A stretch of 64,000 nucleotides of DNA from Allacma fusca (lineage: Eukaryota; Arthropoda; Collembola; Symphypleona; Sminthuridae), in contig OX359247.1 of the NCBI GenBank assembly GCA_947179485.1, positions 54,037,131 through 54,101,130 on the forward strand. The letters are read 5' to 3'. A program made the position numbers and the translations under genes. Shown here one piece after another: positions 1-64,000 of this stretch. The notes under the pieces are model-generated. The model ran no database searches. It saw nothing but the letters and a program-made list of their open reading frames with translations, and was not told the origin of the DNA. Positions within the stretch are counted from its first letter, which is position 1. Every line of letters starts with the position of its first letter.

Positions 1-281
1 GTAATAATTTATTACTTGTTTTTTTTTTTAAATTTTATTTTAAGAAAAGAGTTTCATTTAAATGTTTCTTTGAAATCCAAAACACATGCTGTTCAAATGT
101 AAGGGACCCCTAATACAAGCATTGTCTCTACAAGGGCTAAATTTATTTGAACAACAATCAATAATTACGGTGATGTTGCTATTAAATGCATAAATTAATA
201 TTCACTTGGTTACTTCATCAATTAACTTTGTCAAGTTTATTTGCCCCCAATATAATGCTCTCCTTAGAGGGGATCCCTTAG

Positions 282-313
<32 letters not shown>

Positions 314-329
314 TGTGTGTGTACTGTAC
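1..329 (-). other. Intron 1 of astacin A (partial)
   Basis: This is the start of the intron after exon 1 of gene A. It holds a compound TA/GA/GT microsatellite beside the splice donor (about 282-322). I see no coding signal in it. Confidence 0.7.
282..322. repeat. Compound (TA)n(GA)n(GT)n microsatellite
   Basis: Uninterrupted TA, then GA, then GT dinucleotides directly next to the exon 1 donor of gene A. The other family members lack it at this position. Confidence 0.9.
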
Positions 330-561
330 TGAAGTCATTGGAGATCGTATAGGGAACGGTAGCTTGTGGCCATCGGAAGTGTGACCCAATTATTCCCGCT
401 GAAGCCTTCCCATCCTCCAGAAGTTCCTTCTCCTTCTCCGAGATCACAATATCTCCTTCGAACAAACCCGCCATCTCTTCTGGGGCCGATCTTCGGACCC
501 TTGTTCGGGCATTTGAAGGGAGCACGAGAATAAGGACAAGCCACAGAGCTAGTATATGCAT
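330..561 (-). CDS. Astacin gene A, first coding exon only (gene runs off the left edge)
   Basis: This exon encodes the signal peptide and propeptide of a secreted astacin-family zinc metalloprotease. The start is the ATG at 561, followed by a hydrophobic leader (MHILALWLVLILVLPSNA). The propeptide carries LFEGDIV, the FxGD motif whose Asp blocks the zinc in known pro-astacins. Then comes AGIIGSHFRWPQATVPYTIS, the usual start of the mature domain. The exon is 232 bases long and ends in phase 1 at a GTACAG donor (329-324), exactly as in the paralogues. Exons 2-5, with the catalytic residues, should lie at lower coordinates outside the window, so activity cannot be judged. Confidence 0.85.
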
Positions 562-644
562 AGTCACTCTACGCAGTGTGTGATTTAACTAGGGAACAGC
601 TCAAATAGTAATAATTGAAATGAAGTAGAAGTGAGATTCTTAGC

Positions 645-652
645 TTTATATA
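645..652 (-). promoter_or_regulatory. TATA box of astacin A
   Basis: TATATAAA on the minus strand, followed by GCTAAGAATCTCACTTC, lies about 85 bases upstream of the ATG. The same block precedes genes B, C, E and F, which supports a shared core promoter. Confidence 0.7.
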
Positions 653-1635
653 GGGTACGATAAATACATAAATGTCTGAAATGAAGAAATGCCAATGATA
701 GCTTCAGTAGAATTATTATAATCAGCCACTTTGACTCCACTTTGTTTTATCTCGACAGTTTTTACCATACTCATTTCATGTGAAGCTGTCTTAATGATTC
801 ATTTAATTATTATTGAATTATTCATTTTGTTGTTCAACTGTCGGTTGCGGTTTCTCTGAAGAGCATACGTTTAGATAGGGATTTAAAAGGAATTTCTGTA
901 ATCCATAATTTTGATAATAGGAATAGACCCCGGATTATGCAATCGGTTGAATTTTATTTCCATAACGTATTTTCCGGGAGGAATTTTGTCCTCATTTTGT
1001 TATTTCCAGACCACGAGTGTAGAATTTACATGGCATAAAATGGGAGGCTCAATAGCTATTATTGTAGCTCCACCACAGTTAAAATGGCTTTATCTCAGCA
1101 GTTTTGATTTTACTCGTGCTATTGGTGAATCATTAATTTAATTAATACTCATATTAACTTCCCCGATTGTCCGCCGCGGTTTCTCTGAGAAAAATAAAAA
1201 CAAATAGGGATTTACAGATAATAGAAGCTGATACGTTTATCTACGTATATTTGTCTTAGCAGGATTTTAAAATAATTGCCGATTTTATTTTCGCAGACTC
1301 CGCTTCATATATTTCCCTAAGAATGAATTATCGTTTGGGGATTTTAGGGAAATAGTGAGGACTTTCGGATTTCTCCAAACCCCCGATTTGAACCATTGTG
1401 CTATTGCAAAATACTGGAAGAGTTCACATTTTAAAATGTTCTATTAAATTCCATGAGTCTGTCAAATCTGCGGAATTTCCTCTGACCTAAACCTTCCCAA
1501 GCCTGATCTGATACATGTACAAACCCGTCATATGTAATTATGTCAATCGAGATGCCCTAAATTCCAGCAGGGTATTCCCAACTCAATTTCACCGAGCTGC
1601 TCGTGACATTCTTGTGTTCAGTACTGTGTATTTTT
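653..1635. other. Upstream region of gene A
   Basis: Non-coding. It contains duplicated blocks shared with the other units: a block at about 720-800, TGCGGTTTCTCTGA at about 846-859, a second GCGGTTTCTCTGAG at about 1175-1190, and a conserved stretch at about 1350-1520. No open frame resembles a protein I recognise. Confidence 0.6.
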
Positions 1636-2076
1636 AGGGTGGCGTCAGCCCCCTAGTAAAATAACCTTGTCCGTACGTCCGGACGTCCGTGTGTCCTTCA
1701 GCACGATTACTCAAAAACTAATGAAACGATTTCAATGAAAGTTTTTATGGACATTACTTGTATCACAAGTAAGGCTGAGTTCGTATTTGGTTGAAATCGG
1801 CCGGATAGTTTTTTAGAAAAAAAATTCTTGAAATTTTGGACTTTATGTCAAACGACAGTTATCTCCAAAACTACTGAATGTATTTCAATGAAATGTTTTG
1901 TGAATATTGATTATGTAAATAGTAATGGCTCCTGTCTATATGTGGTTGAAATCGGCCGGATAGGTTTTTAGAAAACAATTCTGAAATTTAGAAAAAAAAA
2001 CTCAAATTTTATCCCACTTTGAAGGCGGTAGCTGACGCCACCCTACGCGAAGCCTCAAATTATCGCGTAGCGATGA
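1636..2076. mobile_element. Non-autonomous Helentron/Helitron2-like element (HINE type)
   Basis: AGGGTGGCGTCAGC at 1636-1649 is inverted as GCTGACGCCACCCT at 2031-2044, about 30 bases short of the right boundary. Just after it lies a perfect hairpin, CTACGCGA (2043-2050) with TCGCGTAG (2063-2070). The element sits inside a run of T; the matching site near 14,107-14,150 has the same flanks with an uninterrupted T run and no insert. Asymmetric inverted repeats, a 3' hairpin and T|T insertion are described features of Helentron/Helitron2 relatives. The inside holds two diverged tandem copies of about 150 bases (each with GTTGAAATCGGCCGGATAG). No coding capacity is seen. An ordinary MITE is the alternative. 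Confidence 0.6.
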
Positions 2077-2354
2077 TTTTTTTTAGAATATGAGCTATTA
2101 ATTATTTCACATGAGTGGCACTACTTGTCAATACCTCCGCTGTAATGCACCTGTGGGAAAGGGACAGTAAAACGGGCTGGATAAATAATAGATGTAAGAA
2201 AATATTCCATGTACCATTTCCCTGTCATAATATGACAGGGAGTTTTTATTAACGTCCATGTATTTATAATACGAACCGGACGTAGCCTTTGCATAAATCT
2301 GATTTGAGAGGTGATGACTCTAGAATAATTTGTCCTTGAACTTGTACTGTATCC
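2077..2354 (-). other. 3' flank of astacin B
   Basis: Non-coding region downstream of the stop of gene B. A minus-strand AATAAA at 2245-2250, about 105 bases past the stop, is a plausible poly(A) signal. Confidence 0.5.
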
Positions 2355-5300
2355 TCAACCAAATAATGAGAATAGCCAACTGTTTCTCCTGGAAGATTCA
2401 GTCGTGGTCGTTGTCACAGGAATTTCTTCAGGACATTCGTACATTCGATTGATTTTTAGAGCGTCCCATCGGCTCAGGTGTGTCCGTTGGCCAATCTTAA
2501 CTCCATATTTCTGTCAATTTTTCAATGTAATATTTGTGTGAAGTACCAATAGCTTATTAAAACACACATCAACTGCATGTAATAGTTAAATGAAAACAAG
2601 TCTAATGACAACGCACTTTCCACTCTTGTAATTCCATGTGTTGTTATATAAGTAAATGAAAATAGTATTGTGTCAGTGAATTTTCTTTAAACAGAACAAA
2701 ACAATTTGAGCATGTCTACATCTACTAGAATATTAAACTTTTCTTTCCAAAGATTAAGAGTCATTACAAGTGTCAAATTTTGTTTCTTTGAAGGCTCTTA
2801 TCGTAACAAAAACCTTAGAATGAATAATTACCTTTGGCACAATGGACTTGACACCTTTCCGTAACCCTTCCTCATTGACGAAAGCCCTATTGGAGTAATG
2901 CATCACACTGTCAAAGTCATAGGGAACTCCGAAATCAAAGGCTTCCTGCGTTGTGTACTTGACAAAATTGTGGCGATTTTCTGTCAAATCATATTTCCAG
3001 GGGAAAATTAATTTACTGCAATTTACAAGACAGGAATTTTACCTTGAACGAATATTTCGCCATACGCCCCCCCCCCTCCTCATTGCAGTGCCTTGGTTTG
3101 AATTTACAATGCACCCTCACCATTACAAATCAAAACTTTAATTTCTTCCTTACAATTAATAGGGGAGACAAATTCACATTGAGCTTCACGGGATTAGGTA
3201 TTGTCTGTGTACAAAATACTTTCTCTTGTAGAGAGAAGATACTGTAGGGGAATTTGGTAAATTTAATTAATTATAATAATTAAGTAATTAATAGTAACTT
3301 ACCTTCCGGTACATGGTCAAGATTAACAGTGACGTAGTCATCCCTATCCGTTCGAGACTGCTCATGCCAAAACCCGATGGCGTGTACCAGCTCATGAATT
3401 ACGATCCCTTTGGTAACGCATCCCACGGCCCTATTCAAAGTCACTTCCTGTGTCCGAAACAAAAAATTAAAGCTCCAGATTACAGGAGTAGTAAAATTGG
3501 TGATGATCATCACTGATGATGTTTTTTAACTGAGCACACATACATATGTTCATACGTATTATATTTATACAGATGATTAACAGAGTGAAGTTTCAGTCTC
3601 AAAGGGGAAACAATTTTTTAGGAAAATCATTAATTTATTTTAAAAAACGTTGAAAAGTTCTCACCTGTCCTATTTTCTCACCCCGACGACCCACAAAGGA
3701 AGAGCAACCCTGGCCATCTCGGATAAAAATATAGTTTGAATCCCCCTTACGACGTCTGAACCGAATACAAGTTTTTTCGCTTATTTCTGCCATTGCATCT
3801 TTCAGAATTTTCAATTCGTTGCTATCTGTTCAAATATCGCAAGGACAGACTAAATAAACAAATACCTATGTTGCAATTATAAATGATAAACCTTTGCATA
3901 TTTTAATTTAACAAAGTCCATAAACATTAAATTCTTATAATTTTTACTAATTCCATAATTAAGAGTAGTAATTAGATCCCAAACCAAAAGATTTGGTCCA
4001 GGCTGGTTTCTGGTCTGTTCCAGTCAGGCCCGAAAGTTTGTACTATTGAAATAGAGTTTTCTAAATTTATGTCGAAACGATAAATCTGTCAGAAAATGTT
4101 AGGGTCATATGAAGACAGTTCCTGTAGAAGGACCAGAACGGATCATTTGATAGGGCTAAATTATAAATTCGATGCCTACTTGTTTGAAAAGCATGCCCAA
4201 GGGTTTCAAGGGTATAGAAACCCTCCCAATTGTGTACTCTTTAGAAATGTTGGATCAGGGTCGGACCCCGCCGGGAATCGAACCCTGGACCGCTCTGGAT
4301 TTTAACGAAAAGGAAGAATTCAAAATATTTGTTCCAAACAGACCTGGATAACCGAAAAATAAGGTTTCCGTTAGTTCGTTATACGTTATTGTCATTTTTT
4401 TTCCGTTTTCGTTTTTGTTTTCGTTATTTTAAAATACCGTTATCGGTTAAAACGGTTTACAATCAAAATAAATTCGGTTAAACGGTTAATAACGGTATTT
4501 AACAAATTTATTTGTTATATTTGATTAGACTAATAACAAAAGTATTATTCAAACATTTCAAAACCACGGATCCAATACCATTCAAAATCCGTTTGTTCGA
4601 AGGAACAAAACGGCGTTCATTACCTCGTCCTTCATACTGCTTCGTCTTTCAGATAGTACAAATGCTAAGGCTGAAAACAGGCGTTCAACACTGACTTGAG
4701 TCGCAGGAAGGCAAATAATTACTCTAGCTATATATCTCAACGAAGTTGGACCATTACTGGCCCACCATTCGAACAGATCTAACTTTACGCCTTTTTTGTT
4801 TTTTTCACGCGGAATTTTCTCGTATAAGGCTAAACCTTCCAACAATGCTGTTCTGCTGGAAACAGAAGCCGTAAATGCAGATTCTTTGTTCTTGTCTTTA
4901 TTCCTCAGAAATACTTCGAACGGGTCCTCCTCGTCATCAGAAACATTAGCTTTAGGCTGCTCGACAACTTGCTCTTCAATTTCAATAAGCTTTTCTAACC
5001 GTTTGGAAACTGAAAGGATAGCTTCATGGGCCGTTATGGTTTGGTTTTCTGAAGTCAAAATGTTGAAAAACTACGATGACTTTTTGTCTGCCCATTTTTG
5101 TGGTCAAATTTTTTGAAACCCTTGGAACATACGTTGTAAATAAAGTGGAACAAACAATTAGCACTATTAGTAGAAACCTAAATACGCTGAAATAGAAAAC
5201 AATTAGCAAAAGCAGATGTGTTTGTACGAAACTAACAATACACAAGTCGAAATACGCTCAAATTTAACGAATCTAACAATAAGTAATTTATGCTTACTAG

Positions 5301-6044
5301 GTGAGTAATCAACGCACCGATATGTACATACTCCTATAAAATACGTTTACAATTAGCCACGCATTCCAACGGCATACGTTTTCATGGAGTTCAAGGGTTG
5401 GAAGTGGAGTTGGAAGGGAGGGGTACTGGTCGCATTTACAGTTGAGAAAAAACCTAAAATAACCGTATTTTTTCCGTTTCCGTTTCGGTTTCTGTTTTTA
5501 CTAAAACACATTTATCGTTTTTTTTCGTTTATCGTAATTCGTTTTTTTTTCGTTTTCGTTAGGATTTCAAAAACCGTTACTGTCATTTTTCCGGTAATAA
5601 CGTTATGAAATAACGTTATTCCATAACGTTATCCAGGCCTGGTTCCAAACCCCCAAAGTAGAGGCTGTTCGGACCACTAATAAAAACATCGTCTCCATAC
5701 AGGCTAAAATATTTAAACATAACCCAACACTTGGGTCAGGGGTTTTTTCTATGTACTAATTAATAATTATTTAAGTGGTACTCTTTTATAACGAGTGTGT
5801 CTACTGTACCGAAGGCATTGGAAAACAAATAGGGAATGGTAGCGTGTGCCCATCGATAGTGTGACCCAATTATGCCCGCTGAAGCCTCCCCCTCCTCCAG
5901 AAGTTCCTCCTCCTCCTCCTCCGGGATCATAATATCTCCTTCGAAGAATTTCCCGGATTCTTCTGGGGACGGTCTTCGAATCTTTTTCCGGGCATTTGAC
6001 GGAAGAACGAGAAGAAGGACGAGCCACAGAGCTGGTAAATGCAT
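2355..6044 (-). CDS. Astacin gene B, intact secreted metalloprotease (5 coding exons)
   Basis: Exons are 6044-5810, 3825-3665, 3447-3303, 2980-2832 and 2510-2355. The phases join into 281 residues with no stop. It should be a secreted zinc endopeptidase of MEROPS family M12A. Visible parts are the signal peptide (1-18), the FEGD propeptide switch (34-37, Asp37 as predicted zinc blocker), an acidic linker, the mature start near residues 55-59, and the zinc site with His150, Glu151, His154 and His160 ([15 protein letters not shown]). The Met-turn SVMHY is at 205-209 with Tyr209. Cys98, 119, 142 and 256 fit the two astacin disulfides. A short Thr-rich tail ends the protein; no EGF or CUB domains follow. 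Intron 1 is enlarged by a hAT insertion. Confidence 0.9.
3975..4305. repeat. Old hAT-like and tRNA-SINE remnants in intron 1 of B
   Basis: The first part has fragments rich in GGTCCAGACC/TTGGTCC-type sequence, shared at the same place with genes C and E, so the insertion predates the duplications. The end (about 4262-4305) carries GGGTTCGATTCCC on the minus strand, a tRNA T-arm/B-box-like sequence. It is degenerate and non-coding. Confidence 0.5.
4339..5641 (-). mobile_element. hAT transposon, internally deleted, 1303 bases
   Basis: The element has inverted ends (CAGACCTGGATAAC on the left, CAGGCCTGGATAAC as the reverse complement of the right) and a perfect 8-base target duplication, GTTCCAAA, at 4331-4338 and 5642-5649. 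Both are hAT hallmarks. The same target is present once and unfilled in genes C (10,360-10,367) and E (18,516-18,523). A minus-strand frame (about 5058-4582) encodes the hAT C-terminal dimerisation region with PATQVSVERLFSAL and SERRSSMKDEVMNAVLFLRT. The N-terminal BED finger and most of the catalytic core of a normal transposase of about 600 residues are missing, and no ATG opens the frame, so it cannot move by itself. Confidence 0.92.
4582..5058 (-). pseudogene. hAT transposase fragment, C-terminal dimerisation domain
   Basis: About 158 residues remain open. The motif LPATQVSVERLFSAL followed by SSMKDEVMNAVLFLRTN is the conserved C-terminal dimerisation segment of hAT transposases. Upstream domains are absent, so this is a remnant carried by the 4339-5641 element and not a host gene. 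Confidence 0.85.
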
Positions 6045-6125
6045 AGTCACTCTACAGTGTGTGCTATTAATAGGGAGCAGCTCAAGTAGTAATAAATGAA
6101 CTGAAATAGAAGTGAGTTTTGTTAG

Positions 6126-6134
6126 CTTTATAAA
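6126..6134 (-). promoter_or_regulatory. TATA box of astacin B
   Basis: TTTATAAAG on the minus strand, followed by the AAACTCACTTC block shared with paralogues, about 85 bases upstream of the ATG at 6044. Confidence 0.65.
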
Positions 6135-6689
6135 GGACATAATAAACTAAGAAATGCCTGATTATTTATTTAATTTTATTTATTTAATCACTTTCCCATT
6201 TATTTTCCGGGAGAATTTTTTCCTCATTTTGCTCTTTTCTCACCACAGGAGCAGAATTGTGTGCACAACAATAACAATACTATAATAATAACAATACTAA
6301 TTCTAGTGATAGTTTCACTAGAATTAGAATCACCCTTTTTGACTGTAGTTTTTGTTTTATCTCGACAGTTTTTACTATACTCATGGCATGTGAAGTGATG
6401 AACGGCTAAGCTATTACTTTAATTATTACTGAATTAATCACTTTCCTAACTGTCGGTTGCGGTTTCACTGAGGAGCGTACATAAGTATTTACTGATAGGG
6501 ATTTAACAGGAGTTTCTGTATCCATAATTTTGATAACAGGATTTTTAAATAATTACTTTTTTACGATTTTTTGACAATTGACATAATTTATATTCTGTGT
6601 CTCTTTTATTCACTGTAGCATATAAAATTCAATAGGGATAATTGAATCTAACGATATGTACTTTCCCCTTTCATGATCAACATATGTTT
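6135..6689. other. Upstream region of gene B
   Basis: Non-coding DNA paralogous to the upstream regions of A, C and E. It contains the shared block at about 6330-6415 and GGTTGCGGTTTCACTGA at about 6455-6470. Confidence 0.55.
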
Positions 6690-6840
6690 CTCTGAGAATG
6701 ACAAGTCACACGACTGGTACATAAATGCATGGTCACAATCCAATGTTTGCCATTAAGGGAACAGGTACAGTATGAATAACTAAAATAAAAGCGAGATTCT
6801 TACAGCCTTAATAAGGACACGATGAATAATTTAAATTTCT
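6690..6840 (-). pseudogene. Orphan astacin exon-1 and promoter relic
   Basis: On the minus strand the stretch reads like the family's 5' end: a GTAAGAATCTCGCTTTTATTTTAG leader-like region, a CTGTTCCCT block, then GACCATGCATTTATGTACCAG, matching the start-codon context and first codons of the paralogues (ATGCATTTACCAGCTCTG). The frame is lost after a few codons and no exons 2-5 belong to it before gene C ends. I read it as what is left of a deleted tandem copy. Confidence 0.55.
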
Positions 6841-7199
6841 GTGGTGTTATTCCCGAGCTTAGTTTTTATGATAAAAGCTTCATAAGTAGTTAATTCCTTT
6901 CATGAAAATTATCAAAACTAAAGATTTACGAGATTCAGTATTTCGGAATAAACCCCTGAATATTTAATGGTTGAATTTTATTTCACTAACGTATTTTTCG
7001 TGAGGATTTTTTTTCTCATATTGTCCTTTCCATACCACGAGTCGAGAATTTACATGGCATATGGTAATGGGATGCTCAGTAGCTAATTGTAGCTCCACTA
7101 CAGTTAAAATGGCTTTATCTCAACAGTATTGACTTTACTCTTTTTATGTTCAAGGGTGAATTATTAAATTATTTATTTAATGAGTACTCACATTGACTT

Positions 7200-7735
7200 C
7201 CACGATTGTCCGCCGCGGTGTTTGCAAATATTGTAAAAAGCAATAGAGATTTAATAGAAGCTGATACGTTTATCTACGTATAGTATTTGTGTACACAGGA
7301 TTTTAAAATAATTATTACAGATTTTATTTTCACAGACTACGATTCATATATTTCCCTAAGAATGAATTATCATCTGGAGATTTTAGGGTAATAGTCAGGA
7401 GTTTCGGATTTCTCCAAACCCCCGATTTGAACCATTGTGCTATTTTCAAAATACTGGAAGAGTTCACATTTTAAAATGTTCTATTAAATTCCATGAGTCT
7501 GTCAAATCTACGGAATTTGCTCTGGACTAAACTTTCTCATGCCTGATCTGATATGCGTACTAGCGATGGCAAATATGACCACATTGCTCATACGGGAAAT
7601 ATCGCTATCGCTATAACTTTATGTCCCATTCCATAGCGATCAAATTATCCCATGCAAAATATACCATTTTCTCTTAAAATAATTGTAACAGATTGGTAAA
7701 GATTAATGCGAATATTTTATTTAAGGCTGAAAGGG
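7200..7735. other. Spacer between the exon-1 relic and gene C
   Basis: About 7200-7560 matches the region at 1160-1530 upstream of A. From about 7563 to 7735 the match is replaced by unrelated sequence (with ATATCGCTATCGCTATAAC), after which similarity resumes. It may be an insertion/deletion scar or a transposon end. No coding signal. Confidence 0.4.
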
Positions 7736-7912
7736 ACAGTGAAACGATAAAGTGTAAATGGATGGATAAATAATAAATATAAGAAAATGTTCCGTGTATC
7801 CTTTCCCTGTCATTCTATGAAAGGAGTTTTTACTAAATTGTAGCCTCTACATAGATCTGATTTCAGAGGTGATGACTCGGGAATAATTTGCTCTTGAACT
7901 TGTACTGTACCC

Positions 7913-10757
<2,845 letters not shown>

Positions 10758-10841
10758 TGTCACTCTACGCAGTGTGTGCTATTTATAGTTATTCAGGTCA
10801 AGTAGTAATAATTGAACTGAAATAGAACTAAGATTCTAAGC

Positions 10842-10849
10842 TTTATATA
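10842..10849 (-). promoter_or_regulatory. TATA box of astacin C
   Basis: TATATAAA on the minus strand, about 85 bases upstream of the ATG at 10757, in the shared promoter block. Confidence 0.65.
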
Positions 10850-11952
10850 GGTCACAATAAACCAAGAAAATCCGGATTATTTAATAGTTTAATCACTTTC
10901 CCGCTGATGTTCCGGGAGAAATCTTTTTCTCATTTCGTTCTTATCAGCCAACAGGTCCATAATTTACGTGTCATAATGATAGGCACAATAACCAATAATA
11001 GCTTCACTAGAATCAGCATCACCCACTTTGACTGCAGTTTTGGTTGTATCTCGACAATTTTTACCGCATTCATTTCATGTGAAGTGATGAACGACTAAGT
11101 GATGCATTTATTTATTACTGTCATTTTCCTGACTTTTTCTTTCCTGACTGTCGATTGCGGTTTCTCTGAGGAACACAAGTACAGATAGGGATTTAATAGG
11201 AGTTTCTATAACCATACTTTTGCTAGCAGGATTTTTAAATCGAAAGTCTTGTAATAATTATTCCAGATTGTTTGACAACTGACAGAATTTTGTTTCGACA
11301 GTAGTATAAAATTCAATAGGGAGAAATACATACAAGGGATTATGAGTTGATATATTTACACTTCTTGATCACCCGTTTGATAACAATAAAAAAAGAATGT
11401 TTTCCTGAGCGACGCTCATCCAATGTCACAAAACAAACGTTTGTTTACTTTCTGAGAGCCCAAGTGTGGAATCACACTTCCCTTTCCTCACCCTTTGCTC
11501 ATCTTCCAGCTTTTGTCATGTATTTTAGTCCGAGCTTTCACTCAAAACTTTTTATTTATAGTGCACAATGAATCCTAATCTGATGTACCATTTCAGTCCG
11601 TCATTTCAATCTGATGTGTCATGTCATGACCCTTAAAAGTTAAAGGAGAGTCCGACGCCGGATTCTCGTTCGTAAAACAGGGCTAGTGTCAAAACAGTCC
11701 ACTGTGAAATATTAAAAGGGAGTTTACAATATAACGAGTGATGGATAAACAAATAACGTTGGTCCGCAGAGATGATACACCGAAATTTCCCTGCAATAAT
11801 TTATTAATTGCATGCAAACGAATTTTATCAAATATTTTGTAAATCCGACTAAGGATCCGAATCTGAGGTGATATTACCATAAATCCGATTTGAAAGGTGA
11901 TGTGAGATGATTTTGCTCTTGAACTGTAATTTCTTATGGAAACCAGGGGAAT
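10850..11952. other. Spacer between genes C and D
   Basis: Non-coding. It contains the shared upstream block (about 11,020-11,100) and GATTGCGGTTTCTCTGA at about 11,153-11,169. The left part is the promoter region of C; the right part is the 3' flank of D. A minus-strand AATAAA lies near 11,798. No open frame is convincing. Confidence 0.55.
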
Positions 11953-13240
11953 TTACATATGCTCAAAAAAGAATGGCCAACATAGAATACCATGGTCGAT
12001 CGGACCGACATACGCGATTGGTGACTCCGTCGTGCTTGTCTTGGTCTGAATTTGCCCAGAGCATTCGTACATCCGATTGATTTTAAGAGCGTCCATTTCG
12101 CTCAGGTACAACCGGTTGCCAATTTTAACTCCAGGTTTCTGTCAATATTTTAAATGTAAAATTTTTGCGTAACACAAAAAGTTACTAACAGTAGTCAAAT
12201 AACCTACATACGCTCAAGCTATAAGAGCAGGCCTAAACGCAAGGAATTCAACTCTTGTAATTCCATCTTTTGCGTTAAACGTTCAAAAAATAACATTGTT
12301 GCAAATGAGAATCTCTCCAAATTTTTTTATCATTATGGAGAATTTATTTTTATAATAGACTATACAGTTCTTATAATGGCCATGAGTGCACACTTTAGCA
12401 TGTGTATTTTATGACAAATCATACTTTTTACCCTCTGCGGCTTCCAGCGAATGAACGAATTAATTATCTGGGGAGGAAAAATATTTGAACACATCGGTAT
12501 TCATTACGACATTATTAATGTTTTTCCCCGAAAGATCAGTACTCTTTGCAACTGTCAAATTGCACTTCTTGTAAGGGAACTTGCACTATTGTAAAACCTC
12601 TAGATTGACTACCTTTGGCACAACTGACTTGGCACCTCTCCTACGCCCGTCCTCAGAAACGAAAGCCGTATCCTGGTAATGCATCACACTGTCGTAGTCA
12701 TAGGGAACTCCGAAATCAAAGGCTTCCTGCGTTGTGTACTTATCAAAATTGTGGGGTTGTTCTGTAAAAATTAGTTTAGTATCTACTCCAGGGAATACTG
12801 CTATAGTCATGTCCAACAGACTTTTGGTATTCCCTTACTGTCCACAGTCACAGTATCGTTTTTACAGTGTCACCTACAAATATGTATTTAAAATCCACCC
12901 TCGCCATTACAGAATCTCATCTATTCAATTGCTCTTACAATTATTAGAGTAGGAACAACTCACAGGGAGCTCTCCGTACGATTCTCCATACGTAATAATT
13001 TTGTCTGTATAAAAAACAATTCCTCCTACAAAGAGAGGATACTGTGGGGGATTTTGGTGAATTCATGTGTTAATAGTTTACCTTCTGGTGCATATTGAAG
13101 ATTCAGAGTGACGTAGTCATCTGTTATGGTGTCTATCCGTCCGAGACTGCTCATGCTAAAACCCGATGGCTTGTACCATCTCTAGAATTACAGTCCCTTT
13201 GGTAACACATCAGTTCCGTCCGCTCAAATTCACAGTCTAT
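11953..13240 (-). pseudogene. Astacin pseudogene D (exons 3-5 only, zinc site destroyed)
   Basis: Exon 5 (12138-11953) and exon 4 (12761-12613) are still open: KPGVKIGNRLYLSEMDALKI and FGVPYDYDSVMHYQDTAFV. Exon 3 (about 13237-13082) is degenerate. The HELVH region reads LEMVQ, a stop replaces Trp in GFWH, and extra bases interrupt the SRTDRD segment. Exons 1 and 2 are missing: upstream, a fragment of an exon 2 donor is joined to promoter-like sequence near 13,540. A deletion from the 5' leader to the end of exon 2 explains this. It is a dead tandem copy, clearly related to B, C and E. Confidence 0.85.
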
Positions 13241-14409
13241 GCCGAAACAGTGACAGATGTATAAATTTTTATTTGAATTAAATAATTTAGAATTATTGAT
13301 TGTTAATTATTATTGCAACCCTTATTAACTACCCTTATCATTATCTTACCCTTTGCAACCCTTATTTTATTATTATAACCCCTGCAATTATTGTTTTTTT
13401 ATCTGAGTGTACTAACATGTGTAAATACCATTGAAGAGTCAAATTTGATTCCCAAATAGTTTGGTTTGTTAGCAAAATGTTCATTATTTACAAAAATTAT
13501 TTCTATATTCTCACCTGCATTGATTCTTTCCTGACTGTCGGTCACTACGCAGTCTCTGCTATTGAGGGAACAGATGCAGTATGAACAATTGAAATAAAAG
13601 TGAGATTCTTACCCGTTGTATGTGATAGGGTGAATTATTAGATCATTCATTTAATGAGTACTCACATTCACTTCCCCGATTGTCCGCCGCGGTTTTGACA
13701 AATAAAAAGCAATCGAGATTTAATAGAAGCTGATGCGTTTATCTACGTATATTTATGTACATACAGATTGTATTTTTGTAGACTATGATTCAGATATTTC
13801 CCTGAGAATGAAATAACGTTTGGGGATTTTTGGGAAATGGTGAGGACATTCGGATTTCTCAAAACCCCCGATTTGAAGCATTGTTCTAATGCAAAATACA
13901 TACTGGAAGAGTTCACATTTAAAAGTGTTCTATTAAATTCCATGATTCTGTCAAATCTGCGGAATTTGCTCTGGACTAAACTTTCTCATGCCTGAGATCT
14001 GATATGTTTATAAATCCGTTATATGGCCAATCGAGATGCCCTAAATTCCAGTAGGGTGTTCCCAACTCAATGAGGTTTCACCGAGCAGCTGCTAACATTC
14101 TTGTGTTCAGTATTTACTGTTTTTTTAGAATATGAGCTATTAATTATTGCACATGAATGACATTACTCGTCAATGTCTCCGCTGTAATGGACCTGTGGGA
14201 AAGGGACATTAGAGCGGGCTGGATAAATAATAAATATACTCTATGCATCATTTCTCCGTAATTATATGTTTTTATTATTGTCTATTTATAAACCGAATCG
14301 GATGCATCGTTAACATAAATCTGATTTGGGAGGTGATGACTCGAGAATCATTTGCTCTTGAACTTGAACTGTATCTTTAACCAAATAAAAAGACCGGCCA
14401 ATCAGATAA
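13241..14409. other. Spacer between pseudogene D and gene E
   Basis: Contains the scar of the lost 5' half of D (about 13,505-13,620): an exon-2-like donor, then the CACTACGCAGTCTCTGCTAT leader-like block and the AAAAGTGAGATTCTTAC promoter-side block. It also has a CGCCGCGGTTTTGAC block (about 13,685) and the conserved block at about 13,770-14,000. A minus-strand AATAAA at 14,271-14,276 may be the poly(A) signal of gene E. Confidence 0.55.
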
Positions 14410-17400
14410 TTAATTTGTGCATCTGTACATTCGATTGATCTTTAGAGCGTCCCTTTGGCTCAGGTGTGTCCGTTGGCCAATCTTAGCTCCATATACCTGT
14501 CAATGTTTCAATATAAAATTCGTGTGAAGTACAAATAATTACAATCATATTCAAACACACATCAACTGTAGTTAAAAAATTAACAAGTCTCAAAGCAAAC
14601 GCATTTTCCACTCTTATAATTCCATGTGCTGTTATTAGCAAATAAAAATAGTATTGTATCATTGAATGTTCTCAACAGGACAAGAACTCGAGCATGTTTA
14701 AATTCACCAGAATATTAATTTTTTCTTGAAAGATCATGCGTCATTACAAGCCTCAAATTTTGTTTCTTTGAGGGGTGCTCTTATTGTAAGAAAATTTTTA
14801 GAATGAATACCTTTGGCACAATGGACATAGCACCTTTCAGTCGGCCTTCCGCATTGATGAAAGCATCACTAGGGTAATGCATCACACTGTCAAAGTCATA
14901 GGGAACTCCGAAATCAAAAGCTTCATGTGCTTTGTACTTATAAAAATTGTATCGATTTCCTGTCAAATAATATTTCATCGGGAAAATTAATTTACATACA
15001 TATTACTATTTACAAGACGGAATTCTTCCTGGAACCGATATTTCCCTCCCCCACTGTACAGTACAGTGCTCGGACTGGGTACAGGTAATACTCGGGTAAA
15101 TGGGTACGGGTACAGGTAGGGGTACTACCCGGGTACAGAAGTTGCGTACTCGCAAGTACGCGGGTTCTACCCGGGTACTCTTGATTTTAGGCAATAAAGT
15201 GGGTACAGGTACGGGTACGGGTATGGGTACTCACTCAGTGGCAATCGGGTAGTACCCAATGGGTACGGGTATCACTATGTAAAATACCTGTACCCGTGGG
15301 TGCTGTACCCGAGTATTTTTGGGTACTTCAAGGGTTCTTGGTGGGATGGATTACTATGGCTAACAATAAGACCTACCAATCGTGGAGTTGCTTATTTCTT
15401 AGTATACAGATACTTGCGTTAGTGACAGAGCCAAGTGGCTTCGTCTCATGATTACGTGGTAGTTGCAATCTAACGCTTCTAATAATTCATCCAAGGAATC
15501 TAATAAATAAATATAGCGTAGAGTCAGTGAAATCATCTGTTTATCGACTTAAATAGTGAAGCTCATCAACGAAGAATTTCAAGAGGGAAGTTCTTGGGAT
15601 TCAATTTAATTAGCTTCATTGGGAGCGTAACATTATAATTATTTGAAGACGTATTACGGGATAAGGTCGGAATAAATATACATTTATTAGCAGATCCATT
15701 TCTTAACGTTACAAGTACCCAGGGTTGCCCATTTGAAAACGCCAAGGCATTTTATGCAGGCAATTTGAGCATTTTCAATTCTGGGTATTTATGACACTGA
15801 GTATTTATTGAGGTGAATATTTATAACATTTTAGAATGAAAAATATCATTCCTTGCACGCAATATTTATATTTCACTCCCTTTGATTAATCTTGATAATT
15901 TTGATGTTAAAGAACTTGACAGACATCTGAACTTGGCGTTCAAAACTTCCATGGGGTTGCATTTTAGTCCTATTTTGCCTGCATTTTTCGAAAATCTCCG
16001 TCTCGGGCTTCATAAATGTGAGAGACAGTTTACGAATGTTTGTTTTATAAAGCTGTAATATAAAATGAATATTCAATATTGCCTCCCACATTTATTTCCT
16101 GAAACCGCAATATTTGACTTGGAAAAATTATGATCAACTCAATTTTTCCGTATAACATTTTCTATACACAGAGTTCGATTAGCCGGAAAAAAATTGTTTC
16201 TTGTTCTCCAAGTTGAAAAGCAAGTTATGGAGAGTTTAGTATTAAAGAATCCGTCCCAATTCCAATTAGCGAGAACACATTTCATTTCATTCAGCAAGTT
16301 ATTATTTTGCGGTAGTAGGATTTGAATTTCGTCAGTGTTTATTAAAAAAATCCCAAAATGCCTTAAATAATTTTTTCAGAAAATTCAAATAGGATGTCTT
16401 TAACGCCTAGGGAAAATTCTCAAAATCCCGGACACTTTTAATGGAGGTCAAAAAATTGACAACTTAAAATTTTTCAGCTGGGCAGGCCAATGTCGTCGGG
16501 GATTTTAAATCGGCCAAACTTCCAGTACCCGAGTAATACCCGGGTACAAACAATAGATACTCGGGTACGGGTACATTTGGGTACATTACGGGTAAATTGT
16601 GGGTACAGGTACTACATTGTATTTTCAGGTACGGGTACGGGTACTGAAATAATTTACCCGGGTACTCGGGTATGGGTACGGGTATAGGTACAGCATTTTG
16701 TAGTACCCGATATTCGGGTACGGGTATGGGTACGGGTACACGGTTTCTGTACCCAGTCCGAGCACTGGTACAGTAGTGCCTTGTTTTGAATTTACAATGC
16801 ATCCTCACCATTACAACTCAAAACTTTCATTTCTTCTTCCTTACAATTATTAGGGAAGGAAATATCCACATTAAACTTCATGGGATTAGATATTGTCTTT
16901 GTACACAAAATACTTTCTCTTGTTGAGAGAAGATACTGTAGGGGATTTTGGTAAATATAAATAATTATGATAATTAAGTAATTAATAGTAACTTACCTTC
17001 TGGTACATAATCAAGATTAACAGCGACGTAGTCATCCCTATCCATTCGAGACTGCTCATGCCAAAACCCGATGGCATGTACCAGCTGATGAATTACGATC
17101 CCTTTGGAAACACATCCGCCCCTACTCAAAGTCACTTCCTGTGTCCGAAACAAAAAGAAATATTAAAGTATCATTTGATAATAGATCATGAATTATTGTA
17201 AATTAATTGTTGCCTTCCCAAAACATGGGTCCAGGTAATTATGTATAGTCATTATTATTCTAGATAGCTGTAAAAGATCTCCGACAAACATTTTCACAAT
17301 GAGGGCAACTATTGGGATATAATCCAAACATACTGTATATGTACATACATTTAATGCTCATTTTTTTAGGGGCGAATTGAAAAGGAAATCCTAATTGTTG

Positions 17401-18897
17401 ATATCTGGTTGTCAGCCAATAACATGCTCACTGACTAACCACAGGAATAACACACAATTCAGCTTTTCTATAAACACAGCAGACTCAAAAAGTTAGGAAC
17501 TTATTTTATTTGGGAGAATATTAGGTTATCTGTTGATCTTGAAGTGATTAGCACTCTGTTTCGGGATTACAGGAGTCAAATTTATTGTGATCACCACTGA
17601 AGATTTTTTAAAATCTAAGCATAATTACATATAGGTATACATATGTACATACATATAATTATATATATTTACAGATGATTAACAGAGTCAAATTTCAGCC
17701 TCAAAGGGGGAACAATTTGTTAGGAAAATAATTAAGTTATAACCAAAACGTTGGAAAATTCTCACCTGTCCCATTTTCTCGCCCCGACGACCCACAAAGG
17801 AAGAGCAACCCTCGCCATCTTGGATAAAAATATAGTTTGCATCCCCCTTAGGACATATGAAGCGAATGCAAGTTTTTCGCATTATTTCCAACATCGCTTC
17901 TCTAATAATTATCCTTTCTGCAAAATCTGTTCAAATATCCCAAGGACAGACTAATAAGTAATTACAAACCTACATATGTTGCAATTATGTGCGGTGTACC
18001 TTTAGTATATTTTAATTTAGAAAATTCCATGAAAATTAAATTTTTCTTATTTTCACTACTTCCATAATAATTATTACGGGTAGTGCTGGAACAGTTCCGG
18101 CCCAGACCAAAAGATTTGGTCCAGGCTGGTTTTTAATGCGTTCTGATCCGGTCCAAAAGTTTGGACTATTAAAATGGCATATTCCAAATTTATGTCGGAC
18201 CGGTAAATCTGTCAGAAAATTTTGGACCAGGTCATACGAAGACAGTTCCTGTAAAAGGACTAGGACGGATCATTTGATCGGACCAAAATTATAAGGTCTA
18301 TACTATTCCATTGAAAAGCGTACCCCAAGGGTTTCAAGGGAATAAAAACCTTCCCAATTAAATACTCTTTAGAAATGTTGAAATAGTTTTGGACCTAACC
18401 GGGATTCGAACCCTGGATTTAGACTGGAGATTAGTGTTAATGCCTATTTGTAAGTTGCTCGGACCTATTCAGAGAACGCTCTGGATTTTAAGGAAAAGGA
18501 AAAATCAAAATGTTTGTTCCAAACCCAGAACAGGCTGTTCGGAATCCATGATAAAAACATAACCCAACACTTGGGTCAATGTTATTTTCAATTAATTTTT
18601 ATTTATATCAAGTAATTAATATTTAAGAGGTATCTACTCCTTTATAACGAGTGTGTCTACTGTACCGAAGTGATTGGAGATCACATAGGGAATGCTAGCG
18701 TGTGCCCACCGGTAGTGTGACCCAATTATGCCCGATGAAGCCTTCCCTTCCTCCATAAATTCCGCCTCCTCCTTCGGGAGCACAATATCTCCTTCGAACA
18801 AACCCGCCCTCTCTTCTGGGGATGATCTTCGGATCCTTATTCGGGCATTTGACGAAAGAATGAGAAGAAGGACGAGCCACAGAGCTGGTAAATGCAT
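14410..18897 (-). CDS. Astacin gene E, open frame but catalytic Glu replaced by Gln
   Basis: Exons are 18897-18666, 17926-17766, 17138-16997, 14959-14811 and 14496-14410. They join in frame to 256 residues with all splice sites kept. The signal peptide, the FEGDIVLP propeptide switch, CIRF, GCSS and SVMHYP Met-turn are all present. The zinc motif reads [11 protein letters not shown], so the three His (148, 152, 158) remain while the catalytic Glu is Gln149 (CAG at 17087-17085; GAG in B, C, F, G and H). In zinc metallopeptidases this exchange normally abolishes peptide cleavage but leaves the fold and zinc binding. Other oddities are an added Cys (FICPKGD), SRMDRD for SRTDRD, and a tail cut to YRCTN. 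It could be a pseudoenzyme or a recently decaying copy. Intron 3 carries a 1.7 kb transposon. Confidence 0.87.
15064..16767. mobile_element. hAT-like non-autonomous element with GGGTAC-rich ends
   Basis: The ends are a perfect 21-base inverted repeat beginning CAGTGCTCGGACTGGGTACA, flanked by the perfect 8-base target duplication GTACAGTA (15,056-15,063 and 16,768-16,775). Inside each end lies about 250 bases dominated by GGGTACGGGTA-type motifs (15,078-15,345 and, inverted, 16,525-16,755). The middle (about 15,350-16,480) is AT-rich and no frame resembles a transposase. Genes B and C lack the insert at the same intron position. The 8-base duplication and the CAG start point to hAT mobilisation. 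The size, 1704 bases, is large for a MITE. Confidence 0.9.
18075..18480. repeat. Old hAT-like and tRNA-SINE remnants in intron 1 of E
   Basis: Same position and order as in B and C. It starts TAGTGCTGGAACAGTTCCGG at about 18,082. The SINE-like part gives GGGTTCGAATCCCGG on the minus strand (about 18,400-18,414), the clearest B-box match of the three. The shared site dates both insertions before the B/C/E duplications. Confidence 0.55.
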
Positions 18898-18985
18898 TGT
18901 CACTGTATACGCAGTGTGTGCTATTAATAGTTAGCAGGTCAAGTAGTAGTAATAATTGAACTGAAATAGAACTGAGATTCTTAGC

Positions 18986-18993
18986 TTTATATA
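18986..18993 (-). promoter_or_regulatory. TATA box of astacin E
   Basis: TATATAAA on the minus strand, followed by GCTAAGAATCTCAG, about 90 bases upstream of the ATG at 18897. The promoter looks as intact as those of genes with an intact active site. Confidence 0.65.
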
Positions 18994-20119
18994 CGACACA
19001 ATAAACCCAGAAAATCTTGATAATTTGTTTAATCTATTTCGCATTTATTTTCCGGGAGTTTTTTTTTCTCCATTTCGTTCTTTTCAGACAACAGCTGCAG
19101 AATTTACAGGTCATAATGATGAGCACAATAACCAATAATAGCTTCACTAGAATTAGCATCACCCACTTTGACTACAGTTTTAGTTGTATCTCGACAATTT
19201 TAACCGCATTCACTTCATGTGAGGTGGGGAACGACCAAAATATTCATTTAATTATTACTGTCCTTTCCCTGACTTTTTATTTCCTGACAGTCAATTGCGG
19301 TTTCTCTGATTGTGAGGAACACAAGTACAGATAGGGATTTAGGAGGACTTTCTATAACCAACCTTTTGACTCACATAATTTTGTTTCTGCGTCTCTCTTA
19401 TTTACAGTAGTGTATAACATTCAGTAGGGATAATTGAAGTTAACGCTATGTACTTTCCAGGTCATGATCAAGATGTTTCTCTGCGAATGAATAATGATTT
19501 GAGGATTTTAGTGTAAGATGGTCATAAAGTTCGGGGTGTTTCAATCCCCCAAGTTCAAGCATTTTGTACTAGTACAAAACACTGGTAAAGCTCACATTTT
19601 AAACTCTCTCATTGTATTCCATGAATCCCACAAATCTGCTGAATTTCCTCTGGACTGAACCTTCACATATGTCTTATCTGATGGGTGCAATAATATGTGA
19701 GCTATTCAATTATTATTATGAATTGGATTGGACATTTACAATTCATGTTGGGACATTAAATTGGACCTTTAAACGCGAGTTTGGACATTGGGGCCGAGTA
19801 CTGTATTACAGCCCACAGGATCTGATTCCCACATCAGCTTTACATACCACGAAGTTCCCTGCTAGTGCTAAAATGATAACCAATAAGACGAAAAATTACT
19901 TTTTTGGTCGTCGCTTGCGGTTTCTCTGTGGAACTTTAAAATGATAGATATAATTTTCACAGGAGCGTATTATTATGTGATTGGGAAAAGTAGGATGTTT
20001 AAATACTAAGAATTTGCATGACTTTCAACCGTTGAATGTCGCACGTCCCAACTCTAATTTTGATTCGACTTCTGTTCTAAAACATATATGTAATTATGTA
20101 TTTGTACATCGTGTGAAAA
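18994..20119. other. Upstream region of gene E
   Basis: Non-coding. Shared blocks are at about 19,150-19,240 and 19,490-19,690. CAATTGCGGTTTCTCTGA is at about 19,293-19,310, and a second copy, GCTTGCGGTTTCTCTG, at about 19,913-19,929. The open frame at 19,612-19,944 lies across the repeated block and has no recognisable content. Confidence 0.55.
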
Positions 20120-20620
20120 TGTAACATGGGACCAAATATTTTGGGCTGGTCTAAAACGCTTGGACCATATAAAATTTTCTGTTCCAAAAATACGCCCGAC
20201 CATAGAATGTATTCCAAAATTTTGGACCAGTCTAGGATTAGGACCATTTACGCGAACCAAATTATACAGTATACTATGTGGGATTTTGGGACTTTTCGCT
20301 CGCCGATTATTTTAAAAAAGTGTTAAAGATCAGAAACACGTTTACTAAGGTAGTTTTATGTCATAGTCATAATAGTATTCTAATAGAGAAATTCGCAAGG
20401 AATCAATTTTGATTGCGAGAAAATTTACTTTAAATAAATCCACGCCACTAATGTTTTGTCCAAATGGTCAGGACTGGCCTAACGCATGGACCAGGTCATA
20501 TAGTTCAGGTTCAGGAAATCCCCCTGTTCCTTGGCCCGAGATCCTGGAACAGACTTTATGAAATGGTCCTTTCTGGTCGCTTGGACCAGACCAGAAATCT
20601 TGGAATCAGTCCCAGCACTA
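20120..20620. mobile_element. hAT-like MITE between genes E and F
   Basis: The right end reads, reversed, TAGTGCTGGGACTGATTCCA followed by TTTCTGGTCTGGTCCAAGCG. The left side (about 20,126 on) has a diverged inverted match, GGGACCAAATATTTTGGGCT then GGTCTAAAACGCTTGG. Inner GGTCC/GGACC motifs are abundant. The family is related to the remnants in intron 1 of B, C and E. The left boundary is uncertain and I could not define the target duplication. Confidence 0.5.
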
Positions 20621-20977
20621 GCTCTGAGGCTAGTTTGCTCCAATGACAGAATTTGATCTTTTCTCAATGTTGGCTTGCTCTCTTTCAGAATGATGGATGA
20701 TTCTTATTTAACAGTACAAATAATTTTAATAGTATTTAAAATTAACATTCTGGAGGGTATTTAAATTGAATGTTCTGGCAAAAATGAACCCAAGTTCCAT
20801 AAAAAAGACACATATTGAAATATGCATCTGGTAATAGTCATCAACGGGCATTTCACATTGGACACTCCACAGAAGTAATTACTTAAGACATGGATTTTCA
20901 CACAATTTATCCAAACCAATCTCAAACAAATTACAAACAAATTAACAAATAGCGGAATAATAATGTTCCAACCAGCT

Positions 20978-23244
20978 CTAGCCAATAACAACAGAATTTG
21001 ATTTTGTACTTGAATTTAATATCCCATTTGAATCCGCACTATCCTTTAATACCTCTTGGAAAGAATCCAATGCCTGAACCTCCTGTGAATTTTCTCGGTC
21101 TCTTTGCAAATAGTAGTCATCCACATAACTATTCTTGGATTTTTCTAACTGCTTCCGTTTCCATGCTGACATGCTTGGGCTCCTCCAGGATTGAATTTTC
21201 TGTCCGCTAATTAATATTTTCGGGATTGTTGGAGCCGTAGTAGTAGCTTCTGTGGAGGTTTGCCAAGACTTTGTTGTTGAAGGTTCAGGGGTGGTCGTCA
21301 TTAATTTCCATATTGGATAGTAATATCGTCGGGTAGTTGTTTCAGGGCGGTAATAATAATTATAAGAGAACGGATGTATTTGATTCTGTCGAAATAATTC
21401 TCTTTCATCAGGCCTGACTGTTGTCGTTGTTGTTGAGGACGGTACAATAATAGTCTCACTATTCCTCGGACAATTGTACATCCGGTTGATTTTCTTGGCG
21501 TCCAATTTGCTCAAATATTTCCGTTGGCCAATATGAGCTCCTGGGTCCTGCGGAAGTTTATTGAAAAATTCTGGGATTAATATAGGAGGTCAAATGTTTG
21601 GAGTGTTTTATAACTTCCAATAATTATGACTCCTGTCAATGCAGTGACCTCTCGCTGTAAACACCCTTGCAAACATTTTTTCTTCAGAGTAAAAATCCTG
21701 GGAAACATTCACCCTGACCGAATGTTAATTTAAAAGGTTTGCTGGAGTAAACGATTTAATTAAATTTGACTGTGGTTATAGCGGACATTGTTACAGGGAG
21801 CATGTTTACTGCATATATTATTTTCCCCCTAACTTTAAAAAAAAAATATTAGACGAAGGCTACCCTTGGAACAATAGTTTTCTCGCCCTTTCGGAGTGCG
21901 TCTGTGGAGATGAAAGCCCTGTCATGGTAATGCATGACACTGTCGTAGTCATACGGAACTCCAAAATCATTCACATCCTGCGTCGTGTACTTGTTGAAAT
22001 TTTGACGTTTTTCTGGAAAAATCACAGTATTTTATTTGAGGTAGCTTTCTGAACCTGTGCTCATGGTTCTATGTATGTTAGTACGTATTTCCTACATGCT
22101 ACTTTTATTGAACGTTACCTTGATGTATATTATAAAATTTAATAGTGACGTAATTATCCCTATCAGTTCGGGACTGCTCATGCCAAAACCCAATGACGTG
22201 AACCAGCTCATGAATAGCAGTCCCTTTGGATATACAACTCTTGCCCAATGTCACGACCTGTAATTACTCAAGAGTAAAAAAAATAATGTGAGGACCTTTC
22301 TACGTTCCACTGTCACCTCAGCAATCATTGTATGTATTGCATATGGGCATGCATGTTTTCTATTTAAATAATTATTGTACTTTAAATGAATCATTCCCAA
22401 ATGTGACGAACACGTGGAACAAAGTGTAAAAAAAAAAATTTGAAACAATTTCTGAACTCGAGAATTCTCACTTGACCGTGACGCCCGGAACGACCCACTT
22501 CAGAAGAGCAGCCATCCCCATCTCGAATAATTATGTAACTCCTTTCCCGTTCATGAGGCTTGAACCGAATGCAAGTTTTTGCACTTATTTCCGCCATTGC
22601 ATCATATAGCATTTGATATTCCGAGCTGTCTGCTCAAAAATCCCAAAAGTATACAGAGAGAATTTGTATTAGAATTATTGCATTTTGACAAAATAATAAT
22701 GATAGAAATTTGTAATTATTTGAAGCCTGAAATCTACAGTGTACTCGGATTGTAGGGGAGATAACCTTATGAGCTAATTTGAAGGGATCCCCATTTACCA
22801 CAATGTTAATTTCCAAAGGATTATTAGTTATTATGAATTTGATAGTGTGACGCTATATGGCGTAAGCACTGCTACCAAAAAACCCATATGTATACCTTTT
22901 ATGAAGGTATATTTCAAAATGGCGTTTCATAAAATGATTTGGAAAAAAATGTGCCCGGAATCTGGAATTTTTGTTCTAAAAGAGGATTTTGTGTGTAAGT
23001 TTTGAGCTGTACCGAAGTCATTGGAGATCTGAAAGGGAACGGTAGCATGTTTCCACCGGTGATGTAACCCAATTATCCCCGCGGATGCTTTCCCTGACTC
23101 CAGAAGTTCCTCTTCCTCCTTCGGGATCACAATATCTCCTTCGAACAAATCCGGAGACTCTTCTGGGACCTGTCCTCGATCCCTTTCTTGGGAATTTGAA
23201 GGGAGCACGAGGACCAGGCCGAGGAACAGAGACGGTAAATACAT
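20978..23244 (-). CDS. Astacin gene F, intact, with long Thr-rich C-terminal tail
   Basis: Exons are 23244-23013, 22629-22472, 22257-22119, 22012-21864 and 21547-20978, giving 415 residues in frame. It is predicted to be a secreted zinc endopeptidase (M12A). Visible are a leader (MYLPSLFLGLVLVLPSNS), LFEGDIVIP propeptide switch, zinc site [19 protein letters not shown] (His146, Glu147, His150, His156), Met-turn SVMHYH and the closing MYNCP. Exon 5 is much longer than in B or E. It adds about 160 residues rich in Thr, Ser, Pro, Tyr and Arg (YNYYYRPETTTRRYYY), a likely O-glycosylated stalk, and a basic SAWKRKQLEKSK motif. Gene G is its closest relative. The tail matches no domain I know. Confidence 0.9.
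22797..22813. repeat. Short dispersed repeat with CCACAATGTTAATTT
   Basis: The 15-base word CCACAATGTTAATTT in intron 1 of gene F recurs near 34,210 and 63,118, each time in AT-rich non-coding DNA. Probably a remnant of a dispersed repeat. Confidence 0.4.
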
Positions 23245-23332
23245 GCTCACTCTGCAGCGTGTACAATACTATTATGCGAGCGGCTCAAATTTGACTACAA
23301 TGAATGAATTAAAACACGTCTTGGATGCTAAG

Positions 23333-23341
23333 CTTTATAAA
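23333..23341 (-). promoter_or_regulatory. TATA box of astacin F
   Basis: TTTATAAAG on the minus strand about 90 bases upstream of the ATG at 23244, in the same AAGCTTTATAAAGG context as gene B. Confidence 0.65.
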
Positions 23342-24122
23342 GGACCTAAAATAAACCATTAAATATCTACTTCACAAGGTTAAAAATTTGTCTAAGTTTT
23401 TCCGGGAGGTTTTTGCTTTCGTCTTTTGGTTCTTTGAAAACTACGTGTGCTGACTTAGATAATTATGGATAATATTGAATTGCATATCTATAATAAATTG
23501 ATAATGAAACGATTGCTAACCAAAACTGTAACTCCACTAGAATTGGCCCTACAGATTACGCACATCCTATTTCCTCAATTTTGACGAATTTAATGCACAC
23601 TATTGATTGTAATGAATTACGCAAATCGGCTATTGTCGGTTGTGGTTTTTCTCTAAATTTAAAAATAATTTCATGTATGAGCCTCGATTGTGGAAAGTGG
23701 ATATTTAGAAAATTGCAACATTTTTCAGCTATGTACTAAACATATGCTGGTCGAATCAGTCTAGGCACAATGGATTTTTAAATATGAGCTGATGTAAACT
23801 GGTCTGCAATGAGCATGTGGGAAATGGGCGGAGAGAAAAATGAAGAAAAATATGAAATCCATTTGTGAATGTGATAAATTTGCACTCCTTAAAGCTTCAC
23901 ATTTGATGATATTAAACAAAAAGGATATGTTTTACTAACAATTCTAAGCAACACCCCTCCAATGTAAATATACAGACATTTATTTATTGTTTATGAGCGA
24001 CCAAGTGTGAAATCACCCTTCCCTTCTTACATTTATTCCATCATCCAGGTTTCATATGACTTTACTGAACAGTCTCAATATCTATAAGAATTAAAAATCC
24101 AACAAGAATTTCTACATCGATT
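23342..24122. other. Spacer between genes F and G
   Basis: Upstream region of F, with TCGGTTGTGGTTTTTCTC at about 23,636-23,653, and the 3' flank of G. Minus-strand AATAAA copies near 23,979-23,988 are about 135 bases past the stop of G and could be its poly(A) signal. Nothing coding is seen. Confidence 0.55.
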
Positions 24123-26529
<2,407 letters not shown>

Positions 26530-27153
26530 ATTATGAAGGAACGGTGTATAGTTCAAATATTACGGGAGCGACTCAGACACAGTTGATAACAAACTGGGAC
26601 TAAAACTAAATACTGGACTGTATGTCCAAATGAGTATCTAAATTTAATACAACTTCCCCCGAATTATTTCCAGTGTAGTACTCTGTGGGAGGGGTTCCTT
26701 TCCTCTTGACTTCATTTGAAATTACGCAGAATGCTAATTATTTTTAAATAAAAATTTTCCGATTCGCTCCTACCTCCCAATGTGACTATAAAAGCAGGAT
26801 TTAATTATATTACTGTAACCAACTACACAGTACTTGCTCACTTCCTTTCATCCTAAATGGCAGTGACATTCTGAGGATCACTGACTCTGGACGTTGACCA
26901 TTGCGGTTGTGGTTTGTCGGCAGGGAGTGAGTAAATACTCAAATTGACATGTGTTCTTTGCAAGGCATGAGTGTGTATGTGAATAATATATTTTAAAAAA
27001 ATATCAACTATAATAATACGCTGATGATATAAATTACATATTTATTTTTCTCAAAAATGTCAATACTTTACTGTATTTCACACGGCTTCATAATATCTAT
27101 AGATACATTGATGTAAAAAATACATGGGGGTTGGAATTAATCCAAATTATTAT
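26530..27153. other. Spacer between genes G and H
   Basis: Upstream region of G: no good TATA box, but TTGCGGTTGTGGTTTGTCGG at 26,901-26,920 carries two overlapping TGYGGTT cores. It also holds the 3' flank of H, with a minus-strand AATAAA near 27,040. No coding sequence seen. Confidence 0.5.
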
Positions 27154-30114
27154 TTAATTCCAAATCTGAGGTTTCCATAACACCTTGGACGGGTCTTCCC
27201 TTCGGAGGTTTCTTTTCCAGGGAGAGGTGCCCGTGGGAAAAAGTTTCCCGAATCGGGATTTTAGGGTAATGACATTAGGCTTTTCTGTAGTTGTGCTCTC
27301 AGGCCTGGCTCTAATAACAAAGGAGGCCTCCCTTTCCGGGCAGTACATCCGGATGATTTTCAGAGTATCCAACTCACTCAAGTACCTCCGCTGGCCTATT
27401 TCCACCCCCGATCTCTGTGGACGGTAAATAGAATTGTGGAGGTAATTTCGTACATAGTGATAAATGGTATAAAATTAATAAGCAGTCAGTCAATGCAATG
27501 AATTATAGACTGTCATTTGTTTACACAGTTGATTCATCACGTGAGGCAAAAATAAATAAATAAAAACAATTATGTAATTAATTATATCATGTAATATATA
27601 ATTACATGATATGCCCTTATAATAAGTGGATGTAATTATATTATAGTGAATTGTAAAACCACGTTCAGATTCCTGAGTCAAAACCGTCGGAATAGAGGGA
27701 TTATATTCTACAAGCAAATTTACTTTTGGGACCAGGGTCTTCAACCCCTGTAGAACTGCTGCCTCAGATTGGAATGCGCTCTCCGGGTAATGCATCAGAC
27801 TGCTGTAGTCATAGGGGACTCCAAAGTCATAGCCTTCTCTGGACGTGTACTTTTGGAAATTTATCGTGCGCTCTGGAACGGGAAGGAAATATATTAATTA
27901 TGCAATTACACAGTGCACATTTATTAGTCAATCCAACAAGTCTATTCAGGAAGCTTCAAATATTTTTTTTACAGGAAGCACACTGCAGATTCTTCCCTAA
28001 GCTTTGAATCTGCTATGCGTGCGTTTTAGACAGAAAGGAGAAAGTTCCGGACAGTACAACTCCGCTATAAAATATCCTCATGTAGAACCTTCTCTAAAAT
28101 AATATTTAGTCAAAATTATTTAAACCAGTCTTTTTTAAGACATGTTACGTTTTTCAACTCATAAAAGCTCGGCAGTGCAAGAGTCAAATTTTGAGGCTTT
28201 TCAGGGTGAGATGAGTGTTCGTTGTCAGAGTCACTGGAGTATCTACTTTTGCCAAGGGAGTTTTGCTCAACTCTATAATTCGTGTTTTTTTTCTCGCAAC
28301 TTCTCATTCTGACTCTTTTCAGCCCCACGAACCCTTCACAGAGCCTACACAACTGGGATCGTATAATAACGTTAAGAGGGGGGTGAGATAGAGAGCAATA
28401 AATATGTATCCAAAGGCAAAATATTACAACATGATAAGTGACAGATTCCCCTCTTACTGTCAGCCGCTGGCCTGGTTTGCAGGTGTGCTTGCAGGTGCAG
28501 AGCTGCTAGCAAAATTATTTTCTGATTTGTTTTATAGGCTAATGTTATTTAATTTAATTATTTAATGGGAGGCTAATATTATTTTAGTAGAAATTTAGGG
28601 TAAGCCTAGAATCCCAGCTCTGTCTTATTGCAGAGTAAATTGTTAAACCAAAATAGGATTTTTAGGTCTCAGTTGGTATTTGAAGGAAGATTTCAATGAA
28701 TTGAAATAGAAGTGCGAACTACTTTGTTATCGCACAAAATCAGCCTATTTCAAACAGCACCCCTAAAAATTTCATAACTTATTAGCTCTGGCAGTCAATT
28801 ACAATTTAATTAAAAGAAAAGAATTCTGCTCAGGGATTTTTTCCCTGATAAGAAACTACAATAATTAGAAGATATAATCTGAACATGGAGCTATTTATAT
28901 TTATTTACCTTACACGGGATCTACTATAACTAGAGTCCTGTATTTGTTACTGTAAAAAAATAGCCTTGTGGTAGGCGTAGACGCTGTAACAGGTCCAAAT
29001 ATTTCTACCACCCCCTTATGAGGGAAATGCTATTGCAGGGGGTTTCGTACAACAAGGGCGGTACACTGTTCACTCACAGTCACTCCAGACAATTAATTAC
29101 AAGGTCAGACGAACAATATGTCAAAAGGAAAATCTTACTCGGATTGATATTCTGGGTAAGGACCGTGACGTAATTGTCCCTATCCAATCTGGATTGCTCA
29201 TGAAAGAACCCGAGAGCATGGACCAGCTCGTGCATGGCATTCCCGTGATTCACACAGCCTGGCCTATTTAACGTCAGTATCTATGAGTAAATAAATAGAA
29301 GACAAAATGTTACACGATTCATAATAATAATTCATTTCCTCAATCCGAATGCTATATGGCTACTGAAATACATTATCAGAGCACCCCTAGAATCAGCAAC
29401 GTTTGATTTAAACGAATTCATACTTTTGTAGTTACAAAATTATTATTGCACACAATCAAAATATAATTACTTCTGATTGAATCAACTGCCTGCCTCTAAG
29501 AGAGGACAAAATCTTACAAGGGAATTTCTGAAAGAGAGTATAGATTGTATTGTAAATTATACTTACTTGCCCACCCTCATTGATCATGCCAACATTAGAA
29601 GTGCAGCCAAGCCCGTCCTCAATGCGAATGTAATTCTTTTCATTGACTCTGGGCTTGAACCTAATGCATTGTGTCTTCTCCGAAATCTCCCTCATTGAGC
29701 CCTCAACCACCCGAATTTCTGTAGGAGCTACAATTTAAAATATAGCAATAATTAAATTAACTCATGTAAATTCATTTTACAAACGACCACATGTAATTCG
29801 CCAAAGCATTTCCTAAAAAATTCATTATCCAAACATCTTATTTCAATTTTTTTTCTAGGAAAATTACTAAAATCAGGCGAAAAGGAATAAGGAACAATTC
29901 CCTCAGGCCATCTGAAATGGTTGCCTACGATTCCTCCCGAAGCCTCCCCTGCCTCAATGGCTTGCTCTTCCTCAATGGGGATGACAATATCTCCCTCGAA
30001 CAAGTCCGAATTTTCTTCCAAATTTCTCCTCTGAAGCTCCTGAGCCATTCCTGACAAGAGGAATGTTCCTAAAAAAATTGTCCCAATCAATTCCAAAAAG
30101 TTGGGATTCATCAT
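27154..30114 (-). CDS. Astacin gene H, intact, most divergent copy
   Basis: Exons are 30114-29868, 29727-29567, 29280-29139, 27872-27724 and 27414-27154, giving 319 residues in frame. Two adjacent ATG codons (30114 and 30111) precede a hydrophobic leader. The propeptide has DLFEGDIVIP, and the mature domain starts near SGGIVGNHFRWPEGIVPYSF. The zinc site is HELVHALGFFHEQSRLDRD (His153, Glu154, His157, His163), with Phe for the Trp of the other copies, and the Met-turn is SSLMHYP. The closing cysteine is in IIRMYCPER. The tail is about 60 residues with a few Thr and TSPWKRNLRRED, resembling the SAWKRKQLEKSK motif of F and G. It sits at the upstream end of the array and may be nearest the founder. 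Intron 3 is about 1.27 kb. Confidence 0.9.
27873..29138 (-). other. Intron 3 of astacin H
   Basis: AT-rich intron of about 1.27 kb, longer than the 100-320 base introns at this place in B, C, F and G. It contains one fragment of the dispersed ACAGT...CTCCGCTATAA repeat near 28,055. The minus-strand frame at 28,116-28,352 has no recognisable content. Confidence 0.55.
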
Positions 30115-30213
30115 ACTAGTAGAGATATATTGATGCTGATCCAATAAATCAAAAATGTATTCAAAGACCGGTCACAAATCTTCAACTATTGGACTAACCA
30201 GACCTGTCCTGAT

Positions 30214-30221
30214 CTTTTATA
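30214..30221 (-). promoter_or_regulatory. TATA box of astacin H
   Basis: TATAAAAG on the minus strand, followed by ATCAGGACAGG, about 100 bases upstream of the ATG at 30114. Confidence 0.65.
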
Positions 30222-33200
30222 GGAATAGTTTACTTCAGAGCCGGAATTGGAATTAGTCACCTGGGATGGGAAGTGCGTTGTTTCTTTTGAAATTTATGGA
30301 GATGCCGCAATTTCATGAAAATAGTATACATTTTCTATAATATAATGTGTTTGAAGTTGTTCCATGAAAGTCTACATACGTGAGCAAAACCGCACGTCCG
30401 GTTTCACATTCCTGGAAATTATTCCCATGACCTTAACTCATTTTGGAGAGACCGAGAGTGTCGAACTCTGAGTACGATTTCAAGGAAAATTGTACGGAAT
30501 ATCGTCTCTCCCCGCCACATCCGATGCTCTTCCGGGTCTCTCTCCTTTTTATCCTCTTTTCACATTTTACAATCCTCGAATGAGATGCGTTGATGCAGGA
30601 ATTTAATTAAAACTGTAAACATCCAACTGCTCATTCAAAAAATGAGTATGTTCTACGGATTCTTTGAAATTCCATTTTAATTTTTAAAGTAGATACTTTC
30701 AAATGCCCAGTTCACTGTGTAACAATCACATTGAATTTTGTCTACCATTTTATAGGAATTTTGCAGTCTGCTTCGGTTCAGCGTCACTTTTTTTTTCTCC
30801 TTGTAGTCCCTGGACATTCTAAAAATCTACAACGCCATTGTGTAATTGGTACAAATACAGATAAAATTTAGTCCAAATGTTTTATTTAATTTAAAGCTTT
30901 TGCTTTGAAAGTGGAAATGCTTACATTAGATTTGACTCAAAAAATGACATGAGAAAAAATCGTTGCAAAATATTTTTGAAAGTTACATTTGTTTTTACTG
31001 TTTTATAATTTATCATTGACAAACGAGAATAGTATAATGTTGAAACCCAAAACCAGAAGGGATGTTCGAGCCTTGAAAATATGCCTTGAAGCTTAGGGGT
31101 AATTACATACATACATATGTACGAAACGCATATAATTTATAATGTTAGGGAACAAATAAAAAAACGTGAGTCGTAGTAGTATGTAAAAAGCCCATGCGGA
31201 ATTATTCTGTTCATGGGCCTTCCTTTACTGACGTACATAAGAATTTATGAGGGACTGTACAGAGTTGTTGTTGACGGAGGACAAGAAAATGCACTTGGTC
31301 ATAGAATTAGAATCTAGAAGGGATATTATCATAAATTGTATTCAGGAATTCCTTTCCACGGCCCTCTCACGTCCACCCCATCAACATTTCAAGGACTTTA
31401 ATGCATAACTTGGGACGCATTATTTTTTACACCACTTTTCAACTCTCCTTCCTTTTTCCCTTCCTGGAAAAAATACCTCATATCCCCAAGCCTGGGCTAA
31501 TAACTGGAGAATTTTCCCACAATAAAAATTTTAGGCAAGGAATAAATACTGTAAGACCCATTGAGGATTTAACTCTGTCAAATGAATCCATATGCGCATT
31601 TTTTTTTAGAAGAACGTATTTACGAAATGATTGGGGAAAGTTGAGTAATATAAATGATAGGATATTTGAAAAAGGGTATTGTCTATTTTTTTTGCTGTTG
31701 TTGTCCTTCTTGGGAATGAAACCTGAGACTTGATTTTGAATAAAAGACTGATTAGCTTTCAGAGAGAGATTTAAAGAGGATCCAATAGTCTTTAGAGAAA
31801 CAGGGAGGGAGATGTACAGTTCTCGTTACAAGAGTCGACTCCTTCCACTCTCCGATATATTGAGGAAGATTCTTTTTTTTTATGTTAGTTGCAAATGATG
31901 GTGAAGAGAGTGGAAATCCGTGTTTATTGAACATTTTTTCCCGATCCAATTTTCAGCTAAACAATGATGAATGGTTTGCTAATCGGCTGGTCGTATCCCC
32001 TCCCGATTTCCCCAACTTTCCCTCAACTAATGCTTCTCCAATGAATTCGTCTCGCACTTGGCTCTTCAAAATCCACAGATACTCAGGACCCCGCATCATC
32101 ATCATCATCCAGAACCAGTCTGCCAATCTGTTATGCTCTTATCGTCAGCTCCCCGGATTTCCCAACGACCCATAATGAATAACTCTGTCTCGTTCTTCGG
32201 GACAGGATTTCCATGTGTGTATTTGTGTGTATGTGTCTATGGGCTTTTAACGACCTCAGTTGTCATCCCAATACCAGGAAGATTCCATATGCTCAATTTC
32301 CTACTCCCTCATCACCACATATCTTTTCCACATTAGCTTATACTTATATGCAGTTGCGAATCGTGTACTCCTCCTCCTGGAAGCAAATGCATCTTGATTC
32401 GGGTCCCAGTTGGAACTTTATCAATCAATTATATTTTTTATTTATTCCAACTCATACATTACTCATCCTTACAGTCATAATATGCAGATGCACAAATGCT
32501 TATATGTAATTATATAGATATAATTACATACATACGGTATACTCTTTCATACTCAAAATTCTCGTACAAAACTTACAATAGAATTTCCCTGTAGTGATCA
32601 ATTGTAATTATTTTATTCCCTGGACCGTAGCCCAATTAAATTATTGTAGAAAAATAGTCATTTTTCGAGAAATTAATCCTCACTCACATTTTATAATTAC
32701 TTGTACGCTTAAAAATTAATCCTTGTCAAACGCACAAAAATAATGACATTGACTCTAAAACTAGCACGTGATTTCATAAGGCTTATAAATAGATAATTAC
32801 TCATTCTGGCAAATGTAGATACATCATTTACAGTCTTTGATTCGATTTCATCTGTCGGAAGTTCTTTGGAGGGGGCTTCGAACAATAATTATTTTTGATG
32901 TCGTAAAAGTCCCAGGTACATTTTTTAATTCATTCAAACAGGCTCAAGAATTCCGCAGGTTTTCCTAATAATAATCAAAACTTGTCATACAAAAGTATGG
33001 TGCGGACAGAAGTAATTGTAAGTGCGTGTATGATTTACTAGTCTTATGGAAAAGTACATTGTACTAAAAGTTTTAAGGGTTTCATGTAATTAATTCTATA
33101 AAAAATCCACTTATAGATTGTACTTGTATTATTTCTACCGCGGCGGAAGTGGGATTATAGTAGAGAAATAATAATTAAAGGGAATTTTAATTCAATTGTA

Positions 33201-36200
33201 ATCACGTTGAGAATAGATTTCAGAGCTGTAAAACTCCGTACTAATAATGTGTAAGCAGTCATAAGAAATTCAAGTTTTTATGATAAGGGCGAAGATTTAC
33301 GGTTGATAACAATTTGAGGGGAGAGTAGTCAAGTCGACTCTAGTTCATACAATGTTTCTCCTGCTATTTTTTGTTTACCCCAATGAGTCAATGATACGAT
33401 AATTGATTAAAATTGTTGATTCCAAAAGGGTTGGTGTTTTTGCAAAATGCGGAGGAAAATAGTGGAAGCATGGTGATTTTTTTGTCTGTTTTTGAAGGAG
33501 GGTGAAAAAGCCGGTAGAATCTGAATTTCCTTGCTATATTTGTTGCGTATGCGTCCTGGGATTTGGGGATGGGTTGTAATTCCTTGAGGAATTCCGAATC
33601 GTCTCAGTTGGATGGCAGCTCCTGTCCCTGAGGGAAGTGAGGGGAAGGTGAGGAACAACTTGTCTCTGACCCATAGTCATTACCTCCGATCCGAGAGTGT
33701 CAAGGCGGACAGGCCCATCATCCTCAACCTAATATCAATCCTTATTTATAATAAATCCACATATCCCAAAGACCCTCTATTCAATTCCCCCCTTCCATCT
33801 CCGAAAATATAAAGTCTACTCTTCCCATGACTTTAAGTCCTACGAGTTCCTCGTAATATTTCAATGCCAAAAAATATTTCTACATGCTCTCAGCATGGAT
33901 CAGAAAATGCATTTTTCTCCTTGGATGAGTAACCTACAGTCGACTCCTTTATCAAGAGCACGTTCGAAAGCCAGTGAGATTCTACTCTTGTAAAGAGATG
34001 CTGCAATTCCCACCAGCAGAAAAATGAGTTTGTTAAAAATGATAATTTTTTGTCCCTGTAATTTTCCTTTTTTCCCCATGAAAATACTCCTCGTAAGGGG
34101 TTTCATTACAGCAAGAGCACAATGTATTAAGGCTGCTTTTGCAAATAGATTCGGAGTATTTTCCCAGTATAGGAGGAATTTATGTGGGAAATTATTTGGA
34201 CTTTCGATTTACCACAATGTTAATTTCTCTCCGCATAAAATATGAAATGTTTTGAATTCAAATCAAATGTTCGAACTTTACGGCTACTGGTATAAAGATT
34301 AGTACACAGTGTCATTATCCATTATAAGGGCAACTACGGACCCAAAGGAGACCCAAATAAGGGAAAGACTATGAGAGGATATTTGTATCAAATATTTGAG
34401 CACGCTCTCAAAAATCCTACCTCCCAAACAAATCCCACACATATTACCATTTATTTGAGACTTGTTCCTACATGTAAACACCCTGTGAAAAATGAAAGTC
34501 CGGGGGAATCTATCACAACAAACATAAATCACTTTACACTACACAATATCTACAGTCCTAGACTTTAAGCCCAGACACTTGAAGGTGGTCCACACAGGTT
34601 AATTAAGACAGAAAGGAGACTTCTACTGTAGGGATGAATGGCTCACAGCAGGAGGTTCCCAAAACTCCGTAGGAGTCCCTAACCCGAGCAAACATTAAGT
34701 CATATATCTGTCATAACGTCTCCTCCTCCCCCAATGGAAATAACTTCATATCATTTTTCCCTACTCAGGTAAACTCTGGATATACAACGTTCCATTTCAA
34801 TTTTGAAATCCATGGAATGGATTGATTTCACTCTCGTTCCCAATCACTTCCTCCAGGAGCTCCTTCTCAATTCCTATTTAACCTGCTACTATTATTGTCC
34901 ATTCCAACGGAATGTTCTCACGATTTCCAATCATCCAACCCCTCTCATATTATTTACATACTACTACACAGACACAATTCGCATATATGCACCAGAACAG
35001 TGTCAAATATGACTCTAAAACTCAAAAATATCTTTTGACTTATTTTCTATCTTTTGTCTGCTCCACATTTGGGAATTGAGAAATGTATGGAATTCCAAAT
35101 ATTTTATCAGATCATCAATCCTCACACGTCCATTAACCTTGGCATGGTTATTAATCCTCCAGTCCTGTGGTTTCCACGGATTCCTCCTGAGTTTTCGTCA
35201 ATATTGACGAAATTCTAACTATAACTATTATTTCCCAGGCTTGAGTACATTCCTACAGAGATGGGATTCGGTGTCAACGGAAATTATACGAGTTTAATTG
35301 AGATAATTACATTAATTTTTCCCTACAGTTTCAGAGCACACTCCAAGTAATATAATTATCTGTACACCCCCACCTTTGTACAGTTTAGTAATTACTCATA
35401 AGGTCTATAAAACAGGAGAAAGGTATCAAAATCATATAAAAAACTTACCAAGTATTTTGACTGACAATTCAAGTCAAAATTCCGAATCCCGGATGATCTT
35501 CCATTGAAATGTTCTTTATCCTAGTAACTTTAGCAATGGGAACTGCGATGGCTGGAGACGGAATGCGGATCCTGGAATGCACGGGGTTTAAAGAAACCCA
35601 TAGTCAATAGGCTCACACTCACTCTGGAGTCTCACTTTGCCCCCAAAAATCTCCAGGCCATGGGAATCCCTATTCCCACGTTCCCCTGGATATCTTCCCA
35701 TTCGGATCCGTAGCTTCAAGAAGCGTTCCATCCATGAAGCCAATGCTTCCTGAAACTCTTTTTCTTCTTCTCCTCCTCCTCCTCTAGATCTTGAATAGAT
35801 GTTTACAATGCTTTACAAAAATATATTCCTTGCGTGAATTGTCCCGTCATTCCTGACGTGTGTCACTGGGTTCACTTATTGACAGTACAAAATAAATAGT
35901 AAAAAAGTAGTACTATTATGAAAAAAATAGCACTAGGTATAGATTATAGGGGAAAAAATCCTAGAACACTCTGCTACAGGAATAGTAACTACTGGGCCTG
36001 ACTCTGAGTCAAACCTTGACACTGTCACCTAAAGCGGAGTTAATGACGAGAAAGTGATTAGGAGCAGCAGGAGAGTTTTTTTTTTTTTTTTGTAAAAAAT
36101 AACGTAAGGAAAAATGATCCAGGGCCAAGACTCCTTATATAAAGACAATGCTGGGGAAGGATTGTTGAGTAAAAAAGTATTGAAAAAAGAGAGAAAATGT

Positions 36201-36937
36201 GGACTCATGCTGGGACAGACACATAGGTTTTGGAGGGGGAAATGGGCCGGGTTTGGGTCCAGGGATGGAAGGCCCGGTCTAAGACTCCTTCCCGTGTCCA
36301 TGCCTTAAAGCTCCGTAAATTAGCCTCACTTCCCCAGTCCCTCAATGTTATTAGAAGGATTCCATAAGGCAGGGAGGAAGGGCCATAGTCATAGAGGATC
36401 ACCAACCCGAACCCAGGATTTCCCTGTCACTCTGTGTACCTCACTTCAACAACACCAAGCCCAGGCCAGGCCCACACTCATAGCATATACTCTCCTTGGA
36501 ATTATACTCCGCATTGTTGGGATCCCCTCGCACATGGGGAAAGGCTCCGAGCTAATTTTGCCGCGTCGGATTATTAAGAGATTCTCTGTATCCTGTGTCT
36601 CTCTCTCTCTCTATACAAGAGGAAGAATGGAGTTCCAGGGATTTAAAATTTAAAATTCTGGTTAAGCAGGTCTGGGATAGGAAGGAAGGATTTTTCCTTT
36701 TGCAACAAACAAAACAGACACAAAAAAAAAAGAAAAAAAAAGAAAACAGGGGAGTTTTAAAAATTGAAAAAACTGTATTTTATTTATATTCTCATATAAG
36801 GTGAGTTTTTTCCCCCCTGAAATCCTTCCTGCTCTGTACTTCAGTACTGTAGAGTAGGAAAGTGTGAGGGAAATTTTCTGAGACGGGAAAATACAAGGGA
36901 TATACGAGCAGTGTGTGTAACAGGCACACACACACAC

Positions 36938-36981
<44 letters not shown>

Positions 36982-38347
36982 TTACATAGGAAAGGATGGG
37001 AAAGAGATAGGCGATTGGCACGGGGGTCCGGGAATTTTAACATTGGGCCAAACGGGAGCTGAAAGGTTGGAGATATGTGAGGGACATCCGGGGAGTTTGG
37101 GTGTTGTAGGGAGGCGGGGTGAAGAGGCGGTTTGGCTAAACCGAGAAACCCCAAGCGAGATTTTCTCAGTGTTTTTCCCAGTCACCAGAGAGAATAAAAG
37201 CCTACAGGGACTCTCCTATGAAAATTTCACCACATTGCTCTCCTTTACTCCGGCTTTTCCTTTCTCGTCCACGTTTTTCCCTTCTCACTCTGCATTTCCC
37301 ATTTTTTTTTATCCTAGCCCTGCTCTGAGTAAACCAAAAGGGAAAACTTGAGTGAAAATACGGAATAATACAATAGGATAGAGAGGAATGGTAAATTTTC
37401 TATATCCTTATTCCCCGGGACACATACATTTTATTTTTTTCCCCCCCCCGTTACTACACATATGACATAGAGCCGGAACAACAACAACAAGTTCAACAAC
37501 AGTAGGAGTAGTAAGAGTCAGCGGAGTTAAGAGCCTAACAAGAAGAACAACAAGTCCCCAAGGCACTTCATTCCCACAAAATTTCTTATCAACTTGTAAA
37601 TTATCATAAGCATAATATATACAAGGGCCAAGCGGAACAAGAGACAGCTCAAGTGTTGAGGTGGAGAAGTGCACGTTTATTTCCCATCCCCCCCCCTCTC
37701 TCTACAAAACCCAGAGTGTTTCCCAAATAGCAAGTGTATTATTACTATAGAGTGTGAACGATTTCTTTTATTATCCTTCCAAGCCCGATCTACATAATAT
37801 ATTTCTAACTCTCCAGCCTCCACAACGGACTTCTTTACTATTCGGGCTTACTCTTAAATTTATAAATGAATTCTCACTTCCAATTTAACCCCCCCACACA
37901 AACCAAGTATTCTCAAGTGTCAAGTGGAAGTGAGTTCAGAATTTCCGAGGACTTTTCAATGACTACGGCACTCAACACCGGGCCACTTAACTATTCCCTT
38001 TTTATTTAAGGCCAGAAAGTCCCAATCAGTTCCGAACTTGTGAACCAGTGCTTTTTCCTACATCCATATTTATATATAATTACATGTATCTACTGTATAT
38101 GAGGCCGTCAAAATTTAAATGATTGATATACGATCCTGTGTGAGAGAACTCTTATTATTGAATCAATTATGAGCGGGAGGGATTTGTAATAATCCGAACA
38201 ATAATAATAATTGTTTTGGAGTTTGTCAATTATTACTTCCAAAAACAAAACAAACAAAAAACAATTTTTAAAAACGTTCAGAAAAGTGCTGATTTTTTCC
38301 CCTCCGTCAGAGAACATTACATTTACAAAAAAAAATAGACTAGCAAA
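30222..38347. other. Intergenic region between astacin H and knot/collier
   Basis: About 8.1 kb with no supported gene. The short frames here are low in complexity or have no family signature. Visible are AACCGCA near 30,388, dispersed-repeat fragments near 31,810-31,850 and 33,935-34,010, a CCACAATGTTAATTT repeat near 34,210, and a CA/CT microsatellite (36,924-36,981). The two genes are divergently transcribed, so the right part should hold the 5' leader and promoter of knot. I could not locate its start site or any non-coding first exon. Confidence 0.6.
36924..36981. repeat. (CA)n(CT)n(CA)n microsatellite
   Basis: Continuous CA, then CT, then CA dinucleotides. The frames open through it on both strands are artefacts of the repeat. 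Confidence 0.9.
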
Positions 38348-46604
<8,257 letters not shown>

Positions 46605-47573
46605 TAGTGGATAGACCCTGCACTCCCATTGTCATACTCTATTGCACTTGTCACATGAAGTTCCACTTGTGCATTTTGTACGGATCCGCAAGCATTCCAA
46701 TAGGATCTTGCTCCAAATGTCTGTAATAGTTACACTTAACATATCTATGCAATCAAAGCCCTACATATGAACATATGCATATTTACTTACATCTTACCCT
46801 GTGCATTCACAAGGTCTTCATATACAAATGTGGGATTGGTTGGGGGCAGTAAATTCCTGGATAACAGGTAAATATGGAAACTCTTTTGAAAAAATGCAAG
46901 CCATGTGTGCATACGAAAATACGTATAGATATTATATTCTAGACTCACAATCAGTGTATACTCACGCTGTAAGAAACTCCCTTGTAAGAGCATAATATAT
47001 TGTGAGCATACCAGCCAACGTAACATTTTGAACGATCTTCTGTTTGCCCAAACCTATCTTTTATAAAGATAGGGCACTGTACCTGGGATATAAGAATGAT
47101 TGGAGAAGACATATCCCTCAAATGAAGGAGCATATAATGTGAGAGCATTTTGGATATTATTGTGTACAGTAGGAAATAACGTACCATCAGCCAGGTATTT
47201 ATGGAACATTTTTTTAGCATGCCTTCGCATAATTATAGATAGATGCGTATAGACATCTTTATATGTTTTTCCATATATGTAGATAGATATATGCAGCTAC
47301 TCCTGTGCATATACGGACTCTTTTAAGGAAACAAAAGGATTTGAAGAGAATATGACGCCCCGAACTATTGTGTCTATACGTAATATGGAGGGACATTTAT
47401 TTGCGTTTATTTTTTTTTGTTACTCCTTCCTATTTCCTCCGAAAAGGAAGACTACGTTTCCCCTAACGGTTCTCCCATTATGCAAATTAGACGCTCACGA
47501 TAATATAGAAGGGAAGCTAAAAGAGAGTAAGAGCTGGAAGGAGTGGATAGCTCCGGAGTAGTCCGTAATAGTT

Positions 47574-47597
47574 GTTGTGTGTGTGTGTGTGTGTGTA
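47574..47597. repeat. (GT)n microsatellite
   Basis: About 12 uninterrupted GT units. Confidence 0.85.
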
Positions 47598-47880
47598 GAC
47601 TGGCTTCTCTTCCGTATCTCAAAGCTACGTAACAAGCTATAAGGATAGATATAGATTCACATGGGAAGCCTTACAAGAGTATATACTCCTAACTCAGTCA
47701 GTCCTGCCTCGCATATTAGTATACGCAGTCTGTGCTAATGTCGGGCTCCTTTTACTCCCAACTTCCGCGTCCTCATCTTTTCCTTCTCCTGAAACAACTC
47801 TCAGAATCAGGGAGATTTTTTCACAGGGCTTACTAGTTAACTTTTCCTATGTTACCTAATTATTTGTGATTACATACTTT

Positions 47881-47929
47881 CACTCACTCACACACACACA
47901 CACTCACACACACACACACGTACACACAC
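47881..47929. repeat. (CA)n microsatellite, imperfect
   Basis: CA dinucleotides with CACT interruptions. Confidence 0.85.
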
Positions 47930-49020
47930 CGGAGGGATCCTGAAATCCGCAGGTTGAGTGACAGAGTCTCAATAGCACTATATAATTACTATTTACGTCT
48001 AATCGTAATTACTCAAATCAATATGTACATTCCAAAAAATTAGAGCTAGACCTGCAGATTACAATGTAATGCTTAAGGCTTCTTGTGTATGAAATCTAAT
48101 GGGACATTGTCAATATGCAAGGATCCAAACACGTAGATATTATTACCATCTCGAGGAAAAAGTCTCGAGTCTTTTAAAGGAAATGATCCTCTGTACTATT
48201 TACTGCCCTTTAATTTCTCACTCGGATTGAGTGGGATTGTAGATGGAATTAATTTTGTAAAGATTGGCTTCAAATTCCATTTGTGTCATCTGGGATATGG
48301 AGCCTGAGCAATTATCTAAAATGCGTCTCTCGTCTCTGTAACCAAGTACAGTGGACGTCTGACTGTGAGCGCAACTCTGAGATTGTCTCTAGATTTAAAT
48401 CCCTTATGATAATTCTATAAGGAGAGAAATTATATAATTACAAATAGTAGGAGTGAATACAGTGTCAAAATCCTCATAATTTGAGTTATGACGGGAACTT
48501 CCAACACAAGAATTAAATTTGAGTACTTACATGGACACATATTTATTAAAAATGCTGGGTCCCAGAAATATATGAATGTAATAGAGTCAGCGCTCCCAGA
48601 GAAGCTCTTATAGCGAGGTTCACTCATCCTGCCCTTGCATCTGAAGGCACTTGACATGGGATGGATTTAAATGGCTGCCAATCAATTGCTGACCAAGTGA
48701 CGAAATTAGAAGTGTGACTGTGTATGTCGTTTGTTTTGGTGTCGTCTCGTGTGCTCATTATGGGTCCTTGTGTAGCATGAGGTAGAATAGGGAGCTACAT
48801 ACATATGTATGTAACGTATAGAACAGGAGTGGAGGAGCATGGGAGCAGTATATGTAAATGTCAAGCTGATTGTTTTCGTTCGATCGCCGGTGTGCAAACT
48901 TTGTAATTTTCCTGGAGTTTGGGATTGGTTCGAGTGTAGTCCCACAGGTATTGATTTCTCCTGTGGGAGGGGAACTATTCCTCCGGGACTTTCCTCACTT
49001 CTCTCCACTGACTTCCACAT

Positions 49021-49044
49021 CTCTCTCTCTCTCTCTCTCTCTCT
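49021..49044. repeat. (CT)n microsatellite
   Basis: Twelve CT units. With a nearby TAC-rich tract (about 49,238-49,264) it keeps a long but spurious frame open on the minus strand. Confidence 0.85.
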
Positions 49045-49905
49045 TTCCTTCCCAAAGCTCCCTATCCTGGCTATACTCCGGGGCCTGTATACGTCCACAA
49101 GGGCATATATCCTTGTATGCAATAACATATCCCATGGCTCCTCCACATGTTCATCTAACAACCAGTCAACTATCTTGACATTCCCTTCTCTCTCTTCGTC
49201 TCTCTCTCCTCTTCTCTTCTCCTCTTCACGAGCATCATCTTCTACTACTACTACTACAACTACTGTATGCTCTGGCCCGAGCCAAAATCTCCTATGATTG
49301 TTGGCTCCATGTATACACAGGCTCCGTCGTTCTGTACAATGTTTCCTTTTCGGATTCTTCTCTCCCAAAAATTCTATCCTTGGGTTTGATGGCGCACGCC
49401 AACATTTACATTTCACAGGGTTTTTAGCCCTCATATTATTATTTTAGATCACTTCCCATTTATCCTCTTATTTCTCCTTATTGTCTTCTTCCCCATTCAA
49501 AATTCCCTCTCAATATTTTTACATGATTAACATATGGATGCATAATTAGATATAGGCACGGACACACTGTCTCTACAGCATATGTACATAATTATATGAC
49601 CATGGGAGAAGGATCCTGTACGTATTTTCCCTATAAGGGAAAAAAGGTATTAATTATTAAAACACATCCTCGTTTACAACAGTATGAATTTTTTAGGGTG
49701 ACAAGAGCACGGACCGTAACTTTGTTATAGGGGACCCTCTCTTACATACAAATTATATTGAGTGTAACGTCACTCATGTATAGTTATTAGGGAATTTGCG
49801 ATTCAAAAATATTTGGACGTACTTTAATTTATTCTCTTTGAAAAAAAAAAAAAAAACTAAAGTGGTTCCGGGGAAGGATCGTGTCAATGCAGTTGCGGCC
49901 TGGAA

Positions 49906-50000
49906 ATCCGTCCTTTGTAATGAGAGTCCGTCCCTTGTAACGAGAGTCTGTCCCTTGTAACGAGAGCCTGTCCCTTGTAACGAGAGTCTGTCCCTTGTAA
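49906..50000. repeat. 20-base minisatellite, about 4.5 copies
   Basis: The unit is GTCTGTCCCTTGTAACGAGA with a few substitutions; the first copy is the most diverged (TCCTTTGTAATGAGAG). The unit resembles single dispersed sequences elsewhere in the window (for example near 31,823 and 58,993), so it may have grown from one of them. Confidence 0.9.
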
Positions 50001-50840
50001 AGGGAACAGAGATTTGACTCCAGACATTCGATTCTTTTTTTTTTCTTGGTTTCAAGATTTATGTTTTAACAGTCCGAATGAAAATTAAGAAAGGAATGCA
50101 AGTGTAGTTAGGAGGGATGGTGACTGCGCGGGAATATTTAAATATATACAAGTGCGGTTGAAAAGCCAGGCTTAATATTTAAAAGGCCATCAATTTGGAA
50201 AATGCTATTAGAAGGCTGATGGGAGATAAGGAAATGTAGAGACATGGGAGGAAGAGAATATAAAAAAATTCGGGAATGGCAAAACTGGTGATAAAATATG
50301 AGAAAAGATAAAAGGCCTGGAGGATATACAGAAGAGAGGACTGAACAAGTTGGTATTTTCTCCTCGAGCCCTTATGTACATACATACATCCATGGAGTCT
50401 GATGAGGAGGGAGGAAGTTATGGTTGAAGTTCGGCTAGCCTTATATCTCTACTACACTACTATGTGGATTAAATTGGGTGCAATTAATCCATTAAAAATT
50501 AGTTGAACGAGACGATTGGTCTGATTAGATTTCCTATTGATTACTGTCTACTTGTACGTGCACCAGGGCGAGAGCCTTATAGAGAGAGAGAGAGAGAGAT
50601 GAATCTGCGTGGATAGAGTCATTGTCTATTTAAATGTGCTCTCTCTTCTTTCCTATTCTCCGCAACTTTCTTTCTACACGACGACTGTCTCTTGTAGTTC
50701 CACTATTTTCTCTCTATCTCCACGTCTCTATATCTTTTTTTCCCTCTGTTGTTCCTTCCCTTCCAGTTTTTCTCTATGTGTACTTAAAGGTACTAGGAGT
50801 TTTGCATGGAGACGGGAGTTAAGGGAAGAGTTGGAAGGAA

Positions 50841-50859
50841 AGAGAGAGAGAGAGAAAGA

Positions 50860-50893
<34 letters not shown>
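50841..50893. repeat. (AG)n microsatellite, imperfect
   Basis: AG dinucleotides with an AAAG-rich interruption. A shorter AG run lies at 50,581-50,599. Confidence 0.85.
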
Positions 50894-51189
50894 CGATAGA
50901 GGGGAAAGAAATTGATTGAAAGGCTGAAGTGGGTAATTTTAGTCAATGGCTCTAATTGAAACTCGCGGACTCTTTTAATTTACAGATGATATCGCCATCG
51001 TTCTCATTTCACTCGATGGGTGTCTGTCTCTATTTTTTTTTACTTCTTTCTTATCTGTTATGTGTTTTAGGAAATGGGGACCAATTGGGCGCGCTGATTT
51101 GAATTTAGCGCGCTATTTTTAATTCCTGTATTTTATCCAACTGTATATTCCACGTTGGGAGATTTACGTCATGAAGTGTAATTTAACTC

Positions 51190-51267
51190 TGTATTTTTTA
51201 AACTTAAGTATTTTTTAAACTTAAGTATTTTTTAAACTAAAGTATTTTTTAAACTTAAGTATTTTTA
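51190..51267. repeat. 17-base AT-rich minisatellite, about 4.5 copies
   Basis: The unit is AAGTATTTTTTAAACTT, nearly perfect. It contains TTTAAA and CTTAAG palindromes. Confidence 0.9.
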
Positions 51268-51818
51268 AGATTTCTTGTTATTTTATTGTATGACGTACAA
51301 AAATTGTCATAAATTACATTACGGGGAAAAAATTCGAAGGGTCAGTAACCATCTTCAGGGTTCCGGGAAGAATTTTTTTTAACGGTTGATTTTATAAGGG
51401 ATGAAGATCTCTTGTGGGATGTGGGCTTATAAATGTACATGTGTAATTATAGGAAAAAGTATTTTCGTCACTTTTTCTCAACCAGAGCTGAAATAGGGCT
51501 GAGTTCCATATACATAATGTGGAAGCCTAATGTGTAGGACGTAAGCCAGGAAGACGTCCGGAGTAAATCATGACGAACAACAATAAAATTTTGAAAGGCC
51601 CGTGTCTACATTGAGTGTTGGGAGAGAACAAGTTGGACAATTTTCAGAGCTCTTGTTTCACTTGATATGGATTGCTGGAAGCTTGAGAGTATTTTCAGTG
51701 AGGTTTCTCTCCGATATAGCTCTCACTCTCTCACTAGTACTATATGTATTTGAGCGTAGGAAGGAGTAAGTCGTTGACTCACGTTTGGTTTACGTAGTAT
51801 GCAGTTTGGGGCTCTTAC

Positions 51819-51822
<4 letters not shown>

Positions 51823-51859
<37 letters not shown>
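51823..51859. repeat. (CT)n microsatellite
   Basis: About 18 uninterrupted CT units. Confidence 0.9.
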
Positions 51860-51861
<2 letters not shown>

Positions 51862-52961
51862 GTATAGTTGATGAGGTTCTCCCTCACTGTATCTCTATGT
51901 AATGGGTATTAAAGCCTTTTCTTATAACTTCACAGGTTATACAAACATATATACACAGACGCTTACACACACACACACACATAAGTGCGTAAGCTATTCA
52001 CGGTGAGAGATTACATTGGAGCAAGTGTGCTTCGTCTTCTTCTGTTGCACCAGTCCATGTGCATTTAAATGCATTTCTATACAAAAAGTTCTATTCCTCG
52101 GCTCCTATACCATGTGATAGACTTGATTTTCTTCCCCTCTGTCTTTCCTCCTCACTCACTCCGTCCTCAGACAGAGATGAAAGGACGCTGTATAGTGTAG
52201 TGAGATTGAAGGAAACTTTAGCCCAATCTTTTCCGTCCCCTCTCCAATTTCTCACACAATATTTTCTCTCTTGACTCTACACTTATATATTTCCCGTCTA
52301 AAAGCTTCTTTCAATTCAAACTTCCCACTAAATCCTCCTGCAATTATTATTGTTCTCGCCCCTCGTAATGCTCTTGCGCAAGCGGCGCCTCCACCATTGT
52401 AAATCTTCAATTAAGAAGCTCTTACAATTATTCCCTCGCTTCGAAACTTTATGCTAAAAAATGTGTTTTTTTTTTCTCCGAATCTGAAACTGGAGGGAAA
52501 TTCTTGTAAAAATATATCAAAAGCTTATTTCCATTCTTTTGATTTTTACTATTATTTTCGCTCCTAATATATTGCTCCCGCGCTAGAGGCGCCTCCACCA
52601 ATTCAAGTGCCCTAGAAAAAATGAGCCTAATTATTAAACGGCGTTGAAGCTTTACCATCAAATATAAATCTTTCACTGGAATTTAACCATTAAAACAAAT
52701 TTTTAAAGGGAGGAGAGGCATTGAGATTTTTTTTTTTTAATTTCCCGCCGTTTTCAAATTTGAGAAACCAGCACTCTCCAAATGATTTTATAATATGAAT
52801 ATTTATTGTGGAAAAGTGTAATTTCCTTATGCGAGTTTTAAAATGAAGCCCTGGAGAGAGGCTGGATTGGGGAATTTTTATCGCATCTTATTTTGCATAA
52901 TTATGAGGTACGAAGCCTGCTTTGACTTCCTTCCTTGAATTTCCCATTGAGTCCTTTCCCG

Positions 52962-53004
52962 CCTCTCTCTCTCTCTCTCACTCTCTCTCTCACACACACA
53001 CACA
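52962..53004. repeat. (CT)n(CA)n microsatellite
   Basis: CT units followed directly by CA units. Confidence 0.85.
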
Positions 53005-55029
53005 GTCTGTACTTTCTAATATGCATGAATTTACATACATTTCCCTTCCTTGAAAGAATTTCTTTTTCCCATGGTCCTCCCCCCAACTCTTTGATCACAA
53101 CAGTCATTACTTGTGTATAAATATGAGATGTGGTAAGGAATCCGAAGAATATTGGAGTGAAAATTTTTAGGGAATTATTATAGGGAAGGCGGAAATAGGA
53201 CGAGAGTATAAATGAAGGGATTGGAAGGGGAATAATGGAGTATGTGGGAGAAATGGAACGGTCTGCTATGAGGAAGATTGTACCTTTGGGATATCCCTCC
53301 AAAGAAATTACCTTCACGCACGCCAACTCCCAATATCACTTTATTATTACACATCCCCCGTCCACACAACAATTAGATATTCCTTCCCGGTGAACATACC
53401 CACTATCCTCACAACTCCTCAAGTAAAGATTAGCCATCGCCATAAATGCCCATATAATTGGTCAGTGAAAAATCCCCTTCCCCGAGATGAACATCCTTCA
53501 ATTAGACCTATCTCCAGCAATTTAGCATTTAAGAAACCATAAGTAGTCATTTCATGAATTAAAAATACAAGGACAGCATGACTAACTGCTTCTCTGGAAC
53601 TGTGCTAAAGTACAGTCTCTTTACAGCAGCAGCCCCAAAGGATCCTCTACTTCCATTATATATTTTTTTGCCGTACTTAATTCCATGTCATTTTGTCACA
53701 CGAGTCAGATTTTTCTCTTTCCAGGGCGACTCCTACAAAGTCCATCCATTTTATATCACAGGCTTTATTTTTGATTGAATACACGAGCTACATATAATAC
53801 AGTGACGCACAGTAGCTTCAATTTTCACAGCCCTTCTATTAATACACTTAGCACATGCATCCTAACCTTAATCTTTTAATTGTCAATCCCTTATTGTTAG
53901 ATTACATTTGTACATACAGCATTGTAGATACACATGAATATATATACTGTATTTGAAATGTAGAGCCTTGTCAGGTGGATTTTGGGCCCGAGATAAAAAG
54001 ACAAGTCAGACTTGAGAGCACATGTGTTCCAGGACATTATTTATTTATTTAGTTAGAGTTTTTTTTTTTTTTGAACTGGAGCCGAAGTGGCGTGCTAAAA
54101 TAACAAAAGGTAAGTTACACGCTTAATGGTCCTGATGAGCTGGATGAATGGTCCGCATTATTTTATTATACACAAAAGGACATTTGATTTTGAAGGAGCA
54201 TTTGGCCAGAGAGTTACTAGAGTAAAAAATAAAAGGTTTTTGTGAGGGCAGAGTTAAGGGCCGTCCCTCACACTGTGTATAATGATACAGTGGATATCTA
54301 CAGCTGATTGTTGTAGTAAAAAAAAAGGCGAGAGGCTGGTGCCGGTGGGTGACTTTAATAGACCCATATGGACACTTCATTGTCACTATTGTATAACATG
54401 TGTTTCCAAAAGTGAACAAGTGCCCAGTCAACTCCATCATTTATTCAATGAGAGCATATTTTGTGTAAGTAAGTATCTATATGTAATTATGTACATACAT
54501 GACTGAGTGAACTAAAGGGGAAAGGAGATTCATTCAAACATCCCAATCGTCCCTTGTTCTTGGAGGGTCCCTTATCCAGGGCTCTCTTTTAACAGTAAAT
54601 GACTCCTTTTGTGCCTGGCCTTTAAATCTGTGGTAGGGAGTACATATTGATGTGTTCTGTATACGGCAGACTACATCACAGTTATCTATCTACACAGAGG
54701 GTCTTACGGTTATAGTGTACAACACTAGGGATGTATCTACATATAATTCTTCATAGGAGTACAGGGCAACCTGCCAATGTCCCAGTCCCTTAATTGCTAT
54801 ATCCATGGTCCTATTTTGCTACTGCTGCTATTGCTGACCACACAGTAAAATCCTCCTATGCTCACGCATCCATTGTTACAGGGAGCATGACACAATCCCA
54901 GTATCATTTTCGCGTTTCTTTTTCGAGGGTCTCCTTATGTCTCCTCTATTTATATAAATCAGCTCGGGTCTCTATCACTTGTGTATAATGTGGATCCATA
55001 ATAGCCTTACTCCCATACAAGCCTTGTCA

Positions 55030-55057
55030 GACACACACATACATACATACATACATA
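55030..55057. repeat. (CA)n(CATA)n microsatellite
   Basis: Short CA run continuing as ACAT tetranucleotides. Confidence 0.8.
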
Positions 55058-57988
55058 GATCGTAGAAATAGAGCGCCCCGCTATACTCTCAGTAGCTGGA
55101 GGGTCCGATGCGATTAATCAAGTTGATTTTTATGACCAGGTGGCCATCTGTGTACCCCTCCAATCCTAAGTGTCTCCCGCATATGCCTTTATTTCTTTTC
55201 TCTTTTTCCGAACGGTAGCTCCTGAACCATCTCCCTGTGTGAACATGTTCTTCCCAATACGGTCCCAATAAGTCCCGTTTCTTCCGTCTCTTTTTCCAAA
55301 ACCTGTTTCTCCTACGACCCGACGTAACAACCTTCCATTGCTGGCCTTTTTGCAAAGAGGGCTATATTTCCCAATCCATGTCCAAATTATTCGATAATTA
55401 ATTTCCGAGTATTTTGGCACCATCTCTTAACATATTTCCGAGAATTATTTCAATAATATGAAGCAAGTGGTAGGAAATTCCCTGTTTCAAACAATAACTC
55501 ACAAAACTTGGGATAACCCCAAAAAGCCATATTTTCAAATAGGGAAATTTTTGTTTTAGTAAAGTTAGTTTAAAAATTTTGACAAACCGTATGTATGGAC
55601 GTATAATTAATTATGTACATGTAATTAGATACTTGTTCATTGAATTTTAACGACTACATTTTGGCGTCTATCGTTAAAATCTCCCGGTGTTTATCTTTCT
55701 TATGTAATGAGACTAACGAGATTACTAAAACAGCTGCTGATCTACTCAAGCTCAGCTACATAATTACATATATCAGATGGTAACTTTCTGAAAATAGTGA
55801 TGAGGACAAGGAATATTCTGGAATTTAAACACAGTGGCTCTGAAGTACGAAAATGAATCCCGTTCCTTAATTTAATCTACAATTTATTATTACACAATTT
55901 AAAGAATGATGTGGATGATTGTGGAAGAGAGTGTGAGTTGTATGGAAATTAATTAAAATTTATTCCCCTAGTATTTCCAGAACGTTACTAAATTATGGGG
56001 TTTTAAAATAAAGTAACTACATTAATTTATGCAAGAGCCAATGTAAGATCCAAGTAATTACATGTCACGTAATATTTTGCAGGGATACACGACGCATCCC
56101 TTCATATGTCTGGTTCATATATCTATGGTTCGTATAAAAAAAAAAATTAAAAGTGTCTATATGCGTGAGGTTAAAGTCTCCAATAAAATGTATATAAACA
56201 TTATGGGAGGGTATGCACTGCCTATAGGTACTGTTTTATAAGGTTGTATGAAGCTGATGACTCGAGAAAGCCAATGACACGGAACGGAGCAGGGTTTGGT
56301 TGTCCATGGAAAAGTGCACATTTTGGGCTGAATGGCATGCCAAGCTCTGAACTGTTGGGTTGTCATTACGTGTGACTTGGAATGGTTGGACACACGGAAA
56401 GCCCGAGTCTTACTATTTGCCTGGTGTTTATGAAATGGTGAATTGTATCTTGTACATAAATACTGTACTGTTAGTAGATGTTCTGTACTACTACACCTCC
56501 ATACTCCTATGGAGTGTCAGGGTATATACAGACGTACAAAAGCATTGTATCTCTTTATACGGCAGAGTCCAGAGTATGTGTTGTCCATTGGGTGGATGCT
56601 TAAAGTTATGATATGATGCTGGGTCGTAAATCGTGTGGCTATGTCATTCCTTGCATAATCACCTGTGGATGAAAACTAATCATTCAAGTGCACCCTAATT
56701 ATTCATAAAAGCTCATCCGTGGAGTCACGATCACTTTCCACAGCGACCAGTCTCCATATGGTTGACCTCTGTGAATCAATCCACCTTTGTATCTCCTCAC
56801 TCCGTTCCTATCCCTGGATTAATGGTCCCTGAAAACCCTCTCCCCCCGCACAGTAACCCTTGTTGTAAATAATAATTACTCAGAGAAAAAAGAATATTCA
56901 TTTGTCTCAAATTTTCATTCAAACTTTTCAAAATTTGTTTCATTTTCAAAGAAGTTTCAAAGAATTTTCAAAATGTAAATTTCAAAAATCAGCAGGGTTT
57001 GAAAACCTAAAGCAAATTGGGTTTTCTTCATCAAAATCTTGAAATGTTTTTGTGCAAGCCTAAAATTTGTTTCACACTACTAAAAAAAACTACAGCTAAA
57101 ATTGTCATCTTGGGCGAAGGCACAAATTTTTTGAAATTTCTCATAAAATTTCTAAAACTTACTTTGAGGAAAGAATCGTGCGTTGAGGAAATCTTGCTTG
57201 TTTATAAATGTAGCCACACCTTAGGTTCTGAACTCTTGTGACCGGGAATTTTGACCTGGGTCAGTGAAATGAATTGAGGATGTCTGGAAGAGATTTCTTT
57301 ATAATTTTGAAATTTTGAAATTTTTTAATGGTCTGTGGAGGTGGGGAGGGAGAGCGTTGTTTTCGTACCCTGTGCATAAATAGATGTGAATGATTCCACG
57401 TATCCATATTTTGTTTATGTATTTTACAATGTACACTCATTCATACAGAGTAGTGAGCAGCGAGTCACGTTGACTAAAACACGAATCCTGGGCTGCACTC
57501 CCAAATTTTAATTATGGAAATTGGTCCTCATTTTTTTTCCTCTCCCTCAATTGTACCTCCTCCTTTCTCCGAAAGAGCCCATCGGAAACAATGCATGGAC
57601 AAGGTCGATATTTTCGGAGTTATTGTTGTTGGAGATATAGAATTAAGAAGGACCTTGTTTTTTTTTCTTTTGGTGGTGGACAAACTCTCAACTGTAGTGG
57701 ATTTTTGTTCCTATATGCAATATAATCGGGCGTACTGTGTGTGTGTGGGACGGACTGTTACTTTTATATATCTATAAAATGAGTCATGCCGGGCAATGGA
57801 ATGGGGAGCTCTATGGGTTGTTCTTGCAATAGTTTTAAGCCAGAAATTTGAATGGTTCGTTAGTCGGGAAGTTTGAGTTCCCTTCGCTCTGGACCAAATT
57901 CAATTTTCCTTTTGCGACGGGAAAAATGAAAAGAGACGACTTAATGTTTCCTTTATTTTTTTCCCTCCCTTTCCTTCCTTTCTCACTC

Positions 57989-58010
57989 CTCTCTCTCTCT
58001 CTCTCTCTCT
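57989..58010. repeat. (CT)n microsatellite
   Basis: About 11 CT units within a pyrimidine-rich tract. Confidence 0.8.
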
Positions 58011-61000
58011 TCCTTTTTTTCCCTCAATCGCCACTCCACAAAGTCCTTCCATTCCTGTTTACAGTCACAGGTCCCCATCTCATCATATCAACCTGCACAT
58101 TATACGCCCTGAAACATATGATGCAGAATACAGTAAACTTTCGTCATGAGAGCTCTCCTCAGGCGTCCCTTATGTCCAGAGCAGTCTCCTTATCACACAA
58201 TTAAGAATGCAGAAATTAGTGTCTCCCCCTACGTTTCAAAAAACTGGACATATCAATTACACCAGGGGAAATTCAAGAGGTCAAAGTGGTCCTTCGAGCC
58301 GGATTATGCAAGCTCTTGGGAGTCAAAGTGGTCCTCATCAGGGAGTTTCTATATCTACAAGAAATTTATATGTAATAACATAACTAAATAAAAACTCTAC
58401 AATAATTCTAACTTTCCTCAGACTTTTCTACCAGGGGAAAAATCCCTGTAAATAAAAATAGGGACAGATAGTAAAGAAAGTCTGGAAAAATTGGTCGGAA
58501 ATAGTAGTACTTGTGTTGTGTAGTGCATACACAGGGAAGAGCGAACCCATCAAGCCATTAGCCCTCAATGGAAGGAAGATTCGTTGAGGCTCAATCAAGG
58601 ACTAAAAGAGCGATTGATGAGCTTGTAGACACCCGCTGCATTCACAATGCCCTCTCAGTCAGCTCTCCCTCCCACTCCAACACAGTCCAGGTACATATAC
58701 GGACAAAGTCTTATTTCATTTGTAAGTTCTGGAGAATTCTGTCCAAGTCTTCCTTGGGAATCAGTTTTTCCGGAAGTGATTCCCTATTTTAAAATGTTCA
58801 GGATGTTTTTTTATAAGAAGCATTTTTATTATGTCCCTTCAAGCATATAATCGTTCAAGAGGCAAAATAGCCTATGTGCATATGTTTTTGTGCAGTACTA
58901 AGACCATGTTGCCTCTTCAACGACGATGTAATTGCAAATACGACAGTGTTCAAGGAAATTTGCTCTTACAGAAGTAATTATTTTTTAAGGAGATTCTCTT
59001 GTAACGGGACTCGACAGTATAGCCCCTGTAAGGTGGCTCTGCTATAATGAGTCATTTATGTTGATTCTATTGTAAAGGTTAAATTACTATGTTGTGTGAC
59101 ACACATGTTGTGCATATATGGAGAATTTGTGGAGACATTTTTGAACGGGCTGAGAAACTGTTAACATATGAAGGGGTCCCTCCGAGAGGGAGACCACTGT
59201 AACAAGGTTGAGTTTACAGACGGGGCATTGGGATTCCCTGTAGACTGGTTGATGATCAGAGTGATTACACACCTCCAACACCGCACCACACTATGTATTA
59301 TTACCCGGTACACAAACATATATGTAATTATATGTAGGGCTGTAGGGACCTATCCGCCGAGGCTACTAAAACCATTTTGTGCTTTCACAAAACTACGTTT
59401 ACTCACTACTACCTAGATTACTGGGTAGTTTCATGGGCGGTTTCCCGCTCTACTCAACCTATGCGGATATATAGTCCTAGAGACGTACATAGGTACATAT
59501 GTAATTATGTACATCCGTATTTACCTCCATTCCTGGGGAAGGATACTGGAGCGTCCCCATATGCACGCTGTATAGTGACATAGGGATACAAGCTACAGTA
59601 TACTACAAGGAAATTTTTAAACAAAATCCGAGAGCGGAGCCTGAAGCTTGTACAAGATTTTATTTTTTCTTTGCCTCCGTATAAAATCTCGAGAGGAGCT
59701 TTAAACCTAGTCCTGGTGGATTCGCCTCTATAGAGTGGCAATTTCTCCTTCGAGACCATTTCCTTCTACTCGGCACAATCCATATTGTAGTCAATGTTTC
59801 CGAGGCTTGCCTTTCCCTAAATACTAGAATACATATGTATATCCCTGTGGATGAGTCTATACTACAGGAGGCTAAACTCCCGTCGTAAACTGTGTCAGTC
59901 CTTGTATGCCCAAGTATTTATATGTGGATACATGATGACTCCCTGAACCTTATACATGGACGTTACGTGAGGAAAATTACCGTCAAATGGGACTCCGTCA
60001 ACTTCCTCCGTCCCTTTCCTTCAATCTGTCCCTCCTTAAGTGCAAATATATCTATTTCCTCACAAATTGGAGGGACATGGTCCCAGAAATTCCAAAATTG
60101 TTCCTAACATCTCAATTCTATTTATTTTACATTAATTATAAATTCCTCTTTCCTAGCCGCTCATCATTCACTACATTCATTATATTTTCAGGATGGATTT
60201 GTAATTCCTCAAATTTTTGCCAGTAGGTTTCCAAAGGATTTAATGATTTAATTAAGGTTCATATGATTTAAAATTAGTAATTGCAAGGAAGTAAAAATAA
60301 GATCTCAAGACTTGCATGTAGATACGGATCTTTCGCTATAAGAGACATGTTTAAAATAAGAATCTTACTAATAACAAGTCGGGGCACAAATACTTGGCTA
60401 CATTCCCGTAGTAGATACTTACTCAGGCACTAATTTTTTTAAATGTGGAATGTATCCCGGAGATAATTTTAGCGATGGAAAAGGGCAGAGGCAATAATTA
60501 TATAATAATAAATTATATTAGGTGGATTGGCTTACAATAATTATGACTCTGGAAATTACTATTTGAGAGAATACTGTAGGAAGGGGATCTGCACAGGAGG
60601 GATTTTGTTGTGTGTGTTTTTGTGAGAGTGTGGGGAGAAACAAATGAGCTGACGCATGACTGAGGTGTGATGTGAGGGAGGAAGTGTGTATTTACATGGG
60701 AAGTGAAGGATGAGACGGGAGGGAGATGGGAGCGTATTTGCGTGAGAGGAACATTAAAAGAGAAAAGATAAAATAAGAGGGAAAAGATGGTGATAAAAAA
60801 TGGGCACCTGTTAAGCCATATCCCACATAATTTTTTTGACTCTGCAGATTTTCCAGAGCAAGTTCCGAGAGAGGAGTCCTCCTCCGTCACTTCCTCTATT
60901 TGTATGCACTCATCCTTATTTATGGGAAGGCTTAGTTTCTCTATCTAGCCCACATTATTTTTACCCATGGAGGAGAGTCATTCCCTCCAAATCTCTCTCT

Positions 61001-61013
61001 CTCTCTTACAAAT

Positions 61014-61014
61014 A

Positions 61015-61065
<51 letters not shown>

Positions 61066-61070
61066 ACATA
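61014..61070. repeat. (CA)n microsatellite
   Basis: A near-perfect CA run of more than 40 bases, preceded by a short CT run and extended by imperfect units. Confidence 0.9.
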
Positions 61071-61991
61071 TAATATACACACCTTTCCCTCTCATTTCCA
61101 TTTCCCGTTCCACTTTGCCCACACTGTGAGATCTCCCCGACCTCGCACTTTTTATCTCTGGCTGTATGGAACCAATCCTTCACTTGTTTTTTACCAAAAT
61201 ATCATCTCACACATTTCTTTCAAGAGAGCTTTTCAGTAGCACTGAAATTCTCTGTCTCCTGAATTATTTCCGAATTTTACAACAAATGAGCCTCCTGTTC
61301 AAAACCTACCATGCTCTGTCCATTTTACTGATTTTACAGATTTCAATGATTTACTGCATTCAGATTCCATTCCTGGAATTCAAAAACCACTTGTAGGGAA
61401 TCTATACCCTCAGTATAAATTAATCTTTAGAGATGCTATCAGAATGAACCCCGTATTTTTTAAGCCTAATCAAACCCGTTCCTTAAGATCAGTTTCCTAA
61501 TCCTTGTAAATTATTTTTAGCGTAATTACAAAGCTTTCCAATTGGCTCCGATGAGAAGTCTTGCAATGGGAAGCCTCATATTAATTACATGGAATAGATA
61601 TTGGAGCTTACAGGAAATTTGAGGAATGAATCAAGTGAGGGAGGAGCTTTAGATTAATTCATCCATCGTATGACGGATCGTACATAAATAGCATTACGAA
61701 AGTTCCAAGGCTGATCATTGACCTTTCCTAAAGCGGATTCCTTGTTAATTGAGTTTTTGTTAATGTTGAAATGTTTGGTCACTCCGGTGATTGCTCCATT
61801 GTTCAACGCGGGCTTGTTTACATTTATTTCCAAAAGACAATCTAATTAATATTGACCCAGGGATGCAATCCAGGATGGATTTTGCTCAGCCTTTGATTAT
61901 TGTACAGACACTGTATAAAATCTGGATTGCTCAATCTACTCTTCCTATTGTTCTGCGGCCACACAAGTGGAGATTGTGGAGTCTGGTTCAG

Positions 61992-62036
61992 TCACACACA
62001 CACACACAACAGACACATACACACACACACACACAC
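61992..62036. repeat. (CA)n microsatellite, interrupted
   Basis: Two CA runs separated by ACAGACACAT. Confidence 0.85.
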
Positions 62037-63253
62037 CCGGGACAATGATAACGGGAGCTGAGGCTATTCCTAGTCTCCAGGGTCAGCTCTATTCTGACCA
62101 CCTTCACAATACAGTTCCATTCGCTCGATATAAGAGCAGCCCTAAAAGGAGTTCGCTAAAACTCCCTGGAACTTACCCAACAGAGAAGGAGGTTGTGTTC
62201 GGAGATGTAAAGATGAGCTTCCACTGTATTTAATATATTTGTACTGGAAAGCGGTTTCATGCTGGAATTGCACCGAACCTACTGTTTTTCTCCCTGGTCA
62301 ATTTATAAGATTTTCGTGGGGAATTACAAAGGACTTTGAAGAATGCAGGATATACAATAGTAATTTGTCCGAATGGCTGTTGACATTAGCGGCAATAATA
62401 GAGGTTTGATGAAGCTCATAAATTTTCTCGCTCCTCTCCTTATTTGCTTTGTCTCTATATTTTTTTCCTGGTGCATATATATTCTCCCTATCATTTCTTC
62501 CACACAATCCTCATTTATTCCCATTCAGTCTCCCAAGGTTTACAATGCCATCAACCACATTATCATTTCCTCCCGCATCAGCCCAACACACAGGATCCCC
62601 ACCTTTTATCAATCCCCTGGATGTAACTCCCCTACAAAATAATATAAACTATTCTTAACAACTTGCATTTACATATGTACAGTGTACACACGGTTCCTAC
62701 AAAATGTACCCCTATTTTGTGGCAACTTTCTCCATGAAGTCAAAAGGAAATGTGGATGTGTTTTAGGATTTACCTCTTAAAATGTTTCCTGTAGATACAA
62801 AATCAAGGGAAACATGTTTCTGTATTATTTCCAGGGCTAGGGAGGGCTCTCATATACATAAGAAGAGATGTGCATAGTATTTAATCTTTCAAAAATTTGA
62901 TTCATAAATCTCCCTATGGATTTCTGTAATTATATCTCAACTAATGTATTTACAGCTCTCAAAAATTTTCTTTACAATGAGCCCCGGATTTAAAAACTAA
63001 TAACAATTAAGCCCAAATTTGTAATTTAATTTGAGTAGGTTCAGCCCATTTGATGGAGACAGTTTTTGTGCTTTTGTGACAGTTCCCCGTATTTTTCTTA
63101 TAGACATATCCGAATTGACCACAATGTTAATTTGCCATGGTTTAAAAGCATAAGTGTCAAAATCTGAGTTTTTCATTGTGAGGGATGCTTTTGTAGAGAC
63201 AGTACACTGTAAATGTATTATAGGGATTGAAAAATGTGAGGAAGCACAATGCA

Positions 63254-63280
63254 CAGAGAGAGAGAGAGAGAGAAAGAGAG
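63254..63280. repeat. (AG)n microsatellite
   Basis: AG dinucleotides with one AAAG interruption. Confidence 0.85.
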
Positions 63281-63480
63281 TGTTAAAGAAGCGGGAGTTA
63301 TGGTTGGAGAAATGTCGGGGCGCAACCATAAGATTAGATTATGTAAGGATGACTCAGTGTGTGTGAGAAGATGAGTGGGTTTTTGGGAGAGATGGAAAAG
63401 GAAGAGTCAGATAAGAATTGTATTAATGTGAGGAGTCTGTCAAAATATGTACAGTGACTCTCCACGTACAACTGGACGGA

Positions 63481-63484
<4 letters not shown>

Positions 63485-63518
<34 letters not shown>
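63485..63518. repeat. (AG)n microsatellite
   Basis: About 17 uninterrupted AG units followed by TGAGTGAG. Confidence 0.9.
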
Positions 63519-63521
<3 letters not shown>

Positions 63522-64000
63522 GTGAGGGGAGGGGGATTTCCGAAGAGAGCGAGATATCCGCATCTTTGAGACGAGGATCCCGTTGATAGATGAACTAGGA
63601 GAAAAAATCATTAAATATTTAATCATCAGTTCATCAAATAGTAAATCGGCTTTCAAAGATGCTCAATTATTCAATTCTCCATTACAGAGTGGAGACCCGG
63701 AGTTTTTCCACCAGCCCAACCTCTCCTACCCTTTTCCATATAAGACAGCTTCTACCATCCATCCTAAATGCTACACATATAATAGCCTTCCCTCTCTACA
63801 AATTTCCCATGAATATCTACATATGTGCTTACACATTAGGCATAGATATAAGACAGTGTACATATGGTTGGTGAAGAGTCAAAATCATCTTGCCTTTGCA
63901 ATTCAAAGCAATCTACTGGATTTCAGTTTCAGTCAAAAAAAAAAACAAACAAAATTATTTAAGTAGGTCCCTGCATAGTATTTTTGTAATGAATAATTAC

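What the first reader, a model, noticed from the sequence alone, without database searches (positions are those of the whole stretch)
16997..17138. Tandem astacin with HQLVH: a full-length, in-frame protease whose catalytic Glu is Gln
Gene E keeps five exons, every splice site, the signal peptide, the propeptide Asp switch, the three zinc His and the Met-turn. The only change in the core motif is Glu to Gln at residue 149 (codon 17087-17085). In metzincins this leaves zinc and substrate binding possible but removes the general base. An otherwise open frame suggests either a selected pseudoenzyme (a decoy, inhibitor trap or substrate-binding lectin-like role) or a very recent loss. The shortened tail and extra Cys add to the oddity.
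Basis: partly seen in the sequence, partly recalled or inferred. Interest (0 to 1): 0.8.

Follow-up and report, generated by a model that had tools for sequence, protein, structure and literature searches.

The report
Springtail astacin copy lacking catalytic glutamate
In a cluster of duplicated protease genes of a springtail, one copy is complete except that the amino acid that does the chemistry has been swapped for its inert twin; this is either the first step of that copy's decay or the birth of a protease-shaped protein that no longer cuts.

Summary
Gene E (18897-14410, minus strand, probably chromosome 3 of Allacma fusca) has five exons, GT-AG introns and an open 256-aa frame with [12 protein letters not shown]. 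Codon 149 is CAG; the seven compared copies have GAG. Of 73 astacin zinc motifs read in this genome, only E lacks that Glu.

But the average hides two regimes: of 79 positions invariant in seven relatives E changed one, the catalytic Glu, where neutrality predicts about 13. So E was a core-constrained, fast-changing astacin for most of its history.

Most counts around exon 3 suggest that Q149 is younger than E itself (0.15 to 0.5 of the branch), but two counts allow 0.8. Fresh decay and a kept pseudoprotease cannot be separated. Copy A, split by a transposon, also has a conserved core, so that does not prove present function.

The parts
18666..18897 (-). Gene E exon 1: start, hydrophobic leader (by eye), propeptide with FEGD, start of the mature part
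17766..17926 (-). Gene E exon 2, with the extra Cys102
16997..17138 (-). Gene E exon 3: [19 protein letters not shown], first to third zinc His and family Glu
17085..17087 (-). Codon 149, CAG (Gln); GAG (Glu) in the 7 compared copies
14811..14959 (-). Gene E exon 4: SVMHY Met-turn and Tyr zinc ligand
14410..14496 (-). Gene E exon 5: ends MYRCTN and stop, without the longer tail of its neighbours
17139..17560 (-). Part of E intron 2 with low E-specific divergence (6 of 341 sites), read as recent gene conversion. Copy A resembles E and C from about 17296 on, into exon 3
15064..16767 (.). hAT-like element in E intron 3: inverted ends CAGTGCTCGGACTGGGTACAG, 8-bp duplication GTACAGTA
   Evidence: the class is inferred from ends and target-site length
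2355..6044 (-). Copy B, intact, HELVH, 281 aa: nearest intact relative of E
7913..10757 (-). Copy C: HELVH, but a 4-nt insertion in exon 3 shifts the frame (lower end from the tail reading)
12037..13218 (-). Copy D: exons 3-5 remnant, LEMVQ, stop in the zinc motif; no exon 1 or 2 match (12037 is the end of the match)
331..561 (-). Copy A exon 1; the rest lies in flank L009; its exon 3 is split by a transposon-like insert
20978..23244 (-). Copy F, intact, HELVH, 415 aa
24123..26529 (-). Copy G, intact, HELVH, 425 aa
27154..30111 (-). Copy H, intact, HELVH, 318 aa

Best explanation
E is a tandem astacin gene (family M12A) of the springtail Allacma fusca that lost its general base by one G-to-C change (GAG to CAG, E149Q), probably late on its branch. 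For most of that branch it evolved as a constrained protein: the fold and active-site core were kept while other residues changed fast, and parts of intron 2 and exon 3 were exchanged with neighbours by gene conversion. The protein read from the gene should still be secreted, be held latent by the propeptide Asp, bind zinc through three His and the Tyr, and bind substrate, but it should hardly hydrolyse peptides (inferred from established metzincin chemistry, not shown). I think the change most likely marks the first step of this copy's death in an array where copies are born and lost often. Shown: sequence, gene model, constraint pattern. Suggested: late origin of Q149. Inferred: loss of activity, lack of a present role.
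For: The Gln is derived: GAG in 7 of 7 compared copies. Most local counts of E-specific sites are low: 6 of 341 in the middle and 3' parts of intron 2, 5 of 141 in exon 3, third codon positions 1 of 47 in exon 3 against 27 of 207 in the other exons (Fisher p=0.036); the branch mean is 154 of 1789 noncoding sites. Copy A, very different from E and C over the middle of intron 2 (96 A-specific sites of 183), has only 7 of 158 in the part before exon 3, as conversion would leave. Broken copies are common here: 3 of 8 (A, C, D). E's amino-acid rate is raised over background in each of four trees over all codons (2dlnL 7.8 to 14.8).
Against: The gene is otherwise undamaged: the only change among 79 invariant positions is the catalytic one. 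Decay that began at 0.2 to 0.4 of the branch would add about 5 to 9 disabling events; none is seen. The dating is loose: the 5' part of exon 3 counted against C and A gives 6 of 86 E-specific sites and intron 3 just behind exon 3 gives 15 of 216, both about 0.8 of the branch mean, and exon 3 is the most conserved exon anyway. A kept protein fits the intactness better. Raised change outside the core (w 2.24 against 1, 2dlnL 6.3) is more than relaxation alone predicts.
Confidence: 0.47

Rival explanations
1. Selected pseudoprotease: E is kept as a secreted, zinc-holding, substrate-binding protein without cutting, for example to compete with active array members for substrate or for an inhibitor, or to pair with them.
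For: Open frame, splice sites, leader (by eye), latency Asp and zinc ligands kept; 78 of 79 invariant positions kept; non-core positions change faster than neutral in the partition test (w 2.24, 2dlnL 6.3). An undamaged copy is expected in only about 5 to 28% of cases if decay began at a random time in the last 0.15 to 0.8 of the branch.
Against: If Q149 is late, most of the constraint and fast change predate it. Copy A, now split by a transposon, shows the same conserved core (3 of 54 changes in it). E-specific change in exons 1-2 exceeds that of nearby noncoding DNA (53/393 against 82/1192, p=0.0001), but B shows the reverse (7/393 against 144/1192, p=8.5e-12), so exons and introns have different conversion histories and this contrast is confounded; in exons 3-5 it is absent (34/369 against 72/597, p=0.2). 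No expression or binding data.
Confidence: 0.31
2. Still a weak protease: Gln in place of Glu leaves a small residual activity and E is used as a slow enzyme.
For: Zinc ligands, Met-turn and family Glu159 are intact. Glu-to-Gln changes in related metalloproteases can leave a trace of activity (recalled, no call).
Against: The review read in passages calls this Glu the general base/acid required for catalysis (PMC9848320), and no other of the 73 motifs read lacks it.
Confidence: 0.1
3. Segregating allele or sequence error: the reference individual carries Gln but the population mostly Glu, or the base is wrong.
For: The assembly is from one individual; the change is a single base.
Against: The assembly has QV 58.7 (PMC10427803, passage), so a single-base error is very unlikely. 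Polymorphism cannot be excluded here.
Confidence: 0.1
4. Long-dead pseudogene whose open frame is luck.
For: Branch-wide dN/dS near 1; coding divergence E-C (126/767) no lower than noncoding (341/2473); an odd extra Cys and a lost tail.
Against: Neutral simulation with 66 changes: about 13 invariant positions hit (minimum 3 in 4000 runs) against 1 seen, 2.4 stops against 0 (P of none 0.09), and about 7.8 frame-breaking indels at the noncoding rate against 0 seen in the compared stretch.
Confidence: 0.02

Closest known systems
Crayfish astacin and meprin beta (M12A; PDB 1ast, 6ht9, 4gwm)
   Same: Catalytic domain over its length; two-disulfide Cys framework, family Glu and Met-turn as described in PMC9848320 (passages)
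   Different: They have Glu where E has Gln; E has a fifth Cys in this stretch
ADAM7, a mammalian metzincin pseudopeptidase with HQLGH (PMC11266112, passages)
   Same: Same Glu-to-Gln change with the zinc His kept
   Different: ADAM7 is a multi-domain ADAM, an integral membrane protein on sperm, and its integrin recognition needed only the disintegrin domain; E is a single-domain astacin, secreted by inference
Tandem astacin copies B, F, G, H of the same array
   Same: Exon structure, leader, propeptide, zinc ligands
   Different: They keep Glu and have longer tails

Membership tests
Astacin family (M12A), as a fold | Pfam Astacin profile over full length | tested here: met
   190.9 bits, profile 1-189 of 189
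Astacin family (M12A), as a fold | Three zinc His, family Glu with XXRXDRD, Met-turn with Tyr, propeptide Asp | tested here: met
   H148, H152, H158, E159, QSRMDRD, SVMHY, FEGD in the protein printed (definition from PMC9848320 passages)
Active astacin peptidase | Catalytic Glu after the first zinc His | tested here: not met
   Gln149, codon CAG
Pseudoenzyme (pseudopeptidase) | Catalytic residue lost with fold kept | tested here: met
   By sequence only: 1 of 79 invariant positions changed, the Glu; no structure was predicted
Pseudoenzyme (pseudopeptidase) | Maintained by selection after the loss | tested here: inconclusive
   Constraint shown for the branch, but the date of the loss is loose and possibly late; broken copy A shows similar core constraint
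Pseudoenzyme (pseudopeptidase) | No catalytic activity, expressed protein | not testable with these tools
   No protein or RNA data
Pseudogene | Frame breaks or splice loss | tested here: not met
   Open frame, GT-AG at four introns

The most novel reading that the evidence does not exclude
E is a newly born, selected astacin pseudoprotease: its other residues are under diversifying selection while the fold is frozen, and losing the general base turned it from a cutter into a competitor for substrates or inhibitors of its sister proteases.
Probability: 0.26. Interest if true: 0.6.

Novelty: new member of a known kind. Interest (0 to 1): 0.36.

Why it matters
If kept, E would show a metzincin pseudoprotease near its birth, next to its active sisters, with a single-base cause. 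No natural Glu-to-Gln astacin showed up in the listings of the literature searches made here. If it is decaying, it is an ordinary first hit in a turnover-prone array, and it shows that a branch-wide dN/dS near one can hide strong core constraint.

Tried and rejected
Neutral pseudogene since duplication: rejected by simulation and by the partition test at invariant positions (2dlnL 11.7). Gln copies elsewhere in the genome: none among 73 motifs read (66 in fetched loci L001-L066, 7 in the window). Locus L067 gave no motif and was dropped, and the search behind these loci is capped with a cut list. A search with E exon 3 gave 72 matches from 75 candidates; the next ranks after E are B, G, C and O, all with Glu.

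Whether the divergent exons 2 and 4 of E came from another paralog by conversion: the exon 4 search gave 12 matches, the eight array copies first. The exon 2 search did not complete, so this is open for exon 2.

Tree uncertainty: noncoding DNA groups C with E in the 5' half and B with C in the 3' half, so four trees were fitted. Over all codons wE ranged from 1.00 to 1.69 and exceeded background in each (p 0.0001 to 0.005); the best-fitting tree joins B and C. For exons 3-5 alone the best tree joins B and E and gives wE 0.91; for the 5' half two trees gave only p about 0.09. The positive-selection reading at variable positions (2dlnL 6.3) rests on one tree and on a partition chosen here, so I hold it loosely. 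The excess of E-specific change in exons 1-2 over introns I first took as support; B shows the opposite contrast, so I now count it as confounded by conversion.

Going over again, two counts (6 of 86, 15 of 216) allow about 0.8, so the date is now given as 0.15 to 0.8, and the odds moved slightly from young loss (0.50 to 0.47) to selected pseudoprotease (0.28 to 0.31; novel reading 0.25 to 0.26).

The bacterial promoter scan says nothing about an animal promoter.

Literature: in the listings no title or abstract start pointed to an astacin with Gln for Glu or to inactive astacins in arthropods. The full texts were not read; passages only were seen of PMC10427803, PMC11266112 (12 of 56 places), PMC4826915 and PMC9848320. 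The library holds open-licence PMC papers only. PMC9848320 kept only sequences with an intact zinc motif (passage), so it would have left out such genes.

Full report
Source. The window is G000:C10:54037131-54101130. Contig lengths of G000 (C8 75.61, C10 66.08, C12 58.81, C1 81.89, C9 48.06 Mb) and its 392.7 Mb fit the chromosome table of the Allacma fusca genome note closely (75.61, 66.08, 58.81, 81.9 and 48.07 Mb, 392.8 Mb in all; PMC10427803, search listing and passages). The window would lie on chromosome 3, an autosome; the assembly is from one male, QV 58.7.

The array. Eight astacin copies lie head to tail on the minus strand, one of them mostly upstream in L009. A: exon 3 is split by a transposon-like insert. 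B: intact, 281 aa. C: 4-nt frame-shifting insertion in exon 3. D: exons 3-5 only, with a stop in the motif. E: the finding. F, G, H: intact.

The observation. E has five exons and four GT-AG introns. The deduced protein has 256 aa with a hydrophobic leader (by eye), [23 protein letters not shown] and SVMHY. Codon 149 is CAG at 17087-17085 and GAG in A, B, C, F, G, H and O. Pfam Astacin matches fully, and 17 distinct PDB sequences match at E up to 0.001, among them crayfish astacin, meprins, BMP-1/tolloid and a hatching enzyme. The fifth Cys and the short tail are real. The stop falls two residues after the last framework Cys, so the catalytic domain is complete; 36 nt present in B and C are missing just behind the stop.

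How unusual. I fetched the motif-bearing stretches listed by the genome-wide Pfam search (capped, list cut). In 73 motifs (66 in loci L001-L066, 7 in the window) only E lacks the catalytic Glu. Locus L067 gave no motif and was left out. Other motif defects exist: first His lost in D, L047 and L063, third His lost in L061.

Selection. Pairwise NG86 ratios are E-B 0.74, E-C 0.62, B-C 0.49, F-G 0.29 over the leader, propeptide and catalytic domain. Four trees were tried, because conversion blurs the history, and gave 1.00 to 1.69.

Two regimes. At 79 columns invariant in A, B, C, F, G, H and O, E changed one, E149Q; 47 of its 48 changes against B=C lie elsewhere (hypergeometric 5e-8). Leaving exon 3 out, 0 of 58 invariant columns changed against 44 changes elsewhere. 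The partition model gives E w 0.07 in the core (neutral rejected, 2dlnL 11.7) and 2.24 outside it (against 1, 2dlnL 6.3). Neutral simulation at the noncoding rate gives about 13 invariant positions hit (minimum 3 in 4000 runs), 2.4 stops and 7.8 frame-breaking indels, against 1, 0 and 0 observed. E has therefore not been drifting for most of its branch.

A contrast that I do not rely on. In exons 1-2, E-specific change (53/393) exceeds that of nearby noncoding DNA (82/1192; p=0.0001). But B shows the reverse (7/393 against 144/1192; p=8.5e-12), so exons and introns of this half have different conversion histories; in exons 3-5 there is no excess (34/369 against 72/597).

A control that limits the reading. 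Copy A, plainly broken now, has only 3 of its 54 changes in invariant columns. A conserved core shows past constraint, not present function.

Age of the change. Around exon 3 most counts of E-specific sites are low: 6 of 341 in the middle and 3' parts of intron 2, 5 of 141 in exon 3 against B and C, 2 of 87 in its 5' part against B and A, third positions 1 of 47 against 27 of 207 in the other exons (p=0.036). The branch mean is 154 of 1789 noncoding sites. Copy A turns from very different (96 A-specific of 183) to nearly identical (7 of 158) within intron 2, the mark of gene conversion. Since A, B and C carry Glu, Q149 is younger than any such exchange that covered its codon. Against this, the 5' part of exon 3 counted against C and A gives 6 of 86, and intron 3 just behind gives 15 of 216, both about 0.8 of the mean, and exon 3 is under the strongest constraint. 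So the change is somewhere in the last 0.15 to 0.8 of the branch, more likely late.

Weighing. If decay began at a random time in that span, an undamaged copy would be seen in 28% of cases (span 0.15), 21% (0.2), 11% (0.4) or 5% (0.8). That favours a kept protein by about 4 to 19 fold in likelihood, against a prior in which loss of tandem copies is common (3 of 8 here). I end at 0.47 for loss without a new role, 0.31 for a selected pseudoprotease, and the rest for weak activity, allele or error.

Mechanism. In astacins this Glu is the general base/acid (PMC9848320, passages). With Gln, zinc and substrate binding should persist and hydrolysis nearly vanish; this is inference from the family. 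The closest known parallel is ADAM7 with HQLGH, tabled among the inactive ADAMs in a review of pseudopeptidases (PMC11266112, passages). That review uses the word astacin once, in naming the metzincin families; 12 of 56 matching places were seen.

Noticed in passing
window 15064-16767: hAT-like element inserted in intron 3 of E, perfect 21-bp inverted ends and 8-bp target duplication GTACAGTA.
   Followed up: partly
L009, copy A exon 3: A second insert, rich in GGGTAC-like repeats at its ends, splits the zinc-motif exon of copy A; host bases ATGAGCAG are repeated on both sides.
   Followed up: partly
window 4582-5070, minus strand: Open frame of 162 aa within intron 1 of copy B that looks like the C-terminal dimerisation part of a hAT transposase (recalled, not tested).
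   Followed up: no
L061 (G000:C1:67270801-67271312): Astacin with Arg in place of the third zinc His (HETLHALGFYREH) in a 243-aa open frame: another candidate pseudoprotease.
   Followed up: no
L047 and L063: Astacin motifs with Gln in place of the first zinc His (QETLH); the match behind L047 holds one stop.
   Followed up: no
L037, L038, L039, L044, L064 (C1:61.25-61.38 Mb): Five copies with the same motif stretch and Thr in place of the family-specific Glu after the third His (FYHTQSRSDRD).
   Followed up: no
window 20978-21547 and 24123-24695: Copies F and G carry long Thr-rich tails (163 and 164 residues after the last framework Cys), possibly mucin-like; B has 25 residues there and E two.
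   Followed up: no
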